NCBI GenBank assembly: GCA_947489315.1
Contig: CANLCX010000003.1
Coordinates: forward strand, 1 to 64,000
Direction: 5' to 3'
Source: an uncultured Sphingomonadaceae bacterium
GTDB taxonomy: Bacteria > Pseudomonadota > Alphaproteobacteria > Sphingomonadales > Sphingomonadaceae
DNA length: 64,000 nucleotides
Both the position numbers and the translations under genes were made by a program. Below the pieces are notes generated by a model. It saw only the letters and a program-made list of their open reading frames with translations, was not told the DNA's origin and made no database searches. Below are positions 1-64,000 of this stretch, piece by piece; positions within the stretch are counted from its first letter, which is position 1; the number at the start of each line of letters is the position of its first letter.

Positions 1-171
1 GAGCGGAGCGAGGCAAGCGCGACCGCGCGCCCGAGCTTATGCGAGGAAAGCCAAGCGGGCGGATGCCCGCGCCCGGCGCTTGAGGCTAAATAAATACTCC
101 TCACCCCACAACATTGCCAGCGCCTCATCCGCTGGCTAAAGCACTGAGAATAAATAAAAGGGCTTACGCGA

Positions 172-1056
172 ATGAAATGGCTTATCACTTTTGGGATAGT
201 GGCGATCGCCGTGGCTGGCTTTGCCTATTGGTTTTTCTCTCAACCCGGTCCGCGGCAGCTGGATATGGTCAATAATGTCATTCCCGGCGACCATGACGCG
301 AAACTGCTCGTCAGTGGTCAGGTCTATGATGAAGAGCTGGGCCTTGGCCTGAATATCTGGACGCCGACAGCTGTGTCAGACAAGCCCTTGCCAGTGGTTG
401 TGTTCATCTATGGTGGCGGCTGGCGTGCCGGGTCCAAGGATGAATATGCCTTTGCCGGCCGGGCTCTCGCCCATCGCGGTTATATGACGGTGCTGGCCGA
501 TTATCGGCTCTATCCGGAAGTCAAATTTCCCGGATTTCTGGAAGACAGCGCCAAGGCCGTTGCCTGGGTGCATGATAATATCGCGCCTTTGGGCGGGGAC
601 CCCGACCGGATTTTCCTTTCGGGACAATCGGCGGGTGCCTATAATGTCATGATGCTCGCGCTGGACCAGCAATGGCTGGGGCGGCATGGCAAGACCACCG
701 ATCTGATCAAAGGGGTTGCGGCGTTGGCTGGACCCTATGATTTCTATCCGTTCACTTCAGAAACGACGAAGAACAGCTTTGGTTCTTATGATCAGCCTGC
801 AATGACCCAACCCGTGAACTTTGTGCGTGCGGATGCGCCGCCGCTGTGGCTCTCGACAGGTGTGGATGATACGCAGGTAAGGCCGCGTAACAGCAAGATA
901 TTACGGGATAAAATCCTCGAAATAGGGGGCGATGCGGAATATACCGAATATCCCGACATGGATCATCTCGAGATCATGATGGCGCTCTCCAAACCCTTCC
1001 GCAGCAAAGGTCCGGTATTGGATGACATGATCGCCTTTTTCGAAAGCCGCCAATGA
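172..1056 (+). CDS. Membrane-anchored alpha/beta hydrolase (esterase/lipase-like)
   Basis: A 294-aa serine hydrolase of the HSL/BD-FAE-like alpha/beta fold. Residues about 4-22 form a single hydrophobic N-terminal segment, so the enzyme is probably anchored to the inner membrane with its catalytic domain outside the cytoplasm. The oxyanion-hole motif is YGGGW (about 80-84). The nucleophile elbow is GQSAG with Ser153. The likely acid and base are in VDD near 232 and His265 in DMDH. Substrate is unknown; members act on carboxyl esters. The stop overlaps the next start by 4 bp (ATGA), so it is translationally coupled to the nucleotidyltransferase that follows. Confidence 0.85.
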   Translation: MKWLITFGIVAIAVAGFAYWFFSQPGPRQLDMVNNVIPGDHDAKLLVSGQVYDEELGLGLNIWTPTAVSDKPLPVVVFIYGGGWRAGSKDEYAFAGRALAHRGYMTVLADYRLYPEVKFPGFLEDSAKAVAWVHDNIAPLGGDPDRIFLSGQSAGAYNVMMLALDQQWLGRHGKTTDLIKGVAALAGPYDFYPFTSETTKNSFGSYDQPAMTQPVNFVRADAPPLWLSTGVDDTQVRPRNSKILRDKILEIGGDAEYTEYPDMDHLEIMMALSKPFRSKGPVLDDMIAFFESRQ

Positions 1057-1883
1057 CGGCCGCGAAAGCGAAGGATGGCGCAAGCCTGTCGCCGGCCAGC
1101 GCGATTATTTTAGCGGGAAGCCGTCCCGGTGGTGATCCGATGGCGGATAGCCGGGGCATAGCGGCCAAAGCTTTGATTCCGGCGGCAGGCAAGGCCATGT
1201 TGGCGCATGTCGCAGAGGCTTTGTTGGGCCATGAAGTCATCGGCAATGTGCATTTGCTGGCGCAGGATTTTGAGCCTTTTTGGACGCATCCGGACACACA
1301 GGCTCTGGAATCGAATGACCGCGTATTCGCTCAGACCAGTAGCGCGACGATCGCTGTTTCATTGGATAATGTGCTGGATCAGGATGATACGCGCTATCCG
1401 ATGCTGATAACCACGGCAGATAATGTTCTGCTCAACAGGCCAATGATTGATGACTTTCTGGCAGCGGCTGGATCGTCGGATATTGCCATTGCGATGGTTG
1501 AGAAAGATGTGTTGCTCGCTAGCTATCCGGCTTCACAGCGCACATGGCTGAAATTGCGTGGCGGCCATTATAGTGGGGCCAATCTCTTTTACTTCGGTTC
1601 CGCCAAAGCAAAGCAGATTCTGGCCTATTGGGCGGAAGTGGAACAGGATCGGAAAAAGGGCTGGAAAATATTGACGATTTTCGGTCCTTGGCTGCTATTC
1701 CTGGCGATGACCAGGATGCTCACCATCCATCAACTTGCCGAACGGGTCGGCCATAAACTCGGTTTGAAAATAACCATCGTTCCTATGAAACAAGCAGAGG
1801 CCTGCATTGATGTGGATAAGGAAACCGACTTGGTCTTGGCCGAGCAGATTCTAGCTAAACGCGCCGAGAAATTGTCCTCCTAG
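1053..1883 (+). CDS. MobA-like NTP transferase domain protein
   Basis: A 276-aa protein with an N-terminal nucleotide-binding loop (SAIILAGSRPGG, about residues 17-28) followed by a lysine-containing KALIP segment, the layout of the NTP_transf_3/MobA-like nucleotidyltransferase fold. These enzymes transfer a nucleotidyl group to a phosphorylated alcohol, sugar or cofactor. The C-terminal part has a hydrophobic stretch around FGPWLLFLAMTRM. It overlaps the upstream hydrolase by 4 bp and its stop overlaps the convergent flippase stop by 4 bp (CTAG). A second nucleotidyltransferase and a CDP-alcohol phosphotransferase lie within 4 kb, suggesting a joint role in making an activated head group. 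The exact substrate cannot be read from the sequence. Confidence 0.7.
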   Translation: MTAAKAKDGASLSPASAIILAGSRPGGDPMADSRGIAAKALIPAAGKAMLAHVAEALLGHEVIGNVHLLAQDFEPFWTHPDTQALESNDRVFAQTSSATIAVSLDNVLDQDDTRYPMLITTADNVLLNRPMIDDFLAAAGSSDIAIAMVEKDVLLASYPASQRTWLKLRGGHYSGANLFYFGSAKAKQILAYWAEVEQDRKKGWKILTIFGPWLLFLAMTRMLTIHQLAERVGHKLGLKITIVPMKQAEACIDVDKETDLVLAEQILAKRAEKLSS

Positions 1884-3211
1884 CCCTTTGCCAAATTACG
1901 CCGGGCCGCGCTGCCAAAGAGCAACAGCCTGACAATGGCGGCCACAACCATGGCGCCTGCTGCTCCGATCGCGCCGAAAAAATGGAGGCCTGAAAATAAG
2001 AGGATGAGGAAGAAGGCGGCAATACAGGCTTGCAGGATCAACGCGGTGCGGGCGCCGCTGCCGGATAATAATGTTGGCTCATAAATCGCGCCGGCCAGGT
2101 CGATAGAAGCAGCGGCGGCGAGCAATATCAAAAACGGATAGGCGGGCAGGAATTCGGGTCCAGACATATAGAAAAGCGCGGGCTTGCCAATGACCACGAC
2201 GATCAGGATGACCGTGCCGCCTGTGATGAATAGCATCCGGCTGGCTTGGCGGAATAAAATTGTCATAGCCTCGCTCCCCTGTTGGGCGCGGATCAGGTTA
2301 ACCTCGGCAAATATCGCGCGGGATAGCAAAGTCGATATCTTGGTCATCGCAACGCTGAGTTGACTGGCCAGGCGATAGAGGCCTGCGGCCGAAGGGCCGA
2401 CGAAATAGCCGATGATCAGTAAGGAGATGTTGCGTGATAATCCGGCAAAAGTTGATCCGAGATTGGTCACCACCAAAAACTCTCCAATACCCTGATTTTC
2501 AGAGACCGCTTGCTTGGCTTTTGGAAGGTTTCGAAACGATAATATGTCACGGCTCTGCCATGCCGCTAGCAACCAATAGCCGATAGCGTGGATCATTTCC
2601 GACACCGCCCAGACGATCAGGAAGTTCAATATGGTGGGTTGGAGAAACCATACGATCAACGTACCGGTCAGTCGCACAATCGGGATGATAGCTTCGGCAT
2701 AGGCCGCCAGATCAAAACGGTTTTCCACCCGCAATATGCCGGTAGGCGTCGACTTGATCGAAAGCAGCATGGCGAGCGCGAAAAACAAAGCGCTCTGCGC
2801 CAGTTCCTGATCCCAGCCAAAAAGGGGGGCCAGCCATTGAACAGCAAAAAAGGCCAAAAGACAGCCGGCCAAAGCGCCCGCCAAATCCAGTAAGGTGCAA
2901 AGGCCGACGAGCCGGCCGAATTTCTGCCGGTTTTCAGCGCCCTTCAAATAGCGGGCCCCAAATCGGATGACGACCTGCCATGTTTGAAATGTTACAATGA
3001 GTGCAATGGCCTGTGCCGTGGCTGTGATCAACGCAAATTGGCCAAAGCCTTCAACACCAAGGGTCCGAGTCAGTATGGCGAGATAGAAAAGGCTTAAAAC
3101 CCCGCCAAAACCCTTGCCGCCAAGCAACCAGCCAGTATTAGCGATGATCCGTTTGATGCCGGTTTTTTCGCTGCGGGGCTTCCCGGTTTCGATTGTTGCC
3201 TCCTCAGCCAT
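1880..3211 (-). CDS. Oligosaccharide/lipopolysaccharide flippase (MOP superfamily)
   Basis: A 443-aa polytopic inner-membrane protein with about 12-14 hydrophobic segments and the N-terminal NTGWLLGGKG pattern of Wzx-like polysaccharide transporters. The family flips undecaprenyl- or lipid-linked glycans across the inner membrane. The longest frame begins at a TTG at 3217; the ATG at 3211 (MAEEATIETG) is preferred. Neighbouring nucleotidyltransferases and a CDP-alcohol phosphotransferase make export of a surface glycan or lipid-linked intermediate plausible. It faces the gene to its left and the two stop codons share a CTAG tetranucleotide. Confidence 0.8.
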   Translation of the reverse strand: MAEEATIETGKPRSEKTGIKRIIANTGWLLGGKGFGGVLSLFYLAILTRTLGVEGFGQFALITATAQAIALIVTFQTWQVVIRFGARYLKGAENRQKFGRLVGLCTLLDLAGALAGCLLAFFAVQWLAPLFGWDQELAQSALFFALAMLLSIKSTPTGILRVENRFDLAAYAEAIIPIVRLTGTLIVWFLQPTILNFLIVWAVSEMIHAIGYWLLAAWQSRDILSFRNLPKAKQAVSENQGIGEFLVVTNLGSTFAGLSRNISLLIIGYFVGPSAAGLYRLASQLSVAMTKISTLLSRAIFAEVNLIRAQQGSEAMTILFRQASRMLFITGGTVILIVVVIGKPALFYMSGPEFLPAYPFLILLAAAASIDLAGAIYEPTLLSGSGARTALILQACIAAFFLILLFSGLHFFGAIGAAGAMVVAAIVRLLLFGSAARRNLAKG

Positions 3212-3330
3212 GATCAATCAGGCATCGGAAGATGCGACTGCAACGGGTGGTTACAGGATTGAGCTTTGATGACCATCGTTCTAAGTGTCTCCCCGAAGCA
3301 TTCCTATCCCGATAAAGGCGAATTGCCAAC

Positions 3331-4077
3331 ATGATCGAAAAAGTAATAATATTGAGCGCCGGACAAGGGTCGCGGCTTTTGCCGCTGACTGCCGAACGCC
3401 CCAAATGCCTAATCGATTTTTCGGGCAAGAGCTTGATTGCCTGGCAGATAGAGATGCTCTCTGCTGGCGGGGTAAATGAATTCCATATCGTTACCGGCTT
3501 TATGACCGATATGGTTGAAGCGGAGCTGGAAAAGTTAAAACAGTCAGGTCTTAATATCATCATCCACTTTAATCCGTTTTATAAGGTGGCCGATAATCTG
3601 GGTAGCTGCTGGATTGTGCGCGATGTGATGGATGGGGATTTCATGATTCTCAATGGCGATACCCTGATTTCACCCGAGATTATTGAAACGGCACAGCAAA
3701 CAGAGAACTGGCCGATTACCGTGACCGTTGATATCAAAGACTGTTATGATAGCGATGATATGAAAGTGTCTTTAACCGGTGATCGCTTAACCGCTATTGG
3801 CAAGACTTTAACGGCTGAACAGAGCGATGCTGAATCGATCGGTTTTCTGGCTTTTCGCGGCGAAGGCGGCTCTTTGTTTAGAGAAAAGGTGCGCGATTTT
3901 ATGCGCACACCTGCTGGCGTCGAAAATTGGTATCTCAAGATAATTGATGCGCTGGCGCCTGGCGAAAAGGTTGGCACAGTATCGATCAAAGGCCATGATT
4001 GGGCAGAGGTTGATTTTCTGAATGATCTGGAAACCGCGACCATATTGACAGATAAGTGGGTTGCTGGATCAGCTTAA
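3331..4077 (+). CDS. Cytidylyltransferase-like nucleotidyltransferase (phosphocholine/inositol-phosphate type)
   Basis: A 248-aa nucleotidyltransferase with the signature LSAGQGSRLLPLT (residues 8-20) and PKCLIDF, then a metal-binding ILNGDT motif and the late AEVDFLNDLE segment typical of the phosphocholine cytidylyltransferase (LicC-like) and inositol-1-phosphate cytidylyltransferase branch. The expected reaction is NTP plus a phospho-alcohol giving NDP-alcohol and pyrophosphate, in the cytoplasm. A CDP-alcohol phosphotransferase is encoded 0.4 kb away on the other strand, an obvious consumer of a CDP-alcohol product. Whether the alcohol is choline, inositol or another polyol is not visible. 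The stop codon overlaps that of the convergent HIT gene by 4 bp (TTAA). Confidence 0.75.
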   Translation: MIEKVIILSAGQGSRLLPLTAERPKCLIDFSGKSLIAWQIEMLSAGGVNEFHIVTGFMTDMVEAELEKLKQSGLNIIIHFNPFYKVADNLGSCWIVRDVMDGDFMILNGDTLISPEIIETAQQTENWPITVTVDIKDCYDSDDMKVSLTGDRLTAIGKTLTAEQSDAESIGFLAFRGEGGSLFREKVRDFMRTPAGVENWYLKIIDALAPGEKVGTVSIKGHDWAEVDFLNDLETATILTDKWVAGSA

Positions 4078-4508
4078 TTATCAAAGCCTGTTTTCAACCA
4101 GGCGGTCATATCTGCAATCTGATCATCGGATAGCTTCAATGCATCTCCTAAAGCAGGCGGGCCGGGCCAGGATTTGTCTTCAAAACTCAGTCCCATCCAT
4201 TCTCGCTCGCCCTCATAGCGTGGAATGAGATGGAAATGGACGTGCGGATCGACCATCATCAACATGAGCCAGTTGAGTTTCTGGTGCGAAACCAGGCTGG
4301 TCAGTAGCGCGGAAACGTCGGCCGTCACTGTCTTTAGCTCAGCAAAATGGTCGGGTGACAAGTCTCCGAAATCTTCCGCTTCGGATTTGGCTGCTACGAC
4401 AAGGGACCCCAATGTGACTTGCGCGGGGCGCAGCAAGACCACCCAATGGTCATAGTCGCGCACCAATGTCGCGGGATAACCAAATTTCTTGATAGTCTCA
4501 TTTATCAT
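4074..4508 (-). CDS. HIT (histidine triad) family protein
   Basis: A 144-aa HIT-family nucleotide hydrolase/transferase. The histidine triad appears as HVHFH (His89, His91, His93) close to the C-terminus, in a domain of the usual size. Members cleave phosphoanhydride or phosphoramidate bonds in nucleotide conjugates. An in-frame extension to 4544 overlaps the upstream CDP-alcohol phosphotransferase and looks unnatural, so the ATG at 4508 (MINETIKKFG) is taken; this leaves a 4-bp gap to the upstream stop and implies one mRNA. A role in clearing by-product nucleotides of the neighbouring pathway is only inference. Confidence 0.85.
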   Translation of the reverse strand: MINETIKKFGYPATLVRDYDHWVVLLRPAQVTLGSLVVAAKSEAEDFGDLSPDHFAELKTVTADVSALLTSLVSHQKLNWLMLMMVDPHVHFHLIPRYEGEREWMGLSFEDKSWPGPPALGDALKLSDDQIADMTAWLKTGFDN

Positions 4509-4512
4509 ACGC

Positions 4513-5607
4513 CTATCCCTGTTCTTGTTCCAGCCAGGAAACAATCTTGCCGCCGCGCATTCTGACTATGGTCGCTTGGAATATCTGGACCATGTGAACG
4601 GCAAGAGAGATTAACGTCCACCAGGCGATGGCCAGCAAGCCGATATCGGGGCGGCCAAAAAGCATTGAAATAAACAGCAACACCATGTTGGGATTGCGCC
4701 GGGCGGTGATCAGCCGGAACCAGCTATCCCATGGTCGCCAGACATGGATATGCTGATCGAAGACCCGCATGAATATTCCTTCGATGATCCTTTGCAAGAC
4801 ATAGCCGCCTATTATCACAATCAGTACTAGGCTCAGTTGGTCCTCGGGCAAGCCCAGACCCACTGCGCTGAGACCAAGCGCCCAGGCCCCCCACCAGAAG
4901 GGCGGGTGAACAAGGTCGAGGCCATGATCGAAAATATTGCCCCAAAAGGAAGATGTGATGGTGCAGCGGGCCAACTTGCCATCAACAGTGTCTAGCACCA
5001 TGAAAACAAAGCCTGCCCCCATGCCGGCCCAGAAATAGCCATAAAAGAATAGGAACGGTGCCGCTACGCAGCCAAGCGCACCAATCGCGGTGACCATATT
5101 GGGGGTCATTCCGGTACGGGCAGCAAAACGTGTCAGTACCAATGCCAGTTCCGGCCAGAGATATTTCGTCAAGATATCGGTCACGCCTTTATAAGCGCCA
5201 AAATAGCTTTGCCGTTCGATTTCCTTCACGGTTGCGGAAGTCAGTTCCCGGACGAAAGGCGTCTCCAATTTACGCAGCTGGTGGTTATGAATACGGGGGT
5301 TTTCGCTATATTCGATCAACGCAGCCCCAGCCGGCGCCTGCAATGCAGCAAGCTTTTCAGCGTCCTCGTCATTTCGAATATGGCCGAGAACCGGCACACC
5401 CTTGACGGTCAGGACAGTGCCGGGATGTTTCTGGATATACTGCATCCATTGCGGGTCAAAGACATAGGCAAGGTTGACCCAGAGCTGACTGGCATGGTTC
5501 TCCAACTTGCCAGCGAGGCGTTTGGCCCGCTCAGCATTGGTCATGCCCCAGATTAACGTATCATTTTCGCCATATAGCAGAAGAGTCACACCGTTTTCGG
5601 TCTGCAT
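4513..5607 (-). CDS. CDP-alcohol phosphotransferase with extra N-terminal domain
   Basis: A 364-aa integral membrane enzyme. The C-terminal half carries the full CDP-alcohol phosphotransferase signature, read as DTVDG-KLAR, eight residues, then GNIFDHGLD, with all catalytic Asp residues present, within several hydrophobic helices. The family moves a phospho-alcohol from CDP-alcohol to a second alcohol, making phospholipids or phosphodiesters such as di-inositol phosphate. The N-terminal ~150 residues form a soluble domain of unfamiliar sequence without a nucleotidyltransferase signature. The ATG at 5607 follows an AGGA ribosome-binding site; a 16-residue longer frame (5655) is less likely. 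It is co-transcribed with the HIT gene. Confidence 0.8.
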   Translation of the reverse strand: MQTENGVTLLLYGENDTLIWGMTNAERAKRLAGKLENHASQLWVNLAYVFDPQWMQYIQKHPGTVLTVKGVPVLGHIRNDEDAEKLAALQAPAGAALIEYSENPRIHNHQLRKLETPFVRELTSATVKEIERQSYFGAYKGVTDILTKYLWPELALVLTRFAARTGMTPNMVTAIGALGCVAAPFLFFYGYFWAGMGAGFVFMVLDTVDGKLARCTITSSFWGNIFDHGLDLVHPPFWWGAWALGLSAVGLGLPEDQLSLVLIVIIGGYVLQRIIEGIFMRVFDQHIHVWRPWDSWFRLITARRNPNMVLLFISMLFGRPDIGLLAIAWWTLISLAVHMVQIFQATIVRMRGGKIVSWLEQEQG

Positions 5608-5911
5608 ATAAGATATTCCTGTAGTGCTTATGGATGATGGGGGTGATTTTTCCATAATATCAGTGATCTTAGTCGATTAACAGGCAAATTGGGCAATTTG
5701 GTATCGAAAATGAGGCAAACGAATCAAATTTAATGGGTGAAGCGGGATTAGCAAAATTGTCAGCAACCTGCGATTCCTTGGTTTTCCGGTGCTTTTCGAC
5801 GACATAACCAGCCATTTCAGGCATTGAAATCGGGGAAAAACCGGCTATATCCATCGCTCAAATCTATTTTTAACGCGACACCTATTATTTCGCCAAGACA
5901 AGAGATTATCG

Positions 5912-6694
5912 ATGGCAACTTTCACTCTCCCGAAAAACAGCAAAATCCGCAAGACCGGTGAGGTGCATGAAGCACTGAGTGACGGTAAATCGAGGGCGTT
6001 TAAAGTTTATCGTTATGACCCGGATAGCGGCAAAAACCCCAGTTACGATACGTTTAAGATTGATACAGATGATTGCGGACCCATGGTTCTCGATGCGCTG
6101 ATCAAGATGAAAAGTGAACAGGATTCAACCCTCACTTTCCGCCGGTCGTGCCGCGAAGGTATTTGCGGATCATGCGCCATGAATATCGATGGCAAAAACG
6201 GCCTCGCTTGCACAACCGCGATTGAAGATTGTGGCAAGGAAGTGAAAATCACACCATTGCCGCATATGGAAGTGATCAAGGATCTGGTTCCTGATTTCAC
6301 GCATTTTTATGCGCAATATGCTTCTATCCAGCCATGGCTGAAAACTGTTACGCCCACACCATCGGGTAAAGAGCGGCTGCAGTCTCCTGCAGATCGGGCA
6401 AAGCTTGATGGCCTTTATGAGTGCATCTTGTGCGCGTGCTGCCAAACCAGCTGCCCAAGCTATTGGTGGAATTCCGATAAATTTCTTGGCCCCGCTATTT
6501 TGCTTCAAGCCTATCGTTGGCTTGCCGATAGCCGCGATGAAATGACTGGCGAACGGCTTGACGAATTGGAAGATCCATTTCGTCTCTATCGCTGCCATAC
6601 GATCATGAACTGCGCCAATGCCTGTCCGAAAGGCCTGTCGCCTGCCAAGGCAATTGCCGAGATCAAAAAGATGGCAGCAGCCCGAGAGGTTTGA
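5912..6694 (+). CDS. sdhB: Succinate dehydrogenase iron-sulfur subunit
   Basis: A 260-aa SdhB of normal length. The plant-type 2Fe-2S site has Cys80, Cys85, Cys88 and Cys100; the 4Fe-4S site has Cys171, Cys174, Cys177 with Cys181, and the 3Fe-4S site uses Cys228, Cys234 and Cys238 near NACPKGLSP. It passes electrons from the flavoprotein SdhA to ubiquinone in complex II at the inner membrane. The usual partners sdhC, sdhD and sdhA are not next to it: the upstream neighbour is a divergent, unrelated gene, with about 300 bp between the two starts. The gene downstream begins about 10 bp later. Confidence 0.95.
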
Positions 6695-6704
6695 TAATTG
6701 GTGG

Positions 6705-7220
6705 ATGCTGACGGTTGGCGATAAGCTGATGGCTGAAGCCGATCCTGAATTCTTCACAAGCGAACCAGATCCGGATCATCCGGGTTGGTACCAATGGAAA
6801 TTGAAAGATCCGGAATGCTACAATAGCTTCCTGGGTCCTATGATCATGCGGCGCGGTGGTGACGGCATCGCTGATACTATCGCTCGAATTCGCATGTTTC
6901 CCGAGCGGCAGCACCGTAATCTCGGCGACGTAGTGCATGGCGGAACAATGATGGGCTTCATCGACTGTGCCTTATTTGCGGCCATGCGGGTGCTCGATAT
7001 CGGGCCGTCTGGCTTTGCCGTAACGCTTGAACTACAGACCCATTTTATCGGCGCAGCGCGGCTTTACGAACCGCTTGAAGCGCAGGTAGAAGTAGCTCGT
7101 GAAACAGGGCGCTTTCTGTTTCTTCGCGGTTTGGTAGTACAGGGCGATGATCAGGAAAATATGGCATCCTATACCGCCATAGTGAAGAAGGCGCCGCCTC
7201 AAAAATCGACGCCTAAATGA
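6705..7220 (+). CDS. PaaI-family hotdog thioesterase
   Basis: A hotdog-fold acyl-CoA thioesterase of about 171 aa. The PaaI-type active-site region is visible as VVHGGTMMGFIDCALF, containing the HGG motif and the acidic residue on the following helix. The longest frame overlaps sdhB by about 75 bp and that extension looks like out-of-frame sdhB sequence; the ATG at 6705 (MLTVGDK) or 6729 (MAEADPEFF) is the likely start. Substrate unknown; members hydrolyse aromatic or medium-chain acyl-CoA. The stop overlaps the zapE start by 4 bp (ATGA), so the three genes sdhB, thioesterase and zapE may form one operon. Confidence 0.8.
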   Translation: MLTVGDKLMAEADPEFFTSEPDPDHPGWYQWKLKDPECYNSFLGPMIMRRGGDGIADTIARIRMFPERQHRNLGDVVHGGTMMGFIDCALFAAMRVLDIGPSGFAVTLELQTHFIGAARLYEPLEAQVEVARETGRFLFLRGLVVQGDDQENMASYTAIVKKAPPQKSTPK

Positions 7221-8338
7221 CCGGTTTTTACGCGCGCTATCAAGCGTTAATCGCAAATGGTGAGCTTAGACCTGACCTTGATCAGGATGCCTGTGCTCAG
7301 CGCCTTGCGCAATTGCAGGATGAACTGGAAGCGATTCCGCCAAGAGGCAGTGTCTTGTGGCGGATGTTCTCGAAAAAGCCTGTCGCGCCGCGCGGTATAT
7401 ATATGTGGGGCGGAGTGGGTCGCGGCAAGTCGATGTTGATGGATTTGTTTTACGACAATCTTCAGATTAACCGCAAGAAACGCGCGCATTTTCATGAGTT
7501 TATGATGGACGTGCATGCACGGCTGAATGAGGAGCGCAAGAAAGAGCAGGGCGACCCGATCCTGCCGGTTGTGACGGCACTTGCCAATGAAGCCCGCTTT
7601 CTCGCCTTTGACGAAATGGTTGTGAACAATAGTGCTGATGCGATGATCATGTCGCGGCTATTTACCGGCCTGGTGGAAGCGGGCGTGACCCTGATCGCGA
7701 CGTCCAATCGCCCGCCGGTTGATCTTTATAAAGACGGTCTGAACCGAGAACATTTCCTGCCTTTCATCAATCTGCTGGAGAACCGGCTGGATGTCATTTC
7801 ACTTAACGGTCCGACTGATTACCGCCGCGAACGTTTGGGCGGGGTCGACCTTTGGCATGTGCCCAATGGTGATGCGGCAACGAAAGCCTTGAGTGAGGCG
7901 TTTTTCCGGCTAACCGACTATCCGCCAGAAGATCGTGCTCATGTCCCGTCCGAGGAGCTGCCGGTACAGGGCGCGCGGTCGATACATGTCCCCAAAGCGT
8001 TGAAAGGTGTCGCCGTATTCTCCTTCAAACGGCTTTGTGCCGAAGCCCGGGGAGCCCCGGATTATCTTGCCATTGCGCGGCATTTTCACAGTGTGATCAT
8101 CGTCGGTATCCCTGTCCTGTCCAAAGAAAACCGCAATGAAGCGGCGCGTTTTGTAACCTTGATCGACGCGCTTTACGAATATCGGGTAAAGCTGCTCGCC
8201 AGTGCTGACGCAGAACCTGATGCGCTCTATCCCGAGGGTGACGGGTCATTTGAATTTGTCCGCACCGCCTCTCGCCTCGTGGAAATGCAGTCGGATGACT
8301 ATCTGGCGCTTGGGCATGGCACAGCGGAAGCCCGTTGA
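7217..8338 (+). CDS. zapE: Cell division protein ZapE (AFG1-like ATPase)
   Basis: A 373-aa AFG1/ZapE-type P-loop ATPase. Walker A is GGVGRGKS (65-72), Walker B is LAFDEM (about 129-134), and TSNRPP forms the sensor region. In Escherichia coli ZapE associates with the Z ring during cell division under stress, and the mitochondrial homologue Afg1 is linked to respiratory-chain protein turnover. Co-location with sdhB is in keeping with that second role but does not prove it. The start overlaps the thioesterase stop by 4 bp. It faces the APH-like gene with one base between stop codons. Confidence 0.9.
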   Translation: MTGFYARYQALIANGELRPDLDQDACAQRLAQLQDELEAIPPRGSVLWRMFSKKPVAPRGIYMWGGVGRGKSMLMDLFYDNLQINRKKRAHFHEFMMDVHARLNEERKKEQGDPILPVVTALANEARFLAFDEMVVNNSADAMIMSRLFTGLVEAGVTLIATSNRPPVDLYKDGLNREHFLPFINLLENRLDVISLNGPTDYRRERLGGVDLWHVPNGDAATKALSEAFFRLTDYPPEDRAHVPSEELPVQGARSIHVPKALKGVAVFSFKRLCAEARGAPDYLAIARHFHSVIIVGIPVLSKENRNEAARFVTLIDALYEYRVKLLASADAEPDALYPEGDGSFEFVRTASRLVEMQSDDYLALGHGTAEAR

Positions 8339-8339
8339 T

Positions 8340-9392
8340 TTAGAGCAAGCTCAAACTATCCAGATCGAGCGCCATTTGCGCAGGCCGTTCCGCCATTACC
8401 GCAAACATTTCATCCCCGCGTTCGGTTTGCTCGACATGGATCGAGGCGTTGATCGCCATGATGAAGCCGGAAAAGGCAAGGCGGCGATAATCCTGCCAGA
8501 ACAGGTCGCGATTCTGTTCGATCCCTCGCGCTGCAAGCTGCGCTAGATAGTCTTCGACCAGTGCCTTTTCAACGCTTGCTCGTTCTGCAGGATCGGCAAA
8601 ACTGGTGCCGACAAGATAGGCAATATCACTCGCGCTGTTACCGAGAGTGGCCGTCTGCCAATCGACCAAAATGGCCCTTTTTCCACCCTCATCAAACAAT
8701 ATATTGTCGAGCCGCATATCACTATGGGTGATGCACGGATGAACCGGTTCGGTATCCAGATATGTACCGAATTTTGCGATCAATTCCGCACCCATATCCA
8801 AAATATCGGCGCTCAGTCTGTCGGCGAAACGCTTGCGAAATTCGGGATAAATGGCGGGTAAAGCCTGACGCATATAATCGCCATTGCCTTGTCCATGGAG
8901 CAGCCAGCTATATTGCTCCAGCGTCCCGGTCTCGGGCCGGTAGCCGTGGAGGGCAGCGGCTTCGCGGATGGCGGATTGCACCTGGATCAAGCTTGCACCG
9001 GCCAGCTGATCGCCTTGGCTGGCGGGCGCCATATCTTCGAGCATCAGGACAAATTGCGTCTCATCCTCACCGATGGCGGCATGATAGCAGCCGGGGCAAC
9101 CAACGCCCGATTGTGCCGCCACATCACGGTACCAGCCCACCTCCATATCATAGAGGTGGAATATGGCGGCGGCTCCGCGACTGACCGGATCGGCGCTCGG
9201 GCATTTGGCGACAAAGCTGTCGGGATAACCGGCATCCTGCCAGTCACAGGTGAAGCGAAAGCTGTCACAAACCTGCCCGGTTCCCACCGGCTTGTGGGTC
9301 AGCGACTGGAGCGATCCTGATGGCGCGCCGAATATCTCTTCAACCCAGCGCGGATCAAATCCTTCCGGGCGAAGCGGGAATGCGGCGCTCAT
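8340..9392 (-). CDS. APH-like phosphotransferase family protein
   Basis: A 350-aa protein with the aminoglycoside phosphotransferase/choline-kinase fold. The catalytic loop is HSDMRLDNILF (His223, Asp225, Asn230) and the metal-binding aspartate is Asp244 in ILVDWQTA. The family phosphorylates small molecules; the name does not imply antibiotic resistance here. It overlaps the upstream DUF7064/7065 gene by 4 bp, so the two are translationally coupled. I infer that they act on the same, unidentified, compound, possibly a lipophilic alcohol such as a steroid or terpenoid, since such pairs are familiar from sphingomonad catabolic regions. Confidence 0.8.
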   Translation of the reverse strand: MSAAFPLRPEGFDPRWVEEIFGAPSGSLQSLTHKPVGTGQVCDSFRFTCDWQDAGYPDSFVAKCPSADPVSRGAAAIFHLYDMEVGWYRDVAAQSGVGCPGCYHAAIGEDETQFVLMLEDMAPASQGDQLAGASLIQVQSAIREAAALHGYRPETGTLEQYSWLLHGQGNGDYMRQALPAIYPEFRKRFADRLSADILDMGAELIAKFGTYLDTEPVHPCITHSDMRLDNILFDEGGKRAILVDWQTATLGNSASDIAYLVGTSFADPAERASVEKALVEDYLAQLAARGIEQNRDLFWQDYRRLAFSGFIMAINASIHVEQTERGDEMFAVMAERPAQMALDLDSLSLL

Positions 9393-10489
9393 GCTGCGGG
9401 GTGCAGCAGGTCGGTTAACCCGCTGGTCTTATGAGGTCCGACAAATAGTTGTTCAACAATTCCAAGGCCTTCATGACTTTCATCGCCGCTGGTTAGCACC
9501 GCATCGCTAAGCGCCTGGATATGGATATAGAGCATGTCATGGTCTGGCACATTGGCCAGATCAATCACATCATAAGCGGTTTCCAGCGGGCCGTGATCCA
9601 TTCCGTGGCCCCAGACCGGATGCATGTAGCCGAGGCCCGACATATAGAAGGTCCGCGTGGCATCGCCGGTGCGCGGTGTGATGGACAGCGTCCCGTCGGC
9701 GGCTGGCAGATCAATCTGCTTCACGCGCCGGGTGCCGGAATGATAGCTGAGATCAAAGCTGCCCGGTTCAAATTCCTGCCGCTCGCCCTCGATGGCATCC
9801 ACCACGCCGCGGCGATTCCAAGGCAGCCCTTCGCCATCATCATTGCTGTGAAAGAAACAGGCGTGACTATCGAAATTGAGTGGCGTCCATAACCACCAGA
9901 ATTGCGGCAAGGCGCCAGCGGGCGGGGGCTGGGATTCGGGTGAACCAACCGGCCTGATACCCCAGCTGCGGTCGCGGGTGCCGCGATGCAATTCGGGGGA
10001 TAAGGCGATGTCTTGTCCATCGACTGTTATCGTCCCGGACCAGCCGCCATTTTGGGTCATGCGGGTATAGTCCATCACCATGCGCGGTCCGTCGCGGCGA
10101 ATGAAGCGCGGTTCCTCAATCGGTATGTGGCGCGCGGTGAAGCGGATATCGGCGGTGATCGGGCTGTCATTGCCTGTGACAATCAGGCGCAGCTCCTGCA
10201 ATGGCTCGACTATCTCAACCGTGATCGGCCCGACGCTGAGATCGAGCCGCTCGCTGCCCATGCGTTTGGAAGCGCGCAGATTATGCTGTTTGCCGTCTAT
10301 CGACACGCAGAAGGCCGCGTCCATGATATCGAGCTGGGGATAGACGCCCAAGGCCGCGGCGAAGAAAATACTGCCATCCGCGCTATAACCGTTGAAGAAA
10401 TAGCGGTCGTAGAAATTGCGGTTGTCGCCGGACACCGCCATCGGTTCCGGCGTCTGGTGCAGCGGATAATCGTCGCCTTTGCTCAGCAT
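9389..10489 (-). CDS. DUF7064/DUF7065-type protein
   Basis: A 366-aa, mostly beta-rich protein without signal peptide or membrane segment. It opens with a conserved-looking NRNFYDRYFFNGY stretch and has a central SPELHRGTRDRSWGIRP segment and many Trp/His pairs (WWLWTPLNF, HPVWGHGMDHGP). I recognise this as the family annotated DUF7064/DUF7065, related in layout to hydroxyneurosporene-synthase/AttH-like lipocalin-fold proteins. Biochemical role unknown. A CAGGAGAGA ribosome-binding site precedes the ATG at 10489. It is the first gene of a two-gene operon with the APH-like kinase; the repeat cluster at 10.5-10.9 kb lies immediately upstream. Confidence 0.65.
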   Translation of the reverse strand: MLSKGDDYPLHQTPEPMAVSGDNRNFYDRYFFNGYSADGSIFFAAALGVYPQLDIMDAAFCVSIDGKQHNLRASKRMGSERLDLSVGPITVEIVEPLQELRLIVTGNDSPITADIRFTARHIPIEEPRFIRRDGPRMVMDYTRMTQNGGWSGTITVDGQDIALSPELHRGTRDRSWGIRPVGSPESQPPPAGALPQFWWLWTPLNFDSHACFFHSNDDGEGLPWNRRGVVDAIEGERQEFEPGSFDLSYHSGTRRVKQIDLPAADGTLSITPRTGDATRTFYMSGLGYMHPVWGHGMDHGPLETAYDVIDLANVPDHDMLYIHIQALSDAVLTSGDESHEGLGIVEQLFVGPHKTSGLTDLLHPAA

Positions 10490-10567
10490 GGGCCTGTTCT
10501 CTCCTGTATTTTCTTTTTATCACATCATGGCGCGGCATATCGGTCTTGGCAAAGTAAAATTGGTGGC

Positions 10568-10876
10568 CAAAGTTCACACAGTTCACAGGGTCTTCTCTAT
10601 CCTCGATTTCAGGCACTTGCGCGCTCCGCACTTGATGCGGAGCCTAAGGTAGACGGGCGTGACAGCCATCCTGGGTTCCGCATCAAGCGCAGAGCACTAG
10701 GCGGCAAGGGTGTTTTTATCCTCGCACCGACACCCAGGGCCAAAGTTCACACAGTTCACAGGGGTTTTTTGCGCTTGTTTGGAACATGCGCCCGCAGGAA
10801 ATTTATGTGGTTCCGGAACAGTCATTGAGGACGAACCGGCTTCAATACCAATCTCAAAGTTCACACAAATCACAGG
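10568..10876. repeat. Three copies of a 22-bp direct repeat (AAGTTCACACAGTTCACAGG type)
   Basis: Copies lie at 10568-10589, 10741-10762 and 10855-10876. The first two are identical; the third differs by two bases in the middle. The first two copies are also preceded by GG and followed by at least one more G. Each copy contains GTTCACA-type half-sites in tandem. Spacers of 151 and 92 bp differ in length and sequence, which does not fit a CRISPR array. The third spacer region contains no recognisable gene. Confidence 0.8.
10623..10699. repeat. Palindromic repeat pair (GCTCCGCA hairpin type)
   Basis: A perfect 8-bp stem GCTCCGCA / TGCGGAGC (10623-10630 and 10636-10643) with a CTTGA loop is followed at about 10674-10695 by a diverged copy in the opposite orientation containing TTCCGCATCAAGCGCAGAG. 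Two inverted hairpin units about 30 bp apart give the layout of a REPIN-type element. The pair sits between the first and second 22-bp direct repeats. Confidence 0.6.
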
Positions 10877-11023
10877 CGATTGCCGAGAGAGGGTTGATAT
10901 TTTGTGGCCAAACCAAATAGCGAAAAAAATAAGCGCCGATCCTGTTCAAAGTCGAAAAAGAGTTGAGCAGAATTTATCACAAACGGGTTCCTGTAGGAAA
11001 GCGCTTAATCCTTGCCGCTTTGA

Positions 11024-12614
<1,591 letters not shown>

Positions 12615-13505
12615 ATGTCTATCTTAATCGACAAAAACACCAAGGTTATCACCCAAGGCATGACCGGTAATACCGGTACATTCCACACCGAACAGGCGCT
12701 GGCTTATGGTACGCAAATGGTCGCGGGTGTGACCCCTGGCAAGGGCGGCACGACCCATATCGGTCTGCCCAACTATAACACCGTGGAAGAAGCCAAGCAC
12801 GCAACCGGAGCGACCGCTTCGGTGGTTTATGTGCCGCCTCCGTTCGCCGCTGACTCGATCCTCGAAGCAATTGATGCTGAGATTGAACTGATCGTCGCGA
12901 TTACCGAAGGTGTTCCGGTGCTCGACATGGTGCGGGTGAAGCGGGCGCTGCAAGGCTCCAAGTCGCGGCTTATCGGCCCGAACTGCCCCGGCGTTTTGAC
13001 CCCTGATGAATGCAAGATCGGCATCATGCCCGGGAGCATTTTCCAAAAGGGTTCCGTGGGCGTAGTCTCTCGTTCCGGCACGCTCACCTATGAAGCCGTG
13101 CATCAGACCACAGCGGTTGGCCTTGGCCAGACCACCGCGGTTGGCATTGGCGGTGATCCGGTTAACGGCACCAACTTTATCGACGTGCTCGAACTCTTCC
13201 TTGCAGATGATGAAACCAAGTCGATCATCATGATCGGCGAAATTGGTGGCAGCGCGGAAGAAGAAGCGGCGCAGTTTATCGCTGACGAAGCCAAGAAGGG
13301 CCGCAGCAAACCGATGGTTGGCTTTATCGCAGGTCTTACGGCACCTCCGGGTCGCCGCATGGGCCACGCAGGCGCGATTGTTTCCGGCGGCCAGGGCGGC
13401 GCGGAAGACAAGATCGCGGCAATGGAAGCGGCTGGCATTCGCGTGTCACCGTCACCAAGCGAATTGGGCACCACGCTCGACGCGATGCTGAAAGAAACGG
13501 TCTGA
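12615..13505 (+). CDS. sucD: Succinyl-CoA ligase (ADP-forming) subunit alpha
   Basis: A 296-aa alpha subunit of succinyl-CoA synthetase. The CoA-binding Rossmann domain opens with [19 protein letters not shown], and the phosphohistidine loop is [12 protein letters not shown] (near residue 250). It performs substrate-level phosphorylation in the TCA cycle with the beta subunit. The beta-subunit gene sucC, commonly just upstream, is absent from this window; the upstream gene is the small exported protein. Downstream, a palindromic element with a GIY-YIG gene separates it from sucA. Confidence 0.95.
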
Positions 13506-13516
13506 AGATAGTCTAG

Positions 13517-13600
13517 TGCCCCTGCGCAGGCAGGGGCCCATCTCCTGATGTTGCGACTAGAGTGAAACAGTGGAGATGGAACCCTGCCTGCGCAGGGATA
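13517..13600. repeat. REPIN-like palindrome, copy A
   Basis: Two inverted 29-bp arms (13517-13545 and 13572-13600; 25 of 29 matches) separated by a 26-nt loop. Each arm contains a hairpin: in the left arm CCCCTGC, loop GCAG, GCAGGGG (7 bp), followed by a CCCATCTCC tail. The inter-arm loop shares GCGACTA and GAAACAG with copy C at 35.2 kb. It ends 19 bp before the GIY-YIG start codon. Confidence 0.85.
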
Positions 13601-13619
13601 CGGCAACGAAAGGGAAGCG

Positions 13620-13910
13620 ATGAAACCCGGCGCTGTCTATATTATGGCAAACCGGAAAAACGGAGCGATTTATACCGGCGTAACAAGCGATCTGATCAAA
13701 CGCGTTTACCAGCATCGAAATGGATTGGTAGATGGATTCACCAAAGATCATGATTGCAGAAAACTGGTTTGGTTTGAAATGTTTGACGATCTGGAAGAAG
13801 CGCGCAGGCGGGAAGTTCAGATCAAGAAATGGAAACGGCCTTGGAAGATAAAGCGGATTGAAGAGCGTAATCCAGATTGGGACGATCTTTGGTTTGATAT
13901 TGCGAAGTGA
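13620..13910 (+). CDS. GIY-YIG nuclease family protein
   Basis: A 96-aa single-domain GIY-YIG endonuclease. The defining strand pair is AVYIM (5-9) and AIYTG (16-20); the catalytic-helix arginine region is SDLIKRVYQH (Arg28), and the acidic/basic helix ARRREVQIKKWKR (61-73) supplies the likely Glu. The size and the NGLVDGFTK segment match the abundant stand-alone bacterial GIY-YIG family of unknown role. The start codon lies 19 bp after a REPIN and the stop 30 bp before another inverted arm. The gene interrupts the sucD-sucA interval, so it looks like cargo or the engine of the repeat unit rather than a TCA-cycle gene. Confidence 0.9.
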   Translation: MKPGAVYIMANRKNGAIYTGVTSDLIKRVYQHRNGLVDGFTKDHDCRKLVWFEMFDDLEEARRREVQIKKWKRPWKIKRIEERNPDWDDLWFDIAK

Positions 13911-13940
13911 ATTTGTCGGTTGAATATTGGCCAAATGGCA

Positions 13941-13969
13941 GGAGATGGGCCCCTGTCTGCACAGGGGCA
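13941..13969. repeat. Single inverted REP arm, copy D
   Basis: A 29-bp arm in the opposite orientation to the left end of copy A. The hairpin stem has T-A in place of C-G at its innermost pair, a compensatory change. It ends 14 nt before the sucA start codon; the sucA ribosome-binding site (TGGAG, 13971-13975) begins directly after it. Confidence 0.8.
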
Positions 13970-13983
13970 CTGGAGTTTTGATT

Positions 13984-16773
13984 ATGGGCTTTGAAAATCA
14001 GGAATTTGGTGTCGGCTCCGAAAAGGAAGCAGGCCCCAGCTGGCAAAAGAAACATTGGCCGATTGATGACGCCGATGAACTGAACAGCGCGCTCGACCCC
14101 ACGCAAATGGGTGTCGAGATCAAGGCGGCTGCAGCGAAATCCGGCAAGTCCATGTCCGATGCTGAAGTGGCCTTGGCGGCGGAGAAATCCATCCGCGCGA
14201 TGATGCTGATCCGCACCTATCGGGTGCGCGGGCATCTCGGGGCGAATCTGGATCCCTTGGGATTGTCCAAGCTCGAAGAACCCGCTGACCTGACTCCTGA
14301 ATTCCATGGCTTTACTGCTGACGAGATGGACAAGCCGGTTTTTCTCGGCGGTGTGCTGGGGTTTGAAACCGCATCCATTCGTGAAATCGAAGCGGTGCTC
14401 CGCGCCAATTATTGTGGCTCGGTTGGCCTCGAATATATGCATATTGCCGACACGGTGGAACGGCGCTTTTTGCAGGACCGGATGGAGGGCAAGGACGCCG
14501 CCATCCAGTTTACGCCGGAGGGCAAGAAAGCGATCCTCAACAAGGTGATTGAGGGCGAGGAATATGAAAATTTCCTCGGTAAGAAATATGTCGGGACCAA
14601 GCGTTTCGGCCTTGATGGCGGCGAATCGATGCTACCAGCGCTGGAAAATATCATCAAAAACGGCGGCGCCGCCGGTGTCCGCGATATTGTCTATGGCATG
14701 GCCCATCGCGGACGTTTGAACATTCTCGCCAATGTGATGGCGAAACCCTACAAGGTGATCTTTCACGAATTTCATGGCGGTTCGTCCAACCCCGATGATG
14801 TCGCGGGTTCGGGTGATGTGAAATACCATTTGGGTACGTCCACTGACCGGGAATTTGACGGTATCAATGTGCATATGTCGCTGGTGCCCAATCCATCGCA
14901 TCTCGAAGCGGTTGATCCAGTAGTACTCGGCAAAGTTCGCGCGCAGCAAGTGGCGCGCGATGATCTGGAAAAACATGATCAGGTGCTGCCCGTACTGATC
15001 CACGGCGATGCTGCCTTTGCTGGACAAGGGATTGTCTGGGAATGTCTCGGCTTCTCCGGCATCCGTGGTTATAATACCGGCGGCTGCATCCACTTTGTGA
15101 TCAACAACCAGATCGGTTTCACGACCAGCCCGCAATTTGCGCGTTCTTCGCCTTATCCGTCTGACGTCGCCAAGGGCGTACAGGCACCGATTTTCCATGT
15201 GAATGGCGATGATCCCGAAGCGGTGACCTTTGCCTGCAAGATCGCGATCGAATTTCGCCAACGCTTTGGCCGCGATATCGTGATCGACATGTGGTGCTAC
15301 CGCCGCTTTGGCCATAATGAAGGCGATGAACCCAGTTTCACGCAGCCAATCATGTATGCCGCGATCAAGAAACATCCCAAGGTCAGCAAGCTTTACGAAG
15401 CGCGACTGATCGAAGAAGGCGTGGTCGATGCCGATTGGGGCGCGAACACGCGCAAGGCCTTTGCTGACCATCTTGAAACCGAATTTCAGGCCGCCGCTGA
15501 TTATAAGGCTGACAAAGCCGACTGGTTTGGTGGCCGCTGGCAGGGGCTGCATATTCCGGCCGATCCGGAAACGGCACGGCGTAATGTTGAAACAGCCATT
15601 GATCCAAAATTGTTCGACAGTTTGGGCCGGACGCTGATCACCGTTCCTGACGGGCATAGGATACACAAGACATTGGGCCGCGTTCTCGATGCCAAAGCCA
15701 AGATGTTTAAAACCGGCGAAAATTTCGACTGGGCAACCGGTGAAGCGCTGGCTTATGGCTCGCTGGTATCCGAAGGCTATAATATTCGCCTCTCCGGCCA
15801 AGACAGTGGCCGCGGCACATTCAGCCAACGCCATGCCGTCTGGGTGGATCAGGAGACGGAAGAAAAATATGTGCCCTTGAGCACCGTGCCGCATGGCCGG
15901 TTTGAAGTGCTCGACAGCCCGCTGTCTGAATATGGCGTGCTCGGTTTCGAATATGGCTATGCTGGTGCTGACCCGAAAACACTGGTGCTTTGGGAAGCGC
16001 AATTTGGTGATTTCGCCAACGGCGCGCAGATCATGATTGATCAGTTTATTGCCAGCGGAGAGGCCAAATGGCTGCGTGCCAATGGACTCGTGATGCTGCT
16101 CCCCCATGGCTATGAAGGTCAGGGTCCAGAGCATAGCTCGGCGCGGCTCGAACGCTTCCTGCAGCTATGCGCGCAGGATAATATCCAGGTCGCGAATATC
16201 ACGACACCGGCCAATTATTTCCACGTGCTCCGCCGCCAGATGCTGCGCAGTTTCCGTAAGCCTTTGGTGATCATGACACCAAAATCACTGCTGCGTCACA
16301 AATCGGCTGTGTCGAGCGCCGAGGAATTTCAGGGCGAGCATCATTTCATGCGGATCAAGTCGGATACCAATCCGCCCGCTGACAAGGATGTGAAACGGTT
16401 GGTGCTCTGTTCGGGTAAGGTCGCTTATGATCTTATCGATGCGCGAGATGCTGCCAAAGACAAAAACACGGCGATTGTCCGGATTGAGCAGCTCTATCCG
16501 TTCCCGTCCGAGCCTTTGGTGGTTCGTCTCAAGCGAATGAAAAATCTTGAGACGCTTGTTTGGGCGCAAGAAGAGCCGCGCAATAATGGCAGCTGGCATT
16601 TTGTTCGGCCTTATCTGGAAGAATGTCTGGAGCAAGCGAAAGTGGGACCGGTTGATCCCGTCTATGCTGGGCGCGACGCATCAGCTTCGCCCGCAACCGG
16701 ACTGGCTTCACGGCATAAAGAGCAGCAGGCGCAACTGGTTGCCGAGGCTTTGGGGCATCCAGTAAAGAATTGA
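13984..16773 (+). CDS. sucA: 2-oxoglutarate dehydrogenase E1 component
   Basis: A 929-aa thiamine-diphosphate-dependent E1 subunit of the 2-oxoglutarate dehydrogenase complex. It decarboxylates 2-oxoglutarate and reductively succinylates the lipoyl group of SucB. Visible family landmarks include RTYRVRGHLGANLDPLG, MAHRGRLN, HGDAAFAGQG, the ThDP-region FVINNQIGFTTSP, and RRFGHNEGDEP. A 19-codon upstream extension (from 13927) reads through the REP arm and is rejected; the ATG at 13984 follows TGGAG. The gene is full length and is followed 42 bp later by sucB. Confidence 0.95.
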   Translation: MGFENQEFGVGSEKEAGPSWQKKHWPIDDADELNSALDPTQMGVEIKAAAAKSGKSMSDAEVALAAEKSIRAMMLIRTYRVRGHLGANLDPLGLSKLEEPADLTPEFHGFTADEMDKPVFLGGVLGFETASIREIEAVLRANYCGSVGLEYMHIADTVERRFLQDRMEGKDAAIQFTPEGKKAILNKVIEGEEYENFLGKKYVGTKRFGLDGGESMLPALENIIKNGGAAGVRDIVYGMAHRGRLNILANVMAKPYKVIFHEFHGGSSNPDDVAGSGDVKYHLGTSTDREFDGINVHMSLVPNPSHLEAVDPVVLGKVRAQQVARDDLEKHDQVLPVLIHGDAAFAGQGIVWECLGFSGIRGYNTGGCIHFVINNQIGFTTSPQFARSSPYPSDVAKGVQAPIFHVNGDDPEAVTFACKIAIEFRQRFGRDIVIDMWCYRRFGHNEGDEPSFTQPIMYAAIKKHPKVSKLYEARLIEEGVVDADWGANTRKAFADHLETEFQAAADYKADKADWFGGRWQGLHIPADPETARRNVETAIDPKLFDSLGRTLITVPDGHRIHKTLGRVLDAKAKMFKTGENFDWATGEALAYGSLVSEGYNIRLSGQDSGRGTFSQRHAVWVDQETEEKYVPLSTVPHGRFEVLDSPLSEYGVLGFEYGYAGADPKTLVLWEAQFGDFANGAQIMIDQFIASGEAKWLRANGLVMLLPHGYEGQGPEHSSARLERFLQLCAQDNIQVANITTPANYFHVLRRQMLRSFRKPLVIMTPKSLLRHKSAVSSAEEFQGEHHFMRIKSDTNPPADKDVKRLVLCSGKVAYDLIDARDAAKDKNTAIVRIEQLYPFPSEPLVVRLKRMKNLETLVWAQEEPRNNGSWHFVRPYLEECLEQAKVGPVDPVYAGRDASASPATGLASRHKEQQAQLVAEALGHPVKN

Positions 16774-16815
16774 TTTGGTGCGGAACTGTCCGCCGATGAA
16801 AGTGAGCATAAGACT

Positions 16816-18042
16816 ATGGCAACAGATGTAAAAGTCCCCGTATTGGGCGAATCGATTACCGAAGCGACTTTGGGCGAATGGCTCAAACAGCCGGGTGATA
16901 CGGTCGCGGCAGATGAACCGATAGCCAGCCTGGAAACCGACAAGGTGGCGCTCGAAGTCCCAGCACCGGAAGCCGGAACGCTGAGCGAACATATGGTCGC
17001 AGTCGGCGATACCGTCGAAGTCGGCGCGATTATCGCGAAGATTGAAGCAGGCAGCGGCGGGGCTGCATCAACAGCCAAAGCCGCCCCAGCGCCGGCGGCA
17101 GCCAGGGCAGCGCCGGTAGCTGATGCATCCTCCATAACCCTGTCACCAGCGGTTCGCCGTCTGGTGCTGGAACATGGCGTGGACCCCAGCAAGATTAAGG
17201 GCACTGGCAAAGACGGCCGCCTGACCAAGGACGATGTCGAGCAATATGTGAAAACCGGTGCCGCTCCTCCATTGGTCGAGAAGGGAACGGCAACGGGCGC
17301 GGAAATTCAACCGGCGGCCACCGTCTCTGCAACGGGTAGCCGTAATGAAGAGCGGGTTCGTATGACGCGCTTGCGTCAGACGGTCGCCAAACGCCTCAAA
17401 GAAGCGCAAGATACGGCGGCTTTGCTGACGACATTCAACGATGTCGACATGACTGCGGTGATGGAAACGCGCAGCAAATATAAAGAGCTATTTGCCAAGA
17501 AACATGGCGTGAAGCTCGGCTTCATGGGCTTTTTCGCCAAGGCTGCCTGTCTGGCGCTGAAAGATGTGCCGTCGGTCAATGGGCAGATTGATGGCGATGA
17601 AATTGTCTATCATGACTATGTCGATATTTCGGTAGCCGTGAGCGCGCCCAATGGCCTTGTCGTGCCGGTGATCCGTAACGCCGAAGCAATGAGCTTTGCC
17701 GATGTCGAGAATACGATCGGTGATTTTGGCAAGCGCGCGAAAGACGGCACGCTGACCATGGCGGATATGAAAGGCGGTACGTTTACGATTTCAAACGGCG
17801 GCGTATTCGGCTCGCTGATGTCGACCCCGATTATCAACCCACCGCAATCGGCAGTACTAGGTCTCCACCGGATCGAACAGCGTCCCGTGGTCATGCCGGA
17901 CGGCTCCATTCAGGCGCGCCCGATGATGTATCTGGCGCTGAGCTATGACCACCGTCTGATCGATGGCCGTGAAGCGGTTACCTTCCTGGTGCGGATCAAG
18001 GAAGCGATTGAAGATCCAACCCGGCTTTTGATTGATTTGTAA
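16816..18042 (+). CDS. sucB: Dihydrolipoyllysine succinyltransferase (E2 of 2-oxoglutarate dehydrogenase)
   Basis: A 408-aa E2 core protein. Order of domains: lipoyl domain with lipoylated Lys43 in ETDKVALE; an Ala/Pro-rich linker (about 80-105); peripheral subunit-binding domain around [20 protein letters not shown]; second linker; catalytic acyltransferase domain ending with [12 protein letters not shown], which carries the catalytic His and Asp. It transfers the succinyl group to CoA. It lies between sucA and lpdA in TCA-operon order. Confidence 0.95.
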
Positions 18043-18060
18043 TCTAAGTAACAACCCTAA

Positions 18061-18122
18061 CTCGTCATGCTGCATTTGTTTCAGCATCCCGGGAGATCCT
18101 GAAACAAGTTCAGGATGACGAG
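18061..18122. repeat. Palindromic intergenic repeat (CTCGTCAT type)
   Basis: A 62-bp near-palindrome centred on CCCGGG in the sucB-lpdA gap. The outer 28 bases of the two arms match at 24 positions. Each arm also folds alone, with stems ATGCTG/CAGCAT on the left and ATCCTG/CAGGAT on the right, so one arm-to-arm difference is compensatory. Sequence differs from the CCCATCTCC family, so this is a second repeat family with the same two-hairpin layout. It ends 14 nt before the lpdA start codon. Confidence 0.75.
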
Positions 18123-18136
18123 ATGAGAGATAGAAT

Positions 18137-19543
18137 ATGACCGACAATTTCGACTATGATGTTCTGGTAATCGGCTCCGGCCCTGGCGGTTATGTTGCGG
18201 CCATTCGGGCGGCGCAGCTGGGTCTGAAAACCGCTTGTGTGGAAAGCCGTGAGACATTGGGCGGCACTTGTCTGAATGTCGGTTGCATTCCGTCGAAGGC
18301 AATGCTCCACGCATCCGAACTTTATCATGAGGCCCATTCGGGTGCGCTTGAAAAATTCGGCATCAAGCTGACCGGCGCAAAGCTCGATCTGAAACAGATG
18401 CACGCAGAAAAATCCAAGGCGGTGGAAGAACTCACCGGCGGAATCGCCTTTCTGTTCAAGAAGAACAAGGTCGAATGGCTCAAAGGGCGCGGCGCATTTG
18501 AAAGTGCGAACAGCGTTAAAATTGGAAACAAGACCGTCACCGCGAAAAATATCATCATCGCCACCGGGTCGTCGGTAACCCCGCTACCGGGCGTGGACAT
18601 TGATAACAGCAAACATGTCGTCGTCGACAGCACCGGCGCTCTTGAGCTACCCAAAGTTCCAAATCATATGGTCGTCATCGGCGGCGGTGTGATCGGGCTT
18701 GAGCTTGGCAGCGTATGGCTGCGGCTGGGCGCGAAAGTTACGGTCGTGGAATATCTCGACCAGATTTTGCCCGGCATGGATGGCGATATCCGCAAGGACA
18801 GCGCGCGCATTTTCAAGAAGCAGGGCTTTGACATCAAAACCGGCACCAAGGTGACCGGTGTGACGGTCAAGGGCAAGAAAGCCACGCTGACGGTACAGCC
18901 TGCCAAAGGCGGCGATGCCGAAACCATCGAAGCAGATGCAGTGTTGGTGGCGATTGGTCGTCGGCCGAATACCGATGGCCTGGCGCTCGATAAAGCGGGC
19001 CTTGCCACCAATGATCGCGGGCAGATTGAAGTCGGCCATGATTTTCAGACAGCGGTCAAAGGCGTATACGCGATTGGCGATGTCACTCCCGGACCGATGC
19101 TCGCGCATAAGGCCGAAGATGAAGGCATTGCCGCAGCCGAATTTGTTGCGGGTCAACAGGGTATCGTGAACCACGATCTGATCCCGGGCGTGGTCTATAC
19201 CTATCCGGAAATCGCTTCGATCGGCAAAACCGAAGAAGAAGTGAAAGAAACTGGCGTCGCTTATAAAGTCGGAAAATTCCCGTTCGCAGGCAATAGCCGC
19301 GCGAAAACCAACCGCGACACCGATGGCTATGTGAAGGTCATTGCGGACGCGGAAACCGATCGTGTTCTGGGCGCGCATATCATCTCGTCACTGGCCGGAA
19401 CGCTGATCGCGCAAGTCACACAGGCGATGGAATTTGGGACGACGTCCGAAGATATTGCTTATACCTGCCACGCCCATCCCACTCACAGTGAAGCGATCAA
19501 GGAAGCGGCCATGGCGGTGCAGGGCAAGCCGATCCATATGTGA
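18137..19543 (+). CDS. lpdA: Dihydrolipoyl dehydrogenase (E3)
   Basis: A 468-aa FAD flavoprotein that reoxidises the dihydrolipoyl group of E2 with NAD. The FAD loop is VIGSGPGGYVAA (11-22), the redox disulfide is Cys45 and Cys50 in GGTCLNVGCIPSK, the NAD loop is VVIGGGVIGLELG, and the C-terminal HAHPTHSEA segment supplies the catalytic His-Glu pair. It serves the 2-oxoglutarate complex encoded upstream and possibly pyruvate dehydrogenase. The start follows a GAGAGA-like ribosome-binding site just after the palindromic repeat. Confidence 0.95.
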   Translation: MTDNFDYDVLVIGSGPGGYVAAIRAAQLGLKTACVESRETLGGTCLNVGCIPSKAMLHASELYHEAHSGALEKFGIKLTGAKLDLKQMHAEKSKAVEELTGGIAFLFKKNKVEWLKGRGAFESANSVKIGNKTVTAKNIIIATGSSVTPLPGVDIDNSKHVVVDSTGALELPKVPNHMVVIGGGVIGLELGSVWLRLGAKVTVVEYLDQILPGMDGDIRKDSARIFKKQGFDIKTGTKVTGVTVKGKKATLTVQPAKGGDAETIEADAVLVAIGRRPNTDGLALDKAGLATNDRGQIEVGHDFQTAVKGVYAIGDVTPGPMLAHKAEDEGIAAAEFVAGQQGIVNHDLIPGVVYTYPEIASIGKTEEEVKETGVAYKVGKFPFAGNSRAKTNRDTDGYVKVIADAETDRVLGAHIISSLAGTLIAQVTQAMEFGTTSEDIAYTCHAHPTHSEAIKEAAMAVQGKPIHM

Positions 19544-19546
19544 ACC

Positions 19547-20554
19547 ATGACTCGCCAAGTCATCATAGTCGGCGGTGGACAAATTGGATGCGCGGTGGCC
19601 GCCGGTTTTCGAACTGCGGGCGATGATGTAACTATCTTCAGCCGGAGCGCGCCGGTTCTGCCGGTTGCGAACCATGTTTTAGTTGATCGTCAGAACCACA
19701 AAGCCTTTGAGGCAGCGATAGGCGAAGGCGCTGACATCATTGTCGATACCATCGCCTATGACGAAAATGATGCGGATCAACTGCTGAAATTCGAGAAACA
19801 AGTGGGCATGATTGTCGGGATTTCATCGGCGAGTGTCTATTGTGACGATAAAGGCCGGACCCTAGACGAAGCCGCTGAAAACGGTTTTCCCGAGCTTCCA
19901 GAACTGGTTTGCGAAGATCAAAATATTGTTCCTGCAGGGGATCAAACTTATTCAACGCGCAAGGTGGCGATGGAAGAGCGTTTATTGACGGTATCGCAAG
20001 CAACGGCAGCTATCGTTCGGCCCTGCGCCATTTATGGAATGGGCACGCGTCATCCAAGGGAATGGTGGTTTGTAAAACGGCTGTTAGATGGGCGGCGCGT
20101 GATTCCTTTGGTTCAAAACGGGTCAAACCGCTTTCAAACAAGCGCTGTCCAGAATATCGCGCGATTAGTCGTGTATCTCGCGGACAGGGGGGTCGGCGGA
20201 ATTTTCAATGCGCCTGATCCGGATGCTCCGTCGGTCCGACAAATCGGAACGACCATTGCGATGAGGATGGGTAAGGACGTCGAATATGTCGACGCGAATT
20301 TACTCGGTGGAGGTTTAGTCGGAAGAACGCCGTGGTCAGTTCCACGTGCCTTTACAATATCGGATGCGAAGGCGCTAAATATCGGTTATCTGCCAGAAGG
20401 TAATTACACCGATCTCGTGGCGCCGTATATCGACTGGTTGGCGAAAATGCCGACAACGGATTGGGAAGAGCGCTTTGCTGGGCTTGCGGCATATCCATTT
20501 GATTTGTTCAACTATAACGCCGAAGACACCGCTATGGCAGCACAAGGAAAATGA
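19547..20554 (+). CDS. NAD-dependent epimerase/dehydratase-like (atypical extended SDR)
   Basis: A 335-aa protein of the extended short-chain dehydrogenase fold. The N-terminal dinucleotide-binding loop is VGGGQIGCAVA, an SSASVY segment corresponds to the catalytic serine strand, and YSTRK matches the YxxxK pair. The C-terminal half resembles NDP-sugar epimerases but the substrate is not evident. It starts 4 bp after lpdA and so belongs to the same transcript, though nothing shows a TCA-cycle function. Confidence 0.75.
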   Translation: MTRQVIIVGGGQIGCAVAAGFRTAGDDVTIFSRSAPVLPVANHVLVDRQNHKAFEAAIGEGADIIVDTIAYDENDADQLLKFEKQVGMIVGISSASVYCDDKGRTLDEAAENGFPELPELVCEDQNIVPAGDQTYSTRKVAMEERLLTVSQATAAIVRPCAIYGMGTRHPREWWFVKRLLDGRRVIPLVQNGSNRFQTSAVQNIARLVVYLADRGVGGIFNAPDPDAPSVRQIGTTIAMRMGKDVEYVDANLLGGGLVGRTPWSVPRAFTISDAKALNIGYLPEGNYTDLVAPYIDWLAKMPTTDWEERFAGLAAYPFDLFNYNAEDTAMAAQGK

Positions 20555-20586
20555 TCGATTTTCAGGCCGTGCGAGGAGGTCAGTTT

Positions 20587-21162
20587 ATGCAGCGTTTCAT
20601 TGCTTTTCTTTTTCTGCCGCTATTATGTGCAGCTTCTCCTGCACCAACATTGTCGAGCAATCTTCGTGATATATATGGTGGTTGGGATGGCGGTATCGGC
20701 AAGCTCGCGCGTAGGGATGCGAGCATGATTACGCGGACATCGTCGCATCAGGTTGACGCCAAAAGCTGCCTGTCCACGACCGGACAGGAAATGAGCCGTG
20801 CGCTCTATAGTTGCTTGCCTTTACTAGAGATATTCAGCGCTTTCGAGCCGTTGCGATTCAACACGATGACCCGGGAATATTTGCCCGATCCAGCCAGTTT
20901 GGTGAGTAAGGCCTTCGCCAAAAAGTCGGACGCGTTTTTTGCGCTGGCCGCGGGCAGGCAATATCCTGCAGGCGATGTCGCCATCGTACAGGCGCATATT
21001 ATTCGGTCACTAGTCTTTGAATCGCGCAAATCCAATGGCAAGGCTATGGACGAGCTGGATGCTGCGGTCCAAATCATTGCGACGACCAAGATTGTCGATC
21101 CGGAATTTGATATTCGAGACCTTCTGATTGAACGCAAAAACCTGCTGGCGAAGCTGCCATGA
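20587..21162 (+). CDS. Exported protein of unknown function
   Basis: A 191-aa protein with a signal peptide (MQRFIAFLFLPLLCAASPA, cleavage near residue 19-20). I do not recognise the mature domain, which contains two Cys residues (KSCLST and YSCLPL). The frame is open from 20551, but the ATG at 20587 is preceded by a strong GAGGAGG ribosome-binding site, so the shorter start is used. The stop overlaps the PepSY gene start by 4 bp (ATGA). Confidence 0.6.
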   Translation: MQRFIAFLFLPLLCAASPAPTLSSNLRDIYGGWDGGIGKLARRDASMITRTSSHQVDAKSCLSTTGQEMSRALYSCLPLLEIFSAFEPLRFNTMTREYLPDPASLVSKAFAKKSDAFFALAAGRQYPAGDVAIVQAHIIRSLVFESRKSNGKAMDELDAAVQIIATTKIVDPEFDIRDLLIERKNLLAKLP

Positions 21163-21839
21163 AACATCGCACGCTTATACGCTGGCATGTCTGGCTGGGC
21201 TGGCTGATTGGTGTCCCGATTGTCTTGTGGACCGCATCAGGCCTGTTGATGGTGGCGCAACCAATTGAAACCGTGCGCGGCAATCATTTGCGCGGCGCAC
21301 AACCGGCGCTTGATCCGATCATGCCAGTGGTGCCTGTTCTAGAGGGTAGGAAGGCACAAAACCTGACCTTGCAACAGAACGCACAGGGGCCGCATTGGGT
21401 GATAACCTATGCCGATGGCGGCAAAAGGCGAGCCGATGCCGCTACCGGTAAATTGCTGCCGGCGATAGCCGCCACCGATGCCAGTGCGCTGGCCATCGCA
21501 GCGCGGTCGGATGATAGCGCGATCAAGTCGGTTCAACGTTTTGCAGCGGACCAAGCTCCTTTGGATTTGCGCCGTGATCGCCCGTCGTGGCAGGTGATTT
21601 TCGAAGATGACGCGCGCTTCTATATTGATGCCGATACTGGAGAGTTGCTGGCCGTCCGCACCCAATTTTGGCGCGCCTTTGATTTTATGTGGGGCCTGCA
21701 CATCATGGATTTGCAGACGCGCGAAGATACTAGCCATCCGATATTAATCGGGTCGGCGGCCATTGCATTGCTCGGTTCGATCTTGGGTTTCATCATGCTG
21801 TTCACCCGCAGCGCCCGCAACAGACGGAAGACAGATTGA
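21159..21839 (+). CDS. PepSY-domain membrane protein
   Basis: A 226-aa protein with an N-terminal membrane helix (WLGWLIGVPIVLWTASGLLM, about 13-32), two periplasmic PepSY-like modules, each including a YADGGKRRADAATG or FYIDADTGELLAV type beta hairpin, and a C-terminal membrane helix. The layout is a reduced form of the PepSY-associated TM proteins often linked to iron-siderophore reduction at the inner membrane. It is coupled at both ends by 4-bp overlaps to its neighbours. A redox or metal role is inference. Confidence 0.75.
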   Translation: MKHRTLIRWHVWLGWLIGVPIVLWTASGLLMVAQPIETVRGNHLRGAQPALDPIMPVVPVLEGRKAQNLTLQQNAQGPHWVITYADGGKRRADAATGKLLPAIAATDASALAIAARSDDSAIKSVQRFAADQAPLDLRRDRPSWQVIFEDDARFYIDADTGELLAVRTQFWRAFDFMWGLHIMDLQTREDTSHPILIGSAAIALLGSILGFIMLFTRSARNRRKTD

Positions 21840-22468
21840 ACAGCGCGGTGCTCTATAACGCGTTGGGCTGGCTCGACCTGTTTGGTATAGCCGTGTTTGC
21901 GATATCCGGAGCGCTGATGGCGGCACGCAACGGGCAGACGTTGGTTACCTTCGCGTTTTTCGCATTGGTCACGGGTGTAGGCGGCGGCACGGTGCGCGAT
22001 CTGCTCATTGGCGCGCCCGTGTTCTGGGTACAAGATAGCCGGGTGCCGGTTCTCTGCTTGGCCATTGCGCTGCTGATTTGGGTCACGCCGGTCCGCTGGT
22101 GGAAGGCGGGCGCGGTCGACTGGTTTGATGCGATTGGTTTGGCGGCTTATTCTGTTTTTGGCGCGGCCAAGGCGTTGCAGCTCGGTATCGATCCTGTGCC
22201 AGCGGCGATCATGGGTATCATCACCGCCAGCGTCGGCGGCGTGATCCGCGATTTGGTCGCCGGCGAACCATCTATTATCGTTCGGCCAGAACTTTATGTG
22301 ACCGCTGGCGCTCTATCTGCTTTTGCCTTTGTCGGGCTGGCGCAAACGGGGATGCCTGGCATAGGGGCGGCGTTAATCGCCTTTGTTGCGGGCTTTGCCT
22401 TGCGTGCTTTGGCAATTGTGAAAGGGCTGTCCTTGCCGAGCTATCGCGGCGCCGAGGATAGCGAATAG
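21836..22468 (+). CDS. TRIC-type cation channel family protein (UPF0126)
   Basis: A 210-aa protein with seven predicted membrane helices built from two repeats, each with a glycine-rich turn: GVGGGTVRDLLIG in the first and SVGGVIRDLVAGEP in the second. This is the signature of the bacterial trimeric intracellular cation channel family (formerly UPF0126, YadS-like). Transported ion in bacteria is not settled. The start is TTG at 21836 within the PepSY stop; a GTG at 21848 is an alternative. Its last 28 bp overlap the 3' end of sppA on the other strand. Confidence 0.85.
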   Translation: MNSAVLYNALGWLDLFGIAVFAISGALMAARNGQTLVTFAFFALVTGVGGGTVRDLLIGAPVFWVQDSRVPVLCLAIALLIWVTPVRWWKAGAVDWFDAIGLAAYSVFGAAKALQLGIDPVPAAIMGIITASVGGVIRDLVAGEPSIIVRPELYVTAGALSAFAFVGLAQTGMPGIGAALIAFVAGFALRALAIVKGLSLPSYRGAEDSE

Positions 22469-24330
22469 CTTCGTAGCAGGTCGAAAAGATCAGCCGTCGT
22501 GCCGGTCTGTACCTGTTGGCTAGCACCGCCACATTCCAGACACAGCGCTTGCACATCTTCGCGCGCCATCAAGCCGCGCGCGGTGTTGAGCGCATTGGCA
22601 AAGGTTGCCTTTTGCTGCCGCGCAACCCAGCCGATCATTCCGGTAACTGGCGTCGCTTCCGCCTTGGCAAAAGGCAGTCCGCCAATGGGCAGCCATTTAA
22701 ACGTCGGTGTCGCTTCGAGATATTTGGCGTGATAGGCGCCTTCTTCCAGATCGGCGCGTTTCGCTGCTTCGGCCAGCGCTTCGGCCATGCCGCCAAAGCT
22801 GTCGACTAGTCCCAGTTGCCGGGCAGTACCGCCATCCCAGACGCGGCCCTGACCGATGGTATCAACCTCGGCATTGGTTTTGCCGCGTGCCTTGCCGACG
22901 AGGGACAAGAAGTCCTCGTAGCTATGCTCGACGCCGGATTGCAAAACGGTGCTCAGGTCTTCGCTAAACCCGCCGACAAAATCTGGTTCGCCAGACAAAG
23001 GCGTGGTCTGCACACCGTCGGCATTGACGCCCCATTTGCTCAAGGCTTTTTCAAAGCTTGGCAGGACGGCAAAGACGCCGATAGAGCCGGTAATCGTATC
23101 CGGTTCCGCTATGATATGGTCGCCCGCTGCGGCAACCCAGTAGCCACCGCTGGCGGCGACATCGCCCATGGAAATGACAATGGGAATTTCAGCCTTTTTG
23201 ATATCAGCTAGCGCCAAGCGGATTTCTTCGCTGGCAAAGGCAGAGCCACCGGGTGAGTTGACCCGCACGACCAATGCCTTGATCTGCTTTTCTTCAAGCG
23301 CCTTGTAGATTTGCTCGGCGATCCGGCCGCTGGCGGCGATGCCGGGACCTGCTTTGCCGCTGACAATCTCGCCCGCAACGGTGATTACACCAATGGCATC
23401 ACCGCTGCTGCCTTCGGGATTGGCGGCAACGAAATTATCATAGTTTATGGTTTTGAAGCTATCGGGAGACGGCTTGGTGTCTTCGCCAACTTTGGTGGCG
23501 ACATAGCGGCCAAAGGCTACCCGATCACCAATTTTATCGACCAGTTTTTGCTCGGTGGCGATTTTGGTATAGTCCCCGCCAGCAATCTTGATGAAGGTCG
23601 CGGGATCATCGGCATAAGGCTCAATCACTGCCTGTGGCCGTGCCTTTTTGACTTCGGCTAGCCAGCTATTCCAGAGCACGGAGTAAAGTGCTGCCGATGC
23701 CTCCTTGGCTTCGGGTGACTGGTTGTCGCGCATATACGGTTCGACCGCGCTCTTATAGGTGCCAACGCGGTAAATATTGGCAGTGATGCCAAGTTGATCG
23801 ATCAAATTTTTAAAGTAAAGCTGGTTGCCACCGGGACCGGCAAAGGCAATGCCGCCCATCGAGTCCATCCAGATTTCATCGGCATAAGCAGCGAGCTGAT
23901 AGCTGTCATCGCTATAGAAATTCGCAAAGGCGTAAATTGGTTTGTCGGTTTTCTTGATCCGTTCCAGCGCATCACCAACAGCGCTCAAGCTCGTTTGGCC
24001 GCCGCCCATGAAGGCGCTCAGATCCAGCACAACCGCTTTCACCCGGTCATCTTCTGCCGCGGCATCAAGCGCGCGGACAACATCGCGTAACCGGTATTGG
24101 CGAACAGTGTCTTCATTATTGGTGAACATCGCGGTGAAGTCTTGCTGTGCCGGCTGTTCGACAATCGTGCCTTTGAGATCAAGGAGCAGTGCGCCATCAC
24201 TGATCGCCGCGACATTGGGGCGGGCCGACAAGGCGGCATAAAGCGCTGCGAAAAATAGCAACATGGCGATGAGCACCAGGCCATCTTTAATCGCTACCAG
24301 AAATTTCCAAGCTCCGCGGGCAAACTGCAT
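22441..24330 (-). CDS. sppA: Signal peptide peptidase SppA, 67K type
   Basis: A 629-aa S49 serine protease anchored by an N-terminal helix (LVLIAMLLFFAALYAA). Two tandem S49 domains are present: the first carries the catalytic lysine in TYKSAVEPY, the second the catalytic serine in VNSPGGSAFASE. It degrades cleaved signal peptides in the membrane. Of several in-frame starts between 24366 and 24330, the ATG at 24330 has the right spacing from a GGAGA ribosome-binding site. A terminator-like hairpin lies directly upstream. The 3' end overlaps the convergent TRIC-like gene by 28 bp. Confidence 0.9.
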   Translation of the reverse strand: MQFARGAWKFLVAIKDGLVLIAMLLFFAALYAALSARPNVAAISDGALLLDLKGTIVEQPAQQDFTAMFTNNEDTVRQYRLRDVVRALDAAAEDDRVKAVVLDLSAFMGGGQTSLSAVGDALERIKKTDKPIYAFANFYSDDSYQLAAYADEIWMDSMGGIAFAGPGGNQLYFKNLIDQLGITANIYRVGTYKSAVEPYMRDNQSPEAKEASAALYSVLWNSWLAEVKKARPQAVIEPYADDPATFIKIAGGDYTKIATEQKLVDKIGDRVAFGRYVATKVGEDTKPSPDSFKTINYDNFVAANPEGSSGDAIGVITVAGEIVSGKAGPGIAASGRIAEQIYKALEEKQIKALVVRVNSPGGSAFASEEIRLALADIKKAEIPIVISMGDVAASGGYWVAAAGDHIIAEPDTITGSIGVFAVLPSFEKALSKWGVNADGVQTTPLSGEPDFVGGFSEDLSTVLQSGVEHSYEDFLSLVGKARGKTNAEVDTIGQGRVWDGGTARQLGLVDSFGGMAEALAEAAKRADLEEGAYHAKYLEATPTFKWLPIGGLPFAKAEATPVTGMIGWVARQQKATFANALNTARGLMAREDVQALCLECGGASQQVQTGTTADLFDLLRSYSLSSAPR

Positions 24331-24344
24331 TGTCGTCATTCTCC

Positions 24345-24380
24345 AAAAAAGGCGGCTGATCATCACTGACCGCCGCCCTT
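24345..24380 (-). terminator. Intrinsic terminator of the sigF-nrsF transcript
   Basis: On the minus strand, GGCGGC (24377-24372) and GCCGCC (24356-24351) form a 6-bp GC stem with a 15-nt loop, followed by six T (24350-24345). It lies 24 bp after the nrsF stop and only a few bases before the sppA ribosome-binding site, so it may also set sppA expression by read-through. Confidence 0.55.
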
Positions 24381-24403
24381 AATATGGTTATGCTATTAAG
24401 AAA

Positions 24404-25045
24404 TTACCAGCGGATAAGGCGCGGTACGACAATCCGGCCCACTATGGCACTGACCAATACCGGCAGGGTGAACCACAGTCCGATATAATAAATGTCGTTA
24501 AACGGGCAGTAGATATTATAGGCCGCGGCACCCAATGCGCCCGATGCAATACCAACCAACCAGCCTGCGCGTTCCGGAGAAGTTGGCGCGCCCTGGCGCA
24601 GCCATGCGGTTAAACCGCCGCCAATGGCCAAGGCTGAGAGACCACTAATCGTCAAGCATTTCATGCCTTCTGCCGGACGCAAGGCTTCAATCGGCGCACC
24701 ATTGACCATGCTCATCGCGATAGCTGTCAATGGGAACAATCCAGCTGTGACCAGCGCCCAAATCCACCCGCGATTGAGATTACCGACCCCGGGCCGCGCC
24801 ATATTGGCCGCTGCAAAGGCGGTAGCAATGCCCAGCATCAATAGGACACCGCTGCGCAGGAAGAACATTTCATGGGCCATACCCATCGCCAGATCGCCGC
24901 GCACGCCCATGAAAAAAGCAACACCAGAACAGGCCGCGATTGTCAGGATTGCTGCCACTGCCATGCCGCCTGAAGGTTTCAGGGTACGGACCGGTGCCAG
25001 GTCATCGACCAGATCATTGATCAAGCTATTTGCTACTTCACTCAT
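24404..25045 (-). CDS. nrsF: NrsF-type anti-sigma-F factor (DUF1109)
   Basis: A 213-aa inner-membrane protein with six predicted helices, recognised as DUF1109/NrsF. In Caulobacter NrsF holds SigF at the membrane until heavy metal is sensed through two conserved cysteines. Equivalent residues are visible here as Cys130 in GMKCLT and Cys180 in NIYCPF, spaced as I recall for the Caulobacter protein. The ATG at 25045 is one base from the sigF stop; a GTG three codons earlier (25054) overlaps sigF. Pairing with sigF and the buf genes supports regulation of that operon. Confidence 0.85.
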   Translation of the reverse strand: MSEVANSLINDLVDDLAPVRTLKPSGGMAVAAILTIAACSGVAFFMGVRGDLAMGMAHEMFFLRSGVLLMLGIATAFAAANMARPGVGNLNRGWIWALVTAGLFPLTAIAMSMVNGAPIEALRPAEGMKCLTISGLSALAIGGGLTAWLRQGAPTSPERAGWLVGIASGALGAAAYNIYCPFNDIYYIGLWFTLPVLVSAIVGRIVVPRLIRW

Positions 25046-25046
25046 G

Positions 25047-25571
25047 CTATTCACTCTCGATAAGGGCGCTCATTTTCTTGAGCCCCCGATGGATATTTAC
25101 TTTCACCAGTGATTCCGACTGGCCGGTTTTTGCCGCAGCTTCGGCAATGCTTAGTCCTTCAATTTTTACCATGGCGATAACATCTGCCTGTTTGTCCGGG
25201 ATCATACCTAGCAAACGTTCGAGGCTCACCTTGGCGGTCACATCCTCATCCTGAGGATCAGCAACCAGTTCTTCGTTCAGCTCACCATGTTCGTGGCGAT
25301 ATATTTTTCTCAAACCGTCAATCCAGCGATAGCGCCCGATGGCGGCGAGCCAGGGCAGAAACGCCTTGGTCGGATCATAGCTGGCCCGTTTGCGGTGCAG
25401 CGAGATCAGCGTTTCCTGCACCAGATCATCGACTTCCGCCGGGTTGATCTTGCGCGCATAATAGCGCCGCAGCCATTTTTCGCACTCGGTCAGCAGGCTC
25501 GTATAGCATTGCCTGTCGCCGCCCTGCGCCTTGATCATCAAGTGGCGCAATGTTTCTTCATTGGCGATCAT
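25047..25571 (-). CDS. sigF: ECF RNA polymerase sigma factor SigF
   Basis: A 174-aa ECF sigma factor. Region 2 includes AEVDDLVQETLISLHRKR and WLAAIGRYRWIDGLRK; region 4 includes the helix-turn-helix GLSIAEAAAKTGQSESLVKVNIHRG. Together with the adjacent NrsF-type anti-sigma factor this identifies the SigF class known from Caulobacter for chromium, cadmium and copper stress. The matching promoter motif is found upstream of bufA1 (28226-28251), so the gene probably controls its own locus. A REPIN separates it from the preceding doxX gene. Confidence 0.85.
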   Translation of the reverse strand: MIANEETLRHLMIKAQGGDRQCYTSLLTECEKWLRRYYARKINPAEVDDLVQETLISLHRKRASYDPTKAFLPWLAAIGRYRWIDGLRKIYRHEHGELNEELVADPQDEDVTAKVSLERLLGMIPDKQADVIAMVKIEGLSIAEAAAKTGQSESLVKVNIHRGLKKMSALIESE

Positions 25572-25600
25572 GGTTTCAGCGCCTTATTTGTCGAGGCCAG

Positions 25601-25684
25601 TACTCCTGCGCAGGCAGGAGCCCATCTCGTACCGTTTGTGCAAGACGCCAGGGTCGGAGATGGCCCCCTGCCTACGCAGGGGTA
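25601..25684. repeat. REPIN-like palindrome, copy B
   Basis: Inverted arms at 25601-25629 and 25656-25684 with a 26-nt loop that is unlike those of copies A and C. The left arm carries the hairpin CTCCTGC-GCAG-GCAGGAG, with a T-A pair replacing a C-G pair of copy A (compensatory). It lies between doxX/bufD and sigF, within the metal-response gene cluster. Confidence 0.85.
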
Positions 25685-25716
25685 CAAGGCGGTATATGTT
25701 GAGATGCTATGAAGCA

Positions 25717-26157
25717 TCAGCCGAACTTGTTTCCGAACAACCGGTCCACCGAAAACAATCCACCGCCACGGGTGATCAACACCAGTGCAAGAGCAACCCA
25801 GATAATATGTACCGACCACCATGCTTCAGGATAGACGAAAAACTGGATGACCAGGGTCATGACAAGCAGTCCGGCCGCGCCAAAGCGGGTTGCAAGACCC
25901 AATACCAAAAGGATCGGGAAGAAATGTTCGGCATAGGTTGCGATCAATCCGGTAATTTCGGGAAATGGCATGCCATATTCATCGCGGAACAGATCGACGG
26001 TCAAATCTTTCATCGTCAGAAAGCTGCCATCTTCGACTTTAGTCCGCGCCGAGCGCCAGAAAATCCCGGCCAGTGCCACGCGGGCAAACAAGAGAGCGAT
26101 TGCTTCAGGAATAGCGCCGCTTACTAGCTTAATTGCTTTTTTAATCAGGTTCATCAT
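25717..26157 (-). CDS. DoxX family membrane protein (BufD-like)
   Basis: A 146-aa DoxX-family inner-membrane protein with about four helices; the segments ALLFARVALAGIFWRSARTKV and HFFPILLVLGLATRF are typical. In bufferin loci a DoxX-type gene follows the DUF692 and DUF2063 genes and is called bufD; it may support metal handling or redox chemistry at the membrane, but its function is not known. It starts 21 bp after the bufC stop. A REPIN follows its stop codon. Confidence 0.85.
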   Translation of the reverse strand: MMNLIKKAIKLVSGAIPEAIALLFARVALAGIFWRSARTKVEDGSFLTMKDLTVDLFRDEYGMPFPEITGLIATYAEHFFPILLVLGLATRFGAAGLLVMTLVIQFFVYPEAWWSVHIIWVALALVLITRGGGLFSVDRLFGNKFG

Positions 26158-26178
26158 TTTCGTTACCCCGTCAAATTA

Positions 26179-26904
26179 TCATTCTATTCTTGTTATGGCG
26201 CCTGCTTGGATCAACTTGATAATCCGTTGCATTGCAGCGTCCTCTCCTCCCAGTTCGATGGCAGTGGCCAAAAGGTTACCCATTGTGGAGATATTTGCAA
26301 TTTTTTCCGCAATATCATGCTCTAAGCTAGTCAGCGGGTGGAACAAGACTTCTGCTTCCGGGCGTGCAACCATCAGCGCATCGGGGGTCTCGTCACCCAA
26401 TTCCGCTAGCTGAGGAGAAAGCGTGCCGGTCAGTTTAATAAGCCGCATCGCTGGATGTATATCAATCTTAAGGCCGAGCAGACCCTCCTCATCCAGTGTC
26501 GCAATATCTTGGAGCGCCAGCGGTTCGGCTTCGGCACTATGATAGCTTTTGATCCACGCCCATTCGATCCGGGCCAAATCCACTTCCGTTTCGCTGAAAC
26601 CGCGTTTGGCCAGAAAAGCCGCAAATTGGGACGCGATAGTGTTCATATCGCAGGTCAGGATATGATCCTGCTCGATATAATCCCGAGAAATGGCGTGAAA
26701 GGGCTCGTGGCCCATATGCTCGTGCAATTTGGGATAGGCATTTTCCAAAGCTACCAGCCGCGCATGGGAAACGGTATTGGCATGGGCTTTCAAACCCAGA
26801 AGCGCGCGAGCGGCATCTTCCGCAAACAACTCATCGGGAAAATGGGTCGGGCCTTTTTGCAGGCAGGCAATGAAACGCGATTGGCCGTCAGCTAGCGAGG
26901 GCAT
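26179..26904 (-). CDS. DUF2063-type partner protein (BufC-like)
   Basis: A 241-aa protein of the DUF2063 family (putative DNA-binding domain in older annotation), now understood as the partner that helps MNIO enzymes bind the precursor peptide. The N-terminal LADGQSRFIACLQKG and the ALENAYPKLHEHMG segment fit the family. It overlaps bufB by 17 bp; the ATG at 26904 follows GAGAG and is preferred over the start at 26916. Confidence 0.85.
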   Translation of the reverse strand: MPSLADGQSRFIACLQKGPTHFPDELFAEDAARALLGLKAHANTVSHARLVALENAYPKLHEHMGHEPFHAISRDYIEQDHILTCDMNTIASQFAAFLAKRGFSETEVDLARIEWAWIKSYHSAEAEPLALQDIATLDEEGLLGLKIDIHPAMRLIKLTGTLSPQLAELGDETPDALMVARPEAEVLFHPLTSLEHDIAEKIANISTMGNLLATAIELGGEDAAMQRIIKLIQAGAITRIE

Positions 26905-27772
26905 CGTGTCTCTCACTCAAAACATGGCTGCCGAGGACCGTTTCAACTTTGGCAACCTCGGCCATCAGTACATCATATGCGGGAATATCAGTATCCCATT
27001 CGATCAACGTGGGTTTAGGGCCAGCGCGTTTGATGAAGCGCTCATAAAGGCGCCAGGTCACATTGCTGACGATCGAGCCATGATCGTCGATCAGCAATGG
27101 GCCGTCTTCATGGTTTTCGCGAGCATGGCCAGCCAGATGCATTTCTCCCACAATTGCAGGATCAATGGCATCAATATAGGCTTCCATATCCAGCCCGACA
27201 TTGGTGGCCGTCACCTCGACATTGTTGATGTCGAAGAGCAGGCCGCAACCGGATTGCTTGCACAACCGGGATATGAAATCGGTCTCGCTCATCTCGTCAT
27301 CGCGGTAGCTGAGATAGCGCGACGGGTTCTCGATCAGCATCGGCCGTTTCAACCGGTCCTGTACCTTGCCGATTTGCGCCGAGAAATGATCCAGCGCTTC
27401 CTGAGTATAGGGAATGGGGAGCAGATCGGGATAGCGGTCATGCGCGTTACCGCTCCAGCTCAGATGGTCAGAAACCATGGCTGGTTGATAGCGTTCACAA
27501 AGGTCCGCAATTTTATCGAGATCATATTGGTTGAGGCCCTCAGCAGAACCGAGCGAAAGCCCGACGCTGTGAAAGCTCAAAGGATAGTCTTCGGCGATGG
27601 CGGTCAGCCAACGATGTAGCGGACCACCATCACCGAAGTAATTCTGCGGATGTACCTCTACCCATCCGGGTTTCTTGGATCCGTCTTCTTCGGACAATAC
27701 ATCATTATAATGCACTGACTTCAGACCTATGCCACCTGATGGAGGGAGGGAGTGAGACACAGGCGTGATCAT
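26888..27772 (-). CDS. MNIO-family RiPP-modifying enzyme (DUF692, BufB-like)
   Basis: A 294-aa DUF692 protein, a TIM-barrel multinuclear non-heme iron oxidase related to MbnB. Metal ligands are supplied by conserved His/Asp/Glu clusters: EVHPQNYFGD, SFHSVGLSLG, SDHLSWSG, LIENPSRY, FDINNVEVTA, GEMHLAGH and LIEWDTDIP. Such enzymes oxidise cysteines of precursor peptides into heterocycles. The likely substrate is the four-cysteine BufA1-like protein encoded 93 bp upstream, with the DUF2063 protein as recognition partner. Confidence 0.9.
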   Translation of the reverse strand: MITPVSHSLPPSGGIGLKSVHYNDVLSEEDGSKKPGWVEVHPQNYFGDGGPLHRWLTAIAEDYPLSFHSVGLSLGSAEGLNQYDLDKIADLCERYQPAMVSDHLSWSGNAHDRYPDLLPIPYTQEALDHFSAQIGKVQDRLKRPMLIENPSRYLSYRDDEMSETDFISRLCKQSGCGLLFDINNVEVTATNVGLDMEAYIDAIDPAIVGEMHLAGHARENHEDGPLLIDDHGSIVSNVTWRLYERFIKRAGPKPTLIEWDTDIPAYDVLMAEVAKVETVLGSHVLSERHDALAS

Positions 27773-27864
27773 AACGGACAGACCAAAATTTGAGGTGTGA
27801 GCTTCAGTAACATCCGCAAAACTTAGCTTAAAACTGGGTTTTGCACCAGAGCCTTAAAGGCGGT

Positions 27865-28161
27865 TTAGCCTTTGCGTGGAACTGGCTTGGTGTTGCCTTT
27901 TTTCGCGGTCAATGAACCACCGGCTTTAACGCAAGCGCCTTTGGCCGTGTATTTCCAGGCATTGCCCTGATAATCTGCGGTTGATGTACCGGCACAGCTT
28001 GTACCGGGACCAGCGGCGCAATCATTCTTGCCTTTCAGCGCAATGCCGAAGCATTTTTCTTTGGCGCCGGCAGCAACAGCCGTGGTTGGCGAAATGGCGA
28101 TGGTTGCGGCGGCGGCAAGGGCAGCCGCAGCGGCGGTGGCTTTGATGATGGAGTTAGACAT
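27865..28161 (-). CDS. DUF2282 bufferin precursor (BufA1-like)
   Basis: A 98-aa exported small protein. Residues 1-30 form a long Ala-rich signal peptide ([18 protein letters not shown] onward, cleavage near AVA-AG). The mature part has four cysteines, Cys37, Cys48, Cys56 and Cys77, in the DUF2282 arrangement [19 protein letters not shown] and GACV. In characterised bufferins the central cysteines are converted by the MNIO enzyme and the product binds copper in the periplasm. The ATG at 28161 follows AGAGGAAAA; a longer frame from 28236 overlaps the promoter and is rejected. First gene of the buf operon. Confidence 0.9.
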
Positions 28162-28225
28162 TTTGTTTTCCTCTCTTGGAAATTGGGTAATGGGGGCGAA
28201 CCTGCTGGGCAGGCTCACCAACTGT

Positions 28226-28251
28226 TTCGCCGCCACTGCCTGATTGGTTAC
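28226..28251 (-). promoter_or_regulatory. SigF-type promoter of the buf operon
   Basis: On the minus strand GTAACC (28251-28246) is followed after exactly 16 bases by CGAA (29-26, that is 28229-28226). As I recall, this is the -35/-10 pattern of Caulobacter SigF promoters. It lies 65 bp upstream of the bufA1 ATG and points into the operon that encodes sigF and nrsF further down. Confidence 0.7.
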
Positions 28252-28356
28252 ACTTCTTTTCTCATAAGGATGGAAAAGCGGTGGGTTGTTTTCGGAAACG
28301 CCCTATTTCTGGACGATACAGGCAAGAAAAAAGATTCCGAAATTTTTGCCCAAAGC

Positions 28357-28387
28357 CTTGACGCGAGAGGAATATGGCCCATATGAG
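28357..28387 (+). promoter_or_regulatory. RpoH (sigma-32)-like promoter of groESL
   Basis: CTTG (28357-28360), a 17-base spacer, then CCCATATGAG (28378-28387) agree with the alphaproteobacterial RpoH pattern CTTG-N17-CYTATNTNNG. Transcription would start just upstream of or within the CIRCE operator, giving dual heat-shock control. Confidence 0.6.
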
Positions 28388-28392
28388 CCTCG

Positions 28393-28419
28393 TTAGCACT
28401 CGACTCGATGGAGTGCTAA
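28393..28419. promoter_or_regulatory. CIRCE operator (HrcA-binding site)
   Basis: A perfect inverted repeat TTAGCACTC, nine bases, GAGTGCTAA, located 83 bp before the groES ATG. This is the consensus CIRCE element bound by the repressor HrcA, so groESL is expected to be derepressed on heat shock. No hrcA gene is in the window. Confidence 0.97.
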
Positions 28420-28501
28420 TCCTCCATTGAATATATTCTTGATGGCTCAAGCTAAAGGAGCGGGGCTGCAGGAAGAAAAATTGGACAAGAAAGGGAAACA
28501 T

Positions 28502-28792
28502 ATGAAATTTCGTCCACTACATGATCGTGTACTGGTTCGCCGCGTAGAGGCGGATGCGAAAACCGCTGGCGGCATTATCATTCCAGATAGCGCGCAAGAA
28601 AAACCATCCGAAGGCAAAGTTGTTGCCGTTGGTTCCGGTTTGAAAGACGATAATGGCAAGACCACTGCTCTCGACGTCAAAAAAGGCGACAGCATCTTGT
28701 TCGGCAAATGGTCCGGCACGGAAGTCACCGTTGAAGGTGAAGACCTCATCATCATGAAAGAAAGCGATATTCTCGGCATTATCGAGAAGTAA
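28502..28792 (+). CDS. groES: Co-chaperonin GroES
   Basis: A 96-aa 10-kDa chaperonin that caps the GroEL chamber. It begins [14 protein letters not shown], has the mobile-loop region [16 protein letters not shown], and ends with the SDILGIIEK strand. A frame open from 28427 is rejected because the conserved N-terminus is at 28502, following AAGGGAAA. It is co-transcribed with groEL, 50 bp downstream. Confidence 0.97.
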
Positions 28793-28827
28793 AAGCGCTT
28801 TTTCACATATTCATTCAATTCTCATAA

Positions 28828-30501
<1,674 letters not shown>

Positions 30502-30534
30502 ACCCAACTGCACGGCTAACGCTGAAAAATTTGA

Positions 30535-30566
30535 GGGGCTGGAAGGAAACTTCCGGCCCCTTTTTT
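30535..30566 (+). terminator. Intrinsic terminator of groESL
   Basis: GGGGCTGGAAG (30535-30545) and CTTCCGGCCCC (30550-30560) pair as an 11-bp stem with one G-G mismatch around a GAAA tetraloop, followed by six T. Confidence 0.9.
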
Positions 30567-30664
30567 GATTTATGGATTCTATCAACCCATCCGCGATGTT
30601 TCCAAAATCGCCAGACTGTGCCATGTCGTTTCCAACGTAACTTCTTGCACGGGGATTAAGCGGC

Positions 30665-32521
30665 ATGACCAGATTTCTTAAGTTAATATTGGCTTCCACC
30701 ACTATGGCGGGGCTCGCAGTAGCGGCTCCCTCGGTTCACGCGCAAAATGCTGCACCTGCAGTCGCTGATGCGATGGAAACAGAGACGGATCGGCTCAACA
30801 TCTGGTTCGATAACAAGTTTGAAGAACAGCTGGCTTTCAGTCCGATCCGACAGACCCTGTTGGGGCGCAGGACCGCTTATGATCAGATTGATGATTATTC
30901 GATTGAAGCCGCGGACCGCCAGCTGGCGTGGATGCGCGTAGCGACGGCCGAGATGAAGCGTGACTTTGACTATGAAAAGCTAACGCCGGGTGCGAAAATA
31001 TCCTGGGACATGTGGTTATTCCGGCTGGAGCAGGCGGAGGCCGGCGTACCGTTTCGGCAAAACGGCTATGTGCTGCATCAATTTAACGGCCAGCAATCTT
31101 TCTTCCCGACCTTTCTGATCAACCAGCACCGCGTTGCTAGCGAGTCGGATATGGTCGCCTTTATCGAACGGCTCAAAGGCAGTGCGCGGGCGTTGGACCA
31201 GCTGCTCACGCGCGCGCAAAGCAATGCCGAGGCTGGAACACGGCCGCCACGCTTTGCCTATGAAGGGGTGATCGAGCAGTCCGAGAAAATCACCACCGGC
31301 GCGCCGTTTGATACGGGCAAAGCGTCGGCCCTTTGGGAGGCGACCGAGAATAAATTGGCGGCTTTGGTGAAAGCGGGCACGATTACGCAAGGCCGCTCGG
31401 ACGAATTGAAAGAGCAGGCGCGGTTGGCGCTTACCGGATCGTTGAAGCCAGCCTATGAGCGGATCATCACCTGGTTCAAACAGGATCTGCCAAACACGAA
31501 GGAGGCACCCTTTGGCGTGTCGGAACTTCCCAATGGCGAAGCCTTTTATAATTACCGCCTCGCCAATCAGACCACCACGAACCTGACGGCGGAAGAAATT
31601 CACACTATCGGTCTTTCCGAAGTCGCGCGCATCCGCACCGAGATGGAGGCGATTAAGGACAAGGTGGATTTCAAGGGCGACCTGCAATCCTTCTTCACCT
31701 TCTTGCGGGAAGACGATCAATTCTATTTCTCAAACGATGACAAGGGCGCGCAGGACTATATCGATACCGCCGAAAAGCATCTGGCATTCATCAAGACGCG
31801 CCTGCCTGATTTTTTCGGAACCTTGCCGAAAGCCGACTTGGTCGTGAAACGCGTCGAGCCCTTTCGCGAACAGGACGGCGCGGCGCAGCATTACCGGCCG
31901 GGGACACCGGACGGCACTCGCCCCGGCACCTATTATGCGCATTTGTCTGACATGCGCGCCATGCCCATCCATAGCCTGGAAGTGATTGCCTATCATGAAG
32001 GCAATCCGGGCCATCATATGCAAAGCTCGATCGCGCAGGAACTGACAGGCATTCCAAAATTCCGCGCGCAGGGGGGATACATCCCGGCCTTTGGCGAAGG
32101 ATGGGCGCTCTATTCGGAACTATTGTCGAAAGAAATGGGTGCCTATGAAGATCCCTATTCCGACTTTGGCCGGCTAACGACAGAAATATGGCGTGCGATC
32201 CGGCTGGTCGTGGATACCGGTCTGCACACCAAGGGCTGGAGCGAAGAAAAGGCCGTGGCATATTTCCTCGCCAATTCACCCATTCCAGAGACAGCGGTGC
32301 GCAGCGAAGTGCGGCGCTATCTGGTGATGCCGGGCCAGGCGACCAGCTATAAAATCGGCATGCTGAAAATTCAGGAACTGCGCGCCAAGGCGGAAAAAGA
32401 GCTTGGCGATGTTTTCGACATAAGGGGTTTTCATGACACGGTGCTCGGCGGCGGCTCGGTGCCTTTGAGCATATTGGAGACGATGGTTGATCAGTGGGTC
32501 ACGAAGATGAAGGCGTCTTAA
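30665..32521 (+). CDS. Exported DUF885 family protein (metallopeptidase-like)
   Basis: A 618-aa protein with a signal peptide (LKLILASTTMAGLAVAAPS, cleavage after VHA near residue 26). The DUF885 core carries YHEGNPGHHMQSSIAQEL, an HExxGHH-type metal-binding motif, and a downstream GEGWALYSELLSKEMG segment giving a further acidic ligand. These resemble zinc peptidases of the M2/M3-like clan, so periplasmic peptide hydrolysis is likely, though substrates of the family are little known. Length is typical. It stands alone on the plus strand after groEL. Confidence 0.85.
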   Translation: MTRFLKLILASTTMAGLAVAAPSVHAQNAAPAVADAMETETDRLNIWFDNKFEEQLAFSPIRQTLLGRRTAYDQIDDYSIEAADRQLAWMRVATAEMKRDFDYEKLTPGAKISWDMWLFRLEQAEAGVPFRQNGYVLHQFNGQQSFFPTFLINQHRVASESDMVAFIERLKGSARALDQLLTRAQSNAEAGTRPPRFAYEGVIEQSEKITTGAPFDTGKASALWEATENKLAALVKAGTITQGRSDELKEQARLALTGSLKPAYERIITWFKQDLPNTKEAPFGVSELPNGEAFYNYRLANQTTTNLTAEEIHTIGLSEVARIRTEMEAIKDKVDFKGDLQSFFTFLREDDQFYFSNDDKGAQDYIDTAEKHLAFIKTRLPDFFGTLPKADLVVKRVEPFREQDGAAQHYRPGTPDGTRPGTYYAHLSDMRAMPIHSLEVIAYHEGNPGHHMQSSIAQELTGIPKFRAQGGYIPAFGEGWALYSELLSKEMGAYEDPYSDFGRLTTEIWRAIRLVVDTGLHTKGWSEEKAVAYFLANSPIPETAVRSEVRRYLVMPGQATSYKIGMLKIQELRAKAEKELGDVFDIRGFHDTVLGGGSVPLSILETMVDQWVTKMKAS

Positions 32522-32635
32522 CAACAGGCAGAGGGCGCACCGCATATTGGGGATTGTCTGATGCGATTTTTTCATTGGCTCCGGCTCGGCCTCTTGCAGT
32601 AGAGCATTTCTAAATTATCGGGAGAGAAGCACGCC

Positions 32636-34012
32636 ATGGTCGCTAGCACATTTGAGCTGTTTAAAATCGGTGTCGGGCCATCCAGCTCGCATACGATGGG
32701 GCCGATGTCAGCGGCTGCCAATTTTGTGGCGCGGCTAGCCGATCAGTCACTGCTCGGTCGAGTCACGCGGGTAGAAACGAAACTATTCGGTTCGCTTGCG
32801 CTAACGGGAAAGGGCCACGCGACCGATCGCGCGATCCTGTTGGGGCTGTCGGGACAGGTGCCGGAAAATATCGAACCGGATGCGGCCGATGCCCTGGTCG
32901 ATCAGATCAGAAGCAGCGCGCGGATCAGCTTGGGCGGTGGGCAAGACATTGATTTTGATGAGGATGCGGATCTGATTTTTGATCAGCGCAAACGGCTTGA
33001 TTTCCACTCCAATGCCATGCGGTTTACTGCTTCTAATGGCGATGAGCTATTGGCGAGCCGCGTCTATTATTCGGTTGGTGGCGGCGCGATATTGGATGAG
33101 GACCAGATTGGGGCCAATGACCCTGAAAGCGGCCTTTGGGATGTGCCGCATCCCTTTTGCTCAGGCGCTGATCTGCTCGAAATTGCCAAGACCAAAGGCC
33201 TGTGTATTGCCGATATCATGCGCAATAATGAGCGTGTCGATAAATCGGATAAAGAAATCAGTGCCGGTATAAGGCAGATATCCGACGCGATGTCCGCCTG
33301 CATCGATCGTGGTATTAAGTCGGGCGGCATATTACCGGGCGGCCTGCGTGTGAAGCGCCGGGCGCCGCTGATCCATGCGCGCTTGATGGAGCGACAGGAA
33401 CGCGCTTTGTCCGATCCCTTGACGGTGCTCGATTGGGTTAACCTGTGGGCGCTGGCGGTGAACGAGGAAAATGCTGCCGGCGGCAAAGTGGTCACCGCGC
33501 CCACCAATGGGGCGGCGGGGATTGTTCCCTCGGTGCTACGTTTTTACGAGCGCTTTTCCCCGAAAGCGGATGTTGAGGGCGTGGAGACATTTCTGCTGAC
33601 CGCAGCGGCCATCGGGTCATTGTTCAAAGAAAATGCCTCCATCTCCGGCGCAGAAGTCGGCTGTCAGGGCGAAGTCGGTGTGGCCTGTTCGATGGCAGCG
33701 GCTGGCTTGACGGCGGCCTGGGGCGGCACGCCGCTGCAAGTCGAAAATGCCGCTGAAATTGGCATGGAGCATAATCTCGGCCTGACCTGTGATCCGGTTG
33801 CAGGGCTGGTCCAGGTGCCCTGTATCGAGCGCAATGCGGTTGGTGCGGTCAAAGCCATAGAGGCGGCGCGACTGGCGATCATGGGCGATGGCACCCACCG
33901 GGTGAGTCTGGATGAAGTGATTGAAACCATGCGCAAAACCGGTCTGGATATGAGTGAGCGCTACAAGGAAACATCGCAAGGTGGTCTGGCCGTCAATCTG
34001 GTGGAATGTTAA
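32636..34012 (+). CDS. sdaA: L-serine ammonia-lyase, iron-sulfur dependent
   Basis: A 458-aa single-chain L-serine dehydratase converting serine to pyruvate and ammonia. The beta domain starts with VGPSSSHTMGPMSAA, and the alpha domain contains the 4Fe-4S cysteines in EVGCQGEVGVACSMAAA and LTCDPVAGLVQVPCIERN. It is oxygen-sensitive in characterised relatives. The ATG follows GGGAGAG. Downstream, the MBL gene begins 27 bp later. Confidence 0.95.
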   Translation: MVASTFELFKIGVGPSSSHTMGPMSAAANFVARLADQSLLGRVTRVETKLFGSLALTGKGHATDRAILLGLSGQVPENIEPDAADALVDQIRSSARISLGGGQDIDFDEDADLIFDQRKRLDFHSNAMRFTASNGDELLASRVYYSVGGGAILDEDQIGANDPESGLWDVPHPFCSGADLLEIAKTKGLCIADIMRNNERVDKSDKEISAGIRQISDAMSACIDRGIKSGGILPGGLRVKRRAPLIHARLMERQERALSDPLTVLDWVNLWALAVNEENAAGGKVVTAPTNGAAGIVPSVLRFYERFSPKADVEGVETFLLTAAAIGSLFKENASISGAEVGCQGEVGVACSMAAAGLTAAWGGTPLQVENAAEIGMEHNLGLTCDPVAGLVQVPCIERNAVGAVKAIEAARLAIMGDGTHRVSLDEVIETMRKTGLDMSERYKETSQGGLAVNLVEC

Positions 34013-34039
34013 GGCCTTGAAACGCGACCGGAGGAATGC

Positions 34040-35134
34040 ATGAGCAAGTCGAGATTTTTGAACAAGCGTCGGTTAGCCGGTCTGGTCATCGGCATTGGCG
34101 TTCTGGTTAGCGCCACATGGCTTCTCCGTCCGGAAATCGGTGCCCGGCTTTTTGCCAATGCCGTGGAAACCGCGGTTAACCGCGACGTAATAGGCGATCT
34201 GCCCGACGGCATGCATCTGGCCTTATGCGGAACCGGTTCGCCCTTGCCAGACCCCAGTCGCGCGGGCCCCTGTTCCGCCATAATCGTTGACGGCAAAATG
34301 TTCATTATTGACATAGGCGGCGGAGCGGTGCGCCGACTGGGTGAAATGGGGCTCAACCCGGGCCGGGTTGAAGCATTGCTGCTGACCCATTTTCACAGCG
34401 ATCATATTGACGGCATGGGCGAGCTGCTATTGCAGCGCTGGGCCGGCGGTGGTCATGACGCGCCTTTGCCGGTTATCGCGCCGGAGGGCGTAGCGCCGAT
34501 AGTAGACGGGATAAATGCCGCCTATGCCGCCGATGCCCGCTACCGCGTGGCGCATCATGGTGAAGATATCATGCCGCCATCCGGTATTGGTGGAATTGCG
34601 CGACCCTTTGCCGTGCCTGCCGACTATGCCGAACAGATTATCTATGATCAGGACGGCCTGAAAATCACTGCCTTTGCGGTCAATCACGAACCGGTTATGC
34701 CAGCGGTCGGTTATCGCTTTGACTATGGGGGCCGCTCCATCGTGTTTAGCGGCGACACAGCCCGAAGCATAGCGGTTGAGAAGGCCTGCAATGGCTGCGA
34801 CATATTGGTGCATGAAGTGCTGAACGCAGAGATGGTCGCGATCATCGAGGCGGCAATGAAAAAAGCGGAGCGGCCAAGGCTGGAAAAAATCATGGCGGAT
34901 ATTCCCGATTATCATGCCACGCCTGCTGAAGCGGTGGAATCGGCCAAGGCTGCTAAAGCGAAAATGCTGGTTTTCTCCCATATCGTTCCGGCGGTGCCGA
35001 TAGGCTTTCTGGAAGCCTATTATCTGAAAGATGTGACTGCGGGCTTTCGCGGAAAAATGGTGATGGGCAAAGACGGCATGCTGTTCAGTCTCCCCGCCAA
35101 TAAGAATAGTATCGAACAGGACGATTTGCTTTAG
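34040..35134 (+). CDS. Exported MBL-fold metallohydrolase
   Basis: A 364-aa metallo-beta-lactamase-fold hydrolase with an N-terminal membrane or signal segment (LAGLVIGIGVLVSATWLL). The zinc motif is LLTHFHSDHIDGMGE, with further ligands in FSGDTA and in SHIVPAVP. The layout resembles RNase Z/arylsulfatase-type members. A role in RNA processing is unlikely because of the export signal; substrate unknown. The ribosome-binding site is CGGAGGA. A REPIN lies 17 bp after the stop. Confidence 0.8.
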   Translation: MSKSRFLNKRRLAGLVIGIGVLVSATWLLRPEIGARLFANAVETAVNRDVIGDLPDGMHLALCGTGSPLPDPSRAGPCSAIIVDGKMFIIDIGGGAVRRLGEMGLNPGRVEALLLTHFHSDHIDGMGELLLQRWAGGGHDAPLPVIAPEGVAPIVDGINAAYAADARYRVAHHGEDIMPPSGIGGIARPFAVPADYAEQIIYDQDGLKITAFAVNHEPVMPAVGYRFDYGGRSIVFSGDTARSIAVEKACNGCDILVHEVLNAEMVAIIEAAMKKAERPRLEKIMADIPDYHATPAEAVESAKAAKAKMLVFSHIVPAVPIGFLEAYYLKDVTAGFRGKMVMGKDGMLFSLPANKNSIEQDDLL

Positions 35135-35150
35135 TTTGCATATATCTACT

Positions 35151-35236
35151 GTGCTCCTGCGCAGGCAGGAGCCCATCTCCTGAAATAGCGACTAAACGAA
35201 ACAGCGGGAGATGGGCCCCCGCCTTCGCGGGGGCAC
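35151..35236. repeat. REPIN-like palindrome, copy C
   Basis: Inverted arms at 35152-35180 and 35207-35235. The left arm matches copy A left at 27 of 29 positions; both differences pair with each other (T-A for C-G). The right arm shows another compensatory pair (C-G for T-A) inside the stem. The loop shares GCGACTA and GAAACAG with copy A. It ends 5 bp before the start codon of the next gene. Confidence 0.88.
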
Positions 35237-35240
35237 TAGC

Positions 35241-36245
35241 ATGACCACCAACCGTTTCTGGCAGTTGAACAAACGCCCTGTGGCCGATGATGTCGCCACG
35301 GCGCTGTCATTGGAAACCGAATCCATGCCGGAATTGGCCGGCGGTCAGGTGCTGGTCAAAGCCGCCTATCTTTCCATGGATGCCGGCACTCGCATGTGGA
35401 TGACCGAGCGCGAAGACAGTTACCAACCGCCGCTGGAACTCGGCACCAAAATGGTTGGTCTGGTACTCGGTCATATTGCCCAATCCCGCCATGATGGATT
35501 TGCCGAGGGCGATCTTGTGCGCGGCTTTGGCCAATGGGCGGAACATGCCGTTATCGAACCGGAGCTTGCCGGGCTGGTGAAGGTTGATGCGAGTATCAGC
35601 GATATCAAACAGCATTTTGGTGTGCTCGGGTTTAATGGCTGGACCGCGCTTTGGGGTTTGCAGGAGACGGCAGGGGTGCAGGCAGGGCATAATGTTCTGG
35701 TTTCGGCTGCGGCGGGCGCAACTGGTGTGCTGGCTTGTCAGATTGCGAAAATATTGGGCGCCAATGTCTATGGTCTGGCCGGTGGCCCGGACAAGTGCCG
35801 CTGGCTGGAGGAAGAGCTCGGAATCACCAAGGCGATTGATTATAAGAATGATGATATCGCGGCTGAGCTGGCGAAAGTTGAAGGCGGGATCAACGCCTAT
35901 TTTGATAATGTCGGCGGACCTATCCTTGATGATGTGCTGCCCAATATGGCGCTCTATGGCCGCGTGGCTCTATGCGGTTTGCTGGCCCAGTATAAAGGCG
36001 AAGGGCGCGGGCAGGGGCCGGAGAATTTTGACCAGATCCTGATGAAACGCCTGCGCGTTGAAGGCTTTTTCTCGCCCGATTTCATGGATCAGGGAGAGTG
36101 GCTGACCGCACAGCTCAAGGACTGGCTGGATCAGGGGCTAATTGATACGCCCTTTGATGTGACTGACGGCATTGAGAATGTTCTGACCGCTTATGACAAG
36201 CTCTTCAGCGGCGGTAATATCGGCAAGGTGCTCGTTAAGCTGTAG
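35241..36245 (+). CDS. NADP-dependent oxidoreductase (zinc-free MDR, curcumin-reductase-like)
   Basis: A 334-aa medium-chain dehydrogenase/reductase without zinc ligands. It has the N-terminal TTNRFWQLNKRP and the nucleotide loop AAAGATGVLACQIAKILGA, plus DNVGGPILDDVLPNMALYGRVALCG, typical of the leukotriene B4 dehydrogenase/CurA group that reduces activated double bonds of enones with NADPH. The longer frame from 35211 reads the REPIN and is rejected; ATG at 35241 fits the family. The stop region overlaps the convergent MFS gene by 11 bp. Confidence 0.88.
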   Translation: MTTNRFWQLNKRPVADDVATALSLETESMPELAGGQVLVKAAYLSMDAGTRMWMTEREDSYQPPLELGTKMVGLVLGHIAQSRHDGFAEGDLVRGFGQWAEHAVIEPELAGLVKVDASISDIKQHFGVLGFNGWTALWGLQETAGVQAGHNVLVSAAAGATGVLACQIAKILGANVYGLAGGPDKCRWLEEELGITKAIDYKNDDIAAELAKVEGGINAYFDNVGGPILDDVLPNMALYGRVALCGLLAQYKGEGRGQGPENFDQILMKRLRVEGFFSPDFMDQGEWLTAQLKDWLDQGLIDTPFDVTDGIENVLTAYDKLFSGGNIGKVLVKL

Positions 36246-37455
36246 GCTTTAACCGCATACCCCAAAGCGCGAAGCCCATGATCAGGCTGGCAAAAACCAG
36301 CGATACCGCAACGATCGCGTCCCAGCCGCCCCAAGCATAGGCCGCGGTGCCGAGCCAACTCGATAAACCACCGCCGACAAACATAATGACGATATAGATG
36401 GTCATCAAACGGGTGCGAATCTCCGGCGCGCGGCCGAACAGGATCGTGCGGTTGGCGACATCCATGGATGCGCCGCCAAAATTGCTAAACATGATCGGCA
36501 GGATCATGATCCAGATATTCTGGCCAGCGAAGATCAAGAGGATTGCGCCAACAAGCTGGGCCACGGCAAACAGCGCGCGCGCTTTCTCCGCGCCAATCCG
36601 GTCTGCCAAACGGCCCGACCACGGGGCGACAAACACATTGGATGCGGCGAGTAATGCCAGATAGCCCACGACATCGACGCCATAACCCATTTCCGCGCTA
36701 GTGATATGCAGACCGATGCCGAGCCATAAGGCGAGAAAAAAGCCAAAGGACAAGGCTTGCAGCAATCCCGCGAGCAACACGTCCGGCATGGTTTTGATGA
36801 TCGGCCAGAGGGAAGCAATCAACGCGACATAGCTTTCCTGAGGCTCGCTATCATCACGCAGCTTTTCGTCTTTTTCCATGATCAACGGCAAGATGATCAG
36901 CAGGGCCAAGGTCAGCGCCGTGCCGACCCAATAGGCCGATCGCCAACCAAAATAATGCCCCAACACACCAGCGCCCGCGCGGCTGCCCAGCAAGCCGACG
37001 GTGATACCGACGGACATGATGCCCGTGACATCCCCGATACGGTCTGGGCGTACCCGTTTGGTTACATAGGCGGGCAGCAAATAAGGCGTGATCGTCGCAA
37101 AACCGAGCAGCGAGGACGCGACGACGAACAACCGGAAATCCTGTGCTGTTGCCATGGCGAGCAGCGCTAGAAACTGACCCGCGACAAAGGTGATGACCAG
37201 CTTGCGATTGTTGATCCGGTCACCAAGCGGCAATAACAATAATATGCCCAGCGCTAGCGCGATCTGATTAAACGCTGGCACCAGTCCAAGCAGGGTCCCG
37301 CTTACGCCAAAATCTTCGCCAACTGGGGCAATGAGCGGGTGAATGTAATAGCCATTCGCCACCGCGACTGCACAGGCCATGGAAAAGAAAAACAATTTTG
37401 TTTCACTAATCCGGCGCGGAGTTGTTTTGGCAGAGGATTTGGCGGCTTCGGTCAG
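36235..37455 (-). CDS. MFS transporter with an apparent non-standard start
   Basis: A 12-helix major facilitator, about 386 aa from the TTG at 37395 or 406 aa if extended. The frame stays open upstream and reads TEAAKSSAKTTPRRISETK before the first helix (LFFFSMACAVAVANGYY), which is what a normal MFS N-terminus looks like. The codon at the expected initiator Met position (37455-37453) is CTG. Family features include LGLVPAFNQIALALGILLLLPLGDRINNRK between helices 2 and 3. Substrate is not evident; similarity is to drug/arabinose-efflux type exporters. It overlaps the convergent oxidoreductase gene by 11 bp. Confidence 0.75.
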   Translation of the reverse strand: MTEAAKSSAKTTPRRISETKLFFFSMACAVAVANGYYIHPLIAPVGEDFGVSGTLLGLVPAFNQIALALGILLLLPLGDRINNRKLVITFVAGQFLALLAMATAQDFRLFVVASSLLGFATITPYLLPAYVTKRVRPDRIGDVTGIMSVGITVGLLGSRAGAGVLGHYFGWRSAYWVGTALTLALLIILPLIMEKDEKLRDDSEPQESYVALIASLWPIIKTMPDVLLAGLLQALSFGFFLALWLGIGLHITSAEMGYGVDVVGYLALLAASNVFVAPWSGRLADRIGAEKARALFAVAQLVGAILLIFAGQNIWIMILPIMFSNFGGASMDVANRTILFGRAPEIRTRLMTIYIVIMFVGGGLSSWLGTAAYAWGGWDAIVAVSLVFASLIMGFALWGMRLKPTA

Positions 37456-37523
37456 AATACTAACTTTCGATCATAGTCTTGCGATGCCCATGACGAAAGC
37501 GGAGCCCCAAGTCCTCTGTTTGT

Positions 37524-38207
37524 TTAGCTAGCGTTGACTACTTTCTCCAGCTCTTTCAAGACATCGCCATAGGTTCGGTCATTGAGTAATTGCACCAGCT
37601 TGGGATCGGCGACGCTAGGATTGCCGCTATCAAAAGGAGGATGAGGATCATATTCGAGGCCGAGCTGCACGGCCTCGGCAAATTGTTGTCCTGCAATTTC
37701 GGCAATCACGGTCAGCGCAAAATCAATCCCGGACGTTACACCGCCAGCGGTAATGACATTGCCGTCTTTGACCACGCGGGCAGGTTCGTACGTCGCGCCG
37801 AATTTTTCCAACAGCGATGTATAGGCCCAATGGCTGGTCGCGCGTTTGCCTTGCAGCAATCCCGCCGCACCCAATGCCAGCGATCCGGTGCAAACTGAGG
37901 TGACATATTGTGCCCTCGCGGCCTGATCACGCAGGAATTGCAACGTCTCTTCATCCTGTATGACATCCCGCGTGCCAAAGCCGCCCGGGACGCACAGCAG
38001 GTCCGCCTGCGGACAATCCGCAAGGTTCGTGTTTGGCAACATCGCAAAGCCGCTATCGGTCTGTATAGGCTGCACCGCCTTTGCCGCAGTATGCACCACC
38101 GCACCCGGCATGCGCGCTAAAAATTGCGCTGGTCCAGTAAAGTCCAGCTGCGTGATGCCGTCGAATAATAGAAAGACGATGTGAAAAGGTTTTTGTGTAT
38201 CATTCAT
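37524..38207 (-). CDS. DJ-1/PfpI family protein (isonitrile hydratase-like)
   Basis: A 227-aa GATase1-like protein. The nucleophilic cysteine lies in VTSVCTGSLALGAAGLL, with the nearby histidine in RATSHWAY, and the ITAGGVTSGIDFAL segment matches the isonitrile hydratase/AraC-N-terminal branch of the family. No DNA-binding domain follows. ATG at 38207 is 7 bp from GGAGA; the ATG at 38213 is too close to it. Reaction unknown. Confidence 0.85.
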   Translation of the reverse strand: MNDTQKPFHIVFLLFDGITQLDFTGPAQFLARMPGAVVHTAAKAVQPIQTDSGFAMLPNTNLADCPQADLLCVPGGFGTRDVIQDEETLQFLRDQAARAQYVTSVCTGSLALGAAGLLQGKRATSHWAYTSLLEKFGATYEPARVVKDGNVITAGGVTSGIDFALTVIAEIAGQQFAEAVQLGLEYDPHPPFDSGNPSVADPKLVQLLNDRTYGDVLKELEKVVNAS

Positions 38208-38383
38208 GAGCATGTCTCCGTTGGTTCAAGAAATGCCCAGGCACCCGACTGAAAATTGCATCGTTAAAGATGCGCCCGCTCCCCGGTGGTATCCCACCCT
38301 ATCGCGCCAGTTGCGGACGGACCCTTTATATCATTCCTGTGTGGACAGTTAAAGAGTGGAATTACGGGATGCTGCTTGGTGCT

Positions 38384-39637
38384 TCATTCGCTGCGCAGCG
38401 CTTCAATCGGCGACAGGCGTGACGCGCGGACAGCGGGATAGCCGCCGAACAACAGGCCAATAAAGGCCGAGAAAATAATGGCTCCGATGCCGACTCCAAC
38501 CCCGATTGGGACCGGGAAATCGGCATAGACAGTCAGCGCGGTTCCACCGGCAATGGCGAATATCAACCCCATCGCTCCGCCAATGACACAAAGAACCGCG
38601 GCCTCGACCAGAAACTGGTTGCGGATATCGCTGCGTTTGGCGCCCAAGGCCATGCGCAAGCCGATTTCACGGGTGCGTTCAGTGACGCTGACCAGCATGA
38701 TATTCATGATCCCGATCCCGCCGACCAGCAGCGAGATGGACGCGATGGCGACCAGCACAATCTGGAAAATGCCCGTCACTTGCGCCGATTCTTTCATAAA
38801 TTCCTCGGTCGTACGGATAGTGAACGGATTGATATCCTTGCCTCTGACCCGATAGCGATCGCGCAGTAATTTGGTGATCTCGCGCTTGGCCGTAGGCAGA
38901 GACACGCCATCCTCAAAACCAACGAACAGCATTTGCAAATCATCGGGACCCGCGAGAGTGTCGCCTGAAAAACGCTGCCGGGTGGTGGTAATCGGCATGA
39001 TCGCAATATCATCATTATCATTGCCAAAGCTCGACCCTTTGGACTCCAGCACGCCGATCACTTTAAACGGTGCGCGGTTGATGCGGACAGTTTCGCCGAC
39101 CGGATCATAATCACCGAACAGCTTTGTCACCACGCTAGGGCCCAGAACAACAACTCTGGCGGCGGAGCGGACATCGGCTTCGCTGATGAACCGGCCCGAG
39201 GCGGCTACGAGATTGGAGACCTTGCCATAGCCCGGGGTTGTGCCAACCGCATTGGTGGAAGCATTACGTCCGGCGACGATCAACTGGATATTCGTGCGCA
39301 ATTGCGGAGCGATGTCATCAATTCCGCTAATCTGTTTTTCGATTGCGCGCGCATCGCGCATGGTCAGCCGGCCGCGATCAAAGGAGCGCCGGCCGCCTTC
39401 GCCGGTATCCGGTTGCGGAAAGACCAGTGCCATATTGGACCCCAAGGCGTTGATGGACTGCATCACCGACACTTGCGCGCCTGACCCGACGGCCACGGCT
39501 AATGTCACCGCGAATACGCCGATCATCACGCCCAAGGTCGTCAATATCGAGCGCATCAAATTGGTCCGCAACGCCGTCATCGCGATAGCGATATTGACGA
39601 TCCAGCCCGAAGCCTTTTGTCCGAGATTGCCGATCAT
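38384..39637 (-). CDS. ABC transporter permease (MacB/FtsX-like)
   Basis: A 417-aa permease with one N-terminal helix, a large periplasmic MacB-PCD domain (about 45-270) and three C-terminal helices with the FtsX-type ERTREIGLRMALGAKRSDI coupling segment. Here the ATPase is a separate gene, overlapping by 4 bp. With the periplasmic adaptor upstream the three genes form a MacAB-like tripartite exporter lacking a TolC gene nearby. Substrate may be a peptide, lipid or macrolide-like compound. Confidence 0.9.
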   Translation of the reverse strand: MIGNLGQKASGWIVNIAIAMTALRTNLMRSILTTLGVMIGVFAVTLAVAVGSGAQVSVMQSINALGSNMALVFPQPDTGEGGRRSFDRGRLTMRDARAIEKQISGIDDIAPQLRTNIQLIVAGRNASTNAVGTTPGYGKVSNLVAASGRFISEADVRSAARVVVLGPSVVTKLFGDYDPVGETVRINRAPFKVIGVLESKGSSFGNDNDDIAIMPITTTRQRFSGDTLAGPDDLQMLFVGFEDGVSLPTAKREITKLLRDRYRVRGKDINPFTIRTTEEFMKESAQVTGIFQIVLVAIASISLLVGGIGIMNIMLVSVTERTREIGLRMALGAKRSDIRNQFLVEAAVLCVIGGAMGLIFAIAGGTALTVYADFPVPIGVGVGIGAIIFSAFIGLLFGGYPAVRASRLSPIEALRSE

Positions 39638-40338
39638 GCGCTCGTCTGCCGGCGTTTTTTGATCATGACATCCTCGATCACCTTGCCGTCGCGGAACTCG
39701 ATCCGGCGTTTGGCTTGATCGGCAATTTCCGCTTCATGGGTGACGACGATGATGGTGATGCCCTGATCATTCAGCGTCTGGAAAATCTGCATGATATCTT
39801 CGGATGTCTTGCTATCGAGCGCCCCCGTGGGTTCGTCGGCGAGCAATATGACCGGATCGGTGACCAGCGCCCGGGCAATCGCGACACGCTGCTGCTGTCC
39901 GCCTGATAATTTGGCAGGACTATGATCCAGCCTGTCGCCCAGCCCCATTTCCCCAAGCTTTGCTTTGGCTTTTGCTCTGCGTTCTTCACTACCAAGTCCG
40001 GCATAGATGAGCGGCACGGCGACATTGTCGAGAGCGGTGGTCCGCGCGAGCAAATTAAATTGCTGAAACACAAAACCGATTTTCTGATTGCGCAATTCGG
40101 CGAGCGCATCGCCATCCCGGTCGCCGGTGGCAATGTCATCAATCCGAACCTCGCCTGATGTCGGTATATCCAAACAGCCAATCATATTCATGAAAGTCGA
40201 CTTGCCGGACCCGCTGGCACCCATAATCGCGACATATTCGCCGCGGTCGATGGATAGCGATACGCCGTCAACAGCGCGGACAGTTTCCCCACCTAACACA
40301 TAGTTTTTGACCAGATCCTGTGTTTCGACAAGCGCCAT
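39634..40338 (-). CDS. ABC transporter ATP-binding protein (MacB/LolD-like)
   Basis: A 234-aa ATPase with Walker A GASGSGKS, Q-loop QQFNL, signature LSGGQQQRVAIARAL, Walker B VILLADEPTGALD, and H-loop THEAE. It powers the adjacent FtsX-like permease. In-frame starts at 40395 and 40368 would overlap the acidic tail of the adaptor gene; the ATG at 40338 (MALVETQDLVKNY) sits 4 bp after the adaptor stop and is preferred. Confidence 0.92.
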   Translation of the reverse strand: MALVETQDLVKNYVLGGETVRAVDGVSLSIDRGEYVAIMGASGSGKSTFMNMIGCLDIPTSGEVRIDDIATGDRDGDALAELRNQKIGFVFQQFNLLARTTALDNVAVPLIYAGLGSEERRAKAKAKLGEMGLGDRLDHSPAKLSGGQQQRVAIARALVTDPVILLADEPTGALDSKTSEDIMQIFQTLNDQGITIIVVTHEAEIADQAKRRIEFRDGKVIEDVMIKKRRQTSA

Positions 40339-40342
40339 TTGT

Positions 40343-41626
40343 TTAGGTGTTCCCGCGGGCAAATTCATCCTCTTCTTCGTCTTCTTCATTTTCAAGATTT
40401 TTGGAGCGGACGAGGATGGTTTCTTTTTCTTTCACACCTTTGATGATTTCGACAAAATCTTCTCCGGCCAGCCCAATAGTGACGGTGCGACGGACCGGTT
40501 CATAGGGATCATCGCCAGCGACCCAAATCTCGGCGGTACGTGTTTTTTTGGAATTTTTATCCATCGGTTTGGCCGGTTTCTTGTCGTCCTCATCAGGCCG
40601 GTCATCCTTGCGTGGGCGAAAGCGGATGGCGGGCGCGGGGATACGCAAGACATTGGTCTTTGTGCCGGTAACAATTTCAACATTGGCGGTCATCCCGGTG
40701 AGCAGCTTTCCTTCCTTATTATCGACATCAAGGATGACGAGATAGCTGACAACATTCTGTTCTTCGGTCGCCGATTTGCGGATCTGACCGACTTTCGCGA
40801 CAAAGGTATCATCGGGATAGCTGTCGACGGTAAAGCGCACCAGTTGATCCACCCGCACCTGCCCGATATCCGCTTCATCAACCGAGGCCTCGACCTGCAT
40901 TCGACTGGTGTCGGCGGCGATTTCAAACAGATTGGGGGTTTGAAAACTCGCGGCAACGGTGGTGCCGGGCTCAACCAGTTTGTCGATTACGACCCCGCTG
41001 GTCGGAGCAATTATTCGTGTACGATCAAGGTCGAGCTGGGCTGAGGACAGCTCGGCGGCGCTTTGCGCGATTTGGGCCCGCCCGCTTTGTGCCTGTGCTT
41101 TGGCGGTACTCAGAGAGGCCTGCGCGTTGGCAAGGGCATTGCGAGCCTGATCAATACCGGCCTTGGACACAAAGCCCTTTTCGGCCAGCTGTTTTTGGCG
41201 TTCATATTCACTGGATTGGACTTGAAAGTCGGTTCGAGCACGGATGATCGAGGCTTCTGCTTGCGCCAAACTGGCACGCGACAATTCCACTTGCGCGCGA
41301 GCCTGTGTGACGCGGGCCTGGATGCGAGTGGGGTCTATTCTTGCCAGCACTTGGCCAGCCGTAACCGGAGAATTGAAATCGACATAGACGTCGGTCACTT
41401 GTCCGGAGATTTCCGACCCGACATTGATGGTGTTGAGCGCCCTGAGCTTTCCGCTGGCCGAAACAATCCGGGCCACTTCGCCGCGCGACACTGGCTCGGT
41501 GACATATTCATAGGTTGCCGGTGAGGGGACTATGACCTTGTAAAGGATCGCGATCACAGCAAGAGCGATAAGCCCAGAGATGACGGGGTGGAGGCGAATC
41601 CACGCCAATGAACGTGTAATAATCAC
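40343..41626 (-). CDS. Periplasmic adaptor (MacA/HlyD-like membrane fusion protein)
   Basis: A 427-aa membrane fusion protein: N-terminal membrane anchor (VISGLIALAVIAILYKVIV), lipoyl half-motif SGKLRALNTINVGSEISGQV, a long coiled-coil hairpin (about 95-200, Ala/Gln/Ser-rich), then lipoyl and beta-barrel domains. It bridges the inner-membrane ABC pump to an outer-membrane channel. Odd features are a lysine/aspartate-rich insertion (about 345-365) and a highly acidic tail (ENEEDEEEDEF). First gene of the three-gene operon. Confidence 0.88.
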   Translation of the reverse strand: MIITRSLAWIRLHPVISGLIALAVIAILYKVIVPSPATYEYVTEPVSRGEVARIVSASGKLRALNTINVGSEISGQVTDVYVDFNSPVTAGQVLARIDPTRIQARVTQARAQVELSRASLAQAEASIIRARTDFQVQSSEYERQKQLAEKGFVSKAGIDQARNALANAQASLSTAKAQAQSGRAQIAQSAAELSSAQLDLDRTRIIAPTSGVVIDKLVEPGTTVAASFQTPNLFEIAADTSRMQVEASVDEADIGQVRVDQLVRFTVDSYPDDTFVAKVGQIRKSATEEQNVVSYLVILDVDNKEGKLLTGMTANVEIVTGTKTNVLRIPAPAIRFRPRKDDRPDEDDKKPAKPMDKNSKKTRTAEIWVAGDDPYEPVRRTVTIGLAGEDFVEIIKGVKEKETILVRSKNLENEEDEEEDEFARGNT

Positions 41627-41726
41627 TTGTCCCCTGTCTTAGCTATATAAAGCACTATGACAGGTGGCGCGCGCATAGGCAATATGCGGTTCTTAGAATT
41701 AGCTGACCTTGACAACAGCGACCTGA

Positions 41727-42914
41727 TTAATCCGCCGTCACATCATAGCCGTAAAGCCATTCCAATTGCGCGTCGAACGCCTCTTGACCCGGTATTTTTC
41801 CGGCCAGCCACATCGGGCCATAGGTGCTTAACTTGCCGCCTGTCGTACGCTGATGAAAAATGCCCATATTCCGCCGGGCGGCTTTCTGGACCGTCGCTGT
41901 CCGATCCCGCCGAGCATGGAAAAAGTGGTTGAGGGCGCTGTCGCTATCATCATGTTCGGCAAGTGATCGGGCCAGCACATAGCCATCCTCAATCGCTTGT
42001 ACGGCACCCTGTGCCATAAACGGCAGCATCGGGTGGGCGGCGTCACCGATTACGACCGCCCGGCCATCTACCCATTGGTCCAGCGGATCCCGGTCAAATA
42101 GGGCCCAGCGATAATGTTGCTCGGCCTGTTCCAGTAAAGTCGTGATTGTCGGATGCCAGCCTGCAAAGTCGGCCATCGCCTGTTCGCGCACACCCTTTTC
42201 GGTCCAGCTTTCCTGTTGCCAGTCATCGCGCTCAACCACGCCGACCAGATTAGCCAGCGTGCCGCCGCGCAACAGATAGGTGACCGCATGCTTGCCCTCA
42301 CCCAGCCAGACACTTGCAACCGGTAAGGGCGCGTTCCGGCCCAGTCTGGCGACGGGAACAACCGCACGCCAAGCGACATTGCCGGTGAATAGCGGCTTTT
42401 CCGGTCCCAGCATCTGTGTGCGAATGGCCGATTTAATCCCATCGGCGCCGATGACGATATCGCCTTCGACGATCGTGCCATCGTCCAATGTCGCCCAGGC
42501 TTTGTGTTCATCCTGACCATAGCCGGTGACCGTTGTCGCCATTCGTATGGCGCGCGGACAACGTTCTTCCAAGGCGCGCGCCATGGTGGAAATCAGGTCG
42601 GCCCGATGAATGTGCAGATAAGGCGCGCCCCATTTTTCTTTGAGGCGCTCGCCCATATCTTGAGTCATGATGACGCGGCCGGATTGGCCCATGCGGAATT
42701 GAGTGGCGCGGGGCTGAAAACCGGTTGCGGCAATCTGTTCGTCAATATCCAGCGCGCGCAGGACCTGCATCCCGTTGGGACTGATTTGTATGCCCGCGCC
42801 AATATCTTCCAGCTGACCGGCCTGTTCCAATATTTCGACTTCCAAGCCGAAGTGGTTGAAGCACAGCGCAGCATTTAACCCACCAATCCCGCCGCCAACA
42901 ATTACCGCTTTCAT
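41727..42914 (-). CDS. FAD-dependent monooxygenase (salicylate/3-hydroxybenzoate hydroxylase-like)
   Basis: A 395-aa group A flavin monooxygenase. The FAD loop is VIVGGGIGGLNAAL (4-17), the DG motif is IGADGIKSAIR, and the second FAD motif is IGDAAHPMLPFMAQGAVQAIEDG. Such enzymes hydroxylate aromatic rings using NAD(P)H and oxygen. Substrate unknown; no ring-cleavage genes are nearby. The start at 42914 matches the family N-terminus; the 15-codon extension to 42959 lacks conserved sequence. Confidence 0.88.
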   Translation of the reverse strand: MKAVIVGGGIGGLNAALCFNHFGLEVEILEQAGQLEDIGAGIQISPNGMQVLRALDIDEQIAATGFQPRATQFRMGQSGRVIMTQDMGERLKEKWGAPYLHIHRADLISTMARALEERCPRAIRMATTVTGYGQDEHKAWATLDDGTIVEGDIVIGADGIKSAIRTQMLGPEKPLFTGNVAWRAVVPVARLGRNAPLPVASVWLGEGKHAVTYLLRGGTLANLVGVVERDDWQQESWTEKGVREQAMADFAGWHPTITTLLEQAEQHYRWALFDRDPLDQWVDGRAVVIGDAAHPMLPFMAQGAVQAIEDGYVLARSLAEHDDSDSALNHFFHARRDRTATVQKAARRNMGIFHQRTTGGKLSTYGPMWLAGKIPGQEAFDAQLEWLYGYDVTAD

Positions 42915-43053
42915 GATCCCGCCTCTGGTTGGAATTGCGCGTGTAGGATGCAGGAACATGGCATGGGAGTGTCGTTATCAGAGATTGGGTAAGTTGGGAA
43001 TTCAATCTGGAGGTTGGGTTAAGTTACGATTATATATCGAGATACCGTGTGAA

Positions 43054-44034
43054 TCAGAATGGACGATCAGGAGGTCCGGTTAGATCAAGAGGGTGCTCTC
43101 TTATCCATTTGGACAGAATAAATTTACGGCCATTATCAACAGGGCGGCCGGCATGTATTGCCGCTGGATCAGGTTTGCCCTGCATGTCCACATTCGTGAA
43201 CAGAATCGCATCCCCCCGTTGGCCACGAATGGCTTTGCCAATCTTGGTAAAGAAGGTCTCCCCGCCCTCAAAATCCTCATTGAGATAAACCAGCACTGTC
43301 TTCACCCGTTGATTGTGAAAATCAGGCAATGCATCGCTGTGCGGTTTATATTCTTGCCCGACGGTGTAGCTGAGGACCTGAAGCGGTTCCCCTTGATCAT
43401 ATTGAGTGCCAGTGGCGACGGCGATCCTCTGATTGATTGCGTGTAGAAACGGATTTTCTGAAATGAAAGGAAAAGCCGCAGCCGTTGAGGTGCGAATGGG
43501 ATCTTGAACAAACGCACCTGTCGACGGATGGACGACGACCGAGGGCTGCTGCAAGGGAATCGCCATTTCAATAATATATTCACATTCTTCAGCTGAGAGA
43601 AATACAGGAATTTTTTGGATATCTGGAACCATGCTGATACGCTCAAAGCTAAATTTCCGTTGAAAATTTCCGTGCTCGTCGAGGTTCATTTGCTTGATTA
43701 GGGCAAGCTGAAGGCTGAGGTCATGGTCAGCTTCACAACGTGAACGCATCCTATTCAGAGCTTCGGTCCAGCGGCGACCGATACTTCCAGCACCATTCGC
43801 CAAAAGCGCAAGATAGGGCGCCTCAGCCTGTTGCAAACCCAGATTTTTAGCGCATCCGAACAACCGCCGTGCTTCGCCAAGGTCTCGCCGAATGAAGTCG
43901 CCGGTCATCCGCCATTGGGCCAGCTCCAGAGCCGCCCCGGCGTCACCGTGTTGCGCAGCCGAAGACAGAAGCGAATATGCTTCTGACACTTTGCCTTGGG
44001 TGGCCAGTTCTTGTGCGTGCTGCGTTGTCTTCAT
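43054..44034 (-). CDS. 2OG-Fe(II) oxygenase with N-terminal Sel1-like repeats
   Basis: A 326-aa two-part protein. Residues about 1-95 contain TPR/Sel1-like helical repeats (AQHGDAGAALELAQWRM, GEARRLFGCAKNLGLQQAEAPYLALLANG). The C-terminal half is a prolyl-4-hydroxylase-type double-stranded beta helix with iron ligands in YKPHSDALPDFH, the EDFEGGETFF strand, the distal His in AIHAGRPVDNG, and Lys in RKFILSKW. It presumably hydroxylates a protein or peptide side chain. Just upstream lies the terminator of the TonB receptor gene, so it may be read partly by read-through. Start at 44034 chosen; TTG at 44061 is possible. Confidence 0.85.
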   Translation of the reverse strand: MKTTQHAQELATQGKVSEAYSLLSSAAQHGDAGAALELAQWRMTGDFIRRDLGEARRLFGCAKNLGLQQAEAPYLALLANGAGSIGRRWTEALNRMRSRCEADHDLSLQLALIKQMNLDEHGNFQRKFSFERISMVPDIQKIPVFLSAEECEYIIEMAIPLQQPSVVVHPSTGAFVQDPIRTSTAAAFPFISENPFLHAINQRIAVATGTQYDQGEPLQVLSYTVGQEYKPHSDALPDFHNQRVKTVLVYLNEDFEGGETFFTKIGKAIRGQRGDAILFTNVDMQGKPDPAAIHAGRPVDNGRKFILSKWIREHPLDLTGPPDRPF

Positions 44035-44067
44035 TTCATCAATTTGGTGAAATCCTCTCAAAACGAA

Positions 44068-44096
44068 AAGGGCCGGAATGATATGTTCCGGCCCTT
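44068..44096 (-). terminator. Intrinsic terminator of the TonB receptor gene
   Basis: AAGGGCCGGAA (44068-44078) and TTCCGGCCCTT (44086-44096) form a perfect 11-bp stem with a 7-nt loop, 24 bp after the receptor stop. On the minus strand it is followed by TTTCGTTTT. Confidence 0.85.
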
Positions 44097-44119
44097 CGCA
44101 TTCTCAGTAATTTCTTCGA

Positions 44120-47100
44120 CTAAAAATTGGCGCGGAAACCGGCGTAAAAGTTCCGTCCTTTTACGCGATATATGGCGCTTCCTTCACCGATACCGGTCAA
44201 GCCCAGTGGAGGATTGGTATCGAGTATATTATCAATGCCGAAATTGAAATTGAACCTTTCGTTGACTTCAATTCCCATTCGGATGTCATGATAGAAGACC
44301 TCCTGATACTTCCGGGTGTCAGCATAGTCGGAATTTTCAGGATCACGGCCTTGGACGCTAAAGAAATCCTCGTAATTATTGAGAACCTGTGATCCGATAT
44401 ACTGCATTTGATATCCGAAGGTCACATTGGAAAGCTTCAAATCGGCACTGAAACGGAACTCGTCCTGCGGGTCACCGAGTTCGCCCAGAACCCGGTCCTC
44501 GAAGTCCGGAAATGACGGATCCTCAAAGTTACTCCGTTCAAACAAGTGGGTGTAGATGAAGCGTGTGCTCAGAGCATTATCTTCCCCAAAAGTCGTACGG
44601 TAGGCTGTTTCTATATCAATGCCTCGGACCGTGCGAGCGGCGAAGTTGACGCCGCTAACCACCAGATCATTGTCAAGGATCTGCCCTGGGATTTCACCAT
44701 TAGGACCAGTCCCAGGGCCTTGGAAACGATTAATCAACGCACAAAATGAATTGTCCAAAGTCGGCAGATCATAGCAAGTATTGACAAGGTCTTGCGCCAA
44801 TACAGATGTGATCACGTTTTCAACCCTGATGTCATAATAATCGACCGTAAGAGAGAATCCAGGCAAAAACCGAGGTTGGATCACGGCGCCAATAGTGTAG
44901 GAATCCGATGTCTCTTCAGTCAGATCAGGATTACTTCCACTCAAGATCTCAAGCGAATATGTTGGCAGGCTGGCAAAGGCTGCAGTGTCTAGAAGGGCAC
45001 CGAGATCAGCGCGGCAGTTGGCTGCCCGGTTTGCCGAACCTTCGTTGATGTTTTGCGGACGACAGGGATCCTGGAAACCGGGCGCAAAGTTCTGTGACAG
45101 TGCCGCAGAAGTCTCGCTCAGATTCGGTGCCCGAACAGACCTGCCATATTGACCTCGGAATCGAATGTCCGGGATAGGTTGCCATTCGAATCCCGCGTTA
45201 TATGCGTAAACGGTTCCGACCGCTCCATCATAATCAGAGATGCGTCCCGAACCGATCAAGGTCAGCTCTTCGAAAAATGGTCGATCAGCAAGCAACGGGA
45301 TCCGAATTTCGCCAAAGACCTCTTTTACCTCAAAAGCATCTGGATCAAATGTGGGAAGGGCATTGTAAAATGTCCGGCCGGATTCAACAATCGGGTCTGC
45401 TTGATAGAAGAGCTCCTCGCGCCGATATTCTGCTCCCACAGCGAAGCCGATTGGCCCGCCAGGCAGTTCGAAAAAGCCGCTCGTATCACCCGAGACAAAT
45501 CCGCTGAACACCAGTTGTTCAAGGGTCGCACTGGAAACTGTCTCCTCGACAATGTAATTTGCAGCAGCGGAATTATCCGGCGCACCGAAGGGATTGTAGG
45601 GAACACAATTAGCTATGTCCTCTGCAAGAAACGGAGCATCGGCTGCACTATATGCTGTTGCCGCTGCCGGATCGAACTGCGCACGACAGGCTATTTGCCC
45701 TGTTGCCGGGTTGATCCCAGAGTCGAGCGCGAGCAAGAAGCGCTGCGGAATTATGTTGCCTAAGATCCGGGTGTCTTCCTCGACCCTGCCGTAGTTTACG
45801 GAAACCTCGTAGTTCCAGTCGTCATTAAACTGACCACGAACACCACCAACCACACGGAAAACATCGCGCTCGGACTTCTCATCGCGGCTACCCAGATCTT
45901 GCAGAAAACGGGCAATGGTAAAACGATAGGAACCATCGGCAATGGCAGCAAGATCGTCAGCGTCCAGCTCATTTCGCCGAATGAGACTTGAGTTGAAACC
46001 AGATTCCAATATCTCGCTGGAGATCAGATCTCGCGCCTGCTGGTTGAGAAAGGGATTATCAAGACGAACAAGTTCACGTTCGTCACCGAATGTGACACCC
46101 TGAACAAACGCGGGAGAGGATTGTTGTCCCTGAGTTTCAATACGAACATATTTAGCTTCAACAAATGGCTCGAACGCTTCACTAATTTCAAAATGAGCAA
46201 GCAGGTTGAAATTGTACCTTTGCTGATTTGGAATTACGGACTGCAATTCTTGTTCACGGCCTGTTTGGCCATTGCCGCCCACTATGCTACCAATTGGACC
46301 AGAACCAAGACGCGTTCCGGTCTGCGGTACCAGCTGGCCATCTGGAGTGAATATATACGTACAGTTATAGGGAACGTTGTTAAGACCTGTGCCACATTCC
46401 GGCGAACCAGTGCCGCGCGTTATCGGGACCAGACCATCGAAGTAGATGCTGGCTGATCGTATATCTCGAAAGAAGGCGCGATCCGGAAAACCATCACTAT
46501 TTTCTGGAAGGCCGCCTTCATCGAGATCAATGGTTAGGAAGCCGTCATTTCTTCTCAAATAGGAAACGTCAGATCCGAATACGCGATCTTGATTTGCAAA
46601 TTCGGCGTGGAGCGTCACGTTGCCCCGCCCGTCGGCGAAGTTCAGCCCGCCAAGCGCTGAAATATAATGCGTGGGGAACGCGCCTTCGTCATTAATACTT
46701 GTGTGTCCACGAAGCTGCAGCCCTTCAAAGTCGTCCTTGAGAATGAAGTTGACCACACCGGCAATTGCATCCGAACCATAAATGGCAGAATTACCGCCGG
46801 TCACAACATCTACACGTTCGATCAGATCATTAGGAATTGTATTTACGTCAACTGATGTGCCGTTCGACAATATATCGGAGGCTACGTGGCGCCGACCGTT
46901 GACCAGAGTCAGCGTGCGCGCCGTTCCCAATCCGCGGAGGTCCAGCAGGTTCAGTCCAGCTGTGCCAAGGAAACGCCCTGAGTTGGTCTGGCTGAAGGTA
47001 CTGCGCAATTGCGGCAGATCGTTCAGAGTATCGCCGATGTTAATCGAGCCCTGTTGGAAAAATTCTTCGCCGGTGATTGTCGTTACGGGAACGGCCGACT

Positions 47101-47302
47101 CGATATTCGGGCGAGCAATCCGTGAACCAGTAACAATGATAACTGACTCAGCTCCATCCGATTCATTTTGTTCAGCGGACGCCTGATTTTCACCGCTATC
47201 TTGATCCTGCGCTTTCGCGGTTGTCGTAGAAATAGCCATGGCGATAATTGCCGTGGATGCAAAGCATTGACGTAGAGTCCTCAATTGAAAATTGGGTCGC
47301 AT
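44120..47302 (-). CDS. TonB-dependent outer-membrane receptor
   Basis: A 1060-aa receptor: signal peptide (ASTAIIAMAISTTTAKAQ, cleavage near 31), an acidic Glu/Gln/Ser-rich linker, a TonB-box-like segment (ESVIIVTGS), the plug domain (PNIESAVPVTTITGEEFF to GDAIAGVVNFILK), and a C-terminal 22-strand barrel ending in Phe (FYAGFRANF). The LNLLDLRGLGTARTLTLVNGRR segment is typical of the sphingomonad and xanthomonad group that imports glycans, peptides or other large ligands. The ligand cannot be read. The 5' region carries a hairpin and the 3' end a terminator. Confidence 0.95.
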   Translation of the reverse strand: MRPNFQLRTLRQCFASTAIIAMAISTTTAKAQDQDSGENQASAEQNESDGAESVIIVTGSRIARPNIESAVPVTTITGEEFFQQGSINIGDTLNDLPQLRSTFSQTNSGRFLGTAGLNLLDLRGLGTARTLTLVNGRRHVASDILSNGTSVDVNTIPNDLIERVDVVTGGNSAIYGSDAIAGVVNFILKDDFEGLQLRGHTSINDEGAFPTHYISALGGLNFADGRGNVTLHAEFANQDRVFGSDVSYLRRNDGFLTIDLDEGGLPENSDGFPDRAFFRDIRSASIYFDGLVPITRGTGSPECGTGLNNVPYNCTYIFTPDGQLVPQTGTRLGSGPIGSIVGGNGQTGREQELQSVIPNQQRYNFNLLAHFEISEAFEPFVEAKYVRIETQGQQSSPAFVQGVTFGDERELVRLDNPFLNQQARDLISSEILESGFNSSLIRRNELDADDLAAIADGSYRFTIARFLQDLGSRDEKSERDVFRVVGGVRGQFNDDWNYEVSVNYGRVEEDTRILGNIIPQRFLLALDSGINPATGQIACRAQFDPAAATAYSAADAPFLAEDIANCVPYNPFGAPDNSAAANYIVEETVSSATLEQLVFSGFVSGDTSGFFELPGGPIGFAVGAEYRREELFYQADPIVESGRTFYNALPTFDPDAFEVKEVFGEIRIPLLADRPFFEELTLIGSGRISDYDGAVGTVYAYNAGFEWQPIPDIRFRGQYGRSVRAPNLSETSAALSQNFAPGFQDPCRPQNINEGSANRAANCRADLGALLDTAAFASLPTYSLEILSGSNPDLTEETSDSYTIGAVIQPRFLPGFSLTVDYYDIRVENVITSVLAQDLVNTCYDLPTLDNSFCALINRFQGPGTGPNGEIPGQILDNDLVVSGVNFAARTVRGIDIETAYRTTFGEDNALSTRFIYTHLFERSNFEDPSFPDFEDRVLGELGDPQDEFRFSADLKLSNVTFGYQMQYIGSQVLNNYEDFFSVQGRDPENSDYADTRKYQEVFYHDIRMGIEVNERFNFNFGIDNILDTNPPLGLTGIGEGSAIYRVKGRNFYAGFRANF

Positions 47303-47316
47303 TTTATATTCCCCTG

Positions 47317-47338
47317 TTTGGTTACGGGAGCAACCAAA
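47317..47338 (-). promoter_or_regulatory. Hairpin in the 5' leader of the TonB receptor
   Basis: TTTGGTT and AACCAAA form a perfect 7-bp inverted repeat around an 8-nt loop, 15 bp before the receptor ATG and directly before its AGGGGAA ribosome-binding site. It could be an operator or a translational control hairpin; no known regulator site was recognised. Confidence 0.35.
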
Positions 47339-47651
47339 TAATAAAAGGGGCTGTTCAGCAATAAAATAGCGCGATAGTTTTGATATTGTGAAGTGTATGA
47401 AGTTTTACAGCAACGCTGCCTTTACGATCATGTAAAGCATCATTTTGACAAAAATTACATTATCTATATTATTGAATAAGAAGAAAATATTTCTCGCTCT
47501 CGAACGCTTTTCGGCCCAAGATTGCGATGTTTGTGCATGCAATCACATATTCTCGCTGACTTACCGGCAGGCTATTGATTGCTTGCAAGTCGCTTCCAAG
47601 CCTCTGGTCTAGAAAAATTTGGCAAGAAGCATTCATGATTGTGACAACGGT

Positions 47652-47687
47652 ATAGAGCTTTGAATAGTTGCCCGACAATTGGATATA
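47652..47687 (-). pseudogene. Possible remnant of a duplicated mucR 3' end
   Basis: Translated on the minus strand these bases give YIQLSGNYSKLY, similar to YPMVSSNYSKVR near the C-terminus of the adjacent MucR-like protein; the nucleotide match includes the run AACTATTCAAA. The surrounding frame does not continue the similarity. The match is short and could be chance. Confidence 0.25.
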
Positions 47688-47692
47688 TCAAG

Positions 47693-47725
47693 TGAAAAAG
47701 GCCAACGAAACGCTGGCCTTTTTCA
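47693..47725 (-). terminator. Terminator downstream of mucR
   Basis: A perfect 12-bp stem TGAAAAAGGCCA / TGGCCTTTTTCA with a 9-nt loop (ACGAAACGC). The A-tract and T-tract make it usable from both directions; it lies about 50 bp after the mucR stop. Confidence 0.88.
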
Positions 47726-47777
47726 TTCGAATTAGGAAGGCGTCGTAGCGCCTTGAAGGGTGAGCGAGGGAACTGCC

Positions 47778-48182
47778 CTACTTCTTGCCTAGCCCGATTT
47801 TTGTCGCCAAGCCGCTGCGGACTTTTGAATAGTTGGACGACACCATCGGATAGTCCGGCGCAAGGCCCCATTTGGCGCGATATTCTTCGGGTGTCATATT
47901 ATAGCGTGTCATCAAATGACGCTTGAGCATCTTGAATTTCTTGCCGTCTTCCAAGCATACAATATGATCCGGTTTGATCGATTGATCGATCGGCACGGCC
48001 GGCTCCTGCTTGGTTTTGGCAGAGCCTGGCTCTCCAGTGAGATCAGCCAATGCGCTGTGCACGCTGTTTATTAATATTGGCAGGTCTGAAACCGCAACAT
48101 TGTTATTGTTCACATGCGCTACAACAATCTGCGATGTTAAAGCGATTAGCGTTTCGTCCATTCGATTATCAACTTCCGACAT
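47778..48182 (-). CDS. MucR/Ros family transcriptional regulator
   Basis: A 134-aa MucR/Ros-type DNA-binding regulator. The C-terminal zinc-finger region reads VCLEDGKKFKMLKRHL, then MTPEEYRAKWGL. Cys76, Asp79 and His89 fit three metal ligands, but the position of the usual fourth ligand (His near 94) is Tyr94, so metal binding may be weak or lost. MucR proteins bind AT-rich DNA and act on cell-envelope, motility and cell-cycle genes. ATG at 48182 follows GGGGAAAAA; the extension to 48230 is rejected. Confidence 0.88.
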   Translation of the reverse strand: MSEVDNRMDETLIALTSQIVVAHVNNNNVAVSDLPILINSVHSALADLTGEPGSAKTKQEPAVPIDQSIKPDHIVCLEDGKKFKMLKRHLMTRYNMTPEEYRAKWGLAPDYPMVSSNYSKVRSGLATKIGLGKK

Positions 48183-48404
48183 ATTTTTTCCCCGATCCCG
48201 ATATTTCCCCAAATACCTCAATTTTTTCAATTGATAAGTAATTTACATCCAAAATGGATATAAATTACAGATGTCCTTCATGGAGCGATAAATCAAGTGT
48301 TCTTTGGCTATTGTTTTCAACAATCAATAACCACCAACCACTGCTGATCCAATTTGGCAAAATTGTTAGGTGCTCATGCGTACCAATAGAGGCTGCTAGA
48401 CTAT

Positions 48405-49037
48405 TTAGATATAGGACGCGGTCGTCTTGGCTGCGGCCTCTTCCGATGTTACATCTGGTGCGAGTTCGATGAGTTTAAACGGACTATCATGATCGGCACG
48501 GTGAAATACGGCGAGATCGGTGATGATCATGTCCACCACATTGGCACCGGTTAGGGGCAGAGTGCATTCTGGAATGAACTTGGGGCTGCCATCCTTGGCG
48601 CAATGATCCATGACTACGATGATCTTCTTAACCCCGGCGACTAGGTCCATGGCACCGCCCATGCCTTTGATCATTTTACCCGGGATCATCCAGTTGGCGA
48701 TATCGCCATTTTGGGCAACCTCCATTGCGCCCAAAACGGTTAAATCAATATGCCCGCCACGGATCATCGCAAAGCTGTCAGCACTGCCAAAATAGCTCGA
48801 AGAAGGAAGCTCGCTGATGGTTTGTTTACCTGCATTGATCAGGTCGGCATCCATCTCATCCTCAAAGGGAAACGGACCAATGCCCAGCATGCCGTTTTCA
48901 CTTTGCAGTGTGACCTCGACGTCATCGGGAATATGATTGGCAACCAGTGTTGGAATACCAATGCCGAGATTAACATAATAGCCGTCCTGCAATTCGCGCG
49001 CGGCCCGTGCGGCCATTTGATTTCTATCCCACGGCAT
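48405..49037 (-). CDS. scoB: 3-oxoacid CoA-transferase subunit B
   Basis: A 210-aa beta subunit of a family I CoA-transferase. The catalytic glutamate lies in [12 protein letters not shown], the motif of the succinyl-CoA:3-ketoacid CoA-transferase group, and [23 protein letters not shown] is the usual N-terminus. With subunit A it moves CoA from succinyl-CoA to acetoacetate or a related acid. A small DUF5076 gene separates the two subunits in one operon. Confidence 0.92.
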
Positions 49038-49082
49038 GAATTTTATCCCTCGTCATAGTCGTCAGCGCCAGTATCAGCGGCA

Positions 49083-49415
49083 TCAGTCCGGCTTCTCATA
49101 ATTTTGTACCGTGTCCAAGTCGGTCGTGCTGTGATTGCGTTCAGCATCAACACCAGCCCATATTCGGGCCAGAGCCTCGGCCTCCGGGATATCTTGGGCT
49201 TGCGCATAGGCCCGCGCACCATGGCGAATGGAATCAACCATTAGCATGCCGAACATTTCCGGTTTTTCCAAATTTTCCGGTTGAATGATGCAGGTCGCAC
49301 CTGCGCCATCTTCTACCCACAAACGAGCGACTTCATGCGATTGGTCGAGAAAATCAAATTGTTCGACCGAAATGGCATTATCAAAACGGCCCCCTTTATT
49401 CTTTCTGCCAAACAT
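49083..49415 (-). CDS. DUF5076 domain protein
   Basis: A 110-aa cytosolic protein recognised as DUF5076. Visible features are ISVEQFDFLDQSHEVARLWVEDGAGATC and a following HGARAYAQAQDIPEAEALARIW helix region. Function unknown. Its start overlaps the scoA stop by one base (TAATG), so it is translationally coupled between the two CoA-transferase subunits. Confidence 0.75.
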   Translation of the reverse strand: MFGRKNKGGRFDNAISVEQFDFLDQSHEVARLWVEDGAGATCIIQPENLEKPEMFGMLMVDSIRHGARAYAQAQDIPEAEALARIWAGVDAERNHSTTDLDTVQNYEKPD

Positions 49416-50122
49416 TAGACTGTCTCCCGTTCCCGCGTCATCCTAAACTCGATCTTCTTGTCATAAGGCGACCCGTCGATCAGGCGTTTCACATAAATGC
49501 TCGGCAAGTGGATTGCATCTGGGTCCAATTCACCGATCTCGACTATTTCTTCAACCTCAGCGACGCAGATCTTGCCGGCTGTCGCCATAGGAGCATTGAA
49601 ATTGCGGGCGGTCTTGCGGAAGATCAAATTGCCCGCTTTGTCGGCTTTCCAGCCTTTGATCAGGCACAAGTCCGCAAATATGCCGCGTTCGAGAATATAA
49701 TCTTCGCCATCGAAATTCTTGATTTCCTTGCCCTCAGCAACCTGCGTACCCACGCCCGTCTTGGTATAGAAGCCCGGTATCCCGGCGCCACCGGCGCGGC
49801 AGCGTTCGGCCAGCGTTCCTTGGGGACAGAATTCGACTTCCAGTTCTCCGGATAGAAACTGGCGCTCAAACTCCTTATTTTCGCCGACATAGGAGGAGAT
49901 CATCTTCTTGACCTGCTTCGAACGCAGCAACTTGCCCAGACCCTCATTGTCGATCCCGGCATTGTTCGACGCAATGGTCAAATCTTTAACACCAGATTCC
50001 TGGATCGCGTCTATCAATCGTTCGGGAATGCCGCACAGACCGAACCCCCCTACGCATAAATGCATGCCATCAAATAACAGCCCGTCCAGCGCGGATGCCG
50101 CATCAGAGTATATCTTCTTCAT
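49415..50122 (-). CDS. scoA: 3-oxoacid CoA-transferase subunit A
   Basis: A 235-aa alpha subunit of a family I CoA-transferase, with the CoA-binding [13 protein letters not shown] motif (25-37) and NAMAT-like NAPMATAGK near 175. Full length for the family. It is the first gene of the operon and works with the ScoB-type subunit encoded downstream in ketone-body or 3-oxoacid metabolism. Confidence 0.92.
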
Positions 50123-50210
50123 ATCGAGCCTTTTCGCTAGTGTTTTAGCTACTAGCCCAAGATTTGGTTGATCGTCCAGATTAGAATATATTTGCGTCCG
50201 CAGATCGGTT

Positions 50211-51323
50211 ATGGGCCGGTTTGTGACCCGATTATTAGCATGTCTGTCCCTGTTTTTCTTTCTTGTTCCGGTGACCTATGTTCATGGGCCGCCGCCGCCC
50301 AAGAATAGCAGCCAGTATATTCAGCTCCAGCCGATCAATTTCCACTCTCAGGATTCTGAGCGCACGAAAACGGGCCGGCTAGAGTTTCAGGCCGGTTGGA
50401 AAATGACCAGCGACAATGATGATTTTGGCGGTATCTCCTCGATGCTCGCGCTGCCGGAAAGCCGGTTTTTGATGTTGAGCGATGCCGGCGTGCTGTTCGG
50501 TTTCACGTTGGATCAAGATCAAAGTCTTGCCAAACGCCCGTTTATTGCACCGTTGCCGGATGGACCACCGGTGGAAAATGAATTTGCCAAAAAAAATTGG
50601 GATGCGGAATCGCTCGCCCATGATCCGGAGACGGGTCAATATTGGGTGGGCTATGAACGCTATCATGGTGTCTGGCGCTATGGACCATCGTTTGCGCGCA
50701 AAGAGTCGGAGCATAAGGTCAAGGCGATGCAGCAATGGCCTCAGAATGGAGGCGCCGAAGCGATGTTGCGCTTGCCGGGTAAAGCAGGGGTGGCGGATCG
50801 CTTTTTGGTTTTTTCCGAGTCTGCGGATTATAGCAAAGGCGGTTATCAGGCGTTGATATTTGATGGTGATCCAGCGGAAGCAGGTATCAAGCCCAAGCTG
50901 TTCGGATATCGCCCGCCAAGCGGTTATGAGCTCACCGATGCGACATTGTTGCCCGACGGCCGGGCGCTGTTGTTGCATCGCCGGTTTACCCCGCTGGATG
51001 GTGTTTCCGCGATTGTTTCGATTGGCGATCTGTCGGAAATTGCTGCGGGCAAACTGTGGACGTCACAGCGGATCGCGACACTTAAGCCGCCGATGAAGGT
51101 GGATAATATGGAAGCGCTGGCAGTGACGACAGAGGGCGATGATGTCATCATCTGGATCGCGTCGGATGACAATTTCCAAGCGTTTCAGGAAACTTTGTTG
51201 ATGAAATTCCGGTTGCTGCCCGGCAAGCAGAAGCGGAAGAAGGGCAAGGCTGATGCGCCAAAGGCCGGTGCCCCAAATGACAAAGCCGAGGCGAGCCCCG
51301 GCTTTTCATCAATTTCCAAATAA
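50211..51323 (+). CDS. Exported esterase-like/phytase-like beta-propeller protein
   Basis: A 370-aa protein with a signal peptide ([19 protein letters not shown]). The mature domain matches the esterase-like activity of phytase family (PF13449 type), with features [43 protein letters not shown] and [25 protein letters not shown], probably folding as a six-bladed propeller. The C-terminal ~40 residues are Lys/Ala/Gly-rich and low in complexity. Phosphate-ester hydrolysis is possible but untested. Confidence 0.75.
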
Positions 51324-51341
51324 TACTGTAAAAACAGTATT

Positions 51342-51632
51342 TTAAGCGACAGCAGGTTGCTTTTTGACAATTTCCTTTTTGAGGCGGCGCACGCGCAGGC
51401 TCAATTTATCGTCGGATGTTTTTAGCAGCCAGTTATCCAGCCCACCAACATGCTCAACCGAACGTAGACCATGGGTCGATACGCGAAGCTTGATGCCTTT
51501 GCCGAGAGAATCGGACAACAAGGTCACATTTTGCAGGTTAGGCAAAAAAGTTTTCTTGGTACGGTTTTTGGCGTGCGATACGTTATTACCTACCAGCCGA
51601 GTCTTACCTGTCAGTTCGCAAATCCGCGACAT
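51342..51632 (-). CDS. rpmB: 50S ribosomal protein L28
   Basis: A 96-aa L28 of alphaproteobacterial length. It begins [10 protein letters not shown] and contains [19 protein letters not shown] and [21 protein letters not shown]. The first cysteine is present but other zinc-ribbon cysteines are missing, as is common in this class. The frame open to 51686 is longer, but the conserved N-terminus fixes the start at 51632. Monocistronic; convergent with the phytase-like gene. Confidence 0.97.
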
Positions 51633-51824
51633 GTTATCTGTCCAATTTCTTGTTATTGAGTGATTCCCGTAGGAAAGACAGCGCAACTAACCGCAAATGG
51701 CCTACTCGTCAAGCATCACGCCGATATTTTGCTGCGCTTTTGTGTCCATAAACATATCAACAAAAATATTCGGCCAGTCGGTTGATCTGGTCATTGCTGC
51801 CACTTCGCGCTAATCGCTGGGCTC

Positions 51825-52283
51825 ATGGCCACCGATAGCTTTCATTCCCATATGCCGCAAGCACTGGCCCTCGCCCGCGAAGCGGCAGAGGCAGGCGAAG
51901 TGCCGATAGGGGCCGTGATCGTGCACGCGGGAGAAATTATCGGTCGTGGGTATAACCTGACCCGTACCGACAAAGATCCCAGTGCCCATGCAGAAATCGT
52001 CGCGATTCGGCAGGCTTGCCGCGCGCTAAAGTCGGATCGGCTGGAAGATTGTGATCTGTGGGTCACGCTGGAGCCGTGCACCATGTGTGCTGGTGCCATT
52101 GCTCACGCCCGAATCAAGCGGCTTTATTATGGCGTGGCTGACCCAAAGGGCGGCGCGGTGGACAGCGGCGTGAATTTCTTCGCCGCTGCCACCTGCCACC
52201 ATGTTCCAGAAGTCTATGCCGGTTTCGACGAAGCCGAATCCGCTCATTTGCTCCGGGATTTTTTCAAAAACCGCCGTGATTAA
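51825..52283 (+). CDS. tadA: tRNA(adenine-34) deaminase TadA
   Basis: A 152-aa zinc deaminase that makes inosine at the wobble position of tRNA-Arg(ACG). The active site is DPSAHAEIVAI (His55, Glu57) and LEPCTMCAGAI (Cys85, Cys88). The YYGVADPKGGAVDSG segment matches TadA rather than guanine deaminases. Its stop overlaps the convergent response-regulator stop by 4 bp (TTAA). Confidence 0.92.
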   Translation: MATDSFHSHMPQALALAREAAEAGEVPIGAVIVHAGEIIGRGYNLTRTDKDPSAHAEIVAIRQACRALKSDRLEDCDLWVTLEPCTMCAGAIAHARIKRLYYGVADPKGGAVDSGVNFFAAATCHHVPEVYAGFDEAESAHLLRDFFKNRRD

Positions 52284-53080
52284 TGCACAAAGCGCGCGAC
52301 GACGTCGCGGTAGCTCCGACTCACTTTGACCTGCGCGCCTGATCCCAGGACCAGAAAACACTCGCCATTGGTGTGTGGTTTGACTTCCCGCACCTGACCG
52401 AGATTGACGATCGTGGAGCGATGCACCCGCTGAAAATTGCGCGGATCGAGTCGCTTTTCGAGATCTTTCATCGTTTCGCGCAGGATCAACGAGTTATCGG
52501 CCGTATAAATGCACATATAATCGCCAGCGGCATCGATTCGTTCGATCGTATCGACATCGACGCGGAAAATCTGACCGCGATCTTTGACGTTGATCAGCTT
52601 CTCATAGCGGCTGGCAGCGGCTGGTTCTTCCGCGGCCTCCAGATCTGCCATCGCACCCGGCGCCACTTCGTTGAGCACATTTTTCAGCTTTTCAATCTCT
52701 TCCGCACCGCGTTTTTCGGTGAGGCGGTTGCGCACGCGTTCCAGCGCGTCGGCCAGCCGGTCGGGTTCTACCGGTTTGACGAGATAATCAATCGCCTCTG
52801 CTTGAAAGGCCCGAACGGCATGGTCGGCATAAGCGGTTACGAAAATGAACAACGGCGGTTCTATCTCCATAATCCCCTGAACGACTGAAAAACCGTCAAA
52901 GCCAGGCATTTGGATATCAAGAAAAACCAGATCGGGTTTCAACGTCTTGATTTTGCGGATCGCTTCCCGACCATTGCTGCAGGTGTCGATGATTTCGATA
53001 TCTTCGAATTTTTCCAAACGAATCTGAAGGCCTTGAATGGCCAGTTTCTCGTCGTCGACTAATATCGTCTTGATCGTCAT
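52280..53080 (-). CDS. LytTR-family response regulator
   Basis: A 266-aa response regulator. The receiver domain has the acidic pocket VDDE (8-11) and phospho-acceptor Asp55 in LVFLDIQMPG. After a linker rich in Glu and Ala (about 125-160), a LytTR DNA-binding domain follows with RIDAAGDYMCIYTADNSLILRETMKDLEKRL and FQRVHRSTIVNL. It overlaps the histidine kinase gene by 4 bp, so the two form a coupled two-component system. Target genes unknown. Confidence 0.93.
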   Translation of the reverse strand: MTIKTILVDDEKLAIQGLQIRLEKFEDIEIIDTCSNGREAIRKIKTLKPDLVFLDIQMPGFDGFSVVQGIMEIEPPLFIFVTAYADHAVRAFQAEAIDYLVKPVEPDRLADALERVRNRLTEKRGAEEIEKLKNVLNEVAPGAMADLEAAEEPAAASRYEKLINVKDRGQIFRVDVDTIERIDAAGDYMCIYTADNSLILRETMKDLEKRLDPRNFQRVHRSTIVNLGQVREVKPHTNGECFLVLGSGAQVKVSRSYRDVVARFVH

Positions 53081-54306
53081 GGATTTATGTCCTTTTGGTG
53101 CGATGAAACCATGGCTGGGGCGGTGACGAGACCCCTATGGTTTTTATCGGATGCATGCTCCCCAAATATTGCTTCGTTCCGGATTTGGTCAATTGTGGCA
53201 TTGTCCTGCGCTGCCTCTTTTTCGATCTGTTCTCTGGTCTCAAATGGCAATGCAATGATCACAGAAAAACCGCCTCCCGTTGATGATTTAATCTCGAACT
53301 CATGCGCTTCTCCATAAGCTTGGTTTAATCGCTCCTGAATATTTCCTAAACCGACACCAGTGGAATCGGTTGATTTTGGTATCGGTCCATTTTTTCCGGG
53401 GCCGGTATCCGTCACTGTAATCCGCACCATATCGTGGTCAAGTCGCGCAGATACAGCGATTTCTGCGCCTTCTTCGAGCGGGGTCACCGCATATTTAATC
53501 GCATTTTCAACCAGTGGCTGCAACAATAGCGACGGCAACAACGCATCACAAACAGCTGGGTCGATATCAAAACTCGGCCGCAATCGATCTTCAAAGCGCA
53601 TTTTTTCAATGTCGAGATAGAGATGCAAAGTCTCGACTTCCTGCGCCAATGTCACGCGGCTATGCACTTCATTGACCAATGTATGGCGTAGGAATGAGGA
53701 CAGGCGGGACAACATGGCATTGGCCGGTTCGGTCTGTTTCAGCAGCACCAAAGTCGAAATACTATTGAGCGTATTGAACAGAAAATGCGGGTTGAGCTGA
53801 TAACGCAGCATCGCCAGTTGCGCGCGCGTTGCCTGGGTTTCCAGGCGCAAAAGCTGGTCATTCTGTTCCTCGACCCGCAGGAAGAAGTTGATCGCATAAT
53901 AGAGTGCGGACCAAGCCCCCAGCAACATAATGCCGAGGAAAAGCGCCCCAAGATAGAGTGTCCCGAAGGCGGTTTCAGTATTCGGGTTTTGAATCCGGAA
54001 CACCCACGCATCGATAAAGGCATAGAGTGATGCGGCGACGGCCAGAGACACGGCCGTGATGCCCCATGTCACCAACGGTTTGCGATTGATCAGGTTGCGG
54101 TAGATAACCGACAGCAGCAAAGAGATGGAATAACCGGTTATCGTTCCGATGATTGCGGGAACCAGGAAGCTAAGCGGTAAGCCGTTAGAAATTCCGGACA
54201 ATCCGCGTAGCGCCAGCACCGCAGCCCAGCCTCCGGATTGCAAGTTCCAGAATGCGCGGTTTTTATTGCCAAAAAAGGGCTGGGGACGGATATCTATGAC
54301 GGCCAT
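53077..54306 (-). CDS. LytS/YehU-type sensor histidine kinase
   Basis: A 409-aa membrane kinase. Four hydrophobic segments between about 28 and 142 form the sensor region without a recognisable ligand domain. A short coiled coil (VEEQNDQLLRLETQATRAQLA) leads to the His_kinase motif RYQLNPHFLFNTLNSIS with phospho-acceptor His174, then the ATPase domain with LLLQPLVENAIKYAVT and GTGLGN-like GVGLGNIQERL. The first gene of the two-component operon. Confidence 0.92.
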   Translation of the reverse strand: MAVIDIRPQPFFGNKNRAFWNLQSGGWAAVLALRGLSGISNGLPLSFLVPAIIGTITGYSISLLLSVIYRNLINRKPLVTWGITAVSLAVAASLYAFIDAWVFRIQNPNTETAFGTLYLGALFLGIMLLGAWSALYYAINFFLRVEEQNDQLLRLETQATRAQLAMLRYQLNPHFLFNTLNSISTLVLLKQTEPANAMLSRLSSFLRHTLVNEVHSRVTLAQEVETLHLYLDIEKMRFEDRLRPSFDIDPAVCDALLPSLLLQPLVENAIKYAVTPLEEGAEIAVSARLDHDMVRITVTDTGPGKNGPIPKSTDSTGVGLGNIQERLNQAYGEAHEFEIKSSTGGGFSVIIALPFETREQIEKEAAQDNATIDQIRNEAIFGEHASDKNHRGLVTAPAMVSSHQKDINP

Positions 54307-54402
54307 ATTCCCTATCTATAGCGCGGCATTGCCGTTTGGGAAAGAATCGCATAATATCTTATGAGAAAACGCGAAGATAAGCGTGAACCTAAGGAGAATG
54401 AC

Positions 54403-54984
54403 ATGGGCGGCCCCAATGAAGTGACAGCAAAATTTGCGTCAATGGAAGAAGGTACCAAGGAAGATTGGGACATTATTGGCGGCCATTACATGCCCTTTGC
54501 CAGTAAGGTTGCGGACCGGGTGCTCGACCATTTGCGGCTATTGGACGGCGATTATGGTGGTTTTCCCGTCGACCGGCTCGAGCATAGCTTGCAAACCGCG
54601 ACCCGTGCCCATCGCGACGGGCGGCCAGATGATTATGTCGTCATGGCTTTGTTGCATGATATTGGCGACACATTGGGGACGTTTAACCATCCTGATGTCG
54701 CCGCCGCGATCCTGAAACCCTTTGTCAGCGAGAAACTGCACTGGATCACCGAAAAGCACGGCATTTTCCAAGGCTATTATTTTTTCCACCATCTCGGCCA
54801 GGACCGCGACATGCGCGAAGGCTTTCGTGGCCATGAGCATTTTGAAGATTGTGCGGAATTTTGTGAAAAATATGACCAGAAGGCGTTCGATGCCAATTAT
54901 GACAGCGCGCCGCTGGAGTTTTTCGAACCGATTGTAAAGCGCGTCATGGCGCGGCCGATTAACAGCATTTATGTCAACGAATAG
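54403..54984 (+). CDS. HD-domain protein, candidate mixed-valent diiron oxygenase
   Basis: A 193-aa HD-superfamily protein. Metal ligands can be read as His in LEHSLQTA, His-Asp in LLHDIGD, two histidines in KLHWITEKHGIF, and a later Asp. The order His, His-Asp, His, His, Asp and the small size resemble the PhnZ/MIOX-like oxygenase branch more than phosphohydrolases. Substrate unknown; no phosphonate genes are nearby. The ATG at 54403 follows AAGGAGAA; an earlier in-frame start at 54361 is not favoured. Confidence 0.7.
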   Translation: MGGPNEVTAKFASMEEGTKEDWDIIGGHYMPFASKVADRVLDHLRLLDGDYGGFPVDRLEHSLQTATRAHRDGRPDDYVVMALLHDIGDTLGTFNHPDVAAAILKPFVSEKLHWITEKHGIFQGYYFFHHLGQDRDMREGFRGHEHFEDCAEFCEKYDQKAFDANYDSAPLEFFEPIVKRVMARPINSIYVNE

Positions 54985-55098
54985 ATATCTGGCCGGGAAA
55001 CAGTTCGGATCTGATGATTGGATCCATTAACGATTCTATTCGTGCGGCCGCTTTCGTCCGACAGCATTGTGTAATTGCGTATAGTCCAATCAAAAAAA

Positions 55099-55124
55099 AC
55101 CTCGCCGGGTTGCGCCGGCGAGGT
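55099..55124 (-). terminator. Terminator of the PEP-CTERM gene
   Basis: ACCTCGCCGG / CCGGCGAGGT form a perfect 10-bp stem with a 6-nt loop, followed on the minus strand by a run of T (seven bases at 55098-55092, extending the T paired at 55099). It lies 26 bp after the stop codon. Confidence 0.92.
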
Positions 55125-55149
55125 GATTGACTACGCTTACGGGTCGCTA

Positions 55150-55755
55150 TTAAGCGTAGCTAATAGTCGTTTTTACACTGCGCTGACGGCGCAATGCTCC
55201 GCCGATAGCCCCAAATCCAAATATCATGAACGCCCATGTTGCAGGCTCAGGCACGGCAGCCATTTGTTCTGTTCCAAAAAACACCAGATGGGAAATATCA
55301 TGTGGATTATTTTGGAAGGGGATATCGAATGTATCCCAGAAACCGGAACTTGCCGGACTGTCCAGTTGATAGAGCACAAATTGCGAAGATGCTTTAACCG
55401 CGACAAAATCAACGAGAAAAGCTGGTAGATTCCACGTCCCTGAACCCGATCCCCCGCCAGTGAAGCTTCCAAAAGATCCGAAATTGCCATCATCTGTCGA
55501 CGCCAATACCGTCAGGAGAATATCCGGAGCGGCTGACGGGTGCGTGTCATTATAGAGATTATAGGCATTTTGGGCGTTAAGAAAACTGTTGCCGCCATTG
55601 CTGCTTGAATTGATATTGCCGTTAAAAAGACAGCCACTTGGATCGCTTGCCGAAATACAGGCGCCATCCACAATCGTGGCCGCTGTGGCCGGATTGACAA
55701 TGCAGGAAGCAGATGCCACTGCCCCCGACATCAGAAGATATTTTACTTTTTCCAC
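55150..55755 (-). CDS. PEP-CTERM sorting domain protein
   Basis: A 201-aa exported protein. An N-terminal signal peptide (VKYLLMSGAVASASCIVNPATA) is followed by a low-complexity Gly/Ser/Asn-rich region and a beta-rich domain; the C-terminus has the sorting signal VPEPATWAFMIFGFGAIGG, then ALRRQRS. Such tails are cut by exosortase at the inner membrane in EPS-producing bacteria. No exosortase gene is in the window. The GTG at 55755, preceded by GAAGGGGG, is taken as the start. Confidence 0.9.
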   Translation of the reverse strand: MEKVKYLLMSGAVASASCIVNPATAATIVDGACISASDPSGCLFNGNINSSSNGGNSFLNAQNAYNLYNDTHPSAAPDILLTVLASTDDGNFGSFGSFTGGGSGSGTWNLPAFLVDFVAVKASSQFVLYQLDSPASSGFWDTFDIPFQNNPHDISHLVFFGTEQMAAVPEPATWAFMIFGFGAIGGALRRQRSVKTTISYA

Positions 55756-55773
55756 TATTCCCCCTTCGAGCAC

Positions 55774-56029
55774 CGACTCGAAAAACTTAGCAGACCCGGG
55801 CTGATTTTATGTTTTCGGGGGCGTTAAGCAACGTTTCTCGTCGTAAAAAATACTTTGTCCCATTTCGATACATGCGCTGCGAAAGCCCCCGACGTTTGCG
55901 ATAGTACCTAAAGCGGGCACCAAGGGGTTGAATCAAGTCCACTTGGGTGAAAGATTCAATCTGGGCTTCGTCACTAGTGATGATTTTGTTTGTTATCCCG
56001 ACTTTCGTCGGCAATCCGGCAACCTGCGC
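55774..56029. other. Intergenic region, nothing recognised
   Basis: About 255 bp between the PEP-CTERM gene and the HxlR gene, both on the minus strand. The frame 55787-56014 on the minus strand shows no family features and overlaps the PEP-CTERM promoter region. No repeat or RNA was recognised. Confidence 0.5.
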
Positions 56030-56581
56030 TCAGGCCGCAGAAGGTTCGCCAATTTCCTTGAGATGGCGGACCACCATATCGCCGCGATCGGCACAGCCAT
56101 CGGCATGGCCGGTTTCATGGTTTCTGAGTTCTTTTTCATCAATCCAACACAAGTCATTTAGGCCCAAAACCCTGTCATCATGGGCGCGGATAGTGATCCG
56201 GCTGATAGGCTGGCGGTCTCTTGCGTCGGCCAGTACCGGGTTTGACGGCACACCGGTTTCCCATTTTTCGCCCCATTGGCGAATGGCAACAATCACACTG
56301 AGCAAGTCAGCCCCTTTGTCGGTGAGGCGATATTCGACCTTGCGTTTGTCATGATCACAGGGGCGGCGCGACATAATGCCCGCTTCCACCAGCCGGGTCA
56401 GCCGGTTCGCCAATATGTTTCGGGCTATGCCGATTTCCGACAGAAAACCTTCAAAATGACGCACACCGTTAAAGGATGCTCGCAAGATCATGAAGCACCA
56501 GCGCTCGCCAATCACTTCCAATGAGATGGGCAGCGAGCAGCCTGTTCCGAGTTCTGCGAGATTTTCAGTCAATTTATCCAT
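56030..56581 (-). CDS. HxlR-family winged-helix regulator
   Basis: A 183-aa regulator. The HxlR core covers about residues 15-110: CSLPISLEVIGERWCFMILRASFNGVRHF, the recognition helix ARNILANRLTRLVEAGIM and the wing EYRLTDKGADLLSVIVAI. Cys15 at the start of the domain is the usual redox-sensitive position in this family. The C-terminal ~60 residues are unusual. It is divergent to a small exported-protein gene and may control it; the AT-rich gap is about 170 bp. Confidence 0.9.
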   Translation of the reverse strand: MDKLTENLAELGTGCSLPISLEVIGERWCFMILRASFNGVRHFEGFLSEIGIARNILANRLTRLVEAGIMSRRPCDHDKRKVEYRLTDKGADLLSVIVAIRQWGEKWETGVPSNPVLADARDRQPISRITIRAHDDRVLGLNDLCWIDEKELRNHETGHADGCADRGDMVVRHLKEIGEPSAA

Positions 56582-56752
56582 GAGCTTTACCTAGACCAGT
56601 TTTCCATAATCCCAAAAAAAAATATAAGTTTTTAGTTGCAACTTAAAACCTAAATATATAAGTACTGATTCGCAACCTAAATTGCAAGCCGGTTTTTCTC
56701 CCCAGGATGTCGGCGCAAATCACGGGTCCAACTGACTTGAAAGGAAAATAAA

Positions 56753-57121
56753 ATGCTTATCTCCCAAAGCCCATTGCGCAACATAGCCATGTTGTTTGTC
56801 GCGATAATGACGACAACACTTATCTTCACCGCCAGCGCGGCAAATGCAAAAAGCAAGCCGGTGGCTTATAGTGCAGAACTGCAACAGCCGGTTGAGGCTT
56901 CGCGCCATATTATCAAAGGCACGGTCATCTATTGTGACGGCACGCAGTGCAAAGGCGCCAAAAGCGGCTCGTCCATCAAGACGGTTTGCGCGCGACTGTC
57001 CCGCAAGGCCGGCCCATTGGCGTCCTTCTCTTATAAAGGCGAAGCCGTTGATGCCGAGGCCTTGGCCCGGTGCAACGGAGACAAAACGGGCTCGAAGCAA
57101 AGGATTGCTAACCGCAAATAA
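56753..57121 (+). CDS. CC_3452 family small exported protein
   Basis: A 122-aa protein with a signal peptide (MLFVAIMTTTLIFTASAANA). The mature part contains VIYCDGTQCKGAKSGSSIKTVCARLSRK, with four Cys that could form two disulfides or bind metal, as in the family named after Caulobacter CC_3452. Function unknown. It starts just after AAGGAAA and is divergent to the HxlR regulator, a likely partner. Confidence 0.7.
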   Translation: MLISQSPLRNIAMLFVAIMTTTLIFTASAANAKSKPVAYSAELQQPVEASRHIIKGTVIYCDGTQCKGAKSGSSIKTVCARLSRKAGPLASFSYKGEAVDAEALARCNGDKTGSKQRIANRK

Positions 57122-57254
57122 CATAGTTCACGACTGGCCACTCAATCCCGTTACGGCCACGCAAATGGCCCGGCCGGTCAAACTCTAGCGTTGAAGCTTT
57201 GCCCTCCACCCTCGAAGGCATTGTCTTCAACGCTATTTTTTTGTTGCCCCTGCG

Positions 57255-59369
57255 ATGAAAGCCAGACAGTTTGCCGATATGTTACGGCAATATGAACTGG
57301 TGGAGCGGGTGCGCAGCTATGACCCGGATGCGGATGAGGATCTGCTCAACCGCGCCTATGTGTTCTCTGTCCAGAGACATGGCAGCCAGAAACGCGCCAG
57401 CGGCGATCCCTATTTCAGCCATCCGATCGAAGTCGCCGGGCTGATGACCGATCTCAAGCTTGACCAGCAGACCATTGTTACCGCCCTCTTGCACGACACT
57501 GTTGAAGACACGCTGACCACGACCGAAGAGATTGAAAAGCTGTTCGGGTCTGAAATCGCGCGACTTGTCGATGGCGTGACCAAATTATCAAAGATTGAGG
57601 CGCAGACCGACAATGAGCGGGCGGCGGAAAATCTCCGCAAGTTCCTGCTCGCCATGTCGGATGATATCCGCGTGCTGCTGGTAAAGCTCGCTGACCGGCT
57701 GCACAATATGCGGACGCTGCATTTCATCAAGAGCGAAGAGAAGCGCCAGCGGATTGCCCATGAAACCATGGATATTTATGCGCCGCTCGCTGAGCGTATC
57801 GGCATGTATGAATATATGCGCGAGATGCAGTTGCTGGCGTTTAGTCATCTCGAACCGGAAGCCTATGAAACGATCACCGGACGCCTTAATGCAATTAAGG
57901 AAGGCGATGACGGGCAGGTTCATAAGATTGCCAGATCGCTAGAAAAAGCCCTCGCCGCTGGCGGATTGGCAGCAGAGGTCAGCGGCCGGGAAAAGCATCC
58001 CTATTCGATCTGGCGCAAGATGCAGGAGCGCCATGTCAGCTTTGAGCAGCTGACCGATATCATGGCTTTTCGGGTGATAACCGACAATAGCTCGGAATGT
58101 TATCGCGCGCTGGGTATCTTGCACCAAAAATGGAAAACAGTACCGGGGCGTTTCAAGGATTATATCTCGACGCCCAAACGTAACGGCTATCAGTCGCTGC
58201 ACACCACCATCATGCACGGCAATAATATGCGGGTCGAAATACAGATCCGTTCCGAGCGCATGCACCGCGACAATGAATATGGGTTGGCGGCGCACTGGGC
58301 CTATAAACAGGACAGCGGGCCGGATGGGCAGGCGGGCTGGATACGCGACCTCATCGAAATTCTTGACCATGCCGAAGACGCCGAAGAGCTGCTCGAAAAT
58401 ACCAAGCTCGCCATGTATCAGGACCGGATATTTTCTTTCACGCCTAAGGGTACTTTGCTGCAGATGCCTAAGGGATCGACGACGGTCGATTTTGCCTATG
58501 CCGTGCATACGGACCTCGGCAATCAGGCGGTCGGAGCCAAGGTCAATGGCCGTCACGTACCGCTGCGGACGCAGCTGACCAATGGTGATGTGGTGGAAAT
58601 TCTGAAATCCGATGGCCAGGAACCACAGCCCGGATGGCTGTCCTTTGTCATCACCGGCAAGGCGCGCGCGGCGATCCGCCGGTTCGTGCGGCACAAGGAA
58701 CGCGACGAGATTGTCGAGATAGGCACCAAGCTTTATGACGAGATAGTCGAGCGTTTGCCCGGAAAGATCGGGAAAAAAGCCCTCAAAGCTGCACTGAAGC
58801 GGTTGGACCTGCCAGATGATGACGAGTTAATGATCGCCATCGGTACCCGCGAGCTTAGCGACCGTGAAGTCATGGAAGCACTCATGCCCGGCAGCGTCAA
58901 CGACAATGAGGACGATCGCGAATGGCCGGAACAAGACCGTGCGATTTCGATCAAAGGTCTGACCCCGGGCGTCGCCTTTGATCTTGCCGAATGCTGTCAT
59001 CCGGTGCCCGGCGACCGCATAGTCGGCCTGCGCCGCAGCGGCGCGAATGTCGAAGTCCATGCGATTGATTGTCTGAGACTCGCCGATGGCGTGGATGCCG
59101 ACTGGGTAGACCTGAGCTGGGGCATGGAAACCGATGGCGCGGCGGCGCGGTTGATGGTGGTGCTGCATAATAAACCGGGAACGCTCGCAGAGATGGCCGG
59201 AATTTTCGGCTTTCACAATGCCAATATCCTGCGGCTGCGTATGACCAATCGGGATGCGCCCTTCCATACGTTCGAGGTCGATCTGGAAGTGCATAATGTC
59301 CACCACCTGATGCGGATATTGTCAGCGCTCAGGGCTTCGGAAGCGGTGGCGCAGGCGGAGCGGCTTTAG
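57255..59369 (+). CDS. rsh: Bifunctional (p)ppGpp synthetase/hydrolase Rsh
   Basis: A 704-aa RelA/SpoT homologue. Domains: HD hydrolase with His80-Asp81 in LLHDTVEDT; synthetase with RPGRFKDYISTPKRNGYQSLHTTI (about 295-320); TGS domain around FTPKGTLLQMPKGSTTVDFAYAVHTDLG; a zinc-finger/conserved-Cys region ECCHPVPGDRIVG; and a C-terminal ACT domain with HNKPGTLAEMAGIF. Both active sites look intact. It controls the stringent response. Stop overlaps that of the convergent GH42 gene by 4 bp. Confidence 0.95.
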   Translation: MKARQFADMLRQYELVERVRSYDPDADEDLLNRAYVFSVQRHGSQKRASGDPYFSHPIEVAGLMTDLKLDQQTIVTALLHDTVEDTLTTTEEIEKLFGSEIARLVDGVTKLSKIEAQTDNERAAENLRKFLLAMSDDIRVLLVKLADRLHNMRTLHFIKSEEKRQRIAHETMDIYAPLAERIGMYEYMREMQLLAFSHLEPEAYETITGRLNAIKEGDDGQVHKIARSLEKALAAGGLAAEVSGREKHPYSIWRKMQERHVSFEQLTDIMAFRVITDNSSECYRALGILHQKWKTVPGRFKDYISTPKRNGYQSLHTTIMHGNNMRVEIQIRSERMHRDNEYGLAAHWAYKQDSGPDGQAGWIRDLIEILDHAEDAEELLENTKLAMYQDRIFSFTPKGTLLQMPKGSTTVDFAYAVHTDLGNQAVGAKVNGRHVPLRTQLTNGDVVEILKSDGQEPQPGWLSFVITGKARAAIRRFVRHKERDEIVEIGTKLYDEIVERLPGKIGKKALKAALKRLDLPDDDELMIAIGTRELSDREVMEALMPGSVNDNEDDREWPEQDRAISIKGLTPGVAFDLAECCHPVPGDRIVGLRRSGANVEVHAIDCLRLADGVDADWVDLSWGMETDGAAARLMVVLHNKPGTLAEMAGIFGFHNANILRLRMTNRDAPFHTFEVDLEVHNVHHLMRILSALRASEAVAQAERL

Positions 59370-61303
59370 CCCGCTTTCCATGCGGCAACACCGGCACTCT
59401 TAATCAAACTATCACCGAGGATCAGCTTGCCGCTCTGCATATGGTCGGTGAGGTCGATATCCTCTGTTCCATAGTTAAAGGCAAAATGCAGATCGCCGAG
59501 TTGCCGGATGCGCAGATCGCGGGGCAGGTCGTATATAGCCATGCCCGCTTTCTTGCCCATGTCGGCAAACACGCGTTTGATGAGCGGAGCAGGCGGCCAG
59601 CTGGCGAGATAGCGGACAGAACCGTTGGAAAAGACGACCCCCCGGCCATCCTCCAGCGCTTCGTCACTGGGCAAATCGGTCTCGACGGTTTCGATCCAGC
59701 GCGTGACATCATAGTCCGCCCCTTTTTCCGCCATGCCGGGCCGCAGGCTTTCTACGCGCGAAACCTTCAAGGGGATTAGCTGTTGCAACGGACCGGGCGC
59801 TAAATCAGCCTCAATCGCAAAATCGGCGGTTTTGCTGCCCGTTCTGGGTCCGAACAGGACCGGGACGTTCATCTGCGCCATCCGTTCCACTAGTGATGGG
59901 CTCAAAATCGGCAGGCTTGGCACCACGATCATCTTATAGTCATCAAGCGGCGCGTCCGGTGCAATGATATCGACATTCAAACCAAGCTCGCGCAGGGCGC
60001 TGTACATTTCAAAAACCAGCTCAAGATATCGGAAACTTTGCCCTTGCGGCTGGGCTTCGAACAGCCACGCCGCTTCATAGGAAAAGAGCAAAGCGACGGA
60101 TTTCGCTGTCTCGCCAATCTGTCCGAGCTGCTGAATATCAGCCGCCGCCATCGCGGCCTCATCACCACCCGGTGCCACCTCGCTATCGGGACGCAGCAAG
60201 CCCGCGTGCATCTGTTCCTGCGCAAATGGCGCCTGCCGCCAGCGGAAATAGGACACCAGCTCCGCGCCATGGGCCATGGCTTCCAGGGTCCATAACCGCA
60301 CCATGCCGTCCAGCGGTGCGGGATTATAGCGCGCCCAGTTTACCGGTCCGGGCTGCTGCTCCATCACGCTCCAGCGGCCACCGGCGCAACATCCGCGGTA
60401 GAGATCGTGGTGAAAGGCGGCAATATCGGGATGGCCTTGGCGCGTGTAGCGCAGCTTTTCCTCATCGCTGAACCAGAATTGTTCGAGAAAGCCGAGCGGA
60501 TAGCTGTCCCAGCTGGCTACATCGAGATCCTTGGCCACCGTATGATGATCAAATTCGGTGAAGAACCCCATATAATTGTGGATCATATCCCGCCCCGGCG
60601 ACCGAGGGCGCAAGATATCGACTTGCAGCTTATTGAAGCTGACCACCTCGTCAGAGGCAAAGCGGCGATAGTCGAGCACATGGGCCGGATTGGGTTCGGT
60701 CACCGTCAGGTTGGGCGGATCGACCTCATCAAAGCTGCGATATTCCATGCTCCAGAAGACATTTCCCCAGGCGGTGTTGAGCGCATCGACATGGTCATAT
60801 TTGTCCGCAAGCCAGCGGCGAAAGCCTATTTTCGCGGCCTCGGAATAGCTCACAATCGTGTCGTGACAGCCATATTCATTATCGGTTTGCCACGCGACAA
60901 TGGCGGGGTTCTCGCCATAGCGCTCCGCCATCGCGGTCGTGATGCGCCGGCATTGTTCGCGATAGGGCTGATGGGAAAAGCAATAATGGCGGCGCGATCC
61001 GAATTTGCGCGGATTGCCCTGTTCGTCGACGGCCACCATATCCGGCATGCTGTCGACCAGCCATTTAGGCGGCGTCGCTGTGGGTGTGCCGAGGATGATT
61101 TCCATACCAGCATCGGCCAATATGGCGATTGCCCGGTCGAGCCAATCCCATTCAAATTGTCCCGGAGAAGGTTCGATGCGGCTCCACGCAAATTCACCGA
61201 TGCGCACCTGCGACAGGCCCATTTGGACCATGCGTTTGGCATCTTCGGTCCAGATGTCCTCCGGCCAATGTTCCGGATAATAGCAGCATCCCAGTTTCAT
61301 CAT
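59366..61303 (-). CDS. Beta-galactosidase, GH42
   Basis: A 645-aa GH42 enzyme without signal peptide. The acid/base is Glu143 in WQTDNEYGCH and the nucleophile is Glu315 in WSVMEQQPG; the N-terminal YYPEHWPEDIW, which is usual for the family, is present. It should remove terminal beta-galactosyl residues from imported oligosaccharides. It follows the GH36 gene by 8 bp in the same operon and faces away from the SSS symporter gene. Confidence 0.93.
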   Translation of the reverse strand: MMKLGCCYYPEHWPEDIWTEDAKRMVQMGLSQVRIGEFAWSRIEPSPGQFEWDWLDRAIAILADAGMEIILGTPTATPPKWLVDSMPDMVAVDEQGNPRKFGSRRHYCFSHQPYREQCRRITTAMAERYGENPAIVAWQTDNEYGCHDTIVSYSEAAKIGFRRWLADKYDHVDALNTAWGNVFWSMEYRSFDEVDPPNLTVTEPNPAHVLDYRRFASDEVVSFNKLQVDILRPRSPGRDMIHNYMGFFTEFDHHTVAKDLDVASWDSYPLGFLEQFWFSDEEKLRYTRQGHPDIAAFHHDLYRGCCAGGRWSVMEQQPGPVNWARYNPAPLDGMVRLWTLEAMAHGAELVSYFRWRQAPFAQEQMHAGLLRPDSEVAPGGDEAAMAAADIQQLGQIGETAKSVALLFSYEAAWLFEAQPQGQSFRYLELVFEMYSALRELGLNVDIIAPDAPLDDYKMIVVPSLPILSPSLVERMAQMNVPVLFGPRTGSKTADFAIEADLAPGPLQQLIPLKVSRVESLRPGMAEKGADYDVTRWIETVETDLPSDEALEDGRGVVFSNGSVRYLASWPPAPLIKRVFADMGKKAGMAIYDLPRDLRIRQLGDLHFAFNYGTEDIDLTDHMQSGKLILGDSLIKSAGVAAWKAG

Positions 61304-61310
61304 TTGGCTT

Positions 61311-63416
61311 TTATCCCTTTTCTTCGATGGCGATCAGCCAAGCTGTTTCCGGGTGTGTTAGCGGCAAGGCCAGTCCACGTTCGGCGAGTGCCCGCCCGCT
61401 CAAAACCATGCCGCTTTCCCATAAAGCTGGATCGGCAAGATAGGCGGATGCTTTTTTCGGCCAAGGCTTGGGCAAGGTGACGCGGTAAAGCGTGTCAGCA
61501 TCCAGACCCGGCAAGTGGACCGGGGCGACATTGAAATTCTCGGCAAAGGCGGTCTGCGCGACAACGGCCAGCGCGCGCTGGTCGCCGACCACCATCTGGC
61601 CATAAATGCTGGTTTCGGGATGGTGCAATTGCCGGAACTCACCCTGATGCAGAATATCGCGCCATTGCTTGTAGAGCGCGATATGCGCCCGCAAGATGGC
61701 CCGCTCATTGTCGCTCATCGCCGCCGGATTGGTCTCGACGCCCATATGGCCGAACAAGGCAACCTTGGCGCGAAAATCCATATCCGTTCGCCGACCGGTA
61801 ATCGGATTGGGCGAGGGCCCGACATGATTGCCAAGAATTTCGAGCGGCAAGAACCGCGCCCAGCTTTCCATGATCCGCAGCCGTTCAACCGGGTCATTAT
61901 TGTCGCTCGGCCAGATGCGGTGACACTGTTCCAACATCGCAAAACTGACGCGCCCGCCGCCACTGGAACAGCTTTCAATCTCCACCGCCGGATATTGTTT
62001 CCGTAGTTTGCCGAGCAGCCTTTGGATCGCAAATTGCTGTAAGCCGTTATCAGGAAACAGCCGCCGATTATGGTCCCATTTCAAATAGGCAATATCATGA
62101 TTGTCGAGCAAAGCGGCCAGCGCGTCATGGATATAGGCAAAGGCATCCTCGCGGCTGAGATCGAGTACCAGTTGATTGCGCTCGGTCGGACGATCCGCAC
62201 GATCATCATGCAGACACCAGTCGGGATGGGCGCGGTACAGGTCGCTATCGGGCGAGACCATTTCCGGTTCAACCCACAGGCCGAAATCCATATCCAGCCC
62301 CTGCACATGGTCGATGAGCGGCGTAAGGCCATCCGGGAAAATGGCTTCATCCACTTGCCAGTCGCCGAGACCGGCATGATCACCGCGCCGCCCTTTGAAC
62401 CAGCCGTCATCCAGCACAAAACGCTCGATGCCAAGGTCGGCGGCGGCCGTGGCCAGCGTCTTCAACTTGGTTCCATCGAGGTCAAAGGCCAGCGCTTCCC
62501 AGCTGTTGAGATGCACCTTGCGCGGCCCCCAATCGGACCTTTGCGGCAGGACATTCGCCCGGACATGGTTGTGAAATAGCTGCGTGAGATGATCCTGATT
62601 GTCGCCGAGGATCAGGGTGACTTGACCGAGATCGGTGGCATCACCGGCATGCAGAGCAATTCCGCCCGGTTGCCGAAGGGCCTCGATGGACAGGCAGGTC
62701 CGGCCATCCTGATCCTGCACGACATGGGTCAGATGATCGCCGCGAGAGGATGCATGGATACCGAGACATTCTTCGCCGTCCTTTTGGCCGCCATCGCTAT
62801 GAAAGATTAGCCAGTTGCCCGCGTCGAAGCCGGGCTTGCCATTGGCCGAACGCATCTCAATGGCTTGGGGACCGATACGGGCCGTTGTCGCTTGCATTTC
62901 GCGCGCCCAGCGCCCGTGAAAAGCCGTCATATGGGTAAAGCGGTGGGGTAATGGCATGGACAGCGATGACGCGGACTCGAGGATGATATCTCCGTCGCCA
63001 TCCGCCAATAATTTGGTGGTCAATTCTATGGTGCGGGCATCGACAATTTCCCAATGCAGATCGACTTGCAGGCCAGTCGATTTTTCAACCCACATGGCTA
63101 TCATATGGGTCCCGTCTGTCTCGACATTGGAGAGCTGAAAATCGCCATTGACGGGCTTTCCGCCAGACCGGATTTGAAAAGCCGGTCGGCCGCGATAGCC
63201 GTCACGGGCTTGCGGTAAGAGCCCGCCTATGCGGGGATCATCTGGCTCATTTTCGTGGCGGCCAAAACTTCCGGCAGTCACCAGTGCCGAAAGGTCTTCG
63301 CCATCAGGCAAGCGCGGGCCCAGATAGGCCAGATCTATTTCATCGCGCCCGGCTGAGACAAACACCAAAGTGATGGCATCGCCATCCAGCCGCCAGTTTT
63401 TTCCCCTCTCGATCAT
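61311..63416 (-). CDS. Alpha-galactosidase, GH36
   Basis: A 701-aa GH36 alpha-galactosidase in the Aga/RafA group. The nucleophile is the Asp in AYLKWDHNRR, and the acid/base Asp is in HRIWPSDNNDPVER; the GGRVSF part of ESCSSGGGRVSF belongs to the substrate site. It is cytoplasmic. The frame is open to 63503 with only TTG starts; the ATG at 63416 (MIERGKNWRLDG) is preferred but uncertain. It forms an operon with GH42 and is divergent to the symporter gene. Confidence 0.9.
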   Translation of the reverse strand: MIERGKNWRLDGDAITLVFVSAGRDEIDLAYLGPRLPDGEDLSALVTAGSFGRHENEPDDPRIGGLLPQARDGYRGRPAFQIRSGGKPVNGDFQLSNVETDGTHMIAMWVEKSTGLQVDLHWEIVDARTIELTTKLLADGDGDIILESASSLSMPLPHRFTHMTAFHGRWAREMQATTARIGPQAIEMRSANGKPGFDAGNWLIFHSDGGQKDGEECLGIHASSRGDHLTHVVQDQDGRTCLSIEALRQPGGIALHAGDATDLGQVTLILGDNQDHLTQLFHNHVRANVLPQRSDWGPRKVHLNSWEALAFDLDGTKLKTLATAAADLGIERFVLDDGWFKGRRGDHAGLGDWQVDEAIFPDGLTPLIDHVQGLDMDFGLWVEPEMVSPDSDLYRAHPDWCLHDDRADRPTERNQLVLDLSREDAFAYIHDALAALLDNHDIAYLKWDHNRRLFPDNGLQQFAIQRLLGKLRKQYPAVEIESCSSGGGRVSFAMLEQCHRIWPSDNNDPVERLRIMESWARFLPLEILGNHVGPSPNPITGRRTDMDFRAKVALFGHMGVETNPAAMSDNERAILRAHIALYKQWRDILHQGEFRQLHHPETSIYGQMVVGDQRALAVVAQTAFAENFNVAPVHLPGLDADTLYRVTLPKPWPKKASAYLADPALWESGMVLSGRALAERGLALPLTHPETAWLIAIEEKG

Positions 63417-63548
63417 CGGCGGATTAGGCGATGAATTCTGGCGCAAAGTCAAACGGATTCCGACGCAATTCGGCTTGGCTTTTGGCAAAACCGGTCGTAA
63501 CAAAAGATACCCCGGGGAAAACAGAACAAGGGGGTCAAAGGGGATCGC

Positions 63549-64000
63549 ATGTTAGCCAATTTACCAACAGCCAGTGGCGTACAGATTATCGTCTGTATCG
63601 CCATCACCGCCATTATTGGCTTTGCGACTTGGGCGAAAGTTCGGCAGGCGAAAACCCATGATGGCTCCAGCAAGGACGTTTTTCTGGCCGGTGGCGGTCT
63701 GACATGGATGTTTGTTGCTGGCTCGATCACCCTCACCAACCTGTCAACCGATCAATTGGTCGGCATGAACGGCAATCAGATGCTGCTATTGGCTTGGTGG
63801 GAGATTTGCGGCTTTGCGGGATTGCTCATCCTCGCCTTTGTCTTTGTGCCGATCTATTATAAAAATAACTGCACAACCGTCACCCAGCTGCTTGAAAAGC
63901 GCTACAAGGGAAAGAGTATCCGGACGCTGATTTCGGGACTATTCCTGTTCGGTAATATCCTGATCTATTTGCCCGCGGCGCTTTATTCCGGGGCGTTGTT
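63549..64000 (+). CDS. Sodium:solute symporter (SSS family), 3' truncated by window end
   Basis: The first ~150 residues of an SSS/SLC5-type transporter. Helix 1 is VQIIVCIAITAIIGFATW, followed by the SKDVFLAGGGLTWMFVAGSITLTNLSTDQLVGMNG segment with the Na+-site loop and the helix after it. The family imports sugars with sodium. Divergent to GH36 and GH42, it is the likely galactoside importer of the locus. The start ATG follows AAGGGG. Confidence 0.88.
   Translation, partial: MLANLPTASGVQIIVCIAITAIIGFATWAKVRQAKTHDGSSKDVFLAGGGLTWMFVAGSITLTNLSTDQLVGMNGNQMLLLAWWEICGFAGLLILAFVFVPIYYKNNCTTVTQLLEKRYKGKSIRTLISGLFLFGNILIYLPAALYSGAL

Follow-up and report, generated by a model that had tools for sequence, protein, structure and literature searches.

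A stand-alone GIY-YIG nuclease gene framed by CGTC-like REPs in a Sphingomonadaceae genome: a candidate nuclease-REPIN pair

The sucD-sucA block

We analysed a window of 64,000 nucleotides from the genome of an uncultured Sphingomonadaceae bacterium, in which a stand-alone GIY-YIG nuclease gene (13620..13910, + strand; 96 aa, motif residues intact) lies between sucD (12615..13505, +) and sucA (13984..16773, +; its start assumed to be the ATG at 13984). The gene is framed by REP repeats. The left arm (13512..13547, +) has a GTGC head that points outward, an 8-bp stem, a GCAG loop and a gene-facing CCCATCTCC tail, and the right arm (13939..13974, -) is a single REP that also has its tail facing the gene and its head outward. 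Inverted-repeat comparison within the window found these outer arms to be 36 nt long and 92% complementary; the terminal inverted repeats described in an earlier note on this DNA are thus present, and are longer than the 29 bp given there. Between the left arm and the gene, an internal arm (13572..13597, -) pairs with the left arm in inverted orientation (26 nt, 92%), so that an ordinary REPIN stands upstream of the window's GIY-YIG gene. On folding, the left and right arms each formed a hairpin with an 8-bp stem and a 4-nt loop (-10.8 kcal/mol and z -3.4 for the left arm), and the left and internal arms together (13512-13603) folded at -33.3 kcal/mol (z -8.2).

The window ORF matched PF01541 at E 1.3e-16 in a profile search, and both the extra internal arm and the 96-aa GIY-YIG gene (ORF 13620-13910) that the same note placed between sucD and sucA were borne out. 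The protein is a bare catalytic domain that agrees with the GIY-YIG superfamily profile as well as with its conserved residues, and an alignment of chosen proteins shows no variation at V6, Y7, Y18, G20, R28, H32, E65 and N84 (32 of 32 sequences). In a structure search with the predicted model (pLDDT 96), the nearest fold was UPF0213 (E 2.9e-4); Slx1, a structure-selective nuclease, and the N-domain of UvrC were weaker matches (E 0.04-0.1). Compared with the nearest relative, G006, the gene has a dN/dS of about 0.12, a low value that gives signs of purifying selection. The stand-alone UPF0213 GIY-YIG proteins 1zg2 and 1ywl are the nearest solved sequences and folds. We know of no repeat association for these two proteins, which are from Bacillus and Enterococcus.

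Two REPIN populations in one genome

Within the window, the core CCCCTGCGCAGGCAGGGG had eight matches at up to three mismatches, one place being counted on both strands, versus 0.02 expected. The recurrence of the same arm, unaccompanied by a gene, at 25.6 and 35.2 kb was confirmed, and both places proved to be two-arm REPINs of the window family, one at 25603..25682 with arms spaced 61 bp and one at 35151..35236 with a diverged second arm. In the 3.88-Mb assembly, CTGCGCAGGCAGG gave 18+12 matches at up to one mismatch, compared with 0+2 for the reversed control; by inspection, 22 of these 30 matches are REP arms and eight are not. Nine inverted pairs of matches were found, seven of them at a spacing of exactly 61 bp and two at 123 and 128 bp. 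The stems of the 22 arms are conserved, with 97.7% of 176 stem cells paired and both sides changed in 18 cells. Their heads are GTGC or related, 21 of the 22 have a CCA tail and 20 have C-G as the second stem pair, and the first stem pair is G-C in 11, A-T in five, G-T in three and unpaired in three. It is the REPINs, and not the gene, that are dispersed in abundance.

A PF01541 profile search of the genome found three genes: the window's, a second stand-alone gene of 96 aa (C1:602978-603259) and one in a 641-aa open frame that we interpret as uvrC. Arms of 29 nt, 100% complementary and belonging to a REP family distinct from that at the window's gene, frame the second stand-alone gene. The pattern of this second family had 27+29 matches at up to two mismatches versus 1+0 for the control, 35 being exact, a count in which the gene's own two arms appear on both strands. 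We counted 17 inverted pairs spaced 51-53 bp, one of which is a gene-less REPIN in the window (10623..10695, 52-bp spacing). Two stand-alone GIY-YIG genes are thus present in this genome together with two REPIN populations, which differ in their spacing. Another CGTC-type REP, with a CTTGT-like loop and a GACGAG end, forms an inverted pair at 18061-18122 of the window, between sucB and lpd.

There is no RAYT gene in the window, as the earlier note had said, and a genome-wide search with PF01797 for a RAYT gene matching the window's repeat family found none. The single Y1/RAYT-like gene that this search turned up is on a different contig from the window and is framed by a third, unrelated repeat, with inverted copies of the ATTACGGTGACAGTTTACT type (L034, 1156-1203 and 1925-1972). 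In several relatives, the repeats of Y1 genes are similar to ATTACGGTGACAGTTTACT or are of the GGGGACAG type, as described for TIRYT genes in PMC3733652. In addition, the window's repeat is present in the relatives G006 and G003, where no Y1 gene was found. A RAYT as the owner of the window-type repeats was not supported, since the Y1 repeat of this genome is unrelated and G006 and G003 have the repeats without Y1. We also examined 30 Y1 loci (L034, L175-L203) in a crude test, 12 of which had no ORF bearing the required motif. Among the 18 Y1 ORFs measured, which in a few loci may be the neighbouring gene, 11 had a flanking inverted repeat scoring at least 16, and by eye none of these was of the GIY-YIG classes.

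Framing of GIY-YIG genes in relatives

Matches to the window protein occur in 74 of 117 related genomes, often as more than one copy. We examined the best locus of each of 30 genomes, along with 80 more stretches, none longer than 20 kb, that were chosen by hand and non-randomly from the listed matches. An inverted repeat scoring at least 16 spanned the gene in 20 of the first 30 loci. In the 80 stretches, with genes less than 300 bp from an edge left out, the same score was reached at 65 of 83 GIY-YIG genes versus five of 1140 other ORFs and three of 466 short ORFs, the controls being uncurated open frames, delimited mechanically, with a minimum length of 60 aa. Three of the five control ORFs above the cut-off themselves adjoin CGTC-type REPs, and 18 of the 83 GIY-YIG genes had no strong flanking inverted repeat. 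With 200-bp flanks, 66 of 84 GIY-YIG genes were framed, compared with four of 1153 control ORFs and with three of 223 ORFs flanked on each side by 60 bp or more of intergenic DNA (p 3e-46). The expectation that these arms would be commoner at GIY-YIG genes than elsewhere held in both comparisons, and the control ORFs rule out chance or general intergenic hairpins.

The usual layout at GIY-YIG loci has the REP head outward and the tail facing the gene. The nearest upstream tagged hairpin was tail-inward in 62 of the 75 loci that have one, and the nearest downstream one in 56 of 80. Of 110 GIY-YIG loci, 48 had tail-inward tagged REPs on both sides of the gene, 41 had them on a single side and 21 had none, versus four, 84 and 1091, respectively, among 1179 control ORFs.

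Repeat class, GIY-YIG clade and repeat dose

Flanking hairpins were sorted by loop and stem apex into 20 labels, one of them meaning none, a scheme drawn up after the data had been seen. On a tree of 110 GIY-YIG proteins, which left out five of 115 matches as too short or identical and has four rows containing a stop codon, these labels need 38 changes, compared with a shuffled mean of 76.5, and none of 200 shuffles was as low. A class was shared by both sides at 75 of these loci, found on one side only at 33 and on neither at two. Since common loci could produce such a fit between class and tree, we grouped the loci by shared neighbours into 47 syntenic clusters, 45 of them with a repeat class, and drew one gene per cluster. 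In each of five draws, 23-26 changes were needed versus shuffled means of 30.5-32.4, and none of 1000 shuffles was as low. The GIY-YIG clade therefore tracks the repeat class, an expectation of the earlier note that holds with one gene per locus.

Repeat dose was compared in 59 genomes of the window's family that are at least 90% complete, using counts that include arms beside genes and ignore relatedness. The 47 genomes with GIY-YIG had a median of 11 matches of two repeat patterns, whereas the 12 without had a median of 0 (p 5e-5). The CTTGT_GAA repeat had a median of 12 matches where that gene class was fetched (n=18) versus 2 elsewhere (n=41; p 3e-4), and the window-class repeat a median of 10.5 with its gene class fetched (n=6) versus 1 otherwise (n=53; p 0.002). 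Five genomes (G016, G027, G031, G033 and G058) had 20-62 matches of the window repeat and no gene of the class among the fetched loci. Repeats were also present in G011 (14 matches of two patterns) and in the incomplete G004 (17) and G008 (16), which have no GIY-YIG match.

History of the sucD-sucA locus

Among 22 sucD-sucA junctions of the genus, eight have the gene, four are bare, nine have a single REP-like hairpin and one has REPINs only. Sites without the gene were therefore found in relatives, as had been anticipated, and four of the 22 lack any hairpin. The gene also adjoins sucA in G025, G027 and G031, of the same genus but outside the 22 junctions, and in G033, G047 and G057, of three other genera. 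Since a GIY-YIG gene stands next to sucA in other genera too, with differing repeat classes, this placement is old. Within the genus, gene types are at odds with the sucA tree, which is built on one gene, a weak species tree in which the G013 row was entered twice; the five window-type copies need five changes, and the starred branches force all of them. A purely vertical sucD-sucA gene within the genus is hard to square with these extra changes.

Between the window and G006, the GIY-YIG ORF is 95.2% identical and the upstream REPIN gap 93.0%, and the 300 bp of sucD and sucA next to the element are 92.7% and 92.3% identical, respectively, compared with 85.9% in the rest of sucA. Windows within sucA range from 79 to 95% identity, and dS is 0.18 for the GIY-YIG gene versus 0.69 for sucA. 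The short stretch from the ORF to sucA is gapped and only 72.6% identical, since in the sucD-sucA gap of G006 (L146) another hairpin sequence breaks the right REP arm. The raised identity that runs into sucD and sucA points to recombination beyond the element, of the kind seen in allelic exchange or homing, not to cut-and-paste of 453 bp. The sucD-sucA copy thus seems, from these alignments, to spread by local recombination, with an uneven tract of identity.

All 27 GIY-YIG pairs of at least 81% identity share both neighbouring genes, and non-syntenic pairs begin at 80.9% identity and run downward. In three of ten hand-chosen non-syntenic pairs, a continuous REP-to-REP alignment ended within about 10 bp of the REPs (L129/L131, -83 to +75; L118/L138, -66 to +39; L120/L142, -49 to +48). 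In the other seven, the gene and partial flanks align, mostly with separate short matches at the repeats, and none aligns far beyond the repeats. One genome has two GIY-YIG genes in tandem, together with their repeats; the copies lie at a distance of 578 bp and include an exact direct repeat of 376 bp (L110, 9372-10325). REP-gene-REP units may therefore have moved or been duplicated, rarely. The idea of the block as a freely self-mobile unit was not supported by these comparisons: the close pairs are all syntenic, the gene lies by sucA in other genera, and the stretch of raised identity between the window and its nearest relative includes flanking sucD and sucA.

The flanks of gene-less sites are too diverged to place the joint, and so are those of five candidate precise empty sites of REPINs in the 20-kb stretches. 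One presence/absence difference was seen, a REPIN before sucB in G027 that is absent from the window. In the sucD-sucA gaps of G005, G016 and G004 (L159, L162 and L164), REPINs follow one another, and the short stretches between them look, on inspection by eye, like the 3' end of the GIY-YIG gene; the pattern is that expected if the gene tail and a REPIN had been duplicated in tandem. Three gene-less gaps, in G014, G020 and G023 (L154, L151 and L152), contain a single REP that matches the left end of the window's block exactly, both in its own sequence and in its left flank, and before sucA a CCCTCCCCAAGGAA leader common to other gene-less relatives. Two GIY-YIG genes with different repeat classes are present in L065, L066 and L068 (G031, G027 and G013), one just 5' of sucA and the other some 4.4-4.5 kb downstream of the start of sucA, which probably places the second gene past sucB.

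GIY-YIG genes and repeats in other bacteria

At E 1e-12, a profile built from 32 proteins had matches in 112 of the 398 Pseudomonadota genomes that were sampled. We fetched 20 loci from other alphaproteobacterial orders and 20 from outside the Alphaproteobacteria. A score of at least 16 was found at 15 of 19 measurable GIY-YIG genes in the former (controls 4/293) and at 11 of 22 in the latter (controls 2/287). In a further set of 80 named GTDB loci, which has no control ORFs, 52 of 79 measurable genes reached this score, and many of the framed loci have the CGTC/TGTC...CCA form of repeat. Taking the titles of metagenome-bin records at face value, gene and repeat are paired in records that bear the names of Beta-, Gamma- and Deltaproteobacteria, Nitrospirae, Planctomycetes and Omnitrophota, the framed genes of this set including those under the titles Bergeriella (Neisseriaceae), Pseudomonas, Rhodanobacter, Cupriavidus, Nitrospirae, Planctomycetes, Omnitrophus and Desulfosarcina.

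Comparison with known systems

The arrangement resembles the REPIN-RAYT system (REPtron), which also has a gene framed by inverted REPs and dispersed REP doublets. RAYTs are repeat-specific enzymes, a feature to which the class-specific co-occurrence seen here may correspond. According to PMC8049555 and PMC3733652, RAYT genes are mostly vertically kept, and the GIY-YIG gene is likewise mostly vertically kept. Unlike a RAYT, however, the window protein is a GIY-YIG protein (PF01541), with no HUH-Y1 gene between the repeats, and the repeats have no GTAG tag at the hairpin foot. The genome's own Y1 gene looks like a TIRYT gene, a Y1 gene with terminal inverted repeats (PMC3733652). TIRYT genes share with the window's block a small nuclease gene and an inverted-repeat frame, but the repeat of this Y1 gene is unrelated to the window's.

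The repeats themselves are closest to the CGTC-type REPs defined by Di Nocera et al. in 2013, which PMC3733652 reports from all orders of Alphaproteobacteria, from Neisseria (dRS3) and from Rickettsia (RPE-4/6), apparently without a dedicated transposase and unassociated with transposase genes. Shared features are the alphaproteobacterial emphasis, a stem of 8-9 bp, a loop of 4-5 nt, a CCA tail and inverted dimers. The window family has this stem, loop and tail form, with an 8-bp stem, a GCAG loop and a CCCA tail, and CGTC or TGTC heads are common on the arms at GIY-YIG loci elsewhere. However, the window family has the head GTGC (not CGTC, TGTC or CCTC) and a stem start that is mostly not A-T. 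As it departs from the strict CGTC head and A-T stem start, we call it CGTC-like.

With GIY-YIG homing endonucleases, the window gene shares the catalytic domain and a selfish-looking allelic behaviour at sucD-sucA, but no intron was seen at the window gene, the protein has no separate DNA-binding domain and the gene is framed by REPs. A search of open-licence full text in PMC found no paper that appears to link GIY-YIG with REPs; an earlier report may exist elsewhere. REPIN-RAYT systems are already known; what appears to be new here is a GIY-YIG partner for CGTC-like REPs.

Interpretation

We observe that GIY-YIG genes are framed by REPs, that gene and repeat co-occur in a class-specific manner, and that each stand-alone GIY-YIG gene of this genome is matched by one dispersed REPIN population; added to these are conserved motif residues, low dN/dS, gene-less sites and conserved stems. 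It is almost certain that the pairing itself is real. Its anatomy and its behaviour as a population make it the counterpart, built on GIY-YIG, of RAYT-REPIN, and our preferred reading, which we hold to be probable, is that of a dedicated nuclease-REPIN pair serving CGTC-like REPs. We judge it quite likely that the GIY-YIG proteins act on the REPs and, with appreciably less assurance, think that they probably mobilise the REPINs.

From these patterns we infer a route that runs from hairpin recognition through cleavage and mobilisation to repair. Each small GIY-YIG protein would recognise the hairpin of one CGTC-like REP family, which is probably presented by single-stranded DNA that folds at the replication fork or by extrusion of a cruciform, and would cut at the hairpin base (the REP foot). 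Cuts at both inverted REPs would release or expose the REPIN, which host repair or recombination could then copy to new places with no covalent transposase step. GIY-YIG enzymes are hydrolytic; a covalent transposase step is therefore unlikely, and strand transfer would have to be the host's. The GIY-YIG gene, placed inside such a REP pair, would be kept by selection; it would mostly remain at one locus or spread through local recombination, and would at most rarely move as a REP-gene-REP unit.

Some of the evidence from the sucD-sucA locus would also fit a homing-type selfish GIY-YIG gene that uses pre-existing REPs as landing sites, the REPINs being spread by something else. Nine of the 22 junctions in the genus have a single REP-like hairpin and no gene, gene types there are at odds with the sucA tree, and raised identity runs from the element into sucD and sucA. 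We nevertheless regard this explanation as unlikely, because repeat dose follows the presence and class of GIY-YIG, the two genes of this genome each have their own dispersed family, and the measurable Y1 genes carry other repeats. Less likely still is that the host has domesticated the nuclease for the processing of REP hairpins or cruciforms in replication or repair, with no present spread and with its function keeping the pairing together. Such a nuclease would agree with the synteny of close relatives, with the low dN/dS and with the structural nearness to Slx1 and UvrC that the predicted model suggests; REPIN populations of fixed spacing and a dose that goes by class nevertheless speak for spread, at least in the past, and movement of the unit could account for the three REP-to-REP alignments between different loci.

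A passive association, in which REPs gather between genes or serve as terminators, and GIY-YIG genes lie there by chance, would draw on the fact that intergenic REPs are common in these genomes: a tail-inward tagged hairpin stands on one side of 84 of the 1179 control ORFs. However, only three of 223 control ORFs with intergenic DNA on both sides are framed, and the congruence of class and clade leaves this rival strongly disfavoured and very improbable. Beyond the dedicated nuclease-REPIN pair in the relatives studied here, we see roughly even chances for a wider proposal: that GIY-YIG proteins are the long-missing enzymes of CGTC-type REPs, including the dRS3-like ones of Neisseriaceae, and form a second, independent REPIN class in several phyla, spread through structure-specific hairpin cleavage and host repair with no covalent transposase-DNA intermediate.

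CGTC-type REPs apparently have no dedicated transposase (PMC3733652), and the class-tracking GIY-YIG proteins provide a named candidate that can be tested. If the dedicated pairing is true, the biology of REPINs would gain a second enzyme family comparable with the RAYTs, and nuclease-repeat pairs would have arisen convergently on unrelated catalytic domains.
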